From Singulisphaera sp. GP187 (GTDB lineage Bacteria; Planctomycetota; Phycisphaerae; Phycisphaerales; SM1A02), in NCBI GenBank assembly GCA_945868805.1, contig CAMBMO010000002.1, positions 1-64,000 on the forward strand: a stretch of DNA of 64,000 nucleotides. The letters run 5' to 3'. The stretch's first letter is position 1. Every line of letters begins with the position of its first letter. A program made the position numbers and the translations under genes. This document shows positions 1 through 64,000 of this stretch, in pieces. Under the pieces are notes generated by a model that was not told the DNA's origin, ran no database searches, and saw only the letters and a program-made list of their open reading frames with translations.

Positions 1-311
1 ATCGCGATCTCCCCGCCACGAACCTTCAGCATTTCGCGTTCCGGCAGAGTGAGAAGGTCGCGACCACCGAAGAGAACCGTTCCTCCATCGACTCGACCAG
101 GCGGACAAGGAATCAACTGCATCGTCGTCATCGCGGTCACGCTCTTGCCACATCCAGACTCACCAACCACTGCGAGAGTTTGCCGTGGATGAATTGTTAG
201 GCTCAGACCAGCAACAGCCTGAATTCGTGGACCGCCACCTGCATTATCGAACGAGACTGCGAGATCGGCGACCTCGAGTAGTGGCAGAGACTTCTGTGGA
301 GTGTTGGTCAT
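1..311 (-). CDS. Oligopeptide/dipeptide ABC transporter ATPase, N-terminal part (cut by window edge)
   Basis: The visible 103 codons begin MTNTPQKSLPLLEVADLAVS and contain the Walker A motif GESGCGKS around residue 52, followed by the MTTMQLIP segment typical of DppD/OppD ATPases. The product should hydrolyse ATP at the inner face of the membrane to power the permeases encoded just upstream. The ATG overlaps the stop of the preceding permease gene by one base (TGATG on the coding strand), so translation is probably coupled. The signature motif, Walker B and the C-terminal OppD/DppD domain lie outside the window. Family membership is firm; substrate (peptide, nickel or other) cannot be decided. 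Confidence 0.9.
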   Translation of the reverse strand, partial: MTNTPQKSLPLLEVADLAVSFDNAGGGPRIQAVAGLSLTIHPRQTLAVVGESGCGKSVTAMTTMQLIPCPPGRVDGGTVLFGGRDLLTLPEREMLKVRGGEIA

Positions 312-1981
312 CAGTGTGCAGCCTTGCGCAATTTTGGATCGATCGCGTCGCGCAACGCGCCTCCGAGGACGTTGTACGCCAAGACCGAAAAGAATATGGC
401 TGCGCCAGGAAAGATCGCGAGCCACCAGACAAATGTCCCCGTCGACCCGGTCGCGCTTGAAAGCAGCTTTCCCCAGGATGCCTGATTGTCCGGTCCGAGA
501 CCGAGGTACGAGAGCGTCGCCTCAGCAATGATCGCTCCAGCGACCGCAAAGCTTGCATCGACCAGCACGGGCGTCACGCCATTGGGGAGCATGTGACGAA
601 ACAGCACTGACCGAAGTGGCAATCCAGATGCCCGCGCGCCTTGCACGAAGTCTTGGTTGCGCAGTTTCATGAACTCTGCGCGGGTGAAGCGCGCGGCACC
701 CGTCCATGAGAGACAGCCGATGATCGCCATCATCACATAGGTGTTTCTCGGCAGGACTCCCGCCGCCACAATGAGAAGGAAAAGTACTGGAACCGCCATG
801 AAAATTTCGACGATGCGAAAGAGAAAGAGATCGATCTTCCCCCCGAAATACCCCATGATCGAACCCATCGTCACACCGATCACGACAGCGATCCCCGTCG
901 AGACGAATCCCACCGAGATGGACAGCCGACATGCCCACAGAAGCTGCGCCAGCACATCCGCGCCGTTGGAATCGGTGCCGAGAAGAAATCGGTGCGTTGC
1001 AAACGGGCTCGACAGCAGAGGCTTCCACTCACTCTGCAAGGACGCTCGCTGTCGCGCCACTTGCCTCAGGTCGCCCTCCACTCGCACTGCGACATCGTTC
1101 TGACCAGACGCCTTCGCCGTGATCGACGCCGCCGCCAGTCGCTCCGATTCGCGCACACTCGCGGCGTCCTTCGCGGCCACTGCCTGCGCGACCGAGTTCA
1201 TCGGATGCACAGTGATCAATTCGCTTCGCAGTCGATCCGGACTCCAAGGGATCAGCGTGTAAACGCACCGGGTGCGCCCCGCGGCTTCGTCGACGATGTA
1301 CCGGTCATAGTCGACTGGCCGGTGTTGCCAGCGCGCGCCTGACGCGACAGACACCGCGATGAGTGCACCGATGAGTACGACTGCCCGACTCCGGGCCCGA
1401 ATCAGAAACGGAACAAATGACAGCGCGATCGCCAACGGCGCACAAATCATCGCGACGAGCGTGATTCGTCGAGCGACAAACTGCGGATCGGCGACCCAAT
1501 CACCCAACTGCGACGCCCAACCCGATCGGGTCGGGTCGTCGAGCCAATCGGCCGCGAATGATGCGAAGACAACTGTCACCATCCACAAGAGCGCAACCAC
1601 GGCCATCACTCCCAATCGCTCCGAACGCGGAATGCTCCCTGGAACAGCGATTCCGACCGCGCCCGCAAGCGCTCCAAAGAGGAGCAGCAGATCCGTCGCG
1701 GTCAGGCTCTGCCAGAGCGGCGAAAAACCCGATCCGGCCGATCCATCGGTTCCGACCACACGCATCCAGAGCGGATTGGCGTTCGCGACCACCGGGGCAA
1801 AGATCGCGCCGAGAGCGACGAGCCCGATCCAACCGATCGCTGTGACCGCCGATCGATTGCTGAGGACGCGCGCCCACGCGTCGGCCCAGAAACCGCGCGC
1901 TTGAGTGGTCCCAATACCACGCATCGCTTCGACACCCGAGATCGCGGTGGGATGGGAGTCGATCCCTGCATCGTCACGCAT
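311..1981 (-). CDS. ABC transporter permease, OppC/DppC type, with long N-terminal extension
   Basis: A 556-residue inner-membrane permease. The C-terminal 250 residues carry the BPD_transp_1 fold, with the EAA-type loop QGARASGLPLRSVLFRHMLP and the ending DAIDPKLRK usual for OppC. Normal OppC proteins have about 300 residues; here several extra membrane helices and a large extracytoplasmic region with charged and coiled character precede the core. I chose the ATG at 1981, which overlaps the upstream permease stop by 8 bases; an ATG at 2008 in the same frame would add nine residues. It is the second OppC-like permease of this operon. The permease call is secure; substrate is unknown. Confidence 0.88.
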   Translation of the reverse strand: MRDDAGIDSHPTAISGVEAMRGIGTTQARGFWADAWARVLSNRSAVTAIGWIGLVALGAIFAPVVANANPLWMRVVGTDGSAGSGFSPLWQSLTATDLLLLFGALAGAVGIAVPGSIPRSERLGVMAVVALLWMVTVVFASFAADWLDDPTRSGWASQLGDWVADPQFVARRITLVAMICAPLAIALSFVPFLIRARSRAVVLIGALIAVSVASGARWQHRPVDYDRYIVDEAAGRTRCVYTLIPWSPDRLRSELITVHPMNSVAQAVAAKDAASVRESERLAAASITAKASGQNDVAVRVEGDLRQVARQRASLQSEWKPLLSSPFATHRFLLGTDSNGADVLAQLLWACRLSISVGFVSTGIAVVIGVTMGSIMGYFGGKIDLFLFRIVEIFMAVPVLFLLIVAAGVLPRNTYVMMAIIGCLSWTGAARFTRAEFMKLRNQDFVQGARASGLPLRSVLFRHMLPNGVTPVLVDASFAVAGAIIAEATLSYLGLGPDNQASWGKLLSSATGSTGTFVWWLAIFPGAAIFFSVLAYNVLGGALRDAIDPKLRKAAH

Positions 1982-3506
1982 AGGACACTCGCGGGTCAGC
2001 GACCGCATAGAGGATGTCGGCGACGAGCAACGCGAGCAAGCTCACGCACCCGATCATGACCGTGTTGGCAAGCATGATCTCTGCATCGTGCAATCCGATC
2101 GACTCGAGCATCAGTGAACCCATTCCCGGAACCGAAAAGATTTTCTCAACGATGACGCTTCCCGAGAGCATCGCTGGAAAGATCGAGACGAACATCGTGA
2201 TCAGAGGAAGCAGCGAATTGCGAAAGACATGATGGGTCACAATGTCGCGTCGCGACACTCCCTTTGCCTTCGCCGTGCGGACATAATCCGCATTAAAATT
2301 GTCGAGCATCGCTGCGCGCGTCTGTCGCGAGAGCACCGCGAATCCAGCGTAAACCAGACAGACGACCGGGAGGACCAAATGCCACCCCATATCGAGCAAC
2401 CAACCGCGCTCGAAGCCTCCGTCCGTGAAGGTCGGCAAAAAGCTCATCGTCGACGATGTCGTAGAGTGCAATCCAGCGACTGGGAAAAGTCCCAGGTACT
2501 GATTGTTCGCCAGAAATCCGATCGCGAGCACTCCCGCCCACACCACCGGAATCGACCAGAGCGCAATGAACAATCCACCACTCAGGACATCGAACCACGA
2601 TCCGCGTCGCGCCGCTGCGAGCATTCCCGTGGGAATTGAAACGAGGTAGATCAGCGGAAAGGCGATGAGGTTGATCAGCATTGTGACTGGAAGCGCCTCC
2701 ATGATCAGATTGGAGACAGGACGATTCTTGGTGCGACTCCATCCAAGATCTGGCGTTCCGATCGAAATGACTCCCGGAAGCACTGGAACTCCTGCCTGCG
2801 CGAATGGCGCACTCTCAAAGCTCTCGACCAGCATCGCACGCGCATGAGCAGCCTTGACGCCCATCTCCGATGCCAGGTCCGACGCCGATCGCACAGCTGC
2901 CCAGTCGGGCGCCTGCTCATCGATCACGAGCGCACCAAGCGATTCTGCCTGCACCTCGCCGCGGCGATCGATGAGCGATGATTGACCCGTCGCGTCGGCA
3001 TACTGCGCGAGGGCGATTCGAAGCGTGGCCAACGAAGATATGAATGCTTCTCGCGCGGAACTGTTGGATCGAGCAAGCGCGCGGTACTGCGCCTGTCTCT
3101 CCTCGCCGATCGGGGCAGCGACAAACGGCGTACCGCTCTCCACTCCAGCCGCACGCTCCTGGTTGCCTGCGACGCCAACTGCCAACATCGAAGGTAGCGA
3201 CTTTGGGCTGTAAATCCGTTCGCCAGTCGAGTCGATCTGAGCACGTGAACCGAACTTGACCGGGGAGACTCGACCAAGCCAGCGGATGTACTGGGTGACG
3301 ATCGGCTCGTCGAGTCCGAATCGATCTCGAAAGCGAGCCTCCGCAATTCTCGGGTCACTTGCGCTTGGGTTACCGCCCCCCGAAGCAGCCGATGCGCTTG
3401 CGCTAAAACCGCCTGGCGCAAGCGCGATCAAGCTATAGACCATGAACGTCATCCCGATCAATGTCGGGATCATCAAGAGCAGTCGACGGCTGATGTACGG
3501 AAGCAT
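1974..3506 (-). CDS. ABC transporter permease, OppB/DppB type
   Basis: 510 residues starting MLPYISRRLLLMIPTLIGMT, the classical OppB N-terminus with one membrane helix. A long extracytoplasmic insert of about 220 residues follows. The BPD_transp_1 helices are in the C-terminal half with the EAA-type loop VRTAKAKGVSRRDIVTHHVF and the ending YAVADPRVSYA. OppB proteins are usually about 310 residues, so the insert is notable and matches the enlarged permease encoded next. It forms the membrane channel together with an OppC partner. It lies 13 bases downstream of the binding-protein gene and overlaps the next permease. Confidence 0.92.
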   Translation of the reverse strand: MLPYISRRLLLMIPTLIGMTFMVYSLIALAPGGFSASASAASGGGNPSASDPRIAEARFRDRFGLDEPIVTQYIRWLGRVSPVKFGSRAQIDSTGERIYSPKSLPSMLAVGVAGNQERAAGVESGTPFVAAPIGEERQAQYRALARSNSSAREAFISSLATLRIALAQYADATGQSSLIDRRGEVQAESLGALVIDEQAPDWAAVRSASDLASEMGVKAAHARAMLVESFESAPFAQAGVPVLPGVISIGTPDLGWSRTKNRPVSNLIMEALPVTMLINLIAFPLIYLVSIPTGMLAAARRGSWFDVLSGGLFIALWSIPVVWAGVLAIGFLANNQYLGLFPVAGLHSTTSSTMSFLPTFTDGGFERGWLLDMGWHLVLPVVCLVYAGFAVLSRQTRAAMLDNFNADYVRTAKAKGVSRRDIVTHHVFRNSLLPLITMFVSIFPAMLSGSVIVEKIFSVPGMGSLMLESIGLHDAEIMLANTVMIGCVSLLALLVADILYAVADPRVSYA

Positions 3507-3519
3507 CCGAGTGCCTCGA

Positions 3520-5460
3520 TCAATGACTAGGCTGTGGAAGTGCAGTAGGGCCGGCGAAGAAAAACTCCTCCGGCGAGAGTCCGGTCTTGTACATCCTCAC
3601 ATTGCCGAAGTCGCGACGAATAAATCGCAGCCACGGAGCGACCCGGACAAATGTGTAAGGCTGCCCCTGCGCGATCACTCCCTCCAGTTGTTGCCAGATG
3701 AGCATGCGCGACTTCTCGTCCATCGTGCGACGCGCCTGCTCGATGAGCGAATCAGCGGATGGGTCTGACCACTGGCTGAAATTGTCCCGCCCCTTCGCCA
3801 TGCTCTCGGAGTGGAATATCTGCTTGACATCGCTCTCGGGCGCGCTCGCGCTCCACGACATGATCACCGCATCAAAGTCGCGGGCCTTCAAAATGTCCTG
3901 ATATCGGCTCCAGTCGATCGGCCGTGTCGTCATCACGATGCCAGCCTTCTTGAATGCGTCGCCAATAAATCGAGCGATTCGTTCCGCGATTTCTCCAGAA
4001 GTGGCATACGTAAACTCGAACTCGAACTTCGCGCCTGTCGCATCGTCGAGAATTCCGTCCGCATTGCGATCCTCCCATCCAGCCTCCTTCAGGAGTGCCA
4101 TGCCGGCGGCGGGGTCGAAGGGCATCGCAGAGAGCGACGGGTCCGATGCGGGACCCTCGGGATTAAATGGACCTTTCGAAACCGTGCCAATTCCATCCCA
4201 GATATCGCGAATCATCTTGTCTCGATCGAGAAGCAGAGTCATCGCACGACGAACTCGCGCATCGGCAAACGGCGTCTTTCGCCCCGACTCGCCACGAGGA
4301 CCACACTGCCACGCGATGAACGAGTATCCACTGCGCATGTTGATCCACTTCAGCGCGTAGGTTGACTTCTCAAAGTCAGGCTCGTCACGAAGGATTGTGT
4401 TGAACTGTGGCGAGGTCGGCAACACCATCGACGCTTGGTTATTGCGATACGCCACCAATCGGGCGAGTTCGTCCTTGATGACTTGAAAGCGATATCGATC
4501 AAGTGGCGCTTGACCGCACCACCAGTTTGGATTGCGCACGAGGACCACATCGCCTCCGGGTGTCCATTGGGTCGAAAGTTCTTGGACTGACGCGGGGAGT
4601 CGTTGCATCATGAACGGTCCCGATCCAAACAAGATCCCGGTCGACTGGTTGATCTGCGCAGGTTCGAACTGCGAGTAATACCGCTTCGACAGGATCGGGT
4701 TGCCCATCGCCATCAAGATGTTCGAAAAGAGAGCGTCCTTGAATCGAAACTCGACCGTCGACGCGTCAATGACATCGACACCATCGAGCGCATCGACCAT
4801 CGTCGAGCGCGTCCGATCGGCATCAATGCTCGTGTTGAGCACGAAGTCCATGAATGTCCAGCGAATGTCTTCCGCCGTCACGGGAGCGCGATCGCTGAAG
4901 ATGGCGTGTGGATTGATGTGCACGCGAATCCACCTCCCATCAGGGTCGATCTGCCAGGCATCGGCGAGCGTCCCTATCAATTTCATCGTCGTCGGATCGA
5001 AGGTCGCCAACGATTCACACACTCGATCGATCACACGAAGTCCGTAGACATCTCCATAGAGGTATGGCGTGACCTTTTGTGGTTGCCCCTCGAAAACCTC
5101 GACGAACTCCCCTCCCGATTTGTAACCCGGCACGGTCGACGGATCATTCGTGAATGCAGGCTCGGGTTGCCAGGCAACTGGAACCCCGGGGCGAGCCCAC
5201 GATTGGTTTCGTTGAGCCGGCACAGGCGACGCCTGAACAACATGCGACGGAGTGGCCATCTGCGTCCCGGAGCGCGTCCCGGAGCGCATCCCGCTCTCGA
5301 TGGCCGCCAATCTTGCTTCCAAGTTGCGACCGCGCTCTTCGATTGTCTGAAGGACTGGCCACTGACGATCGCGTTGAACCATGGACAGCCACAGTGTGGC
5401 GAGGATCAGGGTAAGCAACAGCACGATCACAAAATCTTTGATTCCAAATCGGTTTTGCAT
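3520..5460 (-). CDS. Extracellular solute-binding protein, family 5 (DppA/OppA-like), membrane-anchored
   Basis: 646 residues of the SBP_bac_5 family, which captures peptides or nickel complexes and delivers them to the permease pair. The N-terminus MQNRFGIKDFVIVLLLTL forms one membrane helix (about residues 9-27) without a lipobox, followed by a short coiled segment, so the protein is probably anchored by an uncleaved helix. The binding-protein core begins near residue 120. A 12-base duplication near 5267-5290 gives a repeated RSGT motif in the linker. The gene sits between a C-type permease and a B-type permease, which ties it to this transporter. Confidence 0.92.
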   Translation of the reverse strand: MQNRFGIKDFVIVLLLTLILATLWLSMVQRDRQWPVLQTIEERGRNLEARLAAIESGMRSGTRSGTQMATPSHVVQASPVPAQRNQSWARPGVPVAWQPEPAFTNDPSTVPGYKSGGEFVEVFEGQPQKVTPYLYGDVYGLRVIDRVCESLATFDPTTMKLIGTLADAWQIDPDGRWIRVHINPHAIFSDRAPVTAEDIRWTFMDFVLNTSIDADRTRSTMVDALDGVDVIDASTVEFRFKDALFSNILMAMGNPILSKRYYSQFEPAQINQSTGILFGSGPFMMQRLPASVQELSTQWTPGGDVVLVRNPNWWCGQAPLDRYRFQVIKDELARLVAYRNNQASMVLPTSPQFNTILRDEPDFEKSTYALKWINMRSGYSFIAWQCGPRGESGRKTPFADARVRRAMTLLLDRDKMIRDIWDGIGTVSKGPFNPEGPASDPSLSAMPFDPAAGMALLKEAGWEDRNADGILDDATGAKFEFEFTYATSGEIAERIARFIGDAFKKAGIVMTTRPIDWSRYQDILKARDFDAVIMSWSASAPESDVKQIFHSESMAKGRDNFSQWSDPSADSLIEQARRTMDEKSRMLIWQQLEGVIAQGQPYTFVRVAPWLRFIRRDFGNVRMYKTGLSPEEFFFAGPTALPQPSH

Positions 5461-5478
5461 AGGAGTCTCGCAAGCCTA

Positions 5479-6519
5479 TCACGCCGTCACTGTGCGTCGA
5501 CGAGATGCGGGGTCGACGCTCCTGCGCAGAGAATCACCCACGAAGTTGAGCGCGAGCAACGTCGCAGCGATCGACAAGCATGGCCACACGAGGAGCCACC
5601 ACCGACTTTTGATCGTGTTGACCTCCGAGAGACCTTCGGCGGCGAGGTTGCCCCACGATGGAAGGGGTTCGCGGACTCCAATCCCGAGGAAGCTGAGAAA
5701 GCTCTCAGAGAGAATCGCCGCTGGCACCGCGAGTGCGGCGTAAACCGCGATCGGCGCAACGACATTTGGCAAATAATGCAGCCGAAACTGGCGCCAGGGT
5801 CCGACACCGATTGCGCGACATGCTTCCATGAAAAGCTGCCCCCTTAGGCTGAGGACCTGGCCACGGATCACTCGGGCAACGGTCAGCCAGCTCGTCGCCC
5901 CGATAGCAAGCAACAGAATGACGACATCGAAGACCTGCCGACCACTTCCCGTCCGCTCGATCTGCAGTCGCTCCAAGATTCCCTCCGCGGCGACCGCGAA
6001 CATCACCACGAGCAGCATCGAAGGCAGTCCATACATGACATCGACGGCGCGCATCATCGCGCTGTCTGCACGTCCTCCGCACGCAGCGCTCGTCGTCCCG
6101 TAGAGCGTCCCAAATGCGATCGCGACGGTCGCGGCACTCAATCCGATCAGAAGGCTGACAGCCCCACCAAGCAAGCACCGCGCCAAGACATCCCGGCCAA
6201 GTCGATCCGTGCCAAAGATACGGGTTGGAACATACGCACCTTCGGCCAATTGCTCTTCAACAACCGAACGATCGCGCTGTGAATCTTCCCACCAGGAAGG
6301 AGGTCGCAATTGCAATTCAAGATTGCCCGCCTCGTATCGCCGGACGGGCGCGCCACCCGTTCGGTCAACTCGAGCGAGCGTCCAAGGGAGAGATGCGACA
6401 CAAGCGAGTAGAACCGCGCCAATGACCACGAAGCCGAGTCGTGCAGGCGAGAACACATCAAGAACTTTGAATGTCGCGCACCACCCGCTTTGGATTTGAC
6501 GCTCCACGCGATTCGTCAA
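5479..6519 (-). CDS. ABC transporter permease, OppC/DppC type
   Basis: 346 residues with an N-terminal helix (about 29-48), a periplasmic stretch, then RLGRDVLARCLLGGAVSLLI, which is the standard entry to the OppC transport core, and the EAA-type loop EACRAIGVGPWRQFRLHYLP. The C-terminus SLRRSVDPASRR matches the family ending. Length is close to a normal OppC. The start overlaps the previous gene's stop by 4 bases (ATGA). Together with the gene at 311-1981 this gives the operon two OppC-like permeases for one OppB-like permease. Alternating pairs or two separate transporters are both possible. Confidence 0.92.
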   Translation of the reverse strand: MTNRVERQIQSGWCATFKVLDVFSPARLGFVVIGAVLLACVASLPWTLARVDRTGGAPVRRYEAGNLELQLRPPSWWEDSQRDRSVVEEQLAEGAYVPTRIFGTDRLGRDVLARCLLGGAVSLLIGLSAATVAIAFGTLYGTTSAACGGRADSAMMRAVDVMYGLPSMLLVVMFAVAAEGILERLQIERTGSGRQVFDVVILLLAIGATSWLTVARVIRGQVLSLRGQLFMEACRAIGVGPWRQFRLHYLPNVVAPIAVYAALAVPAAILSESFLSFLGIGVREPLPSWGNLAAEGLSEVNTIKSRWWLLVWPCLSIAATLLALNFVGDSLRRSVDPASRRRTVTA

Positions 6520-7319
6520 GGGGATTTTGTCGGGTCGGTCGCGGGTGGCGAGATAGGAACTGCCGAAGGCGGCGCCGGGCTGGAAACCGGGGGTAAAACC
6601 GGCGGTAAAACCGGCGGTAAAACCGGCGCCGAAACCGAGGAAGGTTCGACCGGAGACCGACCGCCAAGCACATTTTCGCCACTCCCCTCTCGGCAGGCAT
6701 TCACCATTCGTTCGACCGTCTCGTGTCGAGCGCGCGCATCTCGCTCAAGATCGGCGCGCATGGTGCGCATCACCGAGTCAATCTCGGCAAGTTCCATAGC
6801 ACGAGATCGCAAATTGAGGTCGACCAGAGTTCCAGCGAGGGTGCGAATCTGGGACTCCAACTGCTCGCTCTCTTCTTTGCGATTTCCCACTCGCGCGCTC
6901 ATCCAGATCGGACCGAGCCCATCTAACTGGCCCTGCACCCGCAATTCTTCAACTCGAAGCAGGTAGAGATCGGGCTTGCGCTCACGAAGCACTGCGAGCG
7001 AACTAAGTCGCTTCCCGAGCTTCGCCGCCGCTGCCCGGAAGGTTTGTGGATCCTTCGCTCGCGCGCTCTCGAGGGTCTTCGCCCACTCCGGCGAGACATC
7101 TCGTGCCACGGCAATCAACGCGTCAGGATCGGGCTCCGCGGGACGGGGTTTGCTCTGGGTGGTCGTAGCACGAGCGACGGGAGCATCGTCGCTCATTCCT
7201 TGAGGCGATGCTGAAGTCCCAGTCGCTGCATCGACGGCCACATCGACTGCGAGAAGCGAACATGCGTTCAAAAATACGAGAAGCGGGAACTTCAGCATCA
7301 AGGCTCTTTTTCGAGGCAT
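6516..7319 (-). CDS. Hypothetical exported protein, charged helical, with PVLP repeats
   Basis: I do not recognise a family. The 267-residue product starts MPRKRALMLKFPLLVFLNAC, a likely signal peptide; a second in-frame ATG seven codons later (MLKFPLLVF) is an equally good start. The middle (about 70-215) is rich in Glu, Arg, Leu and Ala and likely forms long helices. The tail is Pro-rich, with a 12-base unit repeated three times coding for PVLP. It overlaps the permease gene by 4 bases, so it probably belongs to the transporter operon. It also lies just downstream of the sigma/anti-sigma-like pair and could be a periplasmic partner of that pair. Confidence 0.65.
   Translation of the reverse strand: MPRKRALMLKFPLLVFLNACSLLAVDVAVDAATGTSASPQGMSDDAPVARATTTQSKPRPAEPDPDALIAVARDVSPEWAKTLESARAKDPQTFRAAAAKLGKRLSSLAVLRERKPDLYLLRVEELRVQGQLDGLGPIWMSARVGNRKEESEQLESQIRTLAGTLVDLNLRSRAMELAEIDSVMRTMRADLERDARARHETVERMVNACREGSGENVLGGRSPVEPSSVSAPVLPPVLPPVLPPVSSPAPPSAVPISPPATDPTKSP
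6592..6627 (-). repeat. 12-base tandem repeat, three copies, inside the coding region
   Basis: The plus-strand unit ggtaaaaccggc occurs three times head to tail. On the coding strand it gives PVLP-type repeats, so copy-number change would keep the frame. Confidence 0.9.
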
Positions 7320-7405
7320 TTTGTCAATTCCATTTGATCTGCCACTTGAGTCGATCCACTAAACTCATTCACTGAATTCATCCACCAAGTCAAACCGACC
7401 GCATT

Positions 7406-7448
7406 CCAATCCGTCCCAGTCCAATCCGTCCCAGTCCACTCCGTCCCA
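7406..7448. repeat. 15-base tandem repeat in the gap 7320-7467
   Basis: The unit ccaatccgtcccagt is present twice exactly, followed by a third degenerate copy (ccactccgtccca). It fills much of the 148-base gap between the anti-sigma-like gene and the exported protein gene. I see no other recognisable element in this gap. Confidence 0.88.
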
Positions 7449-7467
7449 AAGAGAATCGCAACTGCGA

Positions 7468-8004
7468 TCATTGGGATGAAGCCGAAGCAAGTATCAATCG
7501 AACCTCTGAATCGAGATCGCCATAAGACGCATCCCGAGTCCTCAGGATCGGCATTGCACTCGCATCATCAATCACAAATTCAAGACGTCCATCCGCAGAA
7601 ATCGTCTCGCTACCCGCAAGCAGCGAAACGAGTACGGGCTCAGCGACTGTCCCTCCCGAATCCACAGTCGCAACAGATTCATTATTCCAATTCGGCACCA
7701 CCCCATCGTTCTGACGAATCGAAAGGACGAACGCCGCTGCAACGGTTGCGGCAGCCGCCAATCCAACTCCCCACTTCATGTACCGTTCTCTTTCGGAGTC
7801 GAACTTCAAGGAGGGCGAACGGGCGATCAATGGCATCGTCGAAGTCGCGATCCGACTTGCAAGATCCTCGCGAAAACGCATTCGCTCGCCGCGACGAGCG
7901 AGCATCGCCTCTATCTGTGGATCGCCGGCGCGATCATCATTCTGTGGATCGCCGGCGCGATCATCATCGTCGGAGCCGGAGAGCGGTGAAGAAGACCAAT
8001 TCAT
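7468..8004 (-). CDS. Membrane protein next to an ECF sigma factor, possible anti-sigma factor
   Basis: A 178-residue product from the ATG at 8004, with an acidic N-terminus, a cytoplasmic helical segment (IEAMLARRGERMRFREDLA, about 31-49), a single membrane helix (about 77-95, MKWGVGLAAAATVAAAFVL) and a periplasmic tail. A GTG at 8052 in the same frame would add 16 residues and overlap the sigma gene by 11 bases. Size, topology and position just after an ECF sigma gene are those of an anti-sigma factor. The usual zinc anti-sigma motif (HxxxCxxC) is absent, so the role is inferred from context only. A 27-base duplication creates DDRAGDPQ twice near residues 14-30. Confidence 0.68.
   Translation of the reverse strand: MNWSSSPLSGSDDDDRAGDPQNDDRAGDPQIEAMLARRGERMRFREDLASRIATSTMPLIARSPSLKFDSERERYMKWGVGLAAAATVAAAFVLSIRQNDGVVPNWNNESVATVDSGGTVAEPVLVSLLAGSETISADGRLEFVIDDASAMPILRTRDASYGDLDSEVRLILASASSQ
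7914..7967 (-). repeat. 27-base exact direct duplication, in frame
   Basis: Positions 7914-7940 and 7941-7967 are identical. The duplication adds nine residues (DDRAGDPQN/I) to the acidic head of the anti-sigma-like protein and keeps the frame. Confidence 0.92.
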
Positions 8005-8041
8005 GTGCCTAGGAGAACGACGACCCCCCCGATCAATTGCA

Positions 8042-8614
8042 CTACTTATCACCTCTTTTTTGCTGTCGCTCTATCGATTCGCGGAGTCGCCCAAGGGCTC
8101 GGTGGTGTCGAGCGAGCAGAGTGCCGACAGGTTCGTCCAGCAATGCCGCTATTTCCTTGAAACTCAACTCCGCCGTGTGTCGCAAGTCAATAATTTCTCG
8201 GTCGGCCCTCGAAAGTCCCTCCATCGCCCGCTCAAGTGCGACAATTTGATCCCGATCTGCCGTCCTATAACCATCATCGCTCGGGGTTCCTTCTAATTCC
8301 GAGAGGAATTCAATTGGAGTCGGTTTCGCGTGTCGCGATCTGCGACGCATCTCATCCCGAAGTCGATTCACCGCGACTCGAAAAATCCACGACTCAAAGC
8401 GACCTTGCTCGCGGTACTCGCCAAGTTTCTCTGCGACTGTCACGAAGACCGACTGAGTCAATTCTTCGGCGAGGTCGGAATCTCTGCACTGCGCCTTGAG
8501 CAACCCGAAGACTCGCGGAGAAAACTCCGAAACCAACGCACGCCACGCGAATTCATCGCCTCGCGCGGCGTCTGCCAACCACTTCGCAATTCGGTCGTCC
8601 TGACCATCCCTCAT
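8042..8614 (-). CDS. ECF-family RNA polymerase sigma factor
   Basis: 190 residues with the two sigma domains of ECF factors and nothing else. Region 2 runs through AWRALVSEFSPRVFGLLKAQ and ELTQSVFVTVAEKLGEY to FESWIFRVAVNRLRDE. Region 4 is near the C-terminus, with LSRADREIIDLRHTAELSF and a helix-turn-helix IAALLDEPVGTLLARHHRAL. It would redirect RNA polymerase to stress or envelope promoters. It lies 54 bases after dnaB on the same strand and is followed immediately by a membrane protein that may hold it inactive. The ECF subgroup and its target promoters cannot be stated from sequence alone. Confidence 0.92.
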   Translation of the reverse strand: MRDGQDDRIAKWLADAARGDEFAWRALVSEFSPRVFGLLKAQCRDSDLAEELTQSVFVTVAEKLGEYREQGRFESWIFRVAVNRLRDEMRRRSRHAKPTPIEFLSELEGTPSDDGYRTADRDQIVALERAMEGLSRADREIIDLRHTAELSFKEIAALLDEPVGTLLARHHRALGRLRESIERQQKRGDK

Positions 8615-8668
8615 TGTGCCGATGAGTCTACGGTGGATACTTCCCGCGAGAACGAACGAGACCTCTCG

Positions 8669-10168
8669 TCAACTCGGAAGGTCGTCCGCGCCACCCTCGT
8701 ATCGTGCGCCCCGAGGCTCCAAACTTCGATACTCCACCCCCGATGGTGAAGCGGCTGACATATAGGAACGGAAGCACGTCGAATTTTGATCCCAAATCAG
8801 CTTGATCACGCCCGTCGGCCCATTTCGCTGTTTGGCAAAGATCAGTTCCCCCATGCCGACTTTGTCTCGGTTGGAGTCCGCCCACTCTGGATCTCCCTGG
8901 TGGTAGTACTCCTCGCGGTGCAACATCATGATGACATCTGCGTCCTGCTCGATTGACCCCGACTCGCGGAGATCGCTCATACGTGGACGGTGCCCTTCGC
9001 GTTGCTCCGCCGCGCGGTTCAGCTGGGAGAGGCATACGACCGGGACATCCAATTCCCGTGCCATCGCCTTGATTCCACGACTGATTTCGCTCACCTCGAC
9101 TTGCCGGCTCTCGCTTCGCGAACCCGAGCTCATCAATTGAAGGTAGTCAATGAAGACACACTCAATCCCAAACTTCTCCTTCATTCGTCGCGCCTTTGAA
9201 CGGAGCTGAAGAAGCGTCAGACCAGCTGTGTCATCGATAAAGATCTTCGACGAGGCGAGCGCATCGCACGCCGCCATGAGGCGCCGGTTGTCATCAGCGA
9301 GAAGCGTTCCCCTCCGGAGTCGCTGGCTATCAACTCCCGCCTTCGCGCAGAGCAACCGCTGAACGAGTTGCTGTCGCCCCATTTCAAGGCTGAACATAGC
9401 AACGGACTGACCCGTCACCGCAATACCTTCCATGAGATTCAACGCAAGCGCGGTCTTTCCCATCGAAGGACGCGCAGCGACGATCAACATCTCGCCACGT
9501 TGCAAACCCGTCGTCATTTCGTCGATGTCTTCGAACCCGCACGACAATCCTGTGAGACCAGTTCCATCACGAGACTCCAGCTTTGCCATCGTCTCTTGGA
9601 GCAGATCTGGCAGATGGGCGAATGGCGTCGATTCGCGCATTTGGGCGATCGAAAATATCTTCTGTTCCGCAAGCTCCAGGATCACCTGCGCTTCTTCGGT
9701 CGAGTGGAACGCATCGTGCACGGTTGAACTGGATGCATCGATCAGCTGTCGAAGCGTCGCCTTGTCTCGAACAGCTTTTGCGTACTCCGTCGCGAACTGT
9801 GCGCTCGGCACCGCTTCGGAAAGTTGAACCAAGTAGTCCAATCCTCCGATTGCTTCGAGAACCTGCCGATCAGTCAACTGCTGATTGAGTCGCACAACAT
9901 CGACCGAAGCAGTCCGATCATAGATCTCGACCATCGCCGAATAAATCGACCGATGCTTGTCGAGAAAGAAATCGTCTCCGCCTCGAATGATCCCCACGAC
10001 ATCTCCGATGACTCCGGGGTCGATGAGCATGCTTCCAAGGAGCGCCATTTCAGATTCTGGCGCGTTGGGAGGCATTGCCTTCAGGAGACGCGCCGTTTCC
10101 TGTGGATCTACCTTGGGCGAAACATCTCCACGACCGCCCGGTCGTGATTGGCGGGCTGACTTTGCCAT
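8669..10168 (-). CDS. dnaB: Replicative DNA helicase DnaB
   Basis: 499 residues from the ATG at 10168 (MAKSARQSRPGGRGDVSP). An upstream in-frame ATG at 10222 would overlap the HU gene by 41 bases and is less likely. The N-terminal DnaB domain (about 33-135) has NAPESEMALLGSMLIDPGVI. The RecA-like C-terminal domain has Walker A as ARPSMGKTALALNLME, Walker B in ECVFIDYLQLM, and the conserved SQLNRAAEQR and LRESGSIEQDADVI segments. It unwinds DNA at the replication fork as a hexamer. There is no sign of an intein. It follows the HU-like gene by 13 bases and is followed by the ECF sigma gene. Confidence 0.96.
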   Translation of the reverse strand: MAKSARQSRPGGRGDVSPKVDPQETARLLKAMPPNAPESEMALLGSMLIDPGVIGDVVGIIRGGDDFFLDKHRSIYSAMVEIYDRTASVDVVRLNQQLTDRQVLEAIGGLDYLVQLSEAVPSAQFATEYAKAVRDKATLRQLIDASSSTVHDAFHSTEEAQVILELAEQKIFSIAQMRESTPFAHLPDLLQETMAKLESRDGTGLTGLSCGFEDIDEMTTGLQRGEMLIVAARPSMGKTALALNLMEGIAVTGQSVAMFSLEMGRQQLVQRLLCAKAGVDSQRLRRGTLLADDNRRLMAACDALASSKIFIDDTAGLTLLQLRSKARRMKEKFGIECVFIDYLQLMSSGSRSESRQVEVSEISRGIKAMARELDVPVVCLSQLNRAAEQREGHRPRMSDLRESGSIEQDADVIMMLHREEYYHQGDPEWADSNRDKVGMGELIFAKQRNGPTGVIKLIWDQNSTCFRSYMSAASPSGVEYRSLEPRGARYEGGADDLPS

Positions 10169-10181
10169 TATTGACTTGCCA

Positions 10182-10502
10182 TCACCGAGACAGAACGGCG
10201 GGTTGCCGGGTTTTCTCGCCAAGGACTATTTGTTCTCGCATCAGACGTCCGATCTTGAATCGAACCGCCTTTCGAGCAGGAACGATGACTTGCTCGAGCG
10301 TCTTTGGATTCTGCGCGGTTCTCGCCGCGCGTTCCCGGACTTCAAAGACACCGAAGTCACGAAACTCCAATCGATTTCCATTGGTCAGTTCATCGATCAT
10401 CCCGTCGAGAAACAACTGGACAGCGCGCTTAACCTCGCCGCGCTTCTGGCCAGTTTGCTCTGCGATCCGATCAACAAAGTCTTTCTTAGTAATCGTTGCC
10501 AT
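10182..10502 (-). CDS. HU/IHF-family DNA-binding protein
   Basis: 106 residues starting MATITKKDFVDRIAEQTGQ. The family core covers about residues 1-92: the helical dimerisation part, the FRDFGVFEVRERAARTAQNP beta-arm region with the expected NP tip, and the VRFKIGRLMRE ending corresponding to the usual FKPGKxLK. A tail of about 14 residues extends beyond ordinary HU. It should bend and compact DNA as a dimer. The gene is upstream of dnaB on the same strand. Whether it acts as HU, as IHF or as a planctomycete-specific variant is not decidable here. Confidence 0.93.
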   Translation of the reverse strand: MATITKKDFVDRIAEQTGQKRGEVKRAVQLFLDGMIDELTNGNRLEFRDFGVFEVRERAARTAQNPKTLEQVIVPARKAVRFKIGRLMREQIVLGEKTRQPAVLSR

Positions 10503-10693
10503 TTCAGTACCCCGTCAAGTTTGAAGTTGGAGTTGCAAGCTGGTTCATTCGTCAATCATTCCGCAATCATTTATCGAACATGAATCGAAACACAATTGCC
10601 AGTCACATCATTGGGAAGTGCCGACACTTCCGAGTTGATTACGCAACCGTAAGTTCGGCGACTCGTCTAGTATTACGATTGGTCACAGCGCAG

Positions 10694-12226
10694 TCAAGCG
10701 GTCGGGACATTTGCACCAGTCGCGAACTGGGCGCGAACACGATCGACCACAGAAGTTGTGGATAGTCCCGGTCGCTGAGCGACAATTGACAATTTTATCC
10801 CAAGTTCCTTGACAACGCTCGATTCCGTGATCTCTTTCGACTTGTAGTCCCCCCCCTTCACATAAACATCTGGCCTGACGACCCGGAGAAGTTCGGTGGC
10901 TGTTGGTTCCGCGAAGATCGTGATGTAGTCGACGGACATCAACTCGCCCAGGAGTTCAGCGCGATCGGTCTCACAATAGATTGGTCGGTCGTTTCCTTTG
11001 AGCGATCTCACCTGCGCGTCGCAGTTCAACCCGACGACAAGAATGTCTCCGAGCGACTTCGCCTCGCGAAGGTACGAGACATGCCCTGCATGGAGCACAT
11101 CAAAGCAGCCGTTTGTCAAGACGATCGTGCGACCCGCCGCTCGGTGCGCTGCAATCTCGATCAAGAGGTCAGCGCGGGATCTGGTCTTGCCCTTCGTCGC
11201 GTACGCGAGACGAAAGACCTGCGCTTGAATCTCCGCAATTGAAAACGCACGGACGCCAAAGATTTCGACTTCCATCCCCGCAGCAATGTTTGCCAATGTG
11301 ACCGATTCGATCCAACCCATTCCGTTCGCGATCGCGCCTGCGAGGACTGCCAACACCATGTCTCCCGCGCCAGTCACATCGTAAACCTGCCTGACAACCG
11401 TCGGAAGGTGGACGGGGTCCGATCCCTTGACCTCGAGGATCGCGCCGTACTTATCGAGAGTGATGATGGCTGCTTCCAGGTCAAGCGCTTTCATCAAAGC
11501 TCCTGCCAACTCTTTCGATGCGTCGACGACACGACTCGGGTCGACGATCGTCCCGGTTGCCTTTTCGGCCTCGGAACGATTCGGTGTGATCGCAGTCGCG
11601 CCGCGATAGCGCGCGTAGTCCGCGATCGCAGCCGGATCAACCAAAACCGGGATCGACTTCGCCCGACAGAGTTCGATCAACTTCGCGCAGAGTCCCGTCG
11701 TGCACACGCCTTTCGTGTAGTCCTCGATGCAGACCACATCGCACGATGGCAGACGCGCCGAGATGGCGTCCATAAGTCTTGCCTGCACTTCAACTGAGAG
11801 CGGCTCCTTCGACTCGACATCGATCCGAAACATCTTTTGAGGATGGCGATGCTGTGCGCGTCCAATCAGGCTCCGCTTTGTCGTCGTCGGTCGAGTCGAA
11901 TCAACCATGAGCCCGCTTGTCGAACACTTTCCTCGTTCGAGCGCGGCGCGCAACAACCGCCCCTCGGAATCGTCTCCGACGACCCCGACGCACTCGACAA
12001 CGCCGCCGAGCGCCGCAGCGAACACCGCGACGTTGCCTGCACCACCTGCCGTGTCGGTCGTCGCAAGCGGATCGCGAACCGCAAGCACCGGTACTGGCGC
12101 ATCCGGGCTCAGGCGTTCGGCATCTCCCGCCAGTGCCTGGTCGAGCATGAAATCCCCTACCACGAGGAGCCGAAATGGCTTCCAAGCGCGAACGCCATTG
12201 AGAACACGATCTTCCATCGAACTCAT
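10694..12226 (-). CDS. hldE: Bifunctional heptose-7-phosphate kinase / heptose-1-phosphate adenylyltransferase
   Basis: 510 residues from the ATG at 12226 (MSSMEDRVLNGVRAW); the frame continues upstream to a TTG at 12250 inside lpxK. The N-terminal 320 residues are a PfkB-type sugar kinase, with LLVVGDFMLDQ at the start and the catalytic YDVTGAGDMVLAVLAG near its end. The C-terminal 140 residues are a nucleotidyltransferase with TNGCFDVLHAGHVSYL (the HxGH signature). Together they catalyse two steps of ADP-heptose synthesis for the LPS inner core. Its neighbours are LpxK and a heptosyltransferase, which support this pathway. Both domains look intact. Confidence 0.95.
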   Translation of the reverse strand: MSSMEDRVLNGVRAWKPFRLLVVGDFMLDQALAGDAERLSPDAPVPVLAVRDPLATTDTAGGAGNVAVFAAALGGVVECVGVVGDDSEGRLLRAALERGKCSTSGLMVDSTRPTTTKRSLIGRAQHRHPQKMFRIDVESKEPLSVEVQARLMDAISARLPSCDVVCIEDYTKGVCTTGLCAKLIELCRAKSIPVLVDPAAIADYARYRGATAITPNRSEAEKATGTIVDPSRVVDASKELAGALMKALDLEAAIITLDKYGAILEVKGSDPVHLPTVVRQVYDVTGAGDMVLAVLAGAIANGMGWIESVTLANIAAGMEVEIFGVRAFSIAEIQAQVFRLAYATKGKTRSRADLLIEIAAHRAAGRTIVLTNGCFDVLHAGHVSYLREAKSLGDILVVGLNCDAQVRSLKGNDRPIYCETDRAELLGELMSVDYITIFAEPTATELLRVVRPDVYVKGGDYKSKEITESSVVKELGIKLSIVAQRPGLSTTSVVDRVRAQFATGANVPTA

Positions 12227-12236
12227 GATGAACAGA

Positions 12237-13298
12237 CTACCGCCTCGCAACGCTTCGCTCGAGAAGTTCTCGAAACGCGTCTTCCCCCTGAGAGAACTTC
12301 AGTCCCAGAATCGGCACGACGACGGGCAGGCCGATGATTGCGGCATCGATGGCGACCTTTACCCAGTCCTTTCTTGTCATTGCGATCAGCTCGGCGCTCC
12401 TTTCCCTTGCGGTCTGCGTCAAGCGCGCAACTGCGGCGTGACCGTACGAAGCGTGGTCTCTTAACGACGCGACTTCGACGACCACCGCGCCCGACGCTTG
12501 AAGCTGTCGCACGAATCCATCTGGGCGAGCAATTCCCGCCCAGACCGCGACACGCCTGCCTCGAATCCATTCATTCGATTCGACGCGCGATTCGTCGCCG
12601 TGTTGCCGATCGTGGCGATGAATCTCCAATCCACTCCAGGCGTGATCGCACCAAGCGGTCGCAGAACGTCCGTGAAGGGTTCGAATCTTTCGATCGAGCT
12701 CCGCATCGAATTCGGTCGCATGAGTGACGACGACTGCTCCAGCGCGTGACAAGGATGTGGCAGGCTCGCGCAACCAACCGAGCGGTAGGAGCGCACCATC
12801 GAGCTGAGGATCGGTGCGATCAATCAACACGATGTCCAAGTCTCGTGCGAGCACGCGATGTTGGAACCCATCGTCCATGATCACGACTCCGATCGACGGG
12901 TCCAATGCGATGCAGGACCGAATCGTCTCGAATCGATTCGCTCCGACCGCAAGTCTTGCTTCAGGCACGATCTGCTGATGTTCGATCGCTTCATCGGATC
13001 TCCCATTGCGACTGCGATACCCACGGATCGCGATGAGAGGGATGAGAGGGATGAGAGGGATGAGAGGGATGGTCTGTCGCGAGAGCGCCCACTGCGCAAT
13101 CCAGCGAACCATCGGACTCTTGCCAGTTCCACCCACGACGATGTTGCCGACCGAAATGACAGGTTGCTCGACCGATCGAACTCCAATCCCGCGATCGCGT
13201 CGTGCATTTCGGGCACCCACGATGCGCCCATACGCGTGACTCGCAACGAGCGCCATCGGCGCGCACCAGCTCGGGAGAATGGATGGAGAGCGTGTCAC
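12237..13298 (-). CDS. lpxK: Tetraacyldisaccharide 4'-kinase (lipid A biosynthesis)
   Basis: 353 residues with the LpxK P-loop VGGTGKSPMVRWIAQW following the conserved PVISVGNI, then VVIMDDGFQHRVLARDLDIV, a hallmark of the family. It phosphorylates the 4' position of the lipid A disaccharide on the inner face of the inner membrane. An unusual local feature is a 9-base tandem repeat giving four PLI units (about residues 78-89), between the P-loop and the RGYRSR segment, where LpxK has a short loop. Its start overlaps the Maf gene stop by 4 bases and its stop precedes hldE by 10 bases, so the three genes are probably one transcript. Confidence 0.94.
   Translation of the reverse strand: MTRSPSILPSWCAPMALVASHAYGRIVGARNARRDRGIGVRSVEQPVISVGNIVVGGTGKSPMVRWIAQWALSRQTIPLIPLIPLIPLIAIRGYRSRNGRSDEAIEHQQIVPEARLAVGANRFETIRSCIALDPSIGVVIMDDGFQHRVLARDLDIVLIDRTDPQLDGALLPLGWLREPATSLSRAGAVVVTHATEFDAELDRKIRTLHGRSATAWCDHAWSGLEIHRHDRQHGDESRVESNEWIRGRRVAVWAGIARPDGFVRQLQASGAVVVEVASLRDHASYGHAAVARLTQTARERSAELIAMTRKDWVKVAIDAAIIGLPVVVPILGLKFSQGEDAFRELLERSVARR
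13032..13067 (-). repeat. 9-base tandem repeat, four copies, inside lpxK
   Basis: Four head-to-tail copies of gatgagagg (plus strand) give Pro-Leu-Ile repeats in LpxK. The unit is a multiple of three, so slippage would lengthen or shorten a loop without breaking the frame. Confidence 0.93.
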
Positions 13299-13915
13299 GA
13301 TTCGTCTTCCCGAACTCTGAGGAGCCGCACGAGGAGTGGAACCAACAATCGCATGGGTAGCCCGATCACCGTTGTCTCGTCACCGCTGTACGTCACAGGC
13401 CAGCCCGCCGCCACGATTTCCGCCAGATTGTAACCGCCCGCACGACCTCGCCACCCACCACGCTCAAGATGTTCGGTCAACTGTCGATCAGAAATCGCGC
13501 CGAAATGGACGTCCACGCAATCGGCGATCATCGTGCGCGAATCGTCCGCAAGGTGAATCAAACAAACTCCCGTGACGACTCGTTGCGTCTGGTTTCTCGT
13601 CGACTCAAGAAGCTCGCGCGCGTGCGCGCTGTCGCGAGGTTTACCGATCACGCGTCCACTCAGCACGCAAACGGTATCGGCCGACAGAACAATTCGGCTC
13701 GTCGGAGCGAGCGATTTCAGTCGACCTAGATCGCGTGTGATCTGAGCGGCCTTGAACCACGCAACCGCGCAGCAATCTTCCCTCGCATGACTTGCACGGA
13801 TTGTCAATCCACCATCGTCGACAGAGGGAGCGATGACGATGGGATTAAAACCAGCCGCATTCAACAATTCGCGACGTCTGGGACTCGTACTGGCGAGAAC
13901 GAGCTCGTCACTCAC
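13295..13915 (-). CDS. Maf-family nucleotide pyrophosphatase
   Basis: 206 residues from a GTG at 13915, which overlaps the upstream glycosyltransferase stop in the string GTGAGTGA and gives the canonical Maf N-terminus SDELVLASTSPRRRELL. A longer frame begins at 13963 but only adds residues unlike the family. Further support comes from the catalytic segment VLSADTVCVLSGRVIGKP and the later YNLAEIVAAGWPVTYSGD. Maf proteins hydrolyse non-canonical or modified nucleoside triphosphates and have been linked to division arrest. The gene is embedded in the LPS block and overlaps lpxK by 4 bases. Confidence 0.92.
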   Translation of the reverse strand: MSDELVLASTSPRRRELLNAAGFNPIVIAPSVDDGGLTIRASHAREDCCAVAWFKAAQITRDLGRLKSLAPTSRIVLSADTVCVLSGRVIGKPRDSAHARELLESTRNQTQRVVTGVCLIHLADDSRTMIADCVDVHFGAISDRQLTEHLERGGWRGRAGGYNLAEIVAAGWPVTYSGDETTVIGLPMRLLVPLLVRLLRVREDES

Positions 13916-14987
13916 GACTACGCCCACCAGAAAGTCGCTTGCGGACGAGCGAGGCCACGTCATCCACGGAGATGCGTTCCATCAGCTTCCGACCCATCGC
14001 CGGATCACGGTGATCGTGTCTTGCGAGATCTTCGCCGTGGCCCCCGTGGATGCACCATGCCTGACCCTGGTAGGGACCATCGGTTGTCGGTCGGGTCGCA
14101 CCGTAGAGCGCGACGAACGGAACTCCCAATCCAACCGCCAAGTGCGTCGGCGCCGAGTCGAGTCCAATCAGCAACGATGCGTTCTGAATAACCGCCATCG
14201 TTGCGCCGACTGTCGTCAGTCCAACCAAATTATGAAATCGCAACTCTTCAATCGTTGACGCGCCTGCGACAGCATCCGCGACTTGCCCCTCCTCTCCGCC
14301 GGCCCCGATCCAGATCACGTCCTGAATTCCGTTGCGGACAAGATCGGGCGCGACGCTCCGCATCAAATCGCCCCAACGCGCATCAATCCATCGCTTTCCT
14401 TTCCAACCGTTCGTGGTCGCGAGCACAGCGAATGGTCCATTGATCCCGCGCCGAGTCGACTCCTCGCGCCACCACTCAACTGAAACCGATGGAGCAACGA
14501 GGCGCATGTCCGCGATCGCAACTACGCCGACTTCCGAAACGAGCCGCAACATCCCGTCCACGACATGGAGACCTTGGGGAAGTGTCACTCTATGATTGGC
14601 GGCAAGCCACGAAAACTCTCGTCCAGCTCGATCTCCCACACGGACCTTCGATCGAGTCATCCACGACATCAGACCGCTCCGTGCGAGTCCCTGCGCATCA
14701 ATCACGAGGTCGTATCGACCTCGGCTCAGGCGCAAAAACCACTGCAGAGTTCTCCAAGCGATTCGCGGATTTCGCCAACACGCCTTGAATTCTCGCTTGG
14801 GAAATTTCACGACGCCATCAATGGCCGGATGATCGCTGATCGCGGGAGACCATCGATCTTCGACGACCCAGTCGATCACAGCTTTCGGGAATGATTTGCG
14901 AAGCGACCAGAGCAACGGAACGGTTCGACAGACGTCGCCGAACGCGCTTGGGCGCACAATGAGGATGCGCCGTGGAACACTCCGCAT
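13908..14987 (-). CDS. Glycosyltransferase family 9 (ADP-heptose:LPS heptosyltransferase-like)
   Basis: 359 residues from the ATG at 14987, giving MRSVPRRILIVRPSAFGDVC, the standard start of heptosyltransferases with the RxSAxGD motif. The frame stays open another 99 codons upstream, but that part has no family resemblance and overlaps the divergent kinase gene. The C-terminal half contains LLIGLDSAPTHLAVGLGVPFVALYG, the donor-binding signature of GT9. It would transfer heptose to the lipid A/Kdo core. The downstream neighbours Maf, LpxK and HldE provide lipid A phosphorylation and the ADP-heptose donor. The exact acceptor position is unknown. Confidence 0.9.
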   Translation of the reverse strand: MRSVPRRILIVRPSAFGDVCRTVPLLWSLRKSFPKAVIDWVVEDRWSPAISDHPAIDGVVKFPKREFKACWRNPRIAWRTLQWFLRLSRGRYDLVIDAQGLARSGLMSWMTRSKVRVGDRAGREFSWLAANHRVTLPQGLHVVDGMLRLVSEVGVVAIADMRLVAPSVSVEWWREESTRRGINGPFAVLATTNGWKGKRWIDARWGDLMRSVAPDLVRNGIQDVIWIGAGGEEGQVADAVAGASTIEELRFHNLVGLTTVGATMAVIQNASLLIGLDSAPTHLAVGLGVPFVALYGATRPTTDGPYQGQAWCIHGGHGEDLARHDHRDPAMGRKLMERISVDDVASLVRKRLSGGRSRE

Positions 14988-15052
14988 ATGAATTGCGAAG
15001 AGAAGTATAGTGGAAACCGAGATGTCGATACTTTTCGAGGACGTTTCTTCGC

Positions 15053-16378
15053 GTGAATGAATCCGAGACCAATTCCGAACCGACACCTTCTCCGGGAGAC
15101 TCTTCGAGTTCCCGGCCTGAGGCCAACGATGCATCCTCGAGTCGCAGTGGCGAGAGCGGAGGGTCTCGCGGGGGTAGCTCCTCTGATTCTGTGATGGGAC
15201 GCCTCGTCGTCGATCGAGGGCTCGCGACCCAGGCGGAAGTGGACGCCGCATTTGCCGCGATGCGCACACCTGCAGGAGAGTCAAAGGCGTTTATCGACAT
15301 TCTGGTTGAAGGCCAGGTCATCACTCGTCGTCAACTCGCGCGCCTGCGCAGCGAAGCCGAGAGCGATCGAACCGTCCTGCGAATTCCCGGCTATCAAATC
15401 ATTCGAAAGCTTGGATCCGGCGCGATGGCATCGGTGTATCTCGCGAAGCAGATGAGTCTTGATCGACTGGTCGCGATCAAGATTCTCCCCCACCGCTACT
15501 CGACCGATGCATCGTTCATCGAGCGTTTCTATAAGGAAGGTCGATCGGTCGCGAAACTCTCCGATCCCAACATCGTCGGCGCGTTCGATGTCGGCCAAGT
15601 CGGCGAACAGCACTACTTCGTCATGGAGTATGTCGATGGCGAAACCGTCTACGACCGCATCGTCAAGGCGAAGCGACTCAAAGAACGAGATGCGCTCGTC
15701 ATCGCACGTCAGGTTGCAAGTGCATTGAAACATGCCCATGCCCGCGGATTCATTCATCGAGACATCAAACCCAAAAACATCATCATGACCAAGTCCAACA
15801 TTGCAAAGTTGGCGGATTTAGGTCTCGCGCGATCGATCAGCGATAAGAAGGCGGCGGAAGCGGAGCGACACAAGGCGCTGGGGACCCCCTACTACATCAG
15901 TCCCGAGCAGATTCGGGGGTCTGTCGAACTTGGCCCCCCCGCGGACATCTATGGGCTTGGTGCAACGCTCTACCACATGCTCACTGGACGAGTTCCCTAT
16001 CAAGGGAGGAATCCGAGCGAGGTCATGCAACATCACATCTCGCAAGAGCTGACCCCCCCCGATCAAATCGCAGCGGGCATCTCGCAGTCGGCCGCAGAGA
16101 TTGTCGAGATGATGCTGAAGAAATCACCACGCGAGCGATATCAAACTGCGGAAGAGCTACTCGAAGATTTGGACCACGCGCTTGCTGGTGAACCACTTCG
16201 TCATGCCAGTCGAGCGATGGATCTCGCCAGCATCGCGACGGATGTCGAGGGTCAGGCGCAAACCGAAGTGCAGACGGCACCTGCGACCTCGCGCATGTTT
16301 TCTGGGCTCTCCCTTGCAGTCATCATCGGGCTAGGGACATTGTGCGGATTGCTCTTCGTTCTGCTCTTGAGAAAGTGA
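15053..16378 (+). CDS. Membrane-anchored serine/threonine protein kinase with two MshEN-like repeats
   Basis: 441 residues from a GTG (15053) with GAGGA about 12 bases upstream. An acidic Ser-rich head (1-42) is followed by two short repeats, MGRLVVDRGLATQAEVDAAF (about 44-63) and IDILVEGQVITRRQLARLRS (about 82-101), which resemble the GspE/MshE N-terminal helical motif. The kinase domain (about 113-380) has the glycine loop LGSGAMASVY, ATP lysine in VAIKIL, HRDIKPKNI, DLGLARS in place of DFG, and APE replaced by SPE. A single membrane helix ends the protein (about 417-438) with no external domain. It should phosphorylate cytoplasmic proteins at the membrane. Divergent from the heptosyltransferase gene. 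Confidence 0.93.
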   Translation: MNESETNSEPTPSPGDSSSSRPEANDASSSRSGESGGSRGGSSSDSVMGRLVVDRGLATQAEVDAAFAAMRTPAGESKAFIDILVEGQVITRRQLARLRSEAESDRTVLRIPGYQIIRKLGSGAMASVYLAKQMSLDRLVAIKILPHRYSTDASFIERFYKEGRSVAKLSDPNIVGAFDVGQVGEQHYFVMEYVDGETVYDRIVKAKRLKERDALVIARQVASALKHAHARGFIHRDIKPKNIIMTKSNIAKLADLGLARSISDKKAAEAERHKALGTPYYISPEQIRGSVELGPPADIYGLGATLYHMLTGRVPYQGRNPSEVMQHHISQELTPPDQIAAGISQSAAEIVEMMLKKSPRERYQTAEELLEDLDHALAGEPLRHASRAMDLASIATDVEGQAQTEVQTAPATSRMFSGLSLAVIIGLGTLCGLLFVLLLRK

Positions 16379-16386
16379 CCGCCAAG

Positions 16387-16423
16387 CGCGATCGCCGCCA
16401 TCGTTTCGCGATCGCCGCCATCG
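16387..16423. repeat. 17-base direct repeat between kinase and ridA-type gene
   Basis: cgcgatcgccgccatcg occurs at 16387-16403 and 16407-16423 with a period of 20. It fills the 46-base convergent gap. Each copy contains the palindrome gcgatcgc. Confidence 0.85.
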
Positions 16424-16424
16424 G

Positions 16425-16904
16425 CTAAGGATGGACTTCCACCATCATTTCGACTTCAACACACGCACCCAACGGCAATGCGTTCGTCCCGACAGCCGCT
16501 CGGGCATGCCGCCCAGATTCGCCGAAGATCTGTTGGAGCAAGTCGCTTGCTCCGTTGGCGACTTTCGGCTGATCGGCGAATCCATCGTCGCACGCGACGA
16601 AGACTCCCAGTCGCACGATTCGCGAGACTCGCCCCAGTCCACCGCATTCACCGGCAACGACCGCAAGCGCGTTCAAAACGCACTGACGGGCGCACTCTTG
16701 GGCAATATCCAGTGAGACCGCCGAGGGAACCTTGCCCGTTGCGATCAACTTGCCGCTCTGAAAAGGCAGTTGTCCGCTGACAACCAAAAGATTCCCCGTG
16801 CGAACCGCAGGCACATAAGAGGCGACGGGCTTCGGAGCCGGGGGGAGTTCAAGTCCAAGCTTGGCAAGCATTTCCATAGCACCGTGAGGGTTGAGGGTCG
16901 TCAT
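16425..16904 (-). CDS. RidA/YjgF-family protein
   Basis: 159 residues from the ATG at 16904 (MTTLNPHGAMEMLAKLGL); an in-frame start at 16961 adds 19 unrelated residues. The YjgF fold is recognisable from TGNLLVVSGQLPF, the central CVLNALAVVAGECGGLGRV and the C-terminal GRHARAAVGTNALPLGACVE. The subfamily resembles the longer 'RidA-like' group in which the Arg of the enamine/imine deaminase site (usually in SRxxxxVxxLP) is retained as the R in HARAAVGTNALP. RidA proteins remove reactive enamines made by PLP enzymes. There is no operon partner to hint at its substrate. Confidence 0.9.
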   Translation of the reverse strand: MTTLNPHGAMEMLAKLGLELPPAPKPVASYVPAVRTGNLLVVSGQLPFQSGKLIATGKVPSAVSLDIAQECARQCVLNALAVVAGECGGLGRVSRIVRLGVFVACDDGFADQPKVANGASDLLQQIFGESGRHARAAVGTNALPLGACVEVEMMVEVHP

Positions 16905-17004
16905 TCCCCAAAGATAGTGCGTTTCAAGAAATAATTTTACGAAAACTGTAATTTGACTCACCCTGAATTCGAAGTACCTTCGTACCGTCTAGTGACAGTT
17001 TCGT

Positions 17005-17043
17005 GTATCGCCTTGGTATCGCCTTGGTATCGCCTTTGTATCG
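17005..17043. repeat. 11-base tandem repeat, about 3.5 copies
   Basis: gtatcgccttg repeats twice exactly, followed by gtatcgccttt and gtatcg. The period is 11, about one helical turn. It lies in the long leader region upstream of the pseudopilin genes. Confidence 0.92.
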
Positions 17044-17173
17044 GATGGTTATTTGGGTCTCCATATTCTCGAGCGGATCGAAGCTCTTATCGTCGCTCAA
17101 ATCGTCCTCGTTGCCAGATATCTGGCCTACTCCTTCCTGACCCGAAGAACCGACATATCGAAGCCCCGCCTCG

Positions 17174-17226
17174 GCTGACTGTGAAGCTGACTGTGAAGCT
17201 GACTGTGAAGTTGACTGTGAAGTTGG
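17174..17226. repeat. 12-base tandem repeat, about 4.4 copies
   Basis: gctgactgtgaa occurs three times exactly, then gttgactgtgaa and a partial fifth copy. It is about 280 bases upstream of the first pseudopilin start. Confidence 0.92.
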
Positions 17227-17506
17227 GTTGATTGTTACGGTTTTTCAGTCCGAACAAAGCCGACGGCGCGACAGAAGTAGTTCAGGATTCCATAACTGTT
17301 TGACAGATTCTGTGACGGATTGCCGCGTGGTTCGGCTTCTGTCTTGGAAGCGTAAGTTTGGTCGGCAAGTTTCGGTAGCCGGACGGTCCGTCTACCTCTT
17401 GAATTCAGGTTCTTGAATTCAGACATTCAATGACTCAGGACATCATCGTTTGAGTCAACTCCAAAGTCGCATCATTCCATTCACTCACTTCGAAGGACAT
17501 ACATCA

Positions 17507-18499
17507 ATGACAGCAATCAAAGCTCAACCCCGCGCCTTTACCTTGGTCGAACTGCTCGTGGTCATCGGGATCATCGCGGTTCTGATCGGCATCCTTTTGC
17601 CGGCACTCTCGAAAGCACGAGACCAGGCTCGAACGGTGAAGGATTCGACTCAAGTCACTCAGATCCATAAGGCGATGCTCATCAACTCCAACGAGGATGC
17701 GCAATCCCGACTTCCGACTCCAGGTTGGATCAATCGAATGGGAACAAATATCGTCGCCGGTGGCGGAACAGGCACTCAACAGATCCCAGGCTTGGGCGCG
17801 GAGAGTGTTGGATTAAACAACTCGGCGAATCTCTATTCGGCCTGTATCGGCAAAGAAATGTTCAACGCGGACATTGTCATCGGGCCAACCGAGTACAGCG
17901 GTTCGAATTGCATCGAGAAGGGTAAGGCGGCCTCGCTCGGAATCGCCGGCGACCTTCCGTACGACTACAACACATACGATCCGTCAGCAGATAGCTACTG
18001 GGATCCAACCTTCAAGTGCAATCTGCACCAGCCAACGAGTTCGGTCTGTCACGTTTCCTACGGACATCAGCCGCTCTTCGGCGAACGGAAGACCATCAGC
18101 TGGAAGGCGACTGGAGACAGCACCAAGCCACTCATGGGAACTCGTGGCCCGAAGCACTTGAACAACGGACCAAGTTCCGCTGTGACCGTCCCGCTGAGCT
18201 ACAAGAACAGCCCGACCCTGCTCTTGCATGGCACAAAGAAGGAATGGGACGGCAACATCGTCTTCGCGGACAATCACGCGGAGTTCACGGCGACACTTTT
18301 CCCGATCCAAACTGGATTTGACTGCGGTGGAAGCGGGACGCTCGATAAGGACAACATCTTCTGCATGGATTTCCTCTGTGCGGGTGGTTCGGGTTCGACC
18401 GGAGCCGCGAAGCAGGGAGATGCCATGATCGCGATCACCATTGGAGCGCCAACCGCTGACAACGGTGCCGTGGTTTACGACACAGAGGTCGCTCCGTAA
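17507..18499 (+). CDS. Planctomycete-type pseudopilin-like protein (prepilin N-terminal signal), copy 1
   Basis: 330 residues from the ATG at 17507, preceded by GAAGGA at 17492-17497; the open frame starts earlier but has no site there. The N-terminus [17 protein letters not shown] is a type IV prepilin cleavage/methylation motif with Glu at position 5 of the mature form, followed by LPALSKAR, typical of planctomycete secretion-system substrates. The C-terminal part has [12 protein letters not shown], shared with the next gene. It would be cleaved by a prepilin peptidase, not encoded here, and either assembled into a pseudopilus or displayed at the surface. It is a tandem paralogue of 18580-19482. 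Confidence 0.88.
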
Positions 18500-18579
18500 T
18501 TATTCCCCGAAAATTATTCCCAGAAAGAACAGATCACTTTATGAATTTTCTTACTACTACGAAACAGATTGGACACACT

Positions 18580-19482
18580 ATGAAGAATGCACGTCGAGCC
18601 TTTACGTTGGTCGAACTCCTGGTCGTCATGTCGATTATCGCCTTGTTGCTCGGCATCCTGTTGCCGGCACTTTCCAAGGCTCGCAAGAATGCCCAGCAGA
18701 TCAAGAGCGCGACACAGGTCAAGCAGATCCATGTTGGACTCCTCACGCAAGCCAACGAGGATTCGCAACAGAACTTCCCTCTGCCTGGAGAAATGAACCG
18801 ACTTCCATTCGGAACGCCGGCAGTCAACACCCACGGTCGCGGCGACTTCAACGAGACCAAGAATTCGCATCAGAATTTGTACTCCGCATGCGTGGCACGA
18901 AACTTGTTCCCGACATCGCTGCTGATCGATCCAGCTGAAATTTCGGCGCATTTCGCACCTTGCACGGCGTATGACTTCACCAAGTACAAGCCCGCCGCAG
19001 ACACCTTCTGGGACGGCGATGTTGCCGACGGCGGCGGAGGCGCATCGACGACCAAGTTCCGGATCACCGGATCAAACGGCGCGATCACCGAATCCGCTGT
19101 CTCGTTCGCGACAATGCCGCTTTCGAATACCGAACGCCGGAAGAAGGAGTGGCGAGCATCTTCCAACTCGAAGTTCGTGGTCCTCGGAAACCGCGGTGTC
19201 AAAGATGGCATCGACAACGGAATCGACTACACATCTTCGACCACGCTCGCAATCCACGGTGCAGCGAACGAATGGGATGGCAATCTCTGCTTCAACGACA
19301 ACCATGTCGCGTACACCCGATCGTTTGCGCCAGAAGGACTCGACAAGGTCACGTCGGGGACGACCGCCGTCATCGATAATGTCTTCAAGGACGATTCCGC
19401 GACCGACAAGGATTCGCTCATTCAGATCGTCACTGCCGCGACTGGTCCGCTTCCAGCGGCTCACATCGCTGGATGGGATTGA
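18580..19482 (+). CDS. Planctomycete-type pseudopilin-like protein, copy 2
   Basis: 300 residues from the ATG at 18580 ([14 protein letters not shown]); an in-frame ATG at 18541 would add a 13-residue leader and cannot be excluded. The prepilin motif [17 protein letters not shown] and the [19 protein letters not shown] helix are very close to copy 1, and the C-terminal EWDGNLCFNDNH matches its motif. The central regions have diverged. The two genes sit 80 bases apart and share the terminator at 19543-19572. The stop codon lies within an 11-base tandem repeat. Confidence 0.88.
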   Translation: MKNARRAFTLVELLVVMSIIALLLGILLPALSKARKNAQQIKSATQVKQIHVGLLTQANEDSQQNFPLPGEMNRLPFGTPAVNTHGRGDFNETKNSHQNLYSACVARNLFPTSLLIDPAEISAHFAPCTAYDFTKYKPAADTFWDGDVADGGGGASTTKFRITGSNGAITESAVSFATMPLSNTERRKKEWRASSNSKFVVLGNRGVKDGIDNGIDYTSSTTLAIHGAANEWDGNLCFNDNHVAYTRSFAPEGLDKVTSGTTAVIDNVFKDDSATDKDSLIQIVTAATGPLPAAHIAGWD

Positions 19483-19517
19483 TCTTGGATTGATCTTGGA
19501 TTGATCTTGGATTGATC
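19476..19517. repeat. 11-base tandem repeat across the stop codon of the second pseudopilin gene
   Basis: ggattgatctt repeats 3.8 times. The first copy contains the TGA stop at 19480-19482. Confidence 0.92.
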
Positions 19518-19542
19518 GAGCCTCTCGCTTCATGCATATTCA

Positions 19543-19572
19543 AACCCCGGCCGCATCGGCCGGGGTTTTTTT
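19543..19572 (+). terminator. Rho-independent terminator after the pseudopilin pair
   Basis: An 11-base perfect stem (aaccccggccg / cggccggggtt) with a 3-base loop (cat) is followed by a run of T. It closes the pseudopilin transcript and separates it from the NfeD-FloA genes. Confidence 0.95.
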
Positions 19573-19606
19573 GTTCGGACGCACTTTGCTCTAACATAGT
19601 GAAACA

Positions 19607-21307
19607 TTGCGATTCGTGAATTTGATTCCGCTCATGATTGGCTGCGTCTTCGCTGTCTGCGCAGCTTCACAGACTGAGGTCGCCCCCCGAGCGATCCCTG
19701 CGGAACGACAAGCCAGAAACATCGCCATCATTCCAATTCGCGGTCCAATCGATGACCTCAGCTTTCAGTCTGTCGTTCGACGGACAGAGCTCGCCGTGGC
19801 CAACGGAGCTCAAGCCATCGTTCTGGAATTCGACACTCCAGGCGGAGACATGCTTGCGACTCTGCAACTGTGCAACTACATCAAGACGCAGATGCCATCG
19901 AACACGGTCGCCTGGATTCACCCTCATGCATTTTCCGCCGGCGCGATCATGGCACTCGCAACTCGCGAAATTCTGGTCGGACCCGGATCCGCATTCGGCG
20001 ATGCCGCGCCGATTCAAGTCGTTCCTGGAATGGGTTTGATCCCGATGGCGCCGACGGAGCGTGCGAAGATGGAAGCTCCGTTGATCGCAGAGGTCGTCGA
20101 CAGCGCCCGAAAGCGCGGTTACGACGAGCACCTGGTCCAGTCCTTCGTGCGACTTGGAACCGAGCTCTGGCTCATTGAGAATCTCAGGACAGGCAGGACG
20201 GCCATTGTCGATGCGGAGGAGTATCGCACGGTCTTCGCAACCTCCCCGCCCCGAGATTCAGTCGCAGTGCTTCCCGAAGTTGCGCCAGAAGTGGACACCG
20301 ACGAATCGCCCCTGTTGCCGTTTTTCGCACAGTTCCAATCGAAGGCGATGCTCGAGATTCCTGAACCCGCGATCCGCCCCTCCCGTCCTCGATTCACCGA
20401 TTCGGACCGTGACCAATGGAAGTTGGTCAGCCAGATCGCGCGCGCCGATCAATTGCTCGTGGTCTACCCGAACGAGGCGATCGCCCTCGGCTTGGCGAAG
20501 GGTCGTGCCGCGGATGATCGCGATGTGAGCTCGTGGTTCGGCGCGACGACGACGACGCGCTATGAAGCATCATGGTCCGAGTCACTCGTACGTTTTCTGA
20601 CGACTTGGCCTGTCCGAATTGGTCTCATCGTGCTTCTTCTTGTCGGATTCGTGCTCGAAGCCGTGACACCAGGCTTCGGCGTCTTCGGCGCCGTCGCAAC
20701 CGTCGCGCTCCTCCTGCTCGTCGGCGCTCCAGCACTCGTTGGACTTGCAGAGTGGTGGGAGTTGATCGCGATTGTTCTTGGACTTGGGTTGGTTGCGCTG
20801 GACATCGCGATCATCCCGATGGGTGGATGGGTTGCCATCGCTGGAGGTGCGATCGTGCTGGTCGGATTAGTCTCGAGCTTCGTGACGCGCGACCTTTCGT
20901 CGGCGATCGGTCAGCATCAACTCTTCATGGGAATCGGCGCGACGCTCTCAGGGATCTTTGGTTCCGCCGCGATTCTTTGGTTTTCTTCGAAGTGGCTCCC
21001 GCAGTCCGCCCTGCTTCGTCGTGCGATGCTTCTCTCTGTGGTGTCGTCGCAAAGTCGAGACGCCATCATCGTTCCATCGCACTGGCCCATCGCCGGCGAA
21101 GTGGCGACTGCGATCACAACCCTGCGACCGGCGGGTCGGATCCGCGTCGGGAGCGAACCCTTCGATGCGCAGACCACCGGAGAATTCATCGACTCGGGCA
21201 CGAGCGTTCGAGTCGTCGGAAGACGCGGCAGCACGATCGAGGTCGAATCCATTTCTGACGATTTTCCCCCTGCACCCTTACCAGATCGAGGACACTCCTC
21301 GACATGA
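19607..21307 (+). CDS. NfeD-family membrane serine protease (ClpP-class), NfeD1 long form
   Basis: 566 residues. A signal peptide (about 1-20, MRFVNLIPLMIGCVFAVCAA) leads to a ClpP/SppA-like domain (about 36-225) with the serine in FSAGAIMALAT and the oxyanion segment EFDTPGGDMLAT; a catalytic Lys is expected near ERAKMEAPLI. Four to five membrane helices (about 330-455) and an OB-like NfeD C-domain (about 475-545) follow. The frame opens at a TTG (19607); GTG 19616 or ATG 19634 are alternatives with the same signal peptide. The domain plan matches YqeZ of Bacillus subtilis, whose neighbour is flotillin FloA, as here. It overlaps the next gene by 4 bases. Confidence 0.9.
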   Translation: MRFVNLIPLMIGCVFAVCAASQTEVAPRAIPAERQARNIAIIPIRGPIDDLSFQSVVRRTELAVANGAQAIVLEFDTPGGDMLATLQLCNYIKTQMPSNTVAWIHPHAFSAGAIMALATREILVGPGSAFGDAAPIQVVPGMGLIPMAPTERAKMEAPLIAEVVDSARKRGYDEHLVQSFVRLGTELWLIENLRTGRTAIVDAEEYRTVFATSPPRDSVAVLPEVAPEVDTDESPLLPFFAQFQSKAMLEIPEPAIRPSRPRFTDSDRDQWKLVSQIARADQLLVVYPNEAIALGLAKGRAADDRDVSSWFGATTTTRYEASWSESLVRFLTTWPVRIGLIVLLLVGFVLEAVTPGFGVFGAVATVALLLLVGAPALVGLAEWWELIAIVLGLGLVALDIAIIPMGGWVAIAGGAIVLVGLVSSFVTRDLSSAIGQHQLFMGIGATLSGIFGSAAILWFSSKWLPQSALLRRAMLLSVVSSQSRDAIIVPSHWPIAGEVATAITTLRPAGRIRVGSEPFDAQTTGEFIDSGTSVRVVGRRGSTIEVESISDDFPPAPLPDRGHSST

Positions 21308-21930
21308 ACGCGATCTTGTTGGCGCAAACCGTTCCAGGCGCGGGACGAGAAGAGATCTATCTCTTTCTTGCACTCGGCTTGCTTGGCCTTGCGCTCGTGT
21401 TGATGATCCTCGAGTTGTTCGTCCCCTCGGCTGGCGCGCTTGCCGTCATGACAGGTGTGAGCGCCGTCGCTTCGATCGCATCCATGTTCGTCTATGACGC
21501 GACTTGGGGAGGCGTCTATCTGGCGATACTTTGCGGTGGAAGTCCCTTCGCACTGCTCTTGATATTCAAGGTGTGGTCGAAGACTCCCATCGCCCATCGG
21601 ATGATCCTTCAAGAAGACGCGGACGGAAACAAGCGAACCGATCACGATGGGGACGATTCGCAATCGAATCCGTCGATCGCAAGTGCTGGATCAGCGGCAA
21701 AGGCGACTGCGCGGCAGTTGGCTCCATACATCGGGCGCGAGGGAGTCGCCATCACAACACTTCGTCCCGTCGGGTTCATCCGGATCGATCGCGCACGCCT
21801 CGATGCCGTCGCAGAAAACGGGTTTATCGCCGAGGGCACGAAGGTTGTCGTTGTCGATGCGTTGGAGGGGCAACTCAAAGTTCGCGAGCACCTTGAACTC
21901 TCATCCGATTCGCCGACGAAACTCCTGTAG
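21304..21930 (+). CDS. NfeD-family membrane protein, short form
   Basis: 208 residues without the protease domain. Three membrane helices (about 18-40, 45-62 and 68-88) carry the pattern IYLFLALGLLGLALVLMILE, followed by a cytoplasmic or periplasmic OB-like domain (about 135-205) with GREGVAITTLRPVGFIRIDR, parallel to the C-terminal domain of the preceding gene (TTLRPAGRIRVGS). The start overlaps the first nfeD stop (ATGA). Short NfeD proteins are thought to interact with flotillin or stomatin partners in membrane microdomains. The immediately following floA-type gene agrees with this. Confidence 0.88.
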   Translation: MNAILLAQTVPGAGREEIYLFLALGLLGLALVLMILELFVPSAGALAVMTGVSAVASIASMFVYDATWGGVYLAILCGGSPFALLLIFKVWSKTPIAHRMILQEDADGNKRTDHDGDDSQSNPSIASAGSAAKATARQLAPYIGREGVAITTLRPVGFIRIDRARLDAVAENGFIAEGTKVVVVDALEGQLKVREHLELSSDSPTKLL

Positions 21931-21939
21931 GATTGATGG

Positions 21940-22953
21940 ATGATCACTTCACCTCTCCTGTTGGCGGTCGAGCCGTGGGCTTGGATCGGACTCGCCGTCA
22001 TCGCCGTCGTCGGATTGATTTTTCTGCTCATCATTGGGCAGTATGTCCAGCTGTGGCTTCAAGCATGGCTCAGCGGAGCCCCCGTCAGTTTGCTCGACCT
22101 CGTCATGATGCGCTTGCGAAAGGTCAATCCTTCGCTCATCGTTCTTAATCGAATCAGCGCGAAGAAGACGGGTCTCGACATCAGCACGCAGAGCATGGAA
22201 GCGCATTTCCTTGCGGGGGGTCGAGTCACGAATGTCGTCCGCGCGATGATCGCCGCGGAAAAGGCCGGAATCGATCTGCCATGGGATCGTGCGGTCGCGA
22301 TCGATCTGGCAGGTCGTGACATTGTTGACGCGGTCAACACATCGGTCATGCCGAAAGTGATCGACTGCCCCAACCCCGCGTCCGGCAAACAGACGATTGA
22401 CGCAGTCGCGAAAGATGGAATCCAACTCCGAGCGAAGGCACGGGTGACGGTCCGAACAAACATCTCTCGCCTCGTCGGAGGTGCAACGGAAGAGACGATC
22501 ATCGCCCGTGTCGGCGAAGGAATCATTTCGACGATCGGATCCGCGCTTGATCACAAGAGCGTGCTTGAGAACCCAGATCGAATTTCGAAGACGGTGCTCG
22601 CGAAGGGTCTCGATTCGGGAACAGCATTCGAGATCCTCTCGATCGATATCGCCGATGTCGATGTCGGCGAAAACATTGGAGCCCAACTACAAGCGGCGCA
22701 GGCCGAAGCGGATACAAAGCGGTTTCAAGCGCAGGCGGAGCAGCGTCGCGCGCTCGCAGTCGCGCAAGAGGCGGAGCACCTCGCCGAAGCGCAAAAGAAT
22801 CGAGCAATCGTCATTCTCGCGGAGGCCGAGATTCCCCGTGCAATCGCGGAGTCGTTCCGAAATGGTCATCTTGGCGTCATGGACTTCTATCGAATGAAAA
22901 ACATCAACGCCGACACGGACATGCGATCCGCCATCGGGAAGAGTCCCGCCTGA
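21940..22953 (+). CDS. floA: Flotillin-like protein FloA (UPF0365 family)
   Basis: 337 residues. One N-terminal membrane segment (about 14-38) is followed by a PHB/SPFH-like domain with [19 protein letters not shown] and [18 protein letters not shown], then a long Ala/Glu/Gln-rich helical segment (about 245-300, with [20 protein letters not shown]), and the ending [17 protein letters not shown] that is typical of FloA. FloA scaffolds functional membrane microdomains. It lies 9 bases after the short nfeD gene, giving the order nfeD1-nfeD-floA known from Firmicutes and others. It converges with the YkgJ-type gene 55 bases away. Confidence 0.95.
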
Positions 22954-23008
22954 GATTGATACAAACTCTCGCAACCAGTGCGCTGAATCGCGCGCTTTCG
23001 ATCCTGCC

Positions 23009-24277
23009 TTAGAACTGCACAGACGCGACTCTTCGCAGACCATCATCTCGAGCGAGATATGCCAATCGCATGCGCTCGGACCACCCGCCGAGCCAGATGG
23101 CCCGACCAGAGGTTCGATCGATTCGACCGATCGCGGCCTGAAGATCGGAGAGCGAAGGCGAGGGTGCCGACGATCCAGCCGCATGAAGTTTCGAAAGCCA
23201 CCCGACTGTCGCGATCGAAAGGACAAATGCTGTGAGCCCGTCGATGGCGCTCCAACCGTAATACCCAGATCCCCAAATCCGCCCACCCTCGATCGACGCA
23301 CGCATCCAGCGCGAAAGAAGTTCGTCGCAGAGAGGAGAATCTGGCGACGCATGGATACCTGGAAGCGTCGAAACCGCATCGAATGTGACGGACGACGACC
23401 ATCCAAGGCCGATCGCAGGAACGAGTGTCGCCCCTCGACCTTTCCTCCACAATCGACTTCGTCGGAGTTGACTCAATGTCGACATGAAACGACCTGGTGC
23501 GCCCTGCGCAACGGGCTTCGGGTCCTCGGTGCGAGCGAAGACAGCTCCCTGAAGCATCGCGACTTGCCGCAGTGACGGTGGCGCGATTGGATGAAGGGGA
23601 AGTTCATCTCCAAGGGCATCAAAGAGAATCTTCACGAGTTCCTTGAATCGCTCACCGCGCACGTTGGTAAGTCGCGCGGTGGAGAGCGACTGCGCGATCC
23701 AAGCAAGTCCATCTACTCGATGCGACATCGGCGATTCTCGAAGGATCCAAGTGATGATTCGTCCCCTGAGGTAATCCAGCTCGCCTCTCTCGGCCAATCT
23801 CCCACGACCGATCGCGGCACGAGGCCTTGGCTGCACAGTTTCTGGGAGGCCACGCATCACAATCTTCAGGGCATCTGAAACTTGTTCATTGAGCGCCTTT
23901 CCTTTGTTCTCGATCACGCTCTGGCACGCAAAGCTGACTCCCATCTGGCTCGACGCTTCGGAGGGTGCAAGCATGTAGGGAAACATCTGGCACGCAATCG
24001 GTTTCGATTCAAATCCATACTCGGCGTGAACACGACAGCGACCGTCATCAAGCAGAAACACACACGATCCATCGGTGCGCTGCCTCAGATATTCGCGCCC
24101 CCGAAAGGCGACAATCGGGTTCACTCCCAGACGAGAATCCCACGCCTGATCTCGGATGCGACGGGCGTCCGCGGCGCGAAGTTGAACGGTGAAGTCCCGG
24201 CAGCAGTTCCCACATCCGTGGCACGAATAGCGCTGACGTGGAGTTGCGAGCGGCAAGACTGGCAGTGAAATCTTCAC
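23009..24277 (-). CDS. YkgJ-type cysteine-cluster protein (putative Zn/Fe chelating) with long C-terminal part
   Basis: 422 residues from a GTG at 24277, 4 bases after the rdgB stop; the frame extends upstream only as an overlap with rdgB. The N-terminal 110 residues hold the CxxxCC-type cluster: SCHGCGNCCRDFTV, then CVFLLDDGRCRVHAEYGF and ACQMFPYML. These cysteines probably bind a metal ion or iron-sulfur cluster. The remaining 300 residues have no motif I recognise. They look globular and partly helical, and they make the protein several times longer than minimal YkgJ. No function is established for the longer form. It is co-transcribed with rdgB and the carboxylase gene. Confidence 0.85.
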   Translation of the reverse strand: MKISLPVLPLATPRQRYSCHGCGNCCRDFTVQLRAADARRIRDQAWDSRLGVNPIVAFRGREYLRQRTDGSCVFLLDDGRCRVHAEYGFESKPIACQMFPYMLAPSEASSQMGVSFACQSVIENKGKALNEQVSDALKIVMRGLPETVQPRPRAAIGRGRLAERGELDYLRGRIITWILRESPMSHRVDGLAWIAQSLSTARLTNVRGERFKELVKILFDALGDELPLHPIAPPSLRQVAMLQGAVFARTEDPKPVAQGAPGRFMSTLSQLRRSRLWRKGRGATLVPAIGLGWSSSVTFDAVSTLPGIHASPDSPLCDELLSRWMRASIEGGRIWGSGYYGWSAIDGLTAFVLSIATVGWLSKLHAAGSSAPSPSLSDLQAAIGRIDRTSGRAIWLGGWSERMRLAYLARDDGLRRVASVQF

Positions 24278-24281
24278 GATG

Positions 24282-24932
24282 TCACGATAGAGAAGGGCGC
24301 TGGCCCAAGATGCTCGGCAAGAGTCGCGCCATCTCGCGAGTCGCCATACCTCGGTGACTGCGCCGATTCTTCTGCTCCGATGAGAGCTCCGCACTCGTGC
24401 GACCGCTCGCGTCGACGATGAAGAGCGGGTCGTATCCAAATCCATTTCTGCCCCGCGCAGAAGTTCCGATTGATCCCAGAAACTCACCACGTGTCTGCGC
24501 GAGGATCGCTCCATCTTCTGCAGCGAGACACATCGCGCACACAAATCGAGCCGTCCGCGAAACAGTTGGAATCCCATCAAGTTCTGCGAGCAATTTTGCG
24601 TTGTTTGCGTGATCTCGCTCCTGGCGCGTGACTCCCAGTCCAGACCACCGCGCACTGAAAACTCCAGGTGCGCCGCCGAGTGCGTCGACCGACAGGCCAG
24701 AGTCGTCCGCGATCACCATCCGATGAACTGCGCGCGCGTACTGAGTGGCTTTGATGCGCGCGTTCTCCTCGAATGTCGAACCATCTTCCTCGGGTTCAGG
24801 CAAATCGTTCGACTTCAGGTCCGCAAGCGACAAGACTCGAACACCGAGCTCCGCAAGGATCTGACGAATTTCTTCGACTTTGTGCGGATTCCCAGTCGCG
24901 ACGACTATCTCAGCAGTGGACAGGTGCTTCAT
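24282..24932 (-). CDS. rdgB: XTP/dITP diphosphohydrolase (RdgB/HAM1)
   Basis: 216 residues with the family opening VVATGNPHKVEEIRQIL, the acidic metal-binding MVIADDSGLSVDALGGAPGV followed by SARWSG, GRNGFGYDPLFI and the C-terminal KNRRSHRGMA. The enzyme hydrolyses deaminated purine triphosphates such as ITP, dITP and XTP and protects DNA and RNA. All conserved segments are present and length is normal (about 200). It lies 15 bases after the carboxylase gene and 4 bases before the YkgJ-type gene, so an operon is likely. Confidence 0.95.
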   Translation of the reverse strand: MKHLSTAEIVVATGNPHKVEEIRQILAELGVRVLSLADLKSNDLPEPEEDGSTFEENARIKATQYARAVHRMVIADDSGLSVDALGGAPGVFSARWSGLGVTRQERDHANNAKLLAELDGIPTVSRTARFVCAMCLAAEDGAILAQTRGEFLGSIGTSARGRNGFGYDPLFIVDASGRTSAELSSEQKNRRSHRGMATREMARLLPSILGQRPSLS

Positions 24933-24947
24933 CGATTTCCAATCGGT

Positions 24948-26585
24948 TCAAGTCTGAAGAACGCCAGTGTGAAAGACCCCAGTGATCGGCGCCTGTGCCG
25001 CTGCACGGAGCGCCATCGTCAGTTCCGCGCGGGTTCGATGTGGCTCGATGATTCGGTCAACCCATCCACGACTCGCTGCATAACGGATGTCCTGCTGTTC
25101 CATGTAGGAAGCTGCAATCGCTGCCAGGAGTTTCTCTCGCATAACCTCGTCGACCGACTCGCCCTTTCGCTCTCGTGCGGCCAAGTCGATCTGCAAGAGG
25201 GTCTTCGCGGATTGAGCCGCACCCATCACTGCGCAACGCGCGCCGGGCCACGCAAATGTCAGGAATGGATCGAAAGCCCGACCGCACATTGCGTAATTCC
25301 CCGCTCCGTACGAATTGCCAGCAATCAAGACGATCTTGGGGACGATGGAGTTGCTCATCGCATTCACCATCTTTGCTCCTGAACGGATGATTCCCGACTG
25401 CTCGCTGTCGCGACCAACCATGAAGCCGGTCGTATCGTGGATGAAGAGGAGTGGAATTCTCCGCTGATTGACATCCATGATGAATCGAGCGGACTTGTCG
25501 GCACTATCGTCGTAGATGACGGCGGGCATGCACTTCGTCGTCGACGGTCCAGCCTTCCCGCCTGGCACCTTCCGGTCAGTCATCATGCGCTGATTCGCGA
25601 CGATTCCAACTGGAAAACCGCCGATTCTTGCGTACGCGCAGATGATCGATGGGCCGTGCTCTTGCCGGTACTCGTCCATCGATCCGCGATCGATGACGCA
25701 TCGAAGCAAGTCTCGCATGTCGTACTGCGCACCAACCTCGCTCCGGTAGACGGCGTAGACCTCTTCAACGGCCCGTTCCGAATCGACCGGTGCGATCGGC
25801 GGATTACTGGCAAGTGGCGCCGCCGCATTCATGGTCATCAATCGCCTCAGTCGTTGGATACATGCCGGATCGTCCTTCTCGCGAAAGTCGACCGTCCCAG
25901 AAAGCTCTGCGTGCATCTGCGCACCGCCGAGCTCCTCGCTCGATACTTCCTGCCCGATCGCCGCCTTCACGAGCGCTGGTCCTGCGAGGTAGAGTCCGCT
26001 CCCGTCGGTCATAAGAAGCGTGTCACAAAGCACAGGCAGATACCCGCCACCTGCGACGCAGTTTCCCATGATGGCCGCATACTGCGGGATTCCTTGGGCA
26101 GAAATCACGGCATTGTTGCGAAAGATTCGCCCAAAGTCGTCGTAATCGGGAAAGACATCCTCTTGGAGCGGAAGGAAAACCCCCGCACTATCGACGAGAT
26201 AAATCAACGGCATCCGAGCGCGCTGCGCGATCTCTTGAGCTCGGATGATTTTCTTACAGGTCATCGGGAAGAATGCACCTGCTTTCACGGTTGCATCGTT
26301 GGCGATCACCATGCAAATCCGCCCCTCGATTTGACCGATCGTTGTAATCACTCCCGCGCTTGGAGCCCCGCCATATTCGAGATACATGTTCCACGCTGCA
26401 AGAAGTCCGCACTCGAGTTGGGCGGTCGACGTATCGAGGAGCAAACTGACGCGTTCACGAGCGGTGAGCCTGCCGTTTCGGTGTTGGCGTTCAGCCCCAC
26501 TGGCGCCACCACCCTGTTCGATCTTCGCGCTCAGGACAACGAATTCGTCGGTCGTGGCTCGCAATCCGGAGGTCGCGCTCTTCAT
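24948..26585 (-). CDS. Acyl-CoA carboxylase, carboxyltransferase beta subunit (methylcrotonyl/propionyl-CoA type)
   Basis: 545 residues from the ATG at 26585 (MKSATSGLRATTDEF); the frame is open to a TTG at 26666. Features of the biotin-dependent carboxyltransferase fold are NGRLTARERVSLLLD, IYLVDSAGVFLPLQEDVFPD, MGNCVAGGGYLPVLCD and, in the second half, LLFIHDTTGFMVGRDSEQSG and AGNSYGAGNYAMCGRAFDP. The FxPxQ-like and SAG motifs best fit methylcrotonyl-CoA or related short-chain acyl-CoA carboxylases. The biotin carboxylase partner is not in the window. Substrate could be methylcrotonyl-, propionyl- or geranyl-CoA. Divergent from rpsO. Confidence 0.92.
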   Translation of the reverse strand: MKSATSGLRATTDEFVVLSAKIEQGGGASGAERQHRNGRLTARERVSLLLDTSTAQLECGLLAAWNMYLEYGGAPSAGVITTIGQIEGRICMVIANDATVKAGAFFPMTCKKIIRAQEIAQRARMPLIYLVDSAGVFLPLQEDVFPDYDDFGRIFRNNAVISAQGIPQYAAIMGNCVAGGGYLPVLCDTLLMTDGSGLYLAGPALVKAAIGQEVSSEELGGAQMHAELSGTVDFREKDDPACIQRLRRLMTMNAAAPLASNPPIAPVDSERAVEEVYAVYRSEVGAQYDMRDLLRCVIDRGSMDEYRQEHGPSIICAYARIGGFPVGIVANQRMMTDRKVPGGKAGPSTTKCMPAVIYDDSADKSARFIMDVNQRRIPLLFIHDTTGFMVGRDSEQSGIIRSGAKMVNAMSNSIVPKIVLIAGNSYGAGNYAMCGRAFDPFLTFAWPGARCAVMGAAQSAKTLLQIDLAARERKGESVDEVMREKLLAAIAASYMEQQDIRYAASRGWVDRIIEPHRTRAELTMALRAAAQAPITGVFHTGVLQT

Positions 26586-26670
26586 CGACGCAGGATAGAT
26601 CGCAATCCCGGCACTCGTGACAAACTCTCCGTCGTTATCGGGCTGTTTTCGGGCATTGTCACCCAATGCG

Positions 26671-26699
26671 TTGACCTGCCTGAGCCTCTCTGCTACCCT
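26671..26699 (+). promoter_or_regulatory. Probable sigma-70 promoter of rpsO
   Basis: TTGACC (26671-26676) and TACCCT (26694-26699) are separated by 17 bases, about 65 bases ahead of the rpsO ATG. The hexamers match the sigma-70 consensus at 5 and 4 positions. The call rests on sequence match and position only. Confidence 0.45.
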
Positions 26700-26763
26700 C
26701 CGTGGCTCAAATTCTTAGGACAAAACCACGCCCTTCGTGACGATCGGCAATCGAAAGCACACC

Positions 26764-27030
26764 ATGATCTCGACACTAGAAAAAGCTCCCGTCATCGCGG
26801 CTCACCGCCAACATGCGAAAGACTGCGGTTCGACCGAAGTTCAAATCGCCATCCTGACCGAACGAATCAACTCCCTTCAAGGGCACTTCAAAGGTCATGC
26901 AAAGGACCATGCGGGTCGGCGCGGACTGTTGCTGATGGTGAGCAAGCGAAATCGATTGCTTCGATATCTGGCGGAAACCCGTCGCGAGGATTACGCGGCA
27001 CTCATCAAGAAACTCGGGTTACGAAAATAA
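26764..27030 (+). CDS. rpsO: 30S ribosomal protein S15
   Basis: 88 residues from the ATG at 26764 ([16 protein letters not shown]), the normal S15 length. An upstream in-frame start at 26737 would add nine residues unlike the family. Diagnostic segments are [36 protein letters not shown] and the C-terminal [22 protein letters not shown]15 binds 16S rRNA early in small-subunit assembly. It is followed by pnp after 147 bases, the classical rpsO-pnp order. Confidence 0.97.
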
Positions 27031-27177
27031 CCCTCCCCGCTCCGCGAAGGCAGTCGCCGATTTGCAGTCCTTGCGATCGTGCGAATCGGCCTCTGCCTTC
27101 ATCGGGGCATTCATCCTGTCGCAGATCAACCATTGATCGCTCGCGACAATTTCACATTGTTTTAGAAAGGCATTGAA

Positions 27178-29451
27178 ATGACCACACGTCCACACATCAC
27201 AGTTGAGAAGGAGATCGGCGGTCGCATCTTCCGACTCGAGACTGGCAAGATTGCCAAGCTCGCCAGCGGAGCGGTTCTCGCGACCTACGGCGAGACAGTC
27301 GTGCTCGCCACGGCGGTTCGCGCGAATCCGCGAGCTGGAATCGACTTCTTCCCATTGACATGCGATTACCGAGAGAAGGCGCCTGCTGCGGGCAAATACC
27401 CAGGCGGATTCCGCAAGAAGGAAGGTCCACCAAGCGAGAAGGAAATTCTCACGATGAGAATGATGGATCGTCCGATTCGTCCACTCTTTCCCGAAGGATT
27501 CGTAGACGAAGTCCAGTTGCAAGTATTGGTCTTGTCCCACGACGGCCAGAATGATGCCGATGTCATCGGTTGTTCGGCTGCGTCAGCGGCACTCCACATC
27601 TCCGATGCTCCGTTTAACGGGCCAGTCGCGACTGTGCGCGTTGGACGAATCTTCATCGACGATCAACCGCACTTCGTGATCAATCCAACGCAGGCGCAGA
27701 TGGAGTTCAGCGATCTCGACCTCGTTCTCTCCGGCCATAGTGATGGCATCAACATGATCGAAGTCGGCGCTGCCGAAATCATCGAAGCCGATATGGTTGC
27801 TGCGATCCAGTTTGGATACGAAAAGGGTGTTCGACCAATCCTCGATCTCATCAACGAATTGCACTCCAAGTGCGCAGCTCCAGCGAAGCGCGCAGGCGAT
27901 TCGACCGCTCCATCAGCCGAAGTGATGGCGATCGTGAAGGAAAAGGCGTATGAGCCACTCCTCGCCGCACGCCAGATCCACGGCAAGCACGCTCGAAACA
28001 CCGAAGTGGATCGCGTCAAGAAGTGGACGATTGACTCGTTCTTCCAGCTCGCGCCAGGACTGAGTTATTCCGATCATCAAATCGCCGAACGCCGCATGCG
28101 CGAAGCGAAGGAATGCCTGCGACTTCTTGAGAAGAAGATCACGCACTATCTGGTTGCGGAAAAGGGCGTTCGCGCCGACGGCAGACCACTGCGACAGATT
28201 CGTCCGCTCGACATGAGTGTTGCGCTTCTTCCACGCACGCACGGTTCGGCGTTCTTCCAACGCGGCGAAACGCAGTCCATCGTGACATGCACCCTCGGCA
28301 CCACCAAAGACGAGCAAATCGTCGATGGACTGCTTCCCGAGTACGCCAAGAAGTTCTATCTGCATTACTACTTCCCTCCATTCTGCACGGGAGAAGCCGG
28401 TCGCATCACTGGTCCAGGCAGACGCGAGATCGGACACGGAGCGCTCGCCGAACGATCGCTCTTGGCCGTGCTCCCGAGTGCGGAGGACTTCCCATATACC
28501 GTTCGATTGACGAGCGAGATCACTGAGAGCAACGGATCGTCCAGCATGGCGAGCGTCTGCGGAGGATGCCTTGCGCTCATGGATGCGGGCGTGCCGATCA
28601 AGGCGACCTGTGCGGGAATCTCCGTCGGTCGATTTACCAGCGCAGACGGACGCGTCACGCATGTCACCGACATCATCGGAGAAGAAGACTTCTTCGGCGA
28701 AATGGACTTCAAGGTCTCGGGAACTCGTGATGGAATCACCGGAATCCAGCTCGATCTCAAGGCTCGTGGTCTTTCGATTGAGGAGATCACGACCATCTTC
28801 GTTCAGGCAAAGGAAGGTCGGCTCTATCTCATTGACGAGATGGAGAAGTGCCTCGAGAAGCCACGCGCGGATATTTCTCCGATTGCGCCACGCATCACCA
28901 TTGTCAAGATCGATCCTGAGAAGATCGGCAAGGTCATCGGACCTGGTGGCAAGATGATCCGCAGCATTCAAGAGCGAACAGGAGCGCAGATCGACATCGA
29001 AGAAGACGGAACAGTCTTCATTGCTTGCTCGAATGCGGAATCCGCGGCTCAAGCACGCGCAGAGATTGAAGCGCTCGGCGCGGAAATCAAGATCGGAACG
29101 GTCTACGAAGGTCGTGTCGTGTCGATCAAGGAATTCGGCGCATTCGTCGAACTCGCCCCAGGAACCGATGGAATGGTTCATGTCAGTGAACTCGCCCACG
29201 GATTCGTTCGCAATGTGAACGAAGTCTTGAAGATCGGCGATGTAATCAAGGTCAAGGTCATCAACGTCGACGACACCGGGCGCATTAAGCTCAGTCGAAA
29301 GGCGATGCTGGATCCGCCGGATCCCGCTTTGGTGGGTGCCGAGGGTGCAGAAGCACCTCCGAACCAGGGCGATGGCCGCCGGGATGACCGCGGTGGCGAC
29401 CGTGGTCGTGGGGGCCATGGTGGCGGTGGCGGAGGCCGCGGACGCCGTTAA
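27178..29451 (+). CDS. pnp: Polyribonucleotide nucleotidyltransferase (PNPase)
   Basis: 757 residues with two RNase PH cores (about 15-150 and 320-545) separated by the helical PNPase domain, then a KH domain (VIGPGGKMIRSIQERTG, about 581-597) and an S1 domain (VYEGRVVSIKEFGAFVELAP, about 642-661). The catalytic core contains QRGETQSIVTCTLGT and GEEDFFGEMDFKVSGT. It degrades RNA phosphorolytically and is usually part of a degradosome. The last 30 residues are rich in Gly, Arg and Asp (GGDRGRGGHGG), resembling an RGG tail that may bind RNA or partners. AGAAAGG lies 6 bases upstream of the ATG. Confidence 0.97.
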   Translation: MTTRPHITVEKEIGGRIFRLETGKIAKLASGAVLATYGETVVLATAVRANPRAGIDFFPLTCDYREKAPAAGKYPGGFRKKEGPPSEKEILTMRMMDRPIRPLFPEGFVDEVQLQVLVLSHDGQNDADVIGCSAASAALHISDAPFNGPVATVRVGRIFIDDQPHFVINPTQAQMEFSDLDLVLSGHSDGINMIEVGAAEIIEADMVAAIQFGYEKGVRPILDLINELHSKCAAPAKRAGDSTAPSAEVMAIVKEKAYEPLLAARQIHGKHARNTEVDRVKKWTIDSFFQLAPGLSYSDHQIAERRMREAKECLRLLEKKITHYLVAEKGVRADGRPLRQIRPLDMSVALLPRTHGSAFFQRGETQSIVTCTLGTTKDEQIVDGLLPEYAKKFYLHYYFPPFCTGEAGRITGPGRREIGHGALAERSLLAVLPSAEDFPYTVRLTSEITESNGSSSMASVCGGCLALMDAGVPIKATCAGISVGRFTSADGRVTHVTDIIGEEDFFGEMDFKVSGTRDGITGIQLDLKARGLSIEEITTIFVQAKEGRLYLIDEMEKCLEKPRADISPIAPRITIVKIDPEKIGKVIGPGGKMIRSIQERTGAQIDIEEDGTVFIACSNAESAAQARAEIEALGAEIKIGTVYEGRVVSIKEFGAFVELAPGTDGMVHVSELAHGFVRNVNEVLKIGDVIKVKVINVDDTGRIKLSRKAMLDPPDPALVGAEGAEAPPNQGDGRRDDRGGDRGRGGHGGGGGGRGRR

Positions 29452-29480
29452 AGCCAATTCAGCAGGTAGTTTGTAGTTAC

Positions 29481-29522
29481 CAATGGGTCTCCCCTCAGTT
29501 GGGGAGGCCCATTGTTTCTTTT
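29481..29522 (+). terminator. Rho-independent terminator after pnp
   Basis: A 14-base stem (caatgggtctcccc / ggggaggcccattg) with one G-T pair and a 6-base loop is followed by tttctttt. It separates rpsO-pnp from the cold-shock gene. Confidence 0.92.
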
Positions 29523-29669
29523 GCCGCACCCGTTTCTTTTGTTGGCTTCGCTTGCACAAAGTCGATTTTGGGGACACAATCAACAGGCGTTTGATTGGAT
29601 TGGTCCATACAGGGGTTTTGTTATGGATCAGTTCTTGGTTTCTTGATCGATAGTGAACGTGGAGGTTCC

Positions 29670-29924
29670 ATGTCCGACAACGTAACGACCATCGTCAACC
29701 TTGAAGGACTTGTCAAATGGTTCGATGCTCGGAAAGGATTTGGATTCATCGTCGGTCCCGAGGGTCAGGACATTTTTGTGCACTTCAGCGTTATTGAGCA
29801 GGATCAAGGGTTTCGGACATTACGCGATGGCGAAAAAGTGACCTACAGCGCCCAATCAGGCGCCAAGGGATGGGCTGCCACTTTTGCGAAAGCAACGGCA
29901 CGCGCGCCAGCTGCAACCGCCTGA
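29670..29924 (+). CDS. Cold-shock domain protein (CspA family)
   Basis: 84 residues from the ATG at 29670, with GGAGG about 7 bases upstream. The cold-shock OB fold is clear from GLVKWFDARKGFGFIVG with RNP1 (KGFGFI) and RNP2 (DIFVHF), and ends near residue 70. A short Ala/Thr-rich tail follows. It binds single-stranded RNA/DNA and may act as an RNA chaperone. The 145-base stretch between the pnp terminator and the start may hold a long leader, as many csp genes do, but I could not define structure in it. Confidence 0.95.
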   Translation: MSDNVTTIVNLEGLVKWFDARKGFGFIVGPEGQDIFVHFSVIEQDQGFRTLRDGEKVTYSAQSGAKGWAATFAKATARAPAATA

Positions 29925-29945
29925 TCGAGGGTAGCTGGCCCTGAC

Positions 29946-30788
29946 GTGCTTGTAGCCCCCGCTTTTTACTTTGGACTCCTCATCGGAATTGCGATCTGCA
30001 CTTTCGCATTCGCAATATTTCTTCGTCGGCGAACCGCGCAGGCGATCGCCGCAGAGCGTCGAGCAATCGAAGCTGAACGCCTCGCCGAAGTCGGTGCGAT
30101 GACGAGCGGACTTGCGCACGAGATTAAGAACCCGCTTTCGAGCGTTGTGCTGAACGCCCAACTCCTTCGTGAGGGCGTTATCGATTCTCAACTCCCGGCG
30201 GATCAGGCGCAACCGTTGATTCGGAAAGTCGACACCCTTGCAAGAGAGACATTGAGGCTGAAGGATATTCTGGAGGATTTCCTTCGATTCGCTGGAAGGG
30301 TTCGGCTGGACCGAGACTCATGCGATCTCAGGACGCTTGTGGAGGAACTCTCCGATTTCGTCCATCCGCAATCCGAGCAGGCCGGTGTTCTCATCCGTAT
30401 TGACCTGCCGAACCATCCGATCATGGCTCAAGTTGATGCTGGTCTCATCAAGCAGGCAATCTTGAACTTGATGCTGAACTCGATGCAAGCAATGGAATCG
30501 ATTGTCGCCCCGGCGCGTCGCGAACTCATTCTGCGCGTGGAGCGATTGGAAACGCAGACCAATCAATCGCCTGAGGTCTGCATCCATGTGATCGACACGG
30601 GACCCGGCATCGCCGCCTCGCTTCTCGAAGAGATTTTCCGTCCGTACATCACATCCAAGAAGGGTGGGAGCGGATTGGGTCTCGCGGTCGCGCGCCGAAT
30701 CGTCGAAGAGCATGGTGGAGCGATCCGTGTCTTCAGTGAGATCGGGCGCGGGAGCGATTTCCGAATCTCATTGCCCGCGATCGAATAA
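29946..30788 (+). CDS. Sensor histidine kinase
   Basis: 280 residues from a GTG at 29946. One N-terminal membrane helix (about 4-25, FYFGLLIGIAICTFAFAIFL) is followed directly by a HisKA domain with the phospho-acceptor in LAHEIKNPLSSVVLNAQLL (about 56-74). The HATPase_c domain (about 165-280) has the N box NLMLNSMQAME, the G1 box DTGPGIAASLLEEIF and the G2 box GGSGLGLAVARRIVEEHGG. It has no periplasmic sensor domain, PAS or HAMP, resembling the NtrB/ZraS-like soluble core. No response regulator is encoded next to it, so it is an orphan here. Confidence 0.93.
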   Translation: MLVAPAFYFGLLIGIAICTFAFAIFLRRRTAQAIAAERRAIEAERLAEVGAMTSGLAHEIKNPLSSVVLNAQLLREGVIDSQLPADQAQPLIRKVDTLARETLRLKDILEDFLRFAGRVRLDRDSCDLRTLVEELSDFVHPQSEQAGVLIRIDLPNHPIMAQVDAGLIKQAILNLMLNSMQAMESIVAPARRELILRVERLETQTNQSPEVCIHVIDTGPGIAASLLEEIFRPYITSKKGGSGLGLAVARRIVEEHGGAIRVFSEIGRGSDFRISLPAIE

Positions 30789-30833
30789 TTGCCAGAGTCG
30801 GCCGATCGCGCGTGAAGTACGAGAGACCGCCCG

Positions 30834-32021
30834 CTAATCGATCCAGTCTTTCGCCTTCATGCGCTCGGGAACATAGACCTCGGTGACGTACGAGATGTCC
30901 TTCGTGATCAGCGATTCGACTTCCATCTTGAACCCGTTGCGAATCATCTGTTGGATTTCCTTTTGCCAGTGCTTCTTCTTCACGAACCACGGGTACTCGG
31001 CGATCTGCTTCGCGCGCTCGATATCGCGGTCGTTGAGCGAAATCTTGACATCGTCAGAGAGACCGCACCGCACAAAGTCCCCGGAGCGAATTCCGAGGTA
31101 CTTCGCATCCGGTATCGCCATCCGCTCGCTCTCGAACGCCAAGTTGATCGAACCCTGCTTGATCACCGAATAGATGTAGTGCCCCCACGGGTCGCAGTCG
31201 AGCAAACAATAGATGGGGAGGCCAAGTTCTTTGTTCAATCGATAGAGCAGCCGACGCACGCCACGCGGTGGCTGTCCACTCCCCTCGGTCAAGATGCAAT
31301 TGTGCGTCTCCCAGAATCGATCTTCATTGAAGCGACTCCACACCGTGTCCTTTTCAACATGCAAAACGAATTTCGCCTCGCACTTTCCGAATTGAACGAC
31401 TGATGGTTCGCAGATGGATGGGATCGCGTATCCGCCGGTCCCCATGCGCCGGCAGTCGATCGAGTCGCCATTGTCGACGACCGTGATGTTTCCGACCATC
31501 GTCCCCCGCTTCTTTGCGAAGAGGTGCAAGTTCTCGCGCAATGTCGCAATCGCGACTTCGATGTCTTCGAGGATTCCGTCAGATTCCTCCTGATCGTCGA
31601 ATGTCTTCTCCTTCGTCCCTTTAATCGAATGGAGACTCATGTAGTACATACCGCGCAAACTCAGAGTCTTCTTCGCTTCGAGCAAATCTTTGCAACCCTT
31701 CGAGAGCAGTACGGTTTGCATAAATTTTCTTGCCTGTCCAGTGTTGAAGAGATTTCTTCTGAGCGTCGCATCGCCCATCTGCAACAGGCGCCGAGTTTCG
31801 TTGTAGCTGGTATTCGACATCGTCCGAGTCGGGACATCGACAAATGGGTCTGTTTCGGCGAGAGCGCTCTTGGCGACCGATTTGCCAAGATCGAGGATCT
31901 TCGCGAGCGTCTTGTCGCGTGTTGCTTGACTACCGATCGAACGATTGGCACGAGGCGTCGCCGTTGCGTCGGCCGTTGCGTCAGAAAGTGCAGGATCAGT
32001 AGATTTCGATTTCTTTGCCAT
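30834..32021 (-). CDS. top6A: DNA topoisomerase VI subunit A (Spo11-like)
   Basis: 395 residues. An unstructured head (1-35) rich in Ala, Thr and Asp precedes the 5Y-CAP domain with tandem tyrosines in TLSLRGMYYMSLHSIKG (about 120-136), where the second or first Tyr is the DNA-cleaving residue. The Toprim domain has the acidic LTEGSGQPPRG (about 240-250) and LLDCDPWGHYIY (about 269-280, DxDPxG). Subunit A cuts duplex DNA in the heterotetramer. It follows subunit B by 14 bases on the same strand. Topoisomerase VI is chiefly archaeal and plant, and only sporadic in bacteria. Both key motifs look intact. Confidence 0.93.
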   Translation of the reverse strand: MAKKSKSTDPALSDATADATATPRANRSIGSQATRDKTLAKILDLGKSVAKSALAETDPFVDVPTRTMSNTSYNETRRLLQMGDATLRRNLFNTGQARKFMQTVLLSKGCKDLLEAKKTLSLRGMYYMSLHSIKGTKEKTFDDQEESDGILEDIEVAIATLRENLHLFAKKRGTMVGNITVVDNGDSIDCRRMGTGGYAIPSICEPSVVQFGKCEAKFVLHVEKDTVWSRFNEDRFWETHNCILTEGSGQPPRGVRRLLYRLNKELGLPIYCLLDCDPWGHYIYSVIKQGSINLAFESERMAIPDAKYLGIRSGDFVRCGLSDDVKISLNDRDIERAKQIAEYPWFVKKKHWQKEIQQMIRNGFKMEVESLITKDISYVTEVYVPERMKAKDWID

Positions 32022-32035
32022 GCTATGAATTCCCT

Positions 32036-33892
32036 CTAGCGCTTCTTGGGCGCTCGCGTCGCGCTTGCTCGAGCCTCACTGGAGGACGCCTCCTCTTCTC
32101 CGAAGAGGGTTCCCGATGATCCGGACGACTTCTTCGATCCTCCATCTCCATCGACGGCATCCTCTGCGCCCTTCCCAATTTTCGCGACTCTCGACGGGAG
32201 GATGACGACGGAGTCATCCTTCTTGAATGGATCCGCATCCTGAATTCGCTTGCCTTCATTGTCGAGAACTGCGTCCGCTTCTGCTGTTTTTCTCTGAGCG
32301 ACACGAAGGAGCGAGTCGTAAATCTTCTTTGCGGACGTCCCCGTAATCGCCTCGGTCGCCTGCGCAATCTCGCCGATGTATCGCTCAAAGATGCTGCGCC
32401 GCTCGCCCTCGTGACGCATCCGCTGTCGACGCCGCAGGTAGATCCCAAGTTTGCGCCCGACTTCTTGAAGCGCCAGTTTCATCTCCTTGCGAATCTCGTC
32501 GTAGTCTGCGATCGCTTCCTTGGACTCGCTGGTGAATGGAACCCAGACGCTCGCCATGTGCACCATGACGACGACCGGTCCGTCTGGGAGCGATCCTCGC
32601 GATTGAGAAACCCCATAGTTCTTCCAGCTCGTTTCGAGCACCGCCTTGAATGATGCACATGCCGCCTGCTGGTAGAGCAACGGAACACGATTCGCGAAAC
32701 GGATCACGCGAATGAGTTCGTCCTTTGGGAGCTCTCCTCCGAAAGCGAGTCCAACCTCGATCAGAAATGGATTCCCGCGGTAGACATCAGCTGGTCGCGT
32801 GCAGGCGGTAAAGAATTCCGCCTTGACTTCCTTCAGAAGCCCAGAGAGCAGCGCTTTCGTGCCGATCGGGACAAGGCAGTCGGTGGGAGGCGCCATGATC
32901 CGCACCTCTTGGATCGCCTTGTAAATACCTTCCGCCTCCTTGTGACCGATCTGCTTGATCCATGTTCGATTGGTGATTCCAGCACGCTCGCAGATCTCTT
33001 TGGAAACGGAAGGAGAGACCCGCGAGAATTCCTCTTGCAGAAACCCGCCGATTTGCTGTCGTTGGGTCCTCTCGATCATTTGGATGAGTGTGCCGAGTTC
33101 GATCCCCTTGGGATGTGGAAGAATTTCCTTCGCTTCTGGTGGATGCTCGTTCGTCCCGCGCTTGAATTCGATCGTTTCATTGCTTGGATTCACGAAGGTG
33201 AAGTGCGCGTGCGGATTCGCGATCGCGGTTTGATCGAGGTACTCGTCGACTGATTGCCTTCCCTGTTGGTATCGCCCTTCAAGTTCGATCGAGACTTGAG
33301 TGCCATGCCCTTCTGCGAAAAGTCCATCGTCTTCGGGATGCTCGGTTTCGCTGACGACATCGGCGCGGTTCTTGGAAGTGTCCATCTTGAGAAGGACTTC
33401 GACTGCTGGTTTCTTCTTGTGAGTCTTCGAGATGATGAGTACCGGCTGTCCGGTCGTCATCAAACCGTACATGCCGGCGGCCGAGATGCCGATCCCCTGT
33501 TGGCCACGACTCATCTTCAGGCGATGGAATTTCGAACCGTAAAGAAGTCGACCAAAGATGTTTTCGATTTGCTTGCGAACAATTCCAGGACCGTTGTCGC
33601 GCACCGTCACCTTAAAGCGCGTCTCGGAGCGTTGCAGAAGTTCGACATAGATATGAGGCAGAATCCCCGCTTCCTCGCACGCGTCGAGCGCGTTGTCCAC
33701 GGCCTCCTTCACCGCGGTCATCAGCGCTTTCCGCGGGTTGTCGAATCCCAGCAAATGCCGATTCTTCGCGAAAAACTCGCTCACCGAAATTTCGCGTTGT
33801 TTCTCGGACATCTCCTCAGCCGTCGCACCACGCCTTCGCGGCGATGACTTCTGAAGATCGGTTTCGTTCGAGGCGTCCATGCCAAGCGCCAT
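32036..33892 (-). CDS. top6B: DNA topoisomerase VI subunit B (GHKL ATPase)
   Basis: 618 residues. The GHKL ATP site is visible as AVKEAVDNALDACEEAG (about 61-77), RDNGPGIVRKQI, and SRGQQGIGISAAGMYGLM. The helix-two-turn-helix and transducer domains follow, with the family GSLPDGPVVVMVHMASVWVP in the C-terminal half. Subunit B binds ATP to close around the transported DNA duplex and drives A to cut. A charged Ser/Ala-rich tail of about 60 residues is extra. The start MALGMDAS has a second ATG four codons on. It is the first gene of a two-gene unit with top6A and is divergent from ndk. Confidence 0.94.
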   Translation of the reverse strand: MALGMDASNETDLQKSSPRRRGATAEEMSEKQREISVSEFFAKNRHLLGFDNPRKALMTAVKEAVDNALDACEEAGILPHIYVELLQRSETRFKVTVRDNGPGIVRKQIENIFGRLLYGSKFHRLKMSRGQQGIGISAAGMYGLMTTGQPVLIISKTHKKKPAVEVLLKMDTSKNRADVVSETEHPEDDGLFAEGHGTQVSIELEGRYQQGRQSVDEYLDQTAIANPHAHFTFVNPSNETIEFKRGTNEHPPEAKEILPHPKGIELGTLIQMIERTQRQQIGGFLQEEFSRVSPSVSKEICERAGITNRTWIKQIGHKEAEGIYKAIQEVRIMAPPTDCLVPIGTKALLSGLLKEVKAEFFTACTRPADVYRGNPFLIEVGLAFGGELPKDELIRVIRFANRVPLLYQQAACASFKAVLETSWKNYGVSQSRGSLPDGPVVVMVHMASVWVPFTSESKEAIADYDEIRKEMKLALQEVGRKLGIYLRRRQRMRHEGERRSIFERYIGEIAQATEAITGTSAKKIYDSLLRVAQRKTAEADAVLDNEGKRIQDADPFKKDDSVVILPSRVAKIGKGAEDAVDGDGGSKKSSGSSGTLFGEEEASSSEARASATRAPKKR

Positions 33893-33989
33893 CCTACAGC
33901 GACTCGTTTCCTCGCGGGAATCATCGATAGATTTGTCGAATCGTCGCTACTATTGCGCCCCCTGACTTTGCTCAAACAAAAGGAAACGC

Positions 33990-34460
33990 ATGGAAACAAC
34001 GCTCATCATTCTCAAACCAGACGCCGTTCAGAGATGCCTTGTCGGATCAATCACATCCAGGTTTGAACAAAAGGGACTTCAGATCGTCGGCATGAAAATG
34101 ATGAAGATTTCGGCCGAGCTCGCGGCGGAGCATTACAAGGATCACGCCACGAAGGGCTTCTACGCAGGTCTGGTTCGGTTCATGACGAGCGAGCCGGTGG
34201 TGGTGATCGCTCTCCGAGGGATCGGCGCGATCACCGTCTGCAGAAATCTGATGGGTGCGACATTCGGATCCAAGGCAGCCGCTGGAACAATTCGTGGCGA
34301 CTTTGGAATCTCGAATTCGTTCAACCTCGTTCATGGATCCGACAGTCCCGAAGCTGCGGCTCGCGAGCTTGCGCTCTTCTTCAAATCTGGGGAAGTCTTG
34401 GCGTACACCCGAGCAAGCGACGCGTGGGTCTACGACACAAGTGGCGGCAAGGCGGAGTAA
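33990..34460 (+). CDS. ndk: Nucleoside diphosphate kinase
   Basis: 156 residues starting METTLIILKPDAVQRCLVG, with RFMTSEPVVVIALRG in the middle and the phospho-histidine in NLVHGSDSPEAAARELALFF (His about 118). The segment ATFGSKAAAGTIRGDFG completes the active site. The enzyme equilibrates nucleoside di- and triphosphates. AAAGGAAACGC precedes the ATG with AAGGA as ribosome-binding site. The C-terminus is about 15 residues longer than the minimal 140-residue enzyme. It stands alone; a 204-base gap with no obvious feature follows. Confidence 0.97.
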   Translation: METTLIILKPDAVQRCLVGSITSRFEQKGLQIVGMKMMKISAELAAEHYKDHATKGFYAGLVRFMTSEPVVVIALRGIGAITVCRNLMGATFGSKAAAGTIRGDFGISNSFNLVHGSDSPEAAARELALFFKSGEVLAYTRASDAWVYDTSGGKAE

Positions 34461-34664
34461 GCGAACTCCGCACTCGAAGTCGAATCTGGGGATTGGGGAA
34501 GAAGCGGTTATCGGACCGCTGACTGACCGCTCTGCGTCCGAGAGAAGTCATGCGAACAATTTGACAAATCTTGCGTATGGGTTTGTGACTCGAAGTTGGT
34601 GGGGTACTCGATCAAGTGGTTCGACCAGTTGGCTCGCGCATCCCCCCTTCCAAGAAAATTACCA

Positions 34665-35747
34665 ATGATAAAAGCCCCAAAATCTTCAATTCGCACAGCG
34701 ACTCCCGATCCGATTGTCCCGGAAGCCAGATCCGCGCCGATTCAAGTCCGTCGCTCGCGGAGTGCGATCAGTTTCGGGAGTACCCGCATGCCGGCAGGGA
34801 GCTTTACTCCAGCCGAGCGCACCATCCTCGAGAACCTTCAGCGGGAAACCGTCGAGTTCGTCGACAACGCCGATTTCCATCGATCGGGCGCGAATCGAAG
34901 GATCTTTGATGATGCACCAGCCATTGCCCCCCCCAATACCGCTTGGTACCAACCATTGCTCGACGAACGAGTGGCTCCAGATGACGGAAAGCGTTCCATG
35001 CGACCCGCGAAATCGTTGGTCCTCACCGCCGCGCAGGAACGGGTCATCTTCGCGCAACTCAACTACGCGCGCTTTCGCCTGGCAAAAGCGCAGCGACGAG
35101 CACTGCGATCCGCCATGACAACTGAAGGCGCGAAGGAGTTGCTTCACTGGCACACGATTTCCGAGCGCATTCGAAAACAGATTGCTGAAACAAATCTCGC
35201 ACTCGTGCTGGCCATGGCGAAGCGCGTTCGTTCGGCCGATTTGGACTTCGGCGACCTGATCAGCGAGGGGAATATGGCGCTCATGCGATCGATCGACAAG
35301 TTCGATTTCGGACGCGGATTCAAATTTTCGACCTATGGGTGCCGTGCAATTCTCAAGGCGTACAGTCGCTTGGGGATGAAATCTCAGAAGTATCGACAGC
35401 ACTTCCCCGTGGAGTTTGATCCCGAACTCGAACGTGGGGACTTTGCCAATGACCGCCGCGCCACTCGAGAATCAGACGACATCGACGAGGTGAAGCATGT
35501 CTTCCAATCAAACCGGGCTGGGCTCTCCGACATCGAACAGACCGTCATCTTTCATCGATACGGGCTCGATCGCCCGGTGCACGCATCCCAACTGACTCTT
35601 GAACAGGTCGGCGGGATGCTTGGAGTCACGAAGGAACGGGTCCGCCAGATTCAGAACAAGGCCCTCGAAAAGATCAGGCTTGCGCTCGTTTCGATGAAGC
35701 CTTCGTTGGCCCACTCACTTCCCGCGATTACCGGCTTAAGGAATTGA
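34665..35747 (+). CDS. Sigma-70 family RNA polymerase sigma factor (group 2/3-like)
   Basis: 360 residues from the ATG at 34665 (MIKAPKSSIRTATPDP). The first 130 residues show no domain I recognise and vary in composition. Region 2 is clear in ETNLALVLAMAKRV, DFGDLISEGNMALMRSIDKF and FKFSTYGCRAILKAYSRLG. Region 4 has LTLEQVGGMLGVTKERVRQ followed by IQNKALEKIRLAL, a strong helix-turn-helix for -35 binding. It is not the house-keeping factor: the long region 1.1/non-conserved region is missing. Its 3' end overlaps the convergent MFS gene by 20 bases. Neighbours give no hint of regulon. Confidence 0.9.
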   Translation: MIKAPKSSIRTATPDPIVPEARSAPIQVRRSRSAISFGSTRMPAGSFTPAERTILENLQRETVEFVDNADFHRSGANRRIFDDAPAIAPPNTAWYQPLLDERVAPDDGKRSMRPAKSLVLTAAQERVIFAQLNYARFRLAKAQRRALRSAMTTEGAKELLHWHTISERIRKQIAETNLALVLAMAKRVRSADLDFGDLISEGNMALMRSIDKFDFGRGFKFSTYGCRAILKAYSRLGMKSQKYRQHFPVEFDPELERGDFANDRRATRESDDIDEVKHVFQSNRAGLSDIEQTVIFHRYGLDRPVHASQLTLEQVGGMLGVTKERVRQIQNKALEKIRLALVSMKPSLAHSLPAITGLRN

Positions 35748-36984
35748 TCTCTCCGGATTCTCTGTGCGAGTTCACCGGGGGAACCTGTTCGGTCGTTCGT
35801 TTGCGCGCGATCTTGAGAGCGACTGTCGCGATGAGAGTCGTAACGAAATGAAAACCCGCAAAGAGCGTGAGGACGACCGAATAGCTCGCGTACGTGGGCG
35901 ACTCGCCCCCAATCGATGAGAGTAAGAGCACCGAGAGCGCAGTCCCGCTGAGGAAGCCTAGGTCCCCCGCTCCTCGGAAGGCGCCGAGCGCGATTGTTGC
36001 GGATCCCGAACGAATAACGAGCGCGATCGAACTAGAAAAGAGCGCGCTCCCCGAGACTCCGATTACCACCATGACGACCCCCAGTGGCAGGGCTTGATCG
36101 CCCGCAACTGAAAGCAATCCAAATGATGTCGCATATGCGATACCTGCCACGAACCGGACTCGAAGACTTCCAAATCGATCACAGAGCCACCCGGATGGTC
36201 CCGTTCCGAGTGCCATCAACAAGAGGGGTAATCCGACCAGCAGTCCCCGCGCGAGTGGCGAATACCCCAAGACCTGTGCGAGAGCGATCGGCAATGTTCC
36301 AGTGATCAGTCCTCCCGTTGCGCGATCGGAGAATGTCATCGCAAGCGATGGCCAGATCGGATCGTTACTCGGGCGGACCGAATCATTCGCCACTCTCGGA
36401 TCATCGGCACTTCCGTCTCTGGTTTCATTGCGTGCTTCGAGAGACTTTCGTGCGACGAACGCCACGAGCGCGACGACCAGGCTGAGCGAGGCGGAAAGTC
36501 CGAAGAGCCAATTCGCTGACTCCCCGGCGACGGACTGCCGGACCACCAACCCACCGAGCATTGCCCCCAACCCGAGCCCGAGCAGTAACGGTGTCGACGC
36601 AAACCCGATCCCTGTAGCGACATGCGTGCGCGACGCCCTCCGAACGAGGTCAAAGAGAGCTGCGAATACGATCACATCGGTTACTCCCTCGAGCGCGCGA
36701 GCAACCATCGTCCACCCCGGCCCCAACGGCAATGCCATCGAACCCAGGAGGAGCGCATCCGCGATGGACGCCCAGATCACCAACGAGATCGACCGATTCG
36801 ACGACCGAGCAAACCAGAGCAGTGGGAGCGCCGCGATCGCTCCCAAGAGGTTGATTCCATTGAACATTTGCGCCAAGAGCGAATCCGCCCTGTACCGATC
36901 CATGATGAGTTCTTTCACCACCGGAGCTGCCATCGTGTCCGGCATCGCCGAGAGAAAGATCAGGATCACGATGAGCGTTCGCAC
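35728..36984 (-). CDS. MFS transporter
   Basis: 418 residues from a GTG at 36984, with about 12 hydrophobic segments spread over the whole length and the MFS loop signature between helices 8 and 9 as GPSGWLCDRFGSLRVRF. The N-terminus RTLIVILIFLSAMPDTMAAP resembles sugar/drug exporters of the MFS_1 type. The substrate is not predictable. The 5' end is divergent from the CoA-transferase gene with 41 bases between the starts; the 3' end overlaps the sigma gene by 20 bases. Confidence 0.88.
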   Translation of the reverse strand: MRTLIVILIFLSAMPDTMAAPVVKELIMDRYRADSLLAQMFNGINLLGAIAALPLLWFARSSNRSISLVIWASIADALLLGSMALPLGPGWTMVARALEGVTDVIVFAALFDLVRRASRTHVATGIGFASTPLLLGLGLGAMLGGLVVRQSVAGESANWLFGLSASLSLVVALVAFVARKSLEARNETRDGSADDPRVANDSVRPSNDPIWPSLAMTFSDRATGGLITGTLPIALAQVLGYSPLARGLLVGLPLLLMALGTGPSGWLCDRFGSLRVRFVAGIAYATSFGLLSVAGDQALPLGVVMVVIGVSGSALFSSSIALVIRSGSATIALGAFRGAGDLGFLSGTALSVLLLSSIGGESPTYASYSVVLTLFAGFHFVTTLIATVALKIARKRTTEQVPPVNSHRESGEINSLSR

Positions 36985-37025
36985 TGCCGCCGAGCCTAGC
37001 CCACTTGCCTACACTGCGCCCTCCA

Positions 37026-37730
37026 ATGGCTGTAAACAAGGTCCATCACTCGTGCGCCGATGCGCTTCAGGGTCTCGTCCGAGATGGAATGCTGGTCGCA
37101 GTCGGTGGATTTGGACTCTGCGGAATCCCAGAGAATCTGATCATCGCCCTGCGCGATAGTGGCATCAAGGGTTTGACCGTCGCGAGCAACAACGCCGGGG
37201 TTGACGACTGGGGGCTTGGATTGCTCTTGAAGACTCGACAGATTCGCAGGATGATCTCGAGCTACGTAGGAGAAAACGCCGAATTTGAACGTCAATTCAT
37301 GGCGGGCGAACTTGAAGTTGAATTCACCCCGCAGGGAACGTTGGCGGAGCGACTTCGAGCAGGTGGCGCCGGGATTCCAGCTTTTTACACCCGAACCGGG
37401 CTCGCGACCCAGATCGCCCAGGGAAAGCCCCACGAAGTCTTCGATGGCGAGACATTTGTGATGGAGCGAGGCATCCGCGCGGATCTTTCGCTTGTCAAGG
37501 CGTGGCGTGGCGATTGCTTTGGCAACCTGGTTTATCGCAAGACCGCCAGAAACTTCAACCCAATGGTGGCGACTTGTGGCAAGGTCTGCGTTGCTGAAGT
37601 GGAGGAGCTCGTACCAATCGGCGAATTGGACCCAGACCAAGTCCATACCCCGGGGATCTTCGTCGATCGAATCGTCCAAACCACGAGCGTGAAGCGGATT
37701 GAGCAACGCACCGTCACTTCGGCCAGGTAG
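37026..37730 (+). CDS. 3-oxoacid CoA-transferase subunit A (without a neighbouring subunit B)
   Basis: 234 residues from the ATG at 37026 (MAVNKVHHSCADALQGL). The family signature VAVGGFGLCGIPENLIIALR occurs near residues 24-43, followed by SNNAGVDDWGLGLLL, LEVEFTPQGTLAERLRAGG and GIPAFYTRTG. This is the scoA/atoD-type subunit that, with subunit B, moves CoA from succinyl-CoA or acetyl-CoA to a 3-oxoacid. Subunit B carries the catalytic Glu and is usually encoded directly downstream; here the next 199 bases hold nothing and then an unrelated operon begins. The B gene must be elsewhere, or the subunit is unpaired. Confidence 0.9.
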   Translation: MAVNKVHHSCADALQGLVRDGMLVAVGGFGLCGIPENLIIALRDSGIKGLTVASNNAGVDDWGLGLLLKTRQIRRMISSYVGENAEFERQFMAGELEVEFTPQGTLAERLRAGGAGIPAFYTRTGLATQIAQGKPHEVFDGETFVMERGIRADLSLVKAWRGDCFGNLVYRKTARNFNPMVATCGKVCVAEVEELVPIGELDPDQVHTPGIFVDRIVQTTSVKRIEQRTVTSAR

Positions 37731-37929
37731 GCAATTGCGATCAGCGTCCGGATGATCGAAGAGCCGATCACGCTTGGTGTTATAGGACTTTCCATCATTC
37801 CGTCCGTCGATCGAAGTCTTCTGCGCCTTTCTCCATCCCATCGCAAAAACAACTGCAGATTCGTGCCATATTTGCCGGGCTTAGGCGTTCTCCAACAGCG
37901 TTTTTCCCGCAAGATGAGGACCATCAATC

Positions 37930-39276
37930 ATGACACACTCGCATTCCCTTCGTTCATTCTTCACCCTCGCAAGTCTATGCGTAGGACTCTCAGCCACGCC
38001 TTCCCACGCGCAGCTCGGACTTCAAGCAGGGTTCGTTGAAGCCTTTCAAGCCGACTACCTCAATCGAGACATCGAGCTCTTCGTCGATTTCCTCGCGCTT
38101 GAGGAGTGGCAGGTGCCGACCATCGAGAGCCTGTTGCAGGACTACTCGGGCGACTTCAGGATCGGCGTCGACGGACTGCGCGATGAGATGAAGGGGATGA
38201 AAGATCAGATCATCAGCGCAGGAGATCAAGGTGCGATGGGAGTCATTATGGCTCCGATCAACAAGTGGACGCAAGAGAAAGCTCGACTGAAGCAACGGTT
38301 TATTGACAACCTGAAGAGCATCTTGAGTGAAGAACAGCAGGCGAGGTGGCCACAGCTTGAACGCGCGATGCGCCGAGAGAAGGAGCTTCCACGCGGACTA
38401 CTCAGTGGAGAGAGCGTCGACCTTCGCTTGGTTTCCCGCGAATGTGAAGTTCCACCCGATGTCATGTTTGTGGCGAAGGACACACTTGAGGCATACGAAG
38501 TCGGACTTGACGCGGCTTTGCTTGCGCGCGCCGACCAGATGGCCGAATCGCAGGATAAAATCAAAGAAGCACTGATCGCACAGGATTTCGCGCGCGGATT
38601 GGAAGAGTTGGAGTTGATCGTCGCGACACGCGTTGCTCTGCGCGACCTGCAGGATCGCTCGATCGAGACGCTCGCCGCCGCATACGGCGATCGTTGGGGT
38701 CCGATCTTCAGGGCGCGCGCACTCTCCACTGCATATCCAGTTGTCTTCCGCCCGAGTCCGATGATTCCTTACTTCGCAGCCGCGCGAGAGCTCCCCGGAC
38801 TCTCTCCCGAGCAGATCACGCAGTTGAACGAGCTCGAGGCTGGATTCGTCACGAGTTATGAAGACTGGCGGTTCAGACTCGCAGCGAGCTATCGAATCGT
38901 CGAGCCCTTGAAGCAGACGGAGGAGACGCGAAGGCGAATGAATCAAGGATCACCGAACGCGGAAAAAGGACCACGAGACCCGCACCATGCGTTGAACGCC
39001 GAGCGCGAAACGAAAGATGCAGAGACTCGTGCCGCAATCGCGGCAATCGTGGGAACCGAACTTTCGGAACAGCTCCCAGGCGCGGCGAAAATCGCATCCG
39101 CTGCGAGGCGACCGATGGTCGCACCAAAGGACGGATCGAGTGAGCCCGGGCTCAATGCGGGTAGCGAATCTGTTGTGGGGCGCTCGACAGGCGAACCAAG
39201 GTCTCTCGGGCGACCCAACAGCAATGGTCGTGATCGTCCAGCGCAAACTCCAACTGCGCCGAAGACGGCGGATTGA
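37930..39276 (+). CDS. Hypothetical exported protein, first gene of the secretion operon
   Basis: 448 residues with a signal peptide MTHSHSLRSFFTLASLCVGL and cleavage likely after SHAQ (about residue 25). The mature part is mostly helical and rich in Glu, Arg, Leu and Ala. Two segments resemble each other and the LTxxQ-type motif of periplasmic helical proteins: LSEEQQARWPQLERAM (about 135-150) and LSPEQITQLNELEAGF (about 292-307). The last 80 residues are low-complexity. I do not recognise a family. It is 3 bases ahead of gspE, so it is probably made with the secretion machinery. It could be a periplasmic accessory or an unrelated passenger. Confidence 0.7.
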   Translation: MTHSHSLRSFFTLASLCVGLSATPSHAQLGLQAGFVEAFQADYLNRDIELFVDFLALEEWQVPTIESLLQDYSGDFRIGVDGLRDEMKGMKDQIISAGDQGAMGVIMAPINKWTQEKARLKQRFIDNLKSILSEEQQARWPQLERAMRREKELPRGLLSGESVDLRLVSRECEVPPDVMFVAKDTLEAYEVGLDAALLARADQMAESQDKIKEALIAQDFARGLEELELIVATRVALRDLQDRSIETLAAAYGDRWGPIFRARALSTAYPVVFRPSPMIPYFAAARELPGLSPEQITQLNELEAGFVTSYEDWRFRLAASYRIVEPLKQTEETRRRMNQGSPNAEKGPRDPHHALNAERETKDAETRAAIAAIVGTELSEQLPGAAKIASAARRPMVAPKDGSSEPGLNAGSESVVGRSTGEPRSLGRPNSNGRDRPAQTPTAPKTAD

Positions 39277-39279
39277 CCG

Positions 39280-40920
39280 ATGACACCAACGAGCGAGTTA
39301 CGACTCGGCAATGCGGCCACCGATCTGACTCCGGCGACCGCGGAGGCGGAGACCGCAAAGGTCCGCGAGCGTTGTCAAAGCCTGGGCATTTCGTGGCTTG
39401 AGAAACCACCGGATACCGACCCGCTCGCGATCGCAATGCTGACGGCCGAAGTTGCCGTGCGGGTTCGTGCGGTCCCAGTCCGAGTCGAACGGGGTCGCCT
39501 GCTCGTGGCGATGTTCAATCCCCTCGACGTAGGAGCAACCGACGAGATCGCAGCGATTACGCGTATGCCCGTCAGTCGAGTGGGAGTCGAAGCCGCCGCA
39601 TTCGGCGAACTCATGCGACGTGCCTACGGCACAACTGCCGCGCGAATTGCAGAATCTCTCGCAGGAACATCGGACTCCCCGAACGATGAGTCGGTCCACA
39701 ATGTCGACGCGATCGAAACCGCCGACGTGCACCGCATGGCGGAGCAGCCGACACTGATCAATTTAGTGAATCTGCTCATTCTCGAGGCGATCCAGAGTCG
39801 AACGAGCGACATTCACATTGAACCCTTCGAGAGCGATCTCAAAATCAAGTATCGAATCGATGGTGTGCTGATTGAACAAATGCCACCGCCGAAGCATCTT
39901 CAAGCGGCACTGATCGGACGAGTGAAGATTATGGCGATGATGAACATCGCCGAGCGATACATCCCGCAGGACGGGCACATCACGCTCCGATTCGAAGGGC
40001 GAAAAGTCGACTTGCGAGTCTCAACAGTACCGACGATTTATGGCGAGAGCATCGTCATGCGAATTCTCGACAAGAGCAATCTGCCGTTGGATTTGCAGAG
40101 CCTCGGGATGAGCGAAGCGCATCGTGCCACGATGGATCGGTTGATCGAGAAGCCGCATGGATTGATCTTGGTCACGGGACCGACCGGTTCCGGGAAGACG
40201 ACAACCCTTTACGCGGCACTGAGCAAGCTCTACGACCCTCGCAAGAAGATCATCACGATTGAAGATCCAGTCGAATATGAACTGAGTGGCGTCAATCAGA
40301 TTCCGGTCAACCCGAAGCGCGGCCTGACCTTCTCGATCGGTCTTCGCGCAATTCTTCGCCAGGATCCCGATGTGATTCTCGTCGGCGAAGTTCGAGACAA
40401 CGAAACCGTCGACATTGCGATCCGCTCGGCATTGACGGGGCATCTCATCCTCTCCACACTTCACACCAACGATGCCATTTCGAGCATCGGGCGTCTGGTC
40501 GACATGGGAGCCGAACCTTTCCTCGTCGCGAGCGTCCTGGAAGGTCTGCTCGCGCAGCGCCTGGGACGAAGACTTTGCACGCGCTGCAAGACTCGAAAGG
40601 CACTCACCGAAGAATCCAAATCGAGATTGACTGCGGGAGAAGTTGCGGGATTCAGCGAGGGAGAGTGGCGACGTGTTGGATGCGAGGAATGCAAGAAGAC
40701 TGGATTCAGATCTCGGCTGGGATTCTTCGAACTTCTGAGAATGAACCCTCGGCTGAGGAATGGCATCACGAAACGACTCTCCGTGACTGAACTGAAGGAA
40801 CTCGTTGGAGCGGAGTTCACCAACATGCGCCAAGACGGAATGCGAAAGGCGCAAGAGGGAGCGACGACGATTTCTGAGGTCCTGCGCGCCACGCAAGACG
40901 TGGATGACGCAACGCCATGA
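39280..40920 (+). CDS. gspE: Type II secretion system ATPase GspE
   Basis: 546 residues. The N-domain (about 30-140, with AMLTAEVAVRVRAVPVRVERG) is the GspE/PilB N-terminal type. The ATPase domain has IEPFESDLKIKYRIDGVL, Walker A ILVTGPTGSGKTTTLYAAL (about 292-310), the Asp box ITIEDPVEYELSGVNQ, Walker B QDPDVILVGEVRDNET and the His box LILSTLHTNDAISSIGRL. A zinc tetracysteine (CTRC...CEEC, about 432-472) is present. It powers pseudopilus assembly at the inner face of the membrane. Its stop lies within a 15-base tandem array preceding gspF. Confidence 0.97.
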   Translation: MTPTSELRLGNAATDLTPATAEAETAKVRERCQSLGISWLEKPPDTDPLAIAMLTAEVAVRVRAVPVRVERGRLLVAMFNPLDVGATDEIAAITRMPVSRVGVEAAAFGELMRRAYGTTAARIAESLAGTSDSPNDESVHNVDAIETADVHRMAEQPTLINLVNLLILEAIQSRTSDIHIEPFESDLKIKYRIDGVLIEQMPPPKHLQAALIGRVKIMAMMNIAERYIPQDGHITLRFEGRKVDLRVSTVPTIYGESIVMRILDKSNLPLDLQSLGMSEAHRATMDRLIEKPHGLILVTGPTGSGKTTTLYAALSKLYDPRKKIITIEDPVEYELSGVNQIPVNPKRGLTFSIGLRAILRQDPDVILVGEVRDNETVDIAIRSALTGHLILSTLHTNDAISSIGRLVDMGAEPFLVASVLEGLLAQRLGRRLCTRCKTRKALTEESKSRLTAGEVAGFSEGEWRRVGCEECKKTGFRSRLGFFELLRMNPRLRNGITKRLSVTELKELVGAEFTNMRQDGMRKAQEGATTISEVLRATQDVDDATP

Positions 40921-40990
40921 ATGTCCACTGGATGAATGTCCCCCGGATGAATGTCCACTGGATGAATGTCCCCCGGATGAATGTCCACCG
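40916..40990. repeat. 15-base tandem repeat, five copies, between gspE and gspF
   Basis: The unit gatgaatgtccactg and its variant gatgaatgtcccccg alternate through five copies; the first includes the gspE stop codon (TGA, 40918-40920). The array ends 24 bases before the gspF ATG. In the gspF frame it would encode DECPP repeats, but the start at 41015 leaves it untranslated. Confidence 0.94.
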
Positions 40991-41014
40991 GATGAGTCGA
41001 CGACAGGATTTCCC

Positions 41015-42265
41015 ATGCTGACTTTTCGATATTCAGGTCTCGGTGATGCATCGAGTGGCGGCACGATCCAAGCGGAGGATCGAGCCGATGCGATGCGCAC
41101 ACTGGCGCGACAAGGAATCATCGCCACATCGCTTGAAGCTGCGACGGAGTCGCGACCGAAAGCAAGTCGAGTAATGCCTGTGAAGGTGGCCTCGATTCTG
41201 GTTCGCAGTCGCGCCAAGCGACCAACGATCTCTCGGTCGGATCTGACGAGTTTCGTGCGCGAAATCGCAACGGCGCTCGAAGCAGGGCTTCCCCTGATGC
41301 AGTCCCTTCGAACCGTACGAAGGCAAGCTGCAGGGCGTGCGCTCCCCGTCATCCTCGACTTTCTGATCGACCGCGTTGAGGCAGGTGTTCCACTTCATCA
41401 GGCCGCAAAGGAATATGGCCCGCCATTCGATGACATGACTGTGGGTATGTTTCGCGCCGCCGATGCATCGGGACGCAACGCGGAGGTACTGCATCAACTC
41501 GCCGATCTTCTTGATCGATCTGTCGAGTTGAAGCGTGAGGTGATTGGAGCGACCGTGTATCCGATGATCGTCGCAGGACTGATCTCGATCAGCGTTGTTG
41601 TGCTCATCACATTCGTGCTACCGAGATTGATGGCGCCGATCGCTGGACAACCGGGAGTGCCGCTTCCGTTTCCGACACGCGTCCTGTTGGGTATCGCGGC
41701 ATTTGTCACGGGGTGGTGGTGGGCAATCGTCATCGCGGCCGCGGGAGCCATCATCGGTTGGAGGAGATGGATTGCGATTCCACAGAATCGACTGTTCTTC
41801 CACTTGACGTTGCTCCGAGTGCCGATTCTCGGAAACCTCTTGCGGGATGTCGCAGTCGCGCGATTTACTCGAACACTGGGGACACTTGTCTCCGCCGGAA
41901 TTCCGATTCTCCAAGCACTCCGTGTCGTGCGGGACACTCTCGGAAACGCTGCGATGATGTCGGCGATCGACGATGTGCAGGAGCGAGTGACGACCGGTTC
42001 TTCGCTCGCCGATCCCCTTGAGAGGTCGGGGTTCTTTCCACCGCTTCTCATTCAGATTGTCAATATCGGCGAGCGCTCTGGGCGACTCGAACCGATGCTG
42101 ATGCACGCGGCGACCGCATTCGACCGTCAGGTCAATACTTCGCTCAAAATATTCACCAAGGCGCTCCCCCCCATTCTCCTCATCGTGATGGGTCTGGTCG
42201 CGGGGTTTGTCTTGCTTGGAATTCTGCTTCCCCTGCTCGAGCTTCAATCCACGATCGGTGGATAA
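41015..42265 (+). CDS. gspF: Type II secretion inner-membrane platform protein GspF
   Basis: 416 residues from the ATG at 41015 (MLTFRYSGLGDASSG), preceded by AGGA at 41004-41007; the frame continues upstream through the 15-base repeat array without family resemblance. Two T2SSF domains are visible, the first with FVREIATALEAGLPLMQSLR (about 75-94) and the second with RFTRTLGTLVSAGIPILQAL (about 285-304). Each is followed by membrane helices (for example PMIVAGLISISVVVLITFVL and ILLIVMGLVAGFVLLGILLP). It couples GspE to the pseudopilus. It belongs to the same transcript as gspE and gspG. Confidence 0.96.
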   Translation: MLTFRYSGLGDASSGGTIQAEDRADAMRTLARQGIIATSLEAATESRPKASRVMPVKVASILVRSRAKRPTISRSDLTSFVREIATALEAGLPLMQSLRTVRRQAAGRALPVILDFLIDRVEAGVPLHQAAKEYGPPFDDMTVGMFRAADASGRNAEVLHQLADLLDRSVELKREVIGATVYPMIVAGLISISVVVLITFVLPRLMAPIAGQPGVPLPFPTRVLLGIAAFVTGWWWAIVIAAAGAIIGWRRWIAIPQNRLFFHLTLLRVPILGNLLRDVAVARFTRTLGTLVSAGIPILQALRVVRDTLGNAAMMSAIDDVQERVTTGSSLADPLERSGFFPPLLIQIVNIGERSGRLEPMLMHAATAFDRQVNTSLKIFTKALPPILLIVMGLVAGFVLLGILLPLLELQSTIGG

Positions 42266-42280
42266 GGCTATTCATACTTC

Positions 42281-42306
42281 TTTCGTCACACTTTTTCGTC
42301 ACACTT
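42281..42306. repeat. 13-base direct repeat ahead of gspG
   Basis: tttcgtcacactt occurs twice, followed by a T run. It lies in the 55-base gap between gspF and gspG. The T run is not preceded by a stem, so it is not a terminator. Confidence 0.85.
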
Positions 42307-42320
42307 TTTTGAGGCTTCAC

Positions 42321-42770
42321 ATGAACAAAGTTCCCACTCTCCCCTCGCCACGTCGCATTCGCCGGGCCAATCCACGCGCATTCAGCTTGATCGAAGTCAT
42401 CGTTGCAGTGACGATCGTCGCGATCATGGCGGCGATCTTCGTCCCACGCTTCGGAAAGTTCATCGGCCAAGCCAATGACCAGCGCGCGCGGACCGAAGCA
42501 GCCGCGCTCGCCCAACAAGTGCGCCTCTACATGACCGAGGCCGGGCTCAGCAGGTGTCCAAGCGACTTTGAACTCGAAGTGCTGATGGAAGGAGACGATC
42601 CTTACCTCGACAATGCGAAGGCTCTCCTCGACCCTTGGGGGAACGCCTATGTCATCATCATCCCCGGCGAGGTCAATCGTGATTTCGACCTCATGTCATA
42701 CGGTGCCGATGGTCAGCCCGGTGGTGAAGGCGACGACAGCGACATCGTGAATGGCCAGGAGCGGGAATAG
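42321..42770 (+). CDS. gspG: Major pseudopilin GspG
   Basis: 149 residues from the ATG at 42321 with GAGG at 42311. The prepilin motif AFSLIEVIVAVTIVAIM follows a basic leader of about 21 residues, and FVPRFGKFIGQANDQRARTE continues the N-terminal helix. The C-terminal LDPWGNAYVIIIPGEVNRDF and DLMSYGADGQPGGEGDDSDI form the Ca-binding loop typical of GspG. It is the main subunit of the pseudopilus. It requires the prepilin peptidase GspO, which is not encoded in this window. The next gene starts directly after its stop. Confidence 0.95.
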   Translation: MNKVPTLPSPRRIRRANPRAFSLIEVIVAVTIVAIMAAIFVPRFGKFIGQANDQRARTEAAALAQQVRLYMTEAGLSRCPSDFELEVLMEGDDPYLDNAKALLDPWGNAYVIIIPGEVNRDFDLMSYGADGQPGGEGDDSDIVNGQERE

Positions 42771-43346
42771 ATGAATCGGCGCGCGTTCACACTTGTCGAG
42801 GTCATCGTCGCGATCGTCGTGCTCGCAGTTCTGAGCACGATGATTGTTCCGCGCCTCAACAGGTCAACGCACACAGCCCACGACACTGCGGTCGACAAAG
42901 TAAAGGATTTGTTGTCGATGTACGCCTTCCGCGAGGCGACATCGTCGCAGCAAATCGCGCTCTGGCAAGATCCAGAGACTGGATGGCTTGCATTGCTCGT
43001 GTCTGATCGCGATCCCGAAGCGACAAGTGCCGATGGCGAGCGCTCTCGATACGTTTGGACAGACGACCCGCGCATCTTGCCAGTGGCCCTTCCGCGTGGA
43101 TTGGAAGTCGTCGATTTGACCGTCGACGGCGTGGAAGTGTCGGGGACGGATTGGCTGATTCCAACTGTGCCTGGAGGAGGTCGACCTAGCATCGAGATGC
43201 ATCTCGTTTCGGGATCGATCGACACTGTCCTCCGACTTGACTCGAACTCTGTCGTGCCAGTTCGCATGGATGCCGGCGGTCCGGCGGTCGAATCGAGAGA
43301 GTCACAGAACCTAGATGAGTACGGAACACGAGGTGAGCGATGGTGA
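42771..43346 (+). CDS. Pseudopilin GspH-like
   Basis: 191 residues with a very short leader and the prepilin motif AFTLVEVIVAIVVLAVL, followed by the helical STMIVPRLNRST. The globular part contains no family signature strong enough to be sure of GspH. Its position between the GspG and GspI-like genes, and its length, fit GspH, a minor pseudopilin at the pseudopilus tip. The start (ATG, 42771) is adjacent to the gspG stop and the end overlaps the next gene by 7 bases. Confidence 0.85.
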   Translation: MNRRAFTLVEVIVAIVVLAVLSTMIVPRLNRSTHTAHDTAVDKVKDLLSMYAFREATSSQQIALWQDPETGWLALLVSDRDPEATSADGERSRYVWTDDPRILPVALPRGLEVVDLTVDGVEVSGTDWLIPTVPGGGRPSIEMHLVSGSIDTVLRLDSNSVVPVRMDAGGPAVESRESQNLDEYGTRGERW

Positions 43347-43804
43347 CCACTCGCCCTCGAGCATTCGCCTTGCTTGAGGTGGTCATCGCAGGGATCATTC
43401 TCGCGGTCGGACTTGGGTCGATCGTGTCACTTGCGGCGCGGGCGCTCATGGATCAACAACGTGGCGAACGCGCAGTCATGGCGGCGGCGCTCCTGGACGA
43501 ACTGCTCGCGAGCGTGCTCGTCGAGGGTCCAGATGAGTGGGCGAAAATGCACGATCGATCGGGGACGTGCGATCCGCCGTGGGATGATTTCGAATACCAG
43601 GTCGATATCGAAAAGGCCGAGACTGGTGCGCCTTGCGAAGTCCTCGCAATCGTGCGCGATCCAATGGGCCGTGAATTCAAGTGTGCAACCCGCATCGCTG
43701 TTCGAATGGGAGATGAGCCGAATCCAGATCGGGCACCGCCAGAACCGATCGATCGGGAGGCATATTTCGAATCCAAGAGCGAGGAGAGCGATGTACCGAA
43801 ATAG
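43340..43804 (+). CDS. Pseudopilin GspI-like
   Basis: 154 residues with the prepilin motif AFALLEVVIAGIILAVG, in which the leader is nine residues. The N-terminal helix continues as SIVSLAARALMDQQRG. The C-terminal half is short and acidic, as in minor pseudopilin GspI, which pairs with GspJ and GspK at the tip. It overlaps gspH by 7 bases and gspJ by 14 bases. Confidence 0.85.
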   Translation: MVTTRPRAFALLEVVIAGIILAVGLGSIVSLAARALMDQQRGERAVMAAALLDELLASVLVEGPDEWAKMHDRSGTCDPPWDDFEYQVDIEKAETGAPCEVLAIVRDPMGREFKCATRIAVRMGDEPNPDRAPPEPIDREAYFESKSEESDVPK

Positions 43805-44795
43805 CAACACAGTTCGTCGGGCATTCACACTGGTCGAGCTCATCGTCGCAGGAGTGATCGCGGTCATCGTGGTTGGAACAATTGGAACTTCGCTCACACA
43901 ACTCGCACGTGCGCGCGAGACATCCAAAGTTCGACTGAACGCGCATTTGCGCGCGAATGCGGCGCTTGATCGAATCAGGCGCGAAGTTGAGCAGGTGATT
44001 CGGAGCGACGACCTGATTGACACAAGGCTTCTTCTGACGGACGGTACGGTTGCGACTCCGATCGGAGAATCGACGCCGAGGAATGAACTCCTTGTCTACA
44101 CGACCAAGCTCTCGCCAGTGCGAGGAAAGACTTACTCGGGCGATGGGATCGAACATGAAGTTCAATTGCGAATCGTCGAGGAGGGTGGTGGAAGCACACT
44201 CTGGGTTCGCACGGACGCTGTTCCAGACGAGAATGATGGCGGTGGCGGTCGAGCCGATCCGATCATGGATGGCGTCGTCGCGCTGTATGTAGAAGCATTT
44301 GACGGAACATCCTGGTACGACACCTGGGATTCCGATGTTTCTGGACTCCCCGCGGCTCTTCGCGTGACCGTCTCCACGGGTGGCGACGCGCACGGCGACG
44401 ACTTATACGAAGATTCGCGTGAACTGATGAGTCTTCGAACAATCGTTCCGATCGACCGCGTTATGCCACCGTACGTGCCCCCCGATCCTGAAAGTGCTGC
44501 CGAGCCAGGAACCGACACCGCGAGCGTTCCAGAAGGAACGGGAACAGACCCAACAGCGGGAGTCCCACAAGCGGGTGGCGCAGTCGTGCCTGCAGGCGGC
44601 GGCACTGGCGGAATCAGCAGTGGCGGAGGCGGTCGCGGAGGCGGTCGCGGAGAGGGCGGAATGCGCGGTCGCGGTGGCTCGGGATCAGCTGGGATGGGCC
44701 GCGGATCGGGTAGCGGTCCACCGACTGGTTCGGGTGGTGGATCAGGTATGAGCATCCGTCCAGGTGGCCCTAGAACCGGAGGCGGACCAAATTGA
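43791..44795 (+). CDS. Pseudopilin GspJ-like with Gly-rich tail
   Basis: 334 residues from the ATG at 43791 with GAGGAGAG upstream; the longer open frame back to 43374 is a shadow of the GspI gene. The prepilin motif is AFTLVELIVAGVIAVIV. The middle (VRLNAHLRANAALDRIRREV) is the GspJ helix, followed by a beta-rich domain. The last 90 residues are rich in Gly, Ser, Pro and Arg (GGGRGGGRGEGGMRGRGG), unusual for GspJ and probably disordered. The stop TGA overlaps the TTG start of gspK. The order G-H-I-J-K supports the assignment. Confidence 0.88.
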   Translation: MYRNSNTVRRAFTLVELIVAGVIAVIVVGTIGTSLTQLARARETSKVRLNAHLRANAALDRIRREVEQVIRSDDLIDTRLLLTDGTVATPIGESTPRNELLVYTTKLSPVRGKTYSGDGIEHEVQLRIVEEGGGSTLWVRTDAVPDENDGGGGRADPIMDGVVALYVEAFDGTSWYDTWDSDVSGLPAALRVTVSTGGDAHGDDLYEDSRELMSLRTIVPIDRVMPPYVPPDPESAAEPGTDTASVPEGTGTDPTAGVPQAGGAVVPAGGGTGGISSGGGGRGGGRGEGGMRGRGGSGSAGMGRGSGSGPPTGSGGGSGMSIRPGGPRTGGGPN

Positions 44796-46222
44796 TTTCG
44801 AGTCGATCACAAGTTCGCCGTGGCTCGGTCCTGGTCATCGTGATCTGGGCTGTCGCTATCGGCGCCGCGATCGTGGCGGGACTTCAGATTCTCTCGTTTC
44901 GAGCTGCGGTACTTGGAAACGACGCGCTCGCTCGGGTTCAGGCAAGGTGGGCGGCACGCGCGGGAGTCGAGACGATGATCGCGATCATGGAGTATCACAC
45001 GGAAAATCCAGACCCCGAGGATGCACTCGCGCTCTTCCTCGAGCTTGAGGACAATTCGTACGGCGAGTTGGAAACTGGCTCGTTCGACATACGCCATTTC
45101 ATGGATGGAAAGGAATGGGCCGGACCCCTTGACGAACATTCGAAGGCGAATATCAATCTGATCTCGAGCATGGAATTGATGAACATCCACGACATGACGC
45201 CTGATGTCGCCGCCGCTATTGTGGATTGGCGCGACGGCAACGAAGAAGCAGGAATGATGGGTGCTGAAAAGTCCTACTATCAAAACAGGGGGCTCTCCTA
45301 TGAACCACGAAACGCCAACTTCCGAAATTTTGCGGAGTTGGAATTAGTCGCAGGTGTATGGCCCGAATACACAAGGGGCGAAGATTGGAACTTGAATGGG
45401 AGAATCGATTCGAACGAAGATGACGGCGATCAGACTTGGCCCGATGACAAAGCCGACGGAATTCTGGACTGCGGTTGGTCTGGCATGTTGACGGCGACAT
45501 CGCGGTCAGCCCCGCTTGCACTGAGCGGAGAGCCTCGCTTGAATCTCGCAACTGCCACGAGCGAAGAGATCATCGAGCGACTCGAAGTCACGGCAGCTCA
45601 GGCGAGTGCATTGATGGCATTTGCACGAACGCAGAATGCGCGACTCGAACAATTGCTGGTCACTCCCCTCTCCACCCTCTCGCAGTCGGCCGGCAGTGGT
45701 TCGAGTGGCGGCGGTACCGGCGGAGCGACGGGGACGGGTAGCGGAGCCGGTGCTGCGACGGGTGGACGTACCGGAAGGTCGAGTGGTGGTCGCACTTCGG
45801 GCACTGGCGGTGCTGTCCAGTCTGGACCGGGAAATCTCGACAGCGCCGCGATCGGAAAGGTTCTCAATGAGTGCACACTGAAGGACTTCACGCGCCCTGA
45901 ACCGGGAAAGATGAATGTCAACACCGTCTCGGGAGAAGTCCTCAAAGAGATTTTCGACCTGAACCCGAAAATTGTCGACAGCCTCGTGTCTAGACGTGAC
46001 GCCAAGGTCACTGGGTTGACAAGCCTCGCAGCGGTGCTTGAAATCCCTGGAATGACTCCGCAGATAGTCTCCTCGCTTGCGAAGCACCTCGATGTTCAGA
46101 GCTTCGTCTTCACGATCACCAGTCACGGACGTTCGGTAATCGTTGGGGGCGAATCGGAAATGATCGTGACAGTCGACCGTTCAACATTGCCAGCGCAGAT
46201 CCTTATGTATCGAGAGCCCTGA
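44792..46222 (+). CDS. gspK: Type II secretion minor pseudopilin GspK
   Basis: 476 residues from a TTG (44792) that overlaps the gspJ stop in TTGA. The start MISSRSQVRRGSVLVIVIWA has a prepilin-like helix without Glu5, as is normal for GspK. A helix-hairpin-helix-type region follows, with ISSMELMNIHDMTPDVAAAIVDW-like spacing (shown in part as MTPDVAAAIVDWRDG) and a second LNLATATSEEIIERLEV. The C-terminal part has MNVNTVSGEVLKEIFDLNP. GspK caps the pseudopilus with GspI and GspJ. A Gly/Ser/Thr/Arg-rich insert (about 305-345) is extra. Confidence 0.9.
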   Translation: MISSRSQVRRGSVLVIVIWAVAIGAAIVAGLQILSFRAAVLGNDALARVQARWAARAGVETMIAIMEYHTENPDPEDALALFLELEDNSYGELETGSFDIRHFMDGKEWAGPLDEHSKANINLISSMELMNIHDMTPDVAAAIVDWRDGNEEAGMMGAEKSYYQNRGLSYEPRNANFRNFAELELVAGVWPEYTRGEDWNLNGRIDSNEDDGDQTWPDDKADGILDCGWSGMLTATSRSAPLALSGEPRLNLATATSEEIIERLEVTAAQASALMAFARTQNARLEQLLVTPLSTLSQSAGSGSSGGGTGGATGTGSGAGAATGGRTGRSSGGRTSGTGGAVQSGPGNLDSAAIGKVLNECTLKDFTRPEPGKMNVNTVSGEVLKEIFDLNPKIVDSLVSRRDAKVTGLTSLAAVLEIPGMTPQIVSSLAKHLDVQSFVFTITSHGRSVIVGGESEMIVTVDRSTLPAQILMYREP

Positions 46223-46244
46223 AATAATCGCAATCGACTCATCC

Positions 46245-48299
46245 ATGAAATCCCCTCAGTTCATCCGCAAGAAAAAATCCGCAAAGGTGCCGAGCGATCC
46301 GAATCGCGTTGCGATTTTGTCGGTGGGACATGCCAACGGATCCACCTCGGAGACAGGCGTCATCGGTTGCGATGGAATTCTCGTACGCATCCAAGATGGA
46401 AAGATCGAGTTGTTGGACACCGAATCGTTCAGCGGAACCACGAGCCTCGACGATGCTGGTTCGTGGCTTGAGCAACACCTCACGTCGCGAGTCGTGATCC
46501 TGCTTGCGGGAAGCGATGTGATTTGCCGAACGATGACGCTCCCCGCGGCATCGCAAGATCAGCTTGAGATGGCACTTCGCCTTCAAGTCGAAAACCTGCT
46601 CCTCGGTGGTGCGGCTCGTTGGCGCACCAATGCGGTGTTGCTTCCAACCACTGACCCTGATTCCCAACGCACCGCGCTCATGGTCGAATGGCCAACATCA
46701 ATCGCTGGTCCTGTATTGCCGTCAATCATTTCCGACCAACCTGATCTCAGCTACGCGCCACCAATCGCGGCACTCATGGCACTCGTCACCGGAGCGATCG
46801 CACGTGGCGACCGGGAATCACTCGCGGTGTACCTCGAACGCGCGACTGGCGCGATCTCGATCGCCTATTCAGATGGAATCCACAGTGCCTTTCGGACACT
46901 TCGAGAAGCCGGAGGTAAAAACGGCGGTGACGCCGGCGGTGAAGCCGGCGAGGACGACGCGGAGTGGACTGCTTCGATTTTGCGAAGCGTTGGCGAGACA
47001 TTGCTTCTCGCAGACATTCCCAAACCTGCGATGGACATCGCGCTTGAGGCGATGAGAGCAAACCTCGACGCTCAATCAGATGGGCTGCTCGCCCCGTTGA
47101 GTGATGGCGCGCCGTTCGGGGAGAACTCGTTTCAATCGTCCTCGCAGTCGAGACCAACCGATCACGCATGGTGGAAGCGATATGGGGTGTTGCTTGGAAC
47201 AGCCATTGCGCTGACTGGACCACTGGCGCGAATCGCATCGCTGAAGGCAGGGGCGGCGAAAACCAATCAAGGATTTCTGCCTCGGCTGATCGCCACCGCC
47301 CGGACACCGAGGGTCGCGATTCGACTCGCCGTGGCGGCGTTGATCGTCTGGGCACTGGTCCCACTCGCTCTCTCAGGTGCGCGCTTGGTTTACATGCGCT
47401 GGAAGCTTCCTGATTCGGAGGCGTATGAACGATCGCTCGTACGACTTGATCACCAGACCGCCATGTACAGCGAGTATGAAAAATATGCTTGGCCGATGGG
47501 AAAGTTGCTCGGCGATCTTGCCTCGGCGACGCCGGAGGGAATCGAGTTGGAGCTCATCTCGATTACCCAGGGAGCGCCTGTCAGTTTGCAAGGTGTCGCG
47601 AAACCGCAAGGCAGCAACGGAGCAGCTGAGGCGATCCTCTTGATGGAACGGCAACTTCGTGAATCGCGCGTTTTTGACCGCGTCGAGAAGAACTGGGAGG
47701 CACCCAACGCAAACGGTGTCATCAAGTTCACGATCAACACGACTGTCGTCAACCCATCGCTCGTACCGAACTATCCAGAAGCGCAGGATTTCGCCCGCAG
47801 GACGTTGCGCGACAGGCGATACGGAGCGGCTGAAACCGATGCTGGATCTGGTTCGACGAGTCGTACAACGATTTCCTCAGATGCGCCTTTAATCCCGCCC
47901 GCCACAGAGAGCGCGAGTGCTGCGACGAGCACGATTCGTCCCGACCCTACTGTGAAAATTGATACGCCTCCGCTCATAGATCCGGTATCGCCCAATGGCG
48001 ATCCGGTACAAACTGCTCAGGATGATGCGGATTCTCGGTCGCTCAACCGAAAGAGCGCCGCAGGAGGCTCCGCAGCGCCCGACACAAATCGGCGGGGCCG
48101 GGGCCCGACCGAGAGCGAGGCGGTGGCGATCCCCGCGCCATTGACGACCGAACAAATTGCGGCGATGACACAAGCCGAAGCTCGCGAGTACCTCGGGCGA
48201 GTTTCGACTGCTCGCAAGACTCCTGGAATTGACCCAGCAGTCGAGGCTCGCTTGCGAGATGAGTTCTATCAACTGCTCGAACAGGCGAAACGCAAATGA
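46245..48299 (+). CDS. GspL-like protein (PilM/PilN-like layout)
   Basis: 684 residues. The cytoplasmic part (about 20-300) has an actin-fold look, with VAILSVGHANG near the N-terminus and MTLPAASQDQLEMALRLQVE (about 98-117), the conserved 'P..... Q..' segment of PilM/GspL. Membrane segments fall at about 312-330 and 362-382, and the periplasmic part (about 385-510) contains LLGDLASATPEGIELELISI, as in PilN. A long tail rich in Ser, Thr, Asp and Pro precedes a C-terminal helical end. It would link the ATPase to the membrane platform. The domain order is inferred from position in the operon and from these segments. The stop overlaps the next gene by 4 bases. Confidence 0.8.
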   Translation: MKSPQFIRKKKSAKVPSDPNRVAILSVGHANGSTSETGVIGCDGILVRIQDGKIELLDTESFSGTTSLDDAGSWLEQHLTSRVVILLAGSDVICRTMTLPAASQDQLEMALRLQVENLLLGGAARWRTNAVLLPTTDPDSQRTALMVEWPTSIAGPVLPSIISDQPDLSYAPPIAALMALVTGAIARGDRESLAVYLERATGAISIAYSDGIHSAFRTLREAGGKNGGDAGGEAGEDDAEWTASILRSVGETLLLADIPKPAMDIALEAMRANLDAQSDGLLAPLSDGAPFGENSFQSSSQSRPTDHAWWKRYGVLLGTAIALTGPLARIASLKAGAAKTNQGFLPRLIATARTPRVAIRLAVAALIVWALVPLALSGARLVYMRWKLPDSEAYERSLVRLDHQTAMYSEYEKYAWPMGKLLGDLASATPEGIELELISITQGAPVSLQGVAKPQGSNGAAEAILLMERQLRESRVFDRVEKNWEAPNANGVIKFTINTTVVNPSLVPNYPEAQDFARRTLRDRRYGAAETDAGSGSTSRTTISSDAPLIPPATESASAATSTIRPDPTVKIDTPPLIDPVSPNGDPVQTAQDDADSRSLNRKSAAGGSAAPDTNRRGRGPTESEAVAIPAPLTTEQIAAMTQAEAREYLGRVSTARKTPGIDPAVEARLRDEFYQLLEQAKRK

Positions 48300-48907
48300 C
48301 CCCATCTCGTCCAAGTCTTCTCGCGCGGTTCCTTCAGCTCAAGCCAGCGATGCGATTCGTCGTTGTCGGAGTTGCGATTCTCGCCGGGTACTTCTTTCTC
48401 GACGACTACTGCTGGTCGTACGCGCGATCGTGGACCGCGGAGGCAAACCGATTGCAGGCACTGTTGGAACGAGGCGCGCTCCGAGGTGGTCCACTCCGCA
48501 AGGATGTGGAGCGGGCTGCTATTGCGTTCGGATCGGTAGAGATCCCCGAGAGCGAGGCGCAAACATCGGAGACATTGGCGCTCGCAGTCAATGACACGAT
48601 GAAGAAGCATCGCATCTCGCTCTACGGCTACGAGGCACTCTCCGGTGGAAAACTTCCCAACAGTGCAATGACTTCGCTCGCGGGCGCGGGTGGCCGAATC
48701 GAGCGCATGCGTGCGGATGTTAAGTTCGAAGCTCCTGCGGATGAGGTCGGGCAAATCGTGACGGACTTTGAAGAGAATCCATCGATTGACGCAGTCAATT
48801 CGATCAAGTTGCGTTGGCTTGAAAGCCACAAGAAAGTCGATGTCAGAATCTCGACCGAGGCTTGGGCGATTGCAGGTCGCGAATCCCGCAAGCGAGGTGG
48901 ATCTTGA
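48296..48907 (+). CDS. GspM-like membrane protein
   Basis: 203 residues with a single N-terminal membrane helix (about 20-38, FVVVGVAILAGYFFLDDYCW) and a periplasmic alpha-beta domain. This layout and its position after the GspL-like gene match GspM or PilO, which dimerise with GspL. Sequence resemblance alone would not prove it. Start overlaps the upstream stop by 4 bases (ATGA) and its own stop TGA overlaps the TTG start of the next gene. Confidence 0.75.
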   Translation: MTPSRPSLLARFLQLKPAMRFVVVGVAILAGYFFLDDYCWSYARSWTAEANRLQALLERGALRGGPLRKDVERAAIAFGSVEIPESEAQTSETLALAVNDTMKKHRISLYGYEALSGGKLPNSAMTSLAGAGGRIERMRADVKFEAPADEVGQIVTDFEENPSIDAVNSIKLRWLESHKKVDVRISTEAWAIAGRESRKRGGS

Positions 48908-49905
48908 TCGACATTCCATTCGGATCGCATTCGCGATGGTCGATCTCACTTCTCGTGAGCGTCGTCTCGCTAACACTCGGGAGTTGGGTCTTCGCAACTG
49001 AGTTCTTTCCATTCGTCGTCACGCTCTTGACGGTTCAGTCCGAGAGTGATTCGAGTGGTTCGCTCAATCGAGCACTCGAAGGGCACTCAGCGCTTGCAAA
49101 GACTTCGGCGGATCGGCTGACAGGCCGAAGCCTCTTCACGATGCCCACACCACCAACCCGCCCGACTCCCCAACCCGTGGCACCAGTCGCACCGATCGCG
49201 CCACCACCACCTCCTCCGCCACCATCGATACCTCTGGAGTACCAAGGACCCAAACCAAGCGGGATGCTCGGGGATCTCGTCTACTTCGAAGGGAACATCA
49301 CGATTCTCGTTGGAGAGGAGAAGTCCGGAGTACGAGTCATCGCCGTTGAACCACCTTCAAATGTTCGCCTTGAACACTTGCGTGGCACATACTCGGTTCC
49401 AATCTGGGTGCCGACCGATTGGACCAAGCTCTCCGCAAAGACGTTACTGAGCGGACCTCCGATCATTCAACCTGCAACGACCCCAGCCGTGCCCCCGGCT
49501 CCCGCGACAGCGCCAGGCAGCTCTGGTTCTTCCAAGTCGGCTCCCACTGCTGACTCGGGTCGAGGAGCAGATGCAACACGCGGTCCTCGTCCTGCTGTGG
49601 TTTCTGCCCCTGCGACACGAGATGGAGGCGCGACGGGGCGACCAGTTGCCGAAACATCCCGAGCTCCGGTGTCGGAGGGAAGCGCTGCAGATACAACCGA
49701 AGAGCCGAATCCAGATGCGCCAGACGCGCAACGGCAGAGACCAAGAAGTGCCCCAACGGCGAAGGAATCCCCTTCGCCTGGCTCAGTGGCGATTCATGGC
49801 GACGACCGATCCAATCAAAATCTTGGGTTTCGGCAATCACTGACACCCCAAACCGTTTCCCTCGCATTCGAACCAATTCTGGAGCACTCTCTTTGCGCCA
49901 ACTGA
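48904..49905 (+). CDS. GspC-like/periplasmic linker protein, Pro-rich
   Basis: 333 residues from a TTG at 48904 overlapping the GspM-like stop in TTGA. One N-terminal membrane helix (about 13-31, SISLLVSVVSLTLGSWVFA) is followed by a Pro-rich stretch (about 83-118), then a small beta domain (about 120-180, with LGDLVYFEGNITILVGEE) and a long low-complexity Ala/Pro/Ser/Thr/Arg tail. GspC proteins have this order (helix, linker, HR domain) and bind the secretin. There is no PDZ domain. It lies just ahead of the secretin gene and overlaps it by 13 bases. The call is by layout and position. Confidence 0.65.
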   Translation: MIDIPFGSHSRWSISLLVSVVSLTLGSWVFATEFFPFVVTLLTVQSESDSSGSLNRALEGHSALAKTSADRLTGRSLFTMPTPPTRPTPQPVAPVAPIAPPPPPPPPSIPLEYQGPKPSGMLGDLVYFEGNITILVGEEKSGVRVIAVEPPSNVRLEHLRGTYSVPIWVPTDWTKLSAKTLLSGPPIIQPATTPAVPPAPATAPGSSGSSKSAPTADSGRGADATRGPRPAVVSAPATRDGGATGRPVAETSRAPVSEGSAADTTEEPNPDAPDAQRQRPRSAPTAKESPSPGSVAIHGDDRSNQNLGFRQSLTPQTVSLAFEPILEHSLCAN

Positions 49906-52784
49906 ATCGTCCAAATACCAGTCCATTCCCTTTGGCGATCATCGCTCTCTGCTCTCTGACGATCTTGGCTTCTGGAATCGCATCGAGCGCGCCACCGGTT
50001 GCGCCGCCTGCGCAATCCCCAGCAACTCGCGGGGTTCAGCCGAGCTCGCAACCGATTGTCCCGCCTGCCACGGTTACGCCATCGACCCCGGTGCAGGATC
50101 CTGCTGCTCCTAGCGGAAGCCAGCCCGTAACAAATCCAATTCCTGACTCAGAGGAGATCGACCCTTCGACCCCAGAACAGGAGGTCGATCCAGCGAATCC
50201 GCAGGAAGCAGACCAATCGGTCACGACCACCGTCCAAACCCCTCGTGGTCCAGTCGTCTTTGTCGGAGGGCAGAGCGCGACGAACCGCCAATTCCGAGCC
50301 GACCGGCGCCCTGTCGACATGTCCGAGCTCGTGATGCTCAATTTCAAGGAAATCAAAGTTGAAGACCTCTTTCCGTTCATTGTCGAATGCACGGGAAAGG
50401 CGGTCCTTCCCCGGTTGTCTCAGTTGCGTACACAGACGATCAGTGTGATGAGCGACAAACTCGTCACGAGGCTAAAGGCTTTGGAGTTGATCTTTCAGGC
50501 ATTTCGACTGAACGATATCGGCGTGGTCGAGACCGACGAGTTGATCATGGTGGACTTGCTGACAAATGTCGGAAAACTGCAACCAGCGATGGTGCTCGGT
50601 CCAGCAGTTGATGTGTTGCGACTCGAAGAAAATGGGCAGGCGGTCATCAAGATTTTCGACATTAAGAACACACGTGCTCAGTCGGTTTATGATCGATTGA
50701 GCCAATCCATTCAAGACGGCAAGAATGGAAAGATTGATGTCGATACGAATTCCAATCAGATCATCCTCGAAGGTGATGTCGGACTCGCCAAGACTTGCCA
50801 AGAGATCATCAATGTCTTGGATGTGCCCCCATTCACTGACACTCGAACCGAAACATTTCGACTCAAGAACGCAGACGCGACGTTGGTCGCCAGCGCGATC
50901 GAGACAATTTTCGCAGGAAATGGAGCCTCAAGTGGTGGCGCGAGAGCGAGCGGACGGCAGAATCAGCGCCCCGGTCAGACACCGAATCAACCCGCAGCGG
51001 CCGGGGCTGGCGGCGCGGATGGACCGACCCTCGTCGTGACCGTTCTCGCGGCGACGAATTCGATCACCGTCCGATCTGATCCGCACACACTCGAGAAGAT
51101 CGGCGAAATGATCGTGACTTCCTGGGATATCCCACCGACGCGAAATGGTGCGATTTTCAAGTCTTACGACTTGATATACACCGATCCGTTGAAGGTAAAA
51201 GACCTGTTGCAGTCACTCCTCGAGTCTGGTGCGTCGAGTCGATCTTCGGGAAGTCGTGGCGGTGGCGCGACAAGACTCGCTGGTGGCGGCGGTGGTGGCG
51301 GCAGCGAATCTGGCGCCGATGTGGCGGTCGCAAACATCTTTCGGATCGAGGCGTACCCCGATTCGAATCGATTGATCATCGTGACAAAGACTCCGGACAA
51401 CTTCGTCTGGCTCGACGAACTCATCTCGAAGATTGATACCCCACTCACTGTCGGGATGCCGGCAAATGTGCAGCTGAAGTACGCCAGTGCGATCGTTGTT
51501 GCTGAGATCCTCAATGCTCTGCTCGCCGAGAGCGGTGCAGGTAGTGGAATTTCTGCCCCCGAACAGGGTCTCAATGGAATCGACTTCGCGGCGGCAGGTG
51601 GTGGAACAACTTCCGCTGAACCTGGTGTTTCGTCTGGAGGGTCGAGTGGCGGCGTCGGGACCCAGTCCACTGCGACCATTGAATTCCCATGGCAGAACGC
51701 TCGTGGTGGTGGAAACCAAGCGGAATCCGCCGAAGTCAGTGCAATCATCGGAAAAAGTCGGGTTGTACCGAATGCTGGTCAGAACTCGCTCCTCGTGCTC
51801 GCGACTCCTGAGATTCAAGAGGAAGTCATCAAGTTGATCACCATTCTCGATCAGCCGATGCGGCAAGTAATGATCTCTGGAATCCTCGCCGAAGTCGAAT
51901 TGGGAGATCAATTCGCGATGGGTATTCAGTTCGGACCTGCCGGGAGCATCTCACCCGCCAATCCAAACAATGCGGTCGTCATCGGCGCTAATGCGGGCGA
52001 CCTTCGATTCGAGGGCGAAAAGGACAACATCTTCCCCTCCGTGCTTAATGTTTCGAATTTCAACTTCGGGGTCGATGCGACAGTCATCCTTCAGGCATTG
52101 CAACGAGACACTTCGGTGCGAATTCTCCAGCAGCCTCGCGTCTTCACCAGCGATAACAAAGAGGCGGTCTTCTTCGCCGGCCAGGATGTTCCATTCTTGA
52201 CTGGATCGACCACTGGAGGAAGTACGGGTGGTGGCACAACAAGCAGTTTCGATCAGATTTCGGTCGGAATCGGACTGAATGTGCGACCGCGAATCACGCG
52301 AGAGAAAAATGTCGCGATGGAGATCGAAGTGTTGCTTTCCAATGTGAACACCGCGACGACTCTCAATGTCGGTGGGAGCGGAAATCCCACGATCGATCGC
52401 CGGCAGACGAACACGGAGATCACGGTCAAGAACAACCAGACGATCGTCATTAGCGGCGTCCGGGTGGAATCGCAGTCGAAGGCCAAGAACAGCTTTCCGA
52501 TTCTCGGGAACATCCCGATTCTGGACATCTTCTTCAGCAATACCAATGACTCGACCTCCGTCAAAGAGCTTCTCGTTTTCATCACACCTTCGGTCGTCGA
52601 CAATCCAGACGAGAACGACACGAACTTCAACGCGGACGAACGAGAGCGGCTTGAGGTTCTCGCAAAGCCTTTGAACACGGAGAGCGAAGGATTGGTTGTA
52701 AAACACAAGCTCAATCTCCCGGACAAAGCTGGCGGAAAGGCGATTGATCCACTTGCTCCGATCGATCCTTCCATCGCCCCGTGA
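49893..52784 (+). CDS. gspD: Type II secretion secretin GspD
   Basis: 963 residues from a TTG at 49893, with GGAG at 49881-49884. After a signal peptide (about 1-31) and a Pro/Thr-rich segment, the N0/N1 domains begin near residue 145 (MSELVMLNFKEIKVEDLFPF), and further N domains follow (KTPDNFVWLDELISKIDTPL). The secretin core (about 650-905) has VMISGILAEVELGDQFAMGI and VVISGVRVESQ-like elements, ending NSFPILGNIPILDIFFSNTN and ELLVFITPSVVDNP. Gly/Ser-rich insertions (about 350-375 and 450-475) and a 60-residue tail are extra. It forms the outer-membrane pore. The TTG start suggests limited translation. Confidence 0.95.
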   Translation: MRQLNRPNTSPFPLAIIALCSLTILASGIASSAPPVAPPAQSPATRGVQPSSQPIVPPATVTPSTPVQDPAAPSGSQPVTNPIPDSEEIDPSTPEQEVDPANPQEADQSVTTTVQTPRGPVVFVGGQSATNRQFRADRRPVDMSELVMLNFKEIKVEDLFPFIVECTGKAVLPRLSQLRTQTISVMSDKLVTRLKALELIFQAFRLNDIGVVETDELIMVDLLTNVGKLQPAMVLGPAVDVLRLEENGQAVIKIFDIKNTRAQSVYDRLSQSIQDGKNGKIDVDTNSNQIILEGDVGLAKTCQEIINVLDVPPFTDTRTETFRLKNADATLVASAIETIFAGNGASSGGARASGRQNQRPGQTPNQPAAAGAGGADGPTLVVTVLAATNSITVRSDPHTLEKIGEMIVTSWDIPPTRNGAIFKSYDLIYTDPLKVKDLLQSLLESGASSRSSGSRGGGATRLAGGGGGGGSESGADVAVANIFRIEAYPDSNRLIIVTKTPDNFVWLDELISKIDTPLTVGMPANVQLKYASAIVVAEILNALLAESGAGSGISAPEQGLNGIDFAAAGGGTTSAEPGVSSGGSSGGVGTQSTATIEFPWQNARGGGNQAESAEVSAIIGKSRVVPNAGQNSLLVLATPEIQEEVIKLITILDQPMRQVMISGILAEVELGDQFAMGIQFGPAGSISPANPNNAVVIGANAGDLRFEGEKDNIFPSVLNVSNFNFGVDATVILQALQRDTSVRILQQPRVFTSDNKEAVFFAGQDVPFLTGSTTGGSTGGGTTSSFDQISVGIGLNVRPRITREKNVAMEIEVLLSNVNTATTLNVGGSGNPTIDRRQTNTEITVKNNQTIVISGVRVESQSKAKNSFPILGNIPILDIFFSNTNDSTSVKELLVFITPSVVDNPDENDTNFNADERERLEVLAKPLNTESEGLVVKHKLNLPDKAGGKAIDPLAPIDPSIAP

Positions 52785-52791
52785 TGGAGTG

Positions 52792-54057
52792 ATGGATCTT
52801 GCGTCATGCGAGCCGTGGCGTCGGAAATCCGTGCGTTTCGGCTTCATGATCGGTACCGGCCTCTCGTCGTCCCTCTTTTGGGGCGTCTTGTTGAGTGGCT
52901 TTTTGAGTGGCTGCGCCCTCGATTCTCGATCGACTCCGACCGCCGATGGATCAGCGAACCCACCCGAGAGCGCAACTCGACCGCTGACGAGCACCGAGAC
53001 GCGGGTCCAGTTTCAGTTTGATCGGATTCGCACGGTTGAGTACGACGGGTTCACGCTTCCCCTCCTCTCATCAGATGGATGTCTTGCCGCGATTCAGCGA
53101 TCGAGTGCCGTCGATTGGGAAACACTGGTCGCTGGAGTCGATAGTGGCGTCCCGAATGCGGGTCGAATTGCAATCGTGCCGATTTGCCCAGTATCTGGAT
53201 CATCTGGTGAAGTATCAGGATCATCGGGCGCAGGGATCCTTGACGTCGAAGGTGCCGATCTGCTCCTTGGACGGTCGTCCGACCAACAGGGTTTCCTCGT
53301 AGAGAGTCCACGGCTAGATGGATCCCGCTGGATCGGGAAGGTCGGCTGGAGCGGCGGCGCACCGACTTGGCTTGTTGATGATGCAGACGTGAACGCCTTC
53401 GCCGTGATAGGACCGAACGAGGAGCTTGCCTGGTGCCATCGCCAACGAGACAAGGACAGATTTGCGCTTCGCATTCGACGCGGGGAGTCGACCATTTCGA
53501 TTCCGCCACCCGACGGTGGATATTGGATTGCCCCGAGCTTCTCATCCGATGGTCGATTTCTCTACGCACTCCGACTCCGCGACGGCGCATTGGCTGCCTG
53601 CGCCTTTGCCATCTCGGAAACGATTGGACCCACACCCATCATCTCGATCGACTTGTCATGGCGGGCAAACGCCAGGATGGCGTACCAGACGCTCGTGCCC
53701 ATCCGAACTGGCGGTTCGGTATCCGACCCTCGACTCTATTTCTACCACCCGAGATTTAGCCGAATGGCGATCTGGAATCCGACGAACAACCGCATCGCAC
53801 TCGCGAGTCCAATGTCCGCTGCGGCAATATCGATTACTGACTCGACACTCGTCACTGCATCACCAGAGCAACTCTCTCTGGAACCATCCCCAGTCGAAGG
53901 CAGTGCGACAGATGCCAAGCACAGTACGAGCATCGTGGAATCACTCTGGATCCCAATCGGACTCGGTTCGGGCAAACAGGTCGTTGTCGTTCATCCGAAG
54001 AATGGACACCTTGAGATCGCGCGAGTCAACCTCGGGGCATTTTCAAGCGATCGCTAG
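52792..54057 (+). CDS. Hypothetical lipoprotein, beta-propeller-like, last gene of the secretion operon
   Basis: 421 residues from the ATG at 52792, 7 bases after the gspD stop. A lipoprotein signal is visible as SSSLFWGVLLSGFLSGC (lipobox Cys about residue 41); starts at 52831 (GTG) or 52846 (ATG) would place it more conventionally near residue 23-28. The mature part is beta-rich with repeated segments such as APSFSSDGRFLYALRLRDGA and TLVTASPEQLSL, suggesting a WD40-like or TolB-like propeller. It is not a family I can name. The operon position suggests an outer-membrane accessory to the secretin, such as a pilotin, but length and fold differ from known pilotins. Confidence 0.72.
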   Translation: MDLASCEPWRRKSVRFGFMIGTGLSSSLFWGVLLSGFLSGCALDSRSTPTADGSANPPESATRPLTSTETRVQFQFDRIRTVEYDGFTLPLLSSDGCLAAIQRSSAVDWETLVAGVDSGVPNAGRIAIVPICPVSGSSGEVSGSSGAGILDVEGADLLLGRSSDQQGFLVESPRLDGSRWIGKVGWSGGAPTWLVDDADVNAFAVIGPNEELAWCHRQRDKDRFALRIRRGESTISIPPPDGGYWIAPSFSSDGRFLYALRLRDGALAACAFAISETIGPTPIISIDLSWRANARMAYQTLVPIRTGGSVSDPRLYFYHPRFSRMAIWNPTNNRIALASPMSAAAISITDSTLVTASPEQLSLEPSPVEGSATDAKHSTSIVESLWIPIGLGSGKQVVVVHPKNGHLEIARVNLGAFSSDR

Positions 54058-54099
54058 CACTCGTGTCATCGACGCGCCCCCCGGCGCTCTCAGGGGCTT

Positions 54100-54762
<663 letters not shown>

Positions 54763-54824
54763 GTGATTTGCATTCCTGAAGGGGCGGGGGAATATCGCCG
54801 TTTCGTGACAGAATGTCAACCCCC

Positions 54825-57800
54825 TCAGTTCAAGGGAATCGCAAGAGTCGACCGAGACCCTCCGAAGAGCAACCACCCGTCCAACAATTGCATCCGATCG
54901 AGGCGACCGTCCGCAAAGTCAACTTCGAGCGCCGATCCGGCAATTCTCCCGCCGTCATTCCATCCGAAGCGGTGAATCAACATCCGCGTCCCCCCTCGAC
55001 CAAACCCGAGAGCCCGTGGCTCGGAAAAGTCTTCGGCCTGTTCGACCGCAATCAGCGCACCCGACGCCGGAAAGATGTCCTGAATCTTTCGCGTTCCATG
55101 GAGACTGGAAGAACCGAGCGACTCTCCATCGAGGGTGAACAAGTCGATCCCCCTGTTTGACCATCCCACGATGATCGATCCGCTTCTGAGCCATCGTCTG
55201 GAGTTCTCCGCCTTGAGCAAATTCGTCGGTGAGATGAATCGCTCCGTCTCGACGAGTCCGGATCGCCAGTCCAAAATCTGCGTGCGGTCCGTTCCAGCTG
55301 TCACGACGAGTTTCTTGCCAAGGGTCTCGCCATGGTCTGTCGCACGGAGTCGAGGGCTTTCTGAAAACCACCGTATCCCCATCGCGGAACCGAAGACTTG
55401 CCAACGACCGACTCCTTGGGACGTTCCAAACGCGATCTCGCCCGCCCCTCGAACTTGAACCCATCGCACCTGCTCATCGTTGGCGACTTGAATCTCCGCG
55501 ACAATTTTTCCCGAAGACTGTTCTATGGCGACGATCCATGACGTCCGATCATCGACCCCTTCTCGGGTCCCCGATATCGCGATGAGCGTCTCGCCCGCGT
55601 CGGCAGTCGATACGTCATTCACCGATGTGTTTGTCTGCCACCGCCGAAGCCCGTCACGGAGCGAGAATGCGGAGACGACACCATCTACGCGAACGACCGC
55701 GACATCTTCGGAACCTGTGAGCACCAGGCACTCGCTCCGATCGACCTCCTTGCGATCGTCCGAAACCGCCGCTGAGAGATCATCGATTCGCCACCTCGAG
55801 TGACCAGCATCATCGATCAACTCCGCGGCAAGCGCTTCGCGATTGGGCTGATCGATCACCAGAACTCCGTCAGCTTGCGGGACAATTCGGGGCATGTCGC
55901 CACGGAGCAGGATGGACCAGCTTGGAAGAAGATCCGGTACGGTCAAACAGGACAATCTGCGATCAACCAACAGATACGAACGGGTATTCAGTAACAGCGA
56001 CGCTCCCACATCTCGAACGGGCGCGAGAACGCCACGAATCTCGTGCGCAGTGATCTCGGATTGTGCCGTCGTGAGTTCGGTCGATGCGATCGGACGCGGG
56101 AGTCGTTCGACGAATTGCGATGCTGGCGATCCGAGGAGAACCACTGAAGCACTGAGCCCATCGACTGACTTGAGTGGGACATCGAAGCCAGCGATGACCG
56201 CTCGATCCAGCAACTGCGCAACTGTCACATGCAGATTCGCGCTTCGCATGAGAACCACGGATCGATCGAGAGTTTCTACGACGACAGCTCGGTCAGCCGA
56301 TGCGATCGCGGCATCGATCGCTGCGACGGCATCCCCTGCCGCATTCGCGATGGCGCGTTCTTGCACTCTCAATTCTGCAGCCCGATTCCACGCATTGGCG
56401 GCAGCGGCAGTGCAGGGCATCCGATCCGCGTATCGCTCGAGCTCCGCCGCTGAATCCGCCGTCGGAGCGCTCTCCGAGGCCCGTGTCGCGGCAGAGGGAG
56501 CGCCTCTTGATGCTGCCAATCGCTCGAGCCGATGAAGCGCTGCATCGCCGCCACTGCGCCAGATCGGTTGGTTTGCGTCAGTCGAATCGAGAATCGTCGC
56601 ACGCGCGACTGCAGGGTCGGCCAAGACGGCTCTCCACGGCTCGATCGCCGCAGCCGACCGGTCGGATCCCGCAAGCCAGTCGCCTTGCGCAACGAGAGCG
56701 ATCGCACGATCCGTCGCGCTTCCAGGAGCATTCACGATCGCCTTGAAGAGTGCATCCGATCCTTCGCGACCGAGGAGTCCGCTTTGCGCCGCCGCGACGA
56801 GCAACGCGACAATCCGTTTCCGTCTCTCGGGGTCGTCGTGAACGGCGACCAACGCTGGTTCAATCCTCGTCGTCGCGCTACGCAGGAGTTGCTCGTCGCG
56901 AGCGCGAAGTGCGAATTCGACCAGACCGATGATCGCATCCGCGTCGCGCGGGCGCTCAGCAACAGCCTTGGTCAGAATTTGCTGCGCTCGACCCGCATCT
57001 ACGAGCACATCGAGTGATTCGTTTGTGACTGCAGCGATCACACCATCGCGAGCGACGAGGTTTGCTGGTCCCTCACAGGGAATCGTGAGCGCTGTCGTGC
57101 CATCCTCGCCATTGAGCAGGAGCGCCCGAGCAAGCATCGGCACGATGAGCGCGGGATGGCCATTCTCAAGCCAGCCAGACTGCACCCGCCCTCGGATCCC
57201 CGGACGGCCGACCATGCCGATGAGCGAGTTGTCCGGTTGCGATCCTGGATCGCCTTGCCCCACTCCCTTGAATTTCCAAATCGGACTTCGCAAGTCGTCT
57301 GCACGAAAGGCGACGATGTCGTCACCAATACCGTAAACCAATGATCGAGCGCGATCGGTCAAGAAATAGCGCGGGACGCCCCAAGCCGTCGCCGTACCGA
57401 CCGGAATCGAATCGAGTTCCTCGCCACTTTCAATCGCAAGCAACTGCAATTCGGTTCCACTGGGTGCGAGTGTGAGCAGCCCTCGAGTCGTGACGACTGC
57501 ACCACCTAACTCCCACGGCATCGATTCCGTTGCCATCTCGCGGATCGGCACCGGATCGCGTCGGATCCAGCGCACCCTCCCATCCACTGCGTCAATACAA
57601 GATGTCGTTCCTGCTCCAGTGGAGACGAATACTCGACCTCCATCCAATGCGGGAGTCGTGAATGGGCGTGCACCTGCCGTTCGAATTCCCGGGGCGGCAC
57701 CAATCGGCGTCACCCACTCCACAGCGCCGGTTTCAAGATTCACTCCAATGACGGTCGAGACCGTTTCGAGTCGGGGAGTGACCTTGCGACCGAGCACCAC

Positions 57801-59048
57801 GACTGTATTACGAACGACCGTCGGATTGCCGTAGAAGAAGAGCTCGCGAAACTCGGCTCGCTGGCTCAATCGATCTGGGGCGAGATCCCAACGCCGTTGA
57901 CCTGTCTCAAGATCGAGGCAAACCAGACGACCGCCACCACTTCGTTCGGAACCGAGCGCGTGTCCCGAAAGCGCAAGAATGCAATCGGACGCAACGACTG
58001 CGACTTCAAGATCGCTCGCCTGTCGGTCGCTCCCCGGAGCATTCGGCGACCCAATCGACTTGTACCAGCGCAGTTGATGGGAATAGGCGTCATACGCGCG
58101 GAGCACATATCCCTCGTTCACAAGCACGATTGATCCGTCAACGGTCGGTATCGACACGAGGAATCTTCCGCTCGATGCGGAACCTTCGGAGCTACTTGGG
58201 GGAATCGCTCCCATCTCGATCGAATTTCGCAGGCGGGCATAGAGCGAATTCTCGAGTGGCTCGCTCCAGAGTCGAACTGCGTTGGAAGGGATCGATCCAA
58301 AGGGAGCAGGCGAAAGAGGGTCAATCGGCCCCTTCGGTTCGACTCTCGGCGTCCGCGCCAACGCTTCGAGCCGTTCGCCAATTCGACGAATCTCGCTATC
58401 GTCCGAACGTGCGAGTTCCCTCACCGACGGGAGCGCTGTGGCATCATCGCCGTTGCCCCAAGCGGTTAAGCACTCGATCGTCGCACGAGTCGATGGGTCG
58501 AGCGATGCGGTGTCGGGGTGATCTCGAATCGAATCGAGAAGCCTTCTCGCACTCGCGAATTGCGCCGATTCGATCGCCCTCTGTGTCTCTCGAACCGCCG
58601 CAGAAAGACCCGCCGATGTCAGGAGCCGCGTCTCAACGACTCGACGATCGTCACCGGATGCGACCAATCGTTCTGCCTCCCCAGTTTGAGCTGAACGAAA
58701 CTGGTGAAGGACCTGAGGGTTTGCACGAAGGAAGAGTTCTCCGCGCTCACGACCGTCGATAAACCGATCCACTTGCCCTGGGACCCGAACCAGCTTGCGA
58801 CCAAAGTCGTCAAGAACGCGACTGACTAGGCGCGCCGCTTCCGCTGGGTTGTTTGAGGCATGCTCTTCGGCCTGCGCCAGCAATTGCTCCGCGGTCGGCG
58901 AATCATCGACCGCGACAACGGCGGTTTCCTGTCCATAGGACGCTGGTTCGATCGCGAAAAGCACTCCCACAACGGGAGCGACCGCAGCGATTGAGAGAGA
59001 TTGGACGACTCGGTAAGTTGCACAGAGGGATCGATTCACCGTTCCCAT
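54825..59048 (-). CDS. Large exported PQQ-type beta-propeller protein
   Basis: 1407 residues from the ATG at 59048 (MGTVNRSLCATYRVVQ); the open frame to 59429 overlaps the divergent lipoprotein gene and is ignored. A GTG at 59039 is an alternative with a better-spaced GGGA. A signal peptide or N-terminal helix (about 14-37) leads into a helical TPR-like region (about 45-240), then PQQ-binding-like propeller repeats: SIVLVNEGYVLRAYDAYSH, RLVCLDLETGQRRWDLAPDR, RVFVSTGAGTTSCIDAVDGR and more in the C-terminal third (SGKIVAEIQVANDEQVRWV). Between them is a long helical repeat block. The product is likely periplasmic or surface-bound. Similar long propeller proteins are widespread in planctomycetes; function is unknown. 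Confidence 0.85.
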   Translation of the reverse strand: MGTVNRSLCATYRVVQSLSIAAVAPVVGVLFAIEPASYGQETAVVAVDDSPTAEQLLAQAEEHASNNPAEAARLVSRVLDDFGRKLVRVPGQVDRFIDGRERGELFLRANPQVLHQFRSAQTGEAERLVASGDDRRVVETRLLTSAGLSAAVRETQRAIESAQFASARRLLDSIRDHPDTASLDPSTRATIECLTAWGNGDDATALPSVRELARSDDSEIRRIGERLEALARTPRVEPKGPIDPLSPAPFGSIPSNAVRLWSEPLENSLYARLRNSIEMGAIPPSSSEGSASSGRFLVSIPTVDGSIVLVNEGYVLRAYDAYSHQLRWYKSIGSPNAPGSDRQASDLEVAVVASDCILALSGHALGSERSGGGRLVCLDLETGQRRWDLAPDRLSQRAEFRELFFYGNPTVVRNTVVVLGRKVTPRLETVSTVIGVNLETGAVEWVTPIGAAPGIRTAGARPFTTPALDGGRVFVSTGAGTTSCIDAVDGRVRWIRRDPVPIREMATESMPWELGGAVVTTRGLLTLAPSGTELQLLAIESGEELDSIPVGTATAWGVPRYFLTDRARSLVYGIGDDIVAFRADDLRSPIWKFKGVGQGDPGSQPDNSLIGMVGRPGIRGRVQSGWLENGHPALIVPMLARALLLNGEDGTTALTIPCEGPANLVARDGVIAAVTNESLDVLVDAGRAQQILTKAVAERPRDADAIIGLVEFALRARDEQLLRSATTRIEPALVAVHDDPERRKRIVALLVAAAQSGLLGREGSDALFKAIVNAPGSATDRAIALVAQGDWLAGSDRSAAAIEPWRAVLADPAVARATILDSTDANQPIWRSGGDAALHRLERLAASRGAPSAATRASESAPTADSAAELERYADRMPCTAAAANAWNRAAELRVQERAIANAAGDAVAAIDAAIASADRAVVVETLDRSVVLMRSANLHVTVAQLLDRAVIAGFDVPLKSVDGLSASVVLLGSPASQFVERLPRPIASTELTTAQSEITAHEIRGVLAPVRDVGASLLLNTRSYLLVDRRLSCLTVPDLLPSWSILLRGDMPRIVPQADGVLVIDQPNREALAAELIDDAGHSRWRIDDLSAAVSDDRKEVDRSECLVLTGSEDVAVVRVDGVVSAFSLRDGLRRWQTNTSVNDVSTADAGETLIAISGTREGVDDRTSWIVAIEQSSGKIVAEIQVANDEQVRWVQVRGAGEIAFGTSQGVGRWQVFGSAMGIRWFSESPRLRATDHGETLGKKLVVTAGTDRTQILDWRSGLVETERFISPTNLLKAENSRRWLRSGSIIVGWSNRGIDLFTLDGESLGSSSLHGTRKIQDIFPASGALIAVEQAEDFSEPRALGFGRGGTRMLIHRFGWNDGGRIAGSALEVDFADGRLDRMQLLDGWLLFGGSRSTLAIPLN

Positions 59049-59078
59049 CCTATGCCCCCAAGGGTATAGATTGCGCCC

Positions 59079-59558
59079 ATGGTCTTGCGTCTTCTTGCCC
59101 TCCCCATCGTGTTCGCACTTCTGAGCGGATGCCACACCAACCCACAGATTCGGGTGACGGCACTCGACCATGTCTCCACCGGGCCGAATGCGGACGAGTA
59201 TGTCTTGCGAATCGACTTGCGAAACACCACTGACAGTCCGATGGTGCTCGATCGGTGGGAGTACCGCATCGCGACGAACGCGGGGTCGTGGAGCACCGAG
59301 TGGATCGCCAGTCGCACACTTCCAGCTCGTTCGATCACCTTCGACACACTCCCTGTCGTCATTCGTCATGCTCCTCATGATGGCGATTCGCAGAGCGTGG
59401 TGACATGGCGAGTCGACGGCAACCTGCACTATCTCCTGCCGGGACAGCTTGCGGAAACCTTGTTCGACTTGGGACTCAGCCGACCGGACGTTGGCTTTTC
59501 GGCTTCCGGCGAGACGACTCCGATTGGGCTTGAGGCGCCGGCTGTAAATCGTCAGTGA
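59079..59558 (+). CDS. Small putative lipoprotein
   Basis: 159 residues with a lipoprotein signal: MVLRLLALPIVFALLSGCHT, lipobox LSGC with Cys at 18. The mature part is a small beta-rich domain with VLRIDLRNTTDSPMVLDRWE and a second segment SVVTWRVDGNLHYLLPGQL. This layout resembles the LEA14/immunoglobulin-like domains of small lipoproteins, but I cannot name a family. It is divergent from the propeller gene (30 bases between starts). Its 3' end overlaps the convergent ppk gene by 83 bases. Confidence 0.72.
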   Translation: MVLRLLALPIVFALLSGCHTNPQIRVTALDHVSTGPNADEYVLRIDLRNTTDSPMVLDRWEYRIATNAGSWSTEWIASRTLPARSITFDTLPVVIRHAPHDGDSQSVVTWRVDGNLHYLLPGQLAETLFDLGLSRPDVGFSASGETTPIGLEAPAVNRQ

Positions 59559-61713
59559 TCATCACGGTCCCTTCACCGCGACTTCGCGAATACGACGCGG
59601 TCGCATCGTTCATCAGTCTTTGGTGGAGCCCCAACCGTCGCGGATCGTCCATCGGAACCCCGTCGTCGCTGACGCGCCGGTATGAGCCGTCGGAATTCAA
59701 TTGCCACGATTGTCGAACATCTTGGAGCGCGTACTCCAAATTCGTCCAGAGAACTCTGCGATGTTCTAGTTTTTCGATTGGCGTCGCGGCTTCGACGCGA
59801 GTCTGAAGATTTCGGTACATCCAGTCCGCACTGCCGATGTAAAAGTCTCCGTCGAGTGGCTCGCTCTTTCCACCACCAAAGTAAAAGATTCGACTGTGTT
59901 CGAGAAATCGACCGATGAGCGAGCGGACACGAATGTTTTCGGAGAGCCCAGCGACTCCAGGTCGGATGCAACAGAAGCCACGCACGATCAAATCGACTTG
60001 CACACCTGCCTTACTCGCTCGATACAGGGCATCCATCACGCCGCGATCCTCGATTTGATTCATCTTCGCGATGATGCGCCCCGGTTGCTTGTTCGAATGC
60101 AATTCGATCTCGCGGTCGATCAACTCGATGAACCGACGCTTCATGCTGACCGGCGCAATCAGGAGTTTGTTGAATCTGGTCTGCCTCGATCGACCGGTCA
60201 TGTAATTGAAAAGTCCCACGAGATCCTCGGTAATGAACTGGTCGCTCGTCAAAAGGCCGATGTCCTCGTACACCCGAGCAGTTCGAGCGTTGTAGTTGCC
60301 CGTCCCGACGTGTCCATAGCACCGGATGCCGTCGCTCTCTTGTCGGACCACCAAGGCCGTCTTCGTGTGTGTCTTCAACCCGATGACGCCGTACGCCACA
60401 TGAACGCCCGCATTCTCTAGTTTTCGAGCCCACTCGATATTGCGAGCCTCATCGAATCGCGCTCGAAGCTCCACAAGTACGGCGACTTGCTTCCCGCTCT
60501 CTGCGGCGCGAATCAGACTCGTGATAAATGGGCTGTCACCTGAAGTTCGATAGAGCGACTGCTTGATGCAGAGGACTTTCGGATCATCCGCGGCGGCGGC
60601 GATGAAGCGCTCGACACTGAGGTCGAAACTCTGATACGGGTGATGCACGAGGATGTCACCCTTGCGAATCTGCGAGAAAATGCTTTCCCCGCCCTCGCCC
60701 GAAAGTTCGATTGGTTGGAGCGGAGTCCATCGGGAGTACTTGAGGGATGGCAGATCGATGTCTGCAATCGCGTCCAAGATCCCATAGTCCGTCATTCCGT
60801 TCGTCTCGTAGATGTCCTCCGCGCCGAGATCCAGTTCCTCCATCAGAAATCGCAGAATGCGTGGGCTCGCCCCCGCCGCAACTTCAAGACGGACCACACG
60901 TGCGAACTTCCGTTCTTTCAATTTCTGCTCGACTGATTCGAGCAAATCGTCGGACGAATCGCGCTCGGCTTCGATTTCCGCATCACGCGTCACTCGGAAT
61001 GGAAGCACCTGCAAGATTTCCATTCCAGGGAAGAGCTCGTCGAGATGGTGCTCAATGAGTTCCTGCACGGGCAAGAATCGCTTGCCCGATCGAAATTCGT
61101 ACATTCGGCTCGGCGATTCTGGAACTTTGACCCGTGCGAACATCGTCTCGGGCTCGCCTGGACGACGCACAACCAACCCGAGCGAAACGCTCATGTTCGA
61201 GATGAACGGGAATCGATGCCCAGGATCGACCGCGAGTGGCGTCAGGATCGGGAAAACATTTCGGCGAAACCACGCTTGTGCTTCCGCACGTTCCGATTCC
61301 GAGAGATCGCTCCATTCCAGGAGCGCGATCCCCGACTCGCGCAATGCGGGAACGAGTTCGTCCTTCAAGATCTTCGACTGCTTCGCGTCGAGTTCGAAGA
61401 CACGTGTTCGAACGATGTGGAGTACTTGTGCGGGCGTCAGTGGACTATCGAGCGTCGCGCTCGACCCAGTTTCGATCGCATGCCTGAGAGCGCCGACGCG
61501 TTTCATATAGAACTCGTCCAGATTCCGCGAATAGATCGCCATGAATCGGACTCGCTCCAAGAGCGGGGTCCTAGAATCCGCGCACATTTCGAGCACGCGC
61601 GAATTGAATTCAAGCCACGAGTGATCCCGGTTCAGGAACCGACTCGGATCGCCTGCGCCATCGGCGCTCGAGATGTCGAGCATTGGATCGAAGTTTGGTT
61701 GTGAATTTGACAT
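59476..61713 (-). CDS. ppk1: Polyphosphate kinase 1
   Basis: 745 residues from the ATG at 61713, with AAGAG 6 bases upstream; the TTG at 61719 is ignored. N-domain: RFLNRDHSWLEFNSRVLEMC. Catalytic C1/C2 domains: VLVELRARFDEARNIEWARK, the phospho-His in GLKTHTKTALVVRQ (about 439-452), CYGHVGTGNYNARTARVYED, and in the C2 domain VDLIVRGFCCIRPGVAG and DFYIGSADWMYRNLQTRVE. The enzyme makes polyphosphate from ATP at the membrane. It follows the PTPS-like gene by 2 bases. The last 28 codons overlap the end of the opposite-strand lipoprotein gene. Confidence 0.97.
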   Translation of the reverse strand: MSNSQPNFDPMLDISSADGAGDPSRFLNRDHSWLEFNSRVLEMCADSRTPLLERVRFMAIYSRNLDEFYMKRVGALRHAIETGSSATLDSPLTPAQVLHIVRTRVFELDAKQSKILKDELVPALRESGIALLEWSDLSESERAEAQAWFRRNVFPILTPLAVDPGHRFPFISNMSVSLGLVVRRPGEPETMFARVKVPESPSRMYEFRSGKRFLPVQELIEHHLDELFPGMEILQVLPFRVTRDAEIEAERDSSDDLLESVEQKLKERKFARVVRLEVAAGASPRILRFLMEELDLGAEDIYETNGMTDYGILDAIADIDLPSLKYSRWTPLQPIELSGEGGESIFSQIRKGDILVHHPYQSFDLSVERFIAAAADDPKVLCIKQSLYRTSGDSPFITSLIRAAESGKQVAVLVELRARFDEARNIEWARKLENAGVHVAYGVIGLKTHTKTALVVRQESDGIRCYGHVGTGNYNARTARVYEDIGLLTSDQFITEDLVGLFNYMTGRSRQTRFNKLLIAPVSMKRRFIELIDREIELHSNKQPGRIIAKMNQIEDRGVMDALYRASKAGVQVDLIVRGFCCIRPGVAGLSENIRVRSLIGRFLEHSRIFYFGGGKSEPLDGDFYIGSADWMYRNLQTRVEAATPIEKLEHRRVLWTNLEYALQDVRQSWQLNSDGSYRRVSDDGVPMDDPRRLGLHQRLMNDATASYSRSRGEGTVMITDDLQPAPQAQSESSRRKPKSQRPVG

Positions 61714-61715
61714 GG

Positions 61716-62168
61716 TCAACTCTTGGTTCGTTCAAGGCGAGAGGAATTCCCTACGTGGACACTGGGCTGTGAGTTGGGTGGCAGTGCGACGAGCGAAGGT
61801 TTGACCGATGGGATAAAGCGCGCTGCGCATCCCGGAGCTTCAGTCACGCGAACCGAGCAAAGTTCTACCCGAGTTGGAATGCGAATTGTCATTTCCTCAG
61901 CAATGAAGTGGGCGACTGCCTCCGCAGTTGGATTGACCTCGTCGAACGGAGGCGTTTCGTTCAAATTTCGCGAGATGAATGGCGCCAACACTTCCTCCAG
62001 CGAAGATTCGAGCGCATGAAAGTCGCATGCCAAGAAGTCGCCATCGAGGTCGGCTGCCCTGACGGTCAACTCGACCTGCCAATCGTGTCCATGGAGTGGT
62101 TCTCTCTCTCCACGGATTATGATTGCGTGCGCAGCCGAAAACGTCCGCCGCACTTCGAGTTCGAACAT
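61716..62168 (-). CDS. 6-pyruvoyl-tetrahydropterin synthase/QueD-family enzyme, ExxHGH type
   Basis: 150 residues from the ATG at 62168 (MFELEVRRTFSAAHA); the frame opens at 62207. The fold is clear from the first zinc-binding His in FSAAHAI and REPLHGHDWQVELTV, with the second and third His in HGH. The catalytic Cys of QueD (CxxxHGH) is missing; the position 3 before HGH is Glu (EPLHGH). In the COG0720 family this ExxHGH pattern is the one I associate with PTPS-III enzymes, which replace dihydroneopterin aldolase in folate synthesis. Assignment to PTPS-III is inference. It is followed by ppk after 2 bases and is divergent from the phosphohexomutase gene. Confidence 0.88.
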   Translation of the reverse strand: MFELEVRRTFSAAHAIIIRGEREPLHGHDWQVELTVRAADLDGDFLACDFHALESSLEEVLAPFISRNLNETPPFDEVNPTAEAVAHFIAEEMTIRIPTRVELCSVRVTEAPGCAARFIPSVKPSLVALPPNSQPSVHVGNSSRLERTKS

Positions 62169-62233
62169 ATTTCGAGTATAGCCCGATCCACGCAGAGATC
62201 CCACCATTGCCCGGAACGACTAGAGTTCCACCC

Positions 62234-63628
62234 GTGCAGGATGCTCCACTCATGCTTTCGGTCTCGGGCGCACGTGGCATCGTCGGGAAGTCGATGACCC
62301 CAGAGGTCGCCCGAAAGTTTTCCGAGGCCTTCGCCAGTCACATCCGAGGATCCCTCCTCTCCACTGCTCGACCACGATTGGTCATCGGGCGCGATGGTCG
62401 AGGATCCGGAGCCGAACTTGCGGAGGCGGTCGCTGCTGGGGTTTGCGAATCAGGATTTGACGTGATCGACTTGGGGGTCGTCTCAACACCCACGGTCGCA
62501 TTGATGATCGGCCACCTCGGCGCGATCGGTGGAATCGTCCTGACCGCCAGCCACAACCCCATCGAGTGGAACGGCCTCAAGACGCTCAACGCCGAGGGAT
62601 TGGCTCTCACTTCAACGGAGGCCGATCAGGTGATCGCCAGATTTCGCGGACCCCTTCCCGTCGCAAGCACGCCCAGGGGATCGCGAGCGTTGAGGGACGA
62701 AGGCGATCAAGTCCACGTCGACCGGGTGCTCGCAAACATCGATATTCAGTCGATCCGGTCGAGGCGATTCCATGTCGCGCTCGACAGCGTCAATGGTGGT
62801 GGAGCGCGATCGGGAAAGATGTTGCTCGAGGCTCTCGGTTGTGAGCTCCTTCACCTCAATGGTGAGTGCACCGGAACATTCGCACATACACCCGAGCCGA
62901 TCGAGGCAAACCTCGGCCAATTGGCGAACGCAGTCGGCAATGCGCGATCGATCGCGATTGGATTCGCACAGGATCCCGACGCCGATCGGTTGGCGCTCGT
63001 CGATGAGCGTGGCCGATTCATTGGGGAGGAGTACACGCTCGTTCTCGGCGCAACGCGACTGCTTCAGCGTCACGGTCGTGGCGATCTCGCGACGAATCTC
63101 TCGACATCTCGAATGATCGACGATGTCGTCGCTCAGTTTCCCTCATCGCAGGTCATTCGGACTGCGGTCGGAGAGGCAAACGTGGTTGCGGGGATCCGAG
63201 AGTGTGGAGGAATTGGGGGTGGCGAGGGAAATGGAGGTCTCATTTGGCCCGAGATTTGTTGGGTTCGAGATTCGCTCTCTGCGATGGCACTCGTGCTTGA
63301 GCTCATGGCGCACGATGGGCGACCATTGAGCCAGATTATCGCGGGAATCAGACCCTACGCGATGATCAAGCGCAAACTAGATCTCGTCGGATTGGGAGGG
63401 CAAGGCGCGATGGCCGATGCGTTCAATAAGGTGCGCAAGGAGTTCACTCGGCGCACCGATGTAAAGATGAACGAGACCGACGGCATCCGGATCGACTTCC
63501 CCGAGGGTTGGGTTCACTTGCGCGCGTCGAATACTGAGCCGATCATCCGATTGATTGCAGAGGCGACTGATCGAACTCGGGCGGAGGCCCTTTGCGAAGC
63601 ATGCGCAAGAGCAGCTGGATTCGCCTGA
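62234..63628 (+). CDS. Phosphohexomutase (phosphoglucosamine mutase/phosphomannomutase family)
   Basis: 464 residues from a GTG at 62234; an ATG at 62252 with AGGA 10 bases ahead is an alternative start (MLSVSGARGIVGKSM). The alpha-D-phosphohexomutase domains are in order: phospho-Ser in VLTASHNPIEWNGLK (about 105), Mg-binding DPDADRLALVDERG, sugar-binding GGGEGNGGLIWPE and the phosphate-binding RASNTEPIIRLIAEATD. The enzyme interconverts 1- and 6-phosphates of mannose, glucose or glucosamine for envelope sugars. The GARGIVG opening and GEGNGG are compatible with GlmM or ManB; the precise substrate is not decidable. Confidence 0.93.
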   Translation: MQDAPLMLSVSGARGIVGKSMTPEVARKFSEAFASHIRGSLLSTARPRLVIGRDGRGSGAELAEAVAAGVCESGFDVIDLGVVSTPTVALMIGHLGAIGGIVLTASHNPIEWNGLKTLNAEGLALTSTEADQVIARFRGPLPVASTPRGSRALRDEGDQVHVDRVLANIDIQSIRSRRFHVALDSVNGGGARSGKMLLEALGCELLHLNGECTGTFAHTPEPIEANLGQLANAVGNARSIAIGFAQDPDADRLALVDERGRFIGEEYTLVLGATRLLQRHGRGDLATNLSTSRMIDDVVAQFPSSQVIRTAVGEANVVAGIRECGGIGGGEGNGGLIWPEICWVRDSLSAMALVLELMAHDGRPLSQIIAGIRPYAMIKRKLDLVGLGGQGAMADAFNKVRKEFTRRTDVKMNETDGIRIDFPEGWVHLRASNTEPIIRLIAEATDRTRAEALCEACARAAGFA

Positions 63629-63691
63629 CTTCGATCGCTTGACTTCCAAGTCTTGCCAACCGCTGAACGCTTGGATCCGTAGACTGGGACC

Positions 63692-64000
63692 ATGCTCACA
63701 TTCGAGGGTGCGTACACAGCGCTGATTACTCCGTTGACCCGTGATGGACTCGCAGTCGATCTCGCGCGACTCGAGGAACACATTCGTTTTCAATCGAAGG
63801 GCGGTGTTCGCGGAATCGTTCCTTGTGGCACGACGGGCGAGGCACCCACTCTCGAGGAACACGAGCACGTTGCAGTCATCGAATGCGCTGTAAGCGCCGG
63901 CCGACCACTTGGCCTGCAGATCATCGCGGGTGCTGGGAGCAATTCCACTTCGCACGCAATCCACTTGCACCGACTGGCCGCGTCCCTAGGAGCACACGCA
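63692..64000 (+). CDS. dapA: 4-hydroxy-tetrahydrodipicolinate synthase-like (DapA family), 5' part, cut by window edge
   Basis: 103 codons are visible from the ATG at 63692 (MLTFEGAYTALITPLTRDGL). The DapA/NAL-family opening and the VPCGTTGEAPTLEEHEH segment (Thr-Thr near residues 44-45, with GTTGE) are diagnostic. The Schiff-base lysine lies outside the window. In DapA the enzyme condenses pyruvate with aspartate semialdehyde in lysine and diaminopimelate synthesis; related aldolases share this start, but the GTTGEAPTL sequence fits DapA best. It begins 63 bases after the phosphohexomutase gene. Confidence 0.9.
   Translation, partial: MLTFEGAYTALITPLTRDGLAVDLARLEEHIRFQSKGGVRGIVPCGTTGEAPTLEEHEHVAVIECAVSAGRPLGLQIIAGAGSNSTSHAIHLHRLAASLGAHA

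Follow-up and report, generated by a model that had tools for sequence, protein, structure and literature searches.

A tail-anchored Ser/Thr kinase with a two-motif N-terminal module

The window, by which we mean the whole 64,000-nucleotide stretch of DNA analysed, carries a Ser/Thr kinase gene on its plus strand (15053..16378). The open reading frame begins with GTG and encodes 441 amino acids plus stop, and the starts of orthologous genes coincide with it. Its coordinates, as well as both segments of the protein quoted in the initial annotation, were correct. A search for a sigma-70-like promoter in 14900-16500 found none.

The protein opens with a Ser/Gly/Pro-rich leader (residues 1-42; 15053..15178, plus strand) that is predicted to be disordered (pLDDT <50) and is poorly conserved. 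A module of four predicted helices follows (residues 43-102; 15179..15358, plus strand), and after it a protein kinase domain (residues 114-371; 15392..16165, plus strand), which constitutes the best Pfam match of the protein (Pkinase, E 8e-55). Mean column conservation was 0.35 in the leader, 0.54 in the module and 0.80 in the kinase.

The kinase domain displays the features of Hanks-type Ser/Thr kinases (catalytic Lys, HRD and D-x-G), and since K143, HRDIKPKN (235-242) and DLG (255-257) are conserved, the enzyme is probably active. It resembles PknB-type kinases (NF033483) in this domain, but its 319 bits fall below the 450-bit cut-off; unlike the PknB-type/PASTA kinases, it has no extracytoplasmic PASTA region and places its membrane helix at the very end of the chain. 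This C-terminal helix (approximately residues 418-440; 16304..16372, plus strand), recognised as a hydrophobic sequence and a predicted helix, is the only one predicted and nothing lies beyond it, in agreement with the single membrane helix without an external sensor that had been annotated.

Profile evidence for a divergent MshEN_N domain

The initial annotation had described two repeats ahead of the kinase domain, residues 49-67 (GRLVVDRGLATQAEVDAAF) and 81-100 (IDILVEGQVITRRQLARLRS). Both lie within collinear 24-residue half-motifs, V47-M70 (15191..15262, plus strand) and A79-A102 (15287..15358, plus strand), separated by 8 residues in the window protein and by 6-16 in its orthologues. The repeat pattern itself is present, except that the glycine assigned to the second repeat (G87) is shifted by one residue from the register, in which Q88 occupies the glycine position.

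To place these half-motifs, we compared an alignment of 39 orthologue N-termini (A1) with one of nine MshEN_N segments (A3) that NF053729, the NCBIfam c-di-GMP_motif model of a 53-residue c-di-GMP motif, had picked out in same-order or same-genus genomes. The two alignments matched with a probability of 97.7 (hhalign), the match running collinearly through both motifs across 48 columns. After gap trimming, the score was 58.8; none of 400 column shuffles (200 per side) exceeded 20.4, and the reversed A3 control reached 13.8. The suspected resemblance to GspE/MshE was thereby borne out for both motifs. Comparison of the two halves of the module with each other gave a modest margin (22.2 versus at most 17.9 in 100 shuffles).

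NF053729 matched 37 of the 39 orthologue segments (best E 3.6e-8), while the next family matched three; the window segment itself scored 18.9 bits (E 0.001), under the 38-bit cut-off. When 21 relatives were searched with this model, without the kinase serving as reference, the kinase gene was matched in several (E 2.5e-5 in G113, 0.03-0.08 in G091 and G114). A PDB sequence search with A1 returned PilF (7e-7) and the GSPII-A domain of that protein first, followed closely by MshE and PilB. Conversely, the isolated module segment had no match in Pfam, where it did not reach the 23.1-bit cut-off of PF05157 (MshEN), and the Pfam MshEN model matched none of the orthologue modules.

Predicted fold

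Structure prediction placed four helices in residues 43-106 (43-54, 60-69, 80-86 and 92-106). Modelled alone from an alignment of only 10 sequences, the module reached a mean pLDDT of 78 and superposed on MshE (5HTL) with a TM of 0.67-0.68 and an rmsd of 1.3-1.5, at weak Foldseek E-values (>0.1). A further comparison with 5HTL gave Z 9.0 and an rmsd of 2.0 over 58 residues, against Z 3.6 for the best unrelated chain. The predicted four-helix fold thus agrees with the N-terminal subdomain of MshE; given the weak Foldseek values and the shallow alignment, this fold call rests on agreement between methods.

The missing Pfam match and the weak Foldseek values could also mean that the likeness to MshEN arose by convergence of a short helix-turn-helix pattern in a small bundle of helices of unrelated origin, all the more as small helical bundles match easily and Pfam matches to FumaraseC_C and nitrile hydratase occur in 21 and 13 members, respectively. 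These two matches are weak, and we read them as chance resemblance of short helix-turn-helix stretches. Convergence appears highly improbable in view of the ordered alignment of both motifs far above shuffles, the breadth of the NF053729 matches, the clear separation of MshE and PilF from unrelated chains in the fold comparison, and the existence of kinases of intermediate sequence (L111, L113, L114 and L116). Profile comparison, the sequence search against solved structures and the predicted fold together support assignment of the segment as a divergent MshEN_N domain.

Degeneration of the ligand site

The half-motif consensus in MshE is RLGxx(L/V/I)(L/V/I)xxG(L/V/I)(L/V/I)xxxxLxxxLxxQ, and c-di-GMP is contacted there by R9, L10, G11, L25, L29 and Q32 along with their second-motif partners (PMC5013675). 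In motif I of the window protein, R9 is replaced by V47 and Q32 by M70, while G11 and G18 are retained as G49 and G56, as are most hydrophobic positions. In motif II, R38, G40, G47, L58 and Q61 correspond to A79, I81, Q88, R99 and A102. From the polar and glycine ligand set (R9, G11, Q32, R38, G40, Q61), only G11 is kept, and the orthologues are alike: the R9 position is hydrophobic in 39/39, Q61 is kept in 0/39, R38 is lost in 38/39 (Ala/Ser/Thr in 36/39), G40 is lost in 38/39, with glycine in one, and the L58 position is Arg or Lys in 37/39.

The functional weight of these losses differs. In MshE, changes at R9 or Q32 cost at most fivefold, and the G40I variant is no longer stabilised by c-di-GMP (PMC5013675). 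The argument from residues is therefore partly weak, and the changes at G40 and L58 carry most of it. A natural parallel is the GSPII-A domain of PilF, which does not bind c-di-GMP and carries Ser in place of R38 and Ala in place of G40 (PMC12002112); at these two positions the kinases have Ala/Ser/Thr and mostly Val/Ala/Ser/Thr, respectively. Several changes were required to restore binding to GSPII-A, which was lost again once Ser was put back at the R38 position of the rebuilt domain (PMC12002112). Taken together, the lost ligand residues, the G40I effect and the behaviour of GSPII-A make it unlikely that the window module binds c-di-GMP in the MshEN way. What had been annotated as a possible c-di-GMP sensor consequently stands only in part: MshEN_N homology is supported and a cytoplasmic input is still plausible, but the residues that bind c-di-GMP are not conserved in the protein or its orthologues.

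c-di-GMP turnover and genomic setting

As enzymes of c-di-GMP turnover are encoded in the genome, this organism probably makes the ligand. The only GGDEF protein found is a REC-GGDEF protein with GGEEF (L062), and four HD-GYP proteins carry their motif; a search of the genome for an EAL match found none. L062 and the four HD-GYP proteins make up a small c-di-GMP network. Other proteins of the genome bear MshEN-type segments nearer the consensus, and judged by these motifs they are likelier c-di-GMP receptors than the kinase. A GspE/PilB-type ATPase also lies in the window (39280-40920, plus strand) within a type II secretion-like cluster; it matches PF05157 at 39418-39639 (profile positions 14-88) without the half-motif I/II consensus.

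With a ligand source encoded, the module might still bind c-di-GMP, perhaps weakly, through a half-site or as a dimer, and so switch the kinase. Its homology to MshEN by profile, NF053729 and fold, the glycines and hydrophobic positions retained in motif I, and the near-consensus motifs of related kinases would all be in keeping with such a switch. We nevertheless consider it quite unlikely: the orthologues lack R9, R38, G40 and Q61 and carry Arg or Lys in place of L58, G40I removed the c-di-GMP effect in MshE, and GSPII-A of PilF does not bind after comparable losses.

Gene order revealed no partner beyond the family level. Neighbours of the LpxK, Maf, HldE, RidA, pseudopilin and NfeD types were considered as pointers to a dedicated partner and rejected, because they recur chiefly inside the family and are not shared class-wide. 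One cluster, which overlaps the kinase as well as the heptosyltransferase, mixes antisense frames and was excluded from this neighbourhood analysis. A search for plasmid matches found none. The LpxK-like open reading frame (12237-13298, minus strand) contains a short in-frame repeat, IPLIPLIPLIPLI.

Conserved polar residues and a possible docking role

Conservation within the module follows a different pattern from that of the ligand site. Five module positions (G56, E62, T91, Q94 and R97) do not vary across the 39 orthologues, and at R55, R99 and E103 the residue is retained in most. Maintenance of polar residues while the ligand pocket decays fits a protein contact or an intramolecular one.

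A different small ligand could instead occupy the former pocket, where R99, possibly joined by R97, would replace the leucine cluster, and the signal of this ligand could be passed on to the kinase. R97 is invariant and R99 is Arg or Lys in 37/39, at or adjoining the former base-contact position, and further polar residues are invariant as well. Gene order, however, suggests no ligand, and protein contact explains the conserved polar residues equally well, which leaves this reading unlikely.

We give a slightly better than even chance to a degenerate MshEN_N domain that now serves a tail-anchored kinase for docking or autoregulation and no longer binds c-di-GMP in the MshEN way. The kinase would face the cytoplasm and carry the divergent four-helix domain at its N-terminus. 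Its ancestor was probably a c-di-GMP-responsive kinase. The present module may bring a partner or substrate to the kinase domain, or may contact that domain itself through the conserved polar residues R55, E62, T91, Q94, R97, R99 and E103. We infer the docking or autoregulatory role by analogy.

Relation to known MshEN domains and kinases

The closest structural reference is the MshEN_N domain of Vibrio cholerae MshE (5HTL, PF05157, NF053729), with which the module shares two tandem 24-residue half-motifs and a four-helix N-terminal subdomain. It differs in the spacer, which is 5 residues in MshE, in the extensive loss of ligand residues, in scores under the curated cut-offs of MshEN_N models, and in having no MshEN_C subdomain, the kinase domain following instead after a short linker. 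GSPII-A of PilF, in the top two of the solved-structure sequence search with the kinase modules, was proposed by its authors to act as a protein landing pad; unlike the kinase module, it belongs to a traffic ATPase, has a C-terminal subdomain and is accompanied by two c-di-GMP-binding sister domains (PMC12002112).

Fusions of an MshEN module to a Ser/Thr kinase have been reported (Wang et al. 2016, PMC5013675), and the architecture is therefore not new. MshEN goes unmentioned in the main text of a survey of planctomycete kinases published in 2024 (PMC11032199), and Pfam is blind to the module here, so this branch appears unannotated. What seems novel is the degenerate, class-wide branch of these fusions.

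Distribution, ancestry and related kinases

Of the 101 genomes of the family, 93 contain the kinase, with one match each (E <1e-60); among those with at least 90% completeness and little contamination, the count is 72/73. The gene is single-copy and vertically inherited. It is also found elsewhere in the class, in additional families and orders, most copies aligning from about residue 42 onward, and a kinase-domain tree united the class orthologues in one group (support 100/99). L111 and L113, from other classes, adjoined this group with weak support (84/75).

The same module occurs on kinases of other planctomycete classes, some of which keep near-consensus motifs. The L112, L114 and L116 kinases pass the 38-bit cut-off of NF053729 (53.3, 45.7 and 45.1 bits, respectively); the L114 kinase has the Arg, both Gly and the Gln in both motifs, and the L113 kinase lacks the second Arg only. 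On the simplest reading, the ligand site would have decayed on the branch of this class, although the neighbouring branches are weakly supported. The ancestor was probably a c-di-GMP-responsive kinase of a type that some relatives elsewhere in the phylum still resemble.

In several lineages no module can be recognised on the kinase. In the orthologous kinases L076 and L077 the frame begins at the linker, and in L102 the upstream sequence is unrelated. Some lineages have thus retained the kinase but lost the module, whose role would not be essential everywhere.

Direct control of a Hanks-type kinase by c-di-GMP, if true, would connect two signalling systems that are generally investigated separately. 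The window protein is a poor candidate for such control. The planctomycete lineage nonetheless displays one module-kinase design with motifs ranging from near-consensus to degenerate, so that a small set of proteins (L112, L113, L114 and L116 versus the window protein) would allow this control to be tested. A broader scenario, in which a near-universal kinase of the class turned an ancestral c-di-GMP sensor into a receptor for another ligand or partner while relatives elsewhere stay directly c-di-GMP-controlled, strikes us as unlikely. The near-universal, unassigned kinase of the class gains a first structural handle.

The module was sought in other kinases of the window genome and not found there; other matches in that genome were weak, and the proteins carrying them are matched by MshEN models as well. 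MshEN-like modules are numerous in other planctomycetes (L110, L112, L117 and genome G142). The 8 Mb genome G142 contains 56 MshEN-like matches; the frames that carry them are about 170 to 1860 amino acids long, and some hold two.
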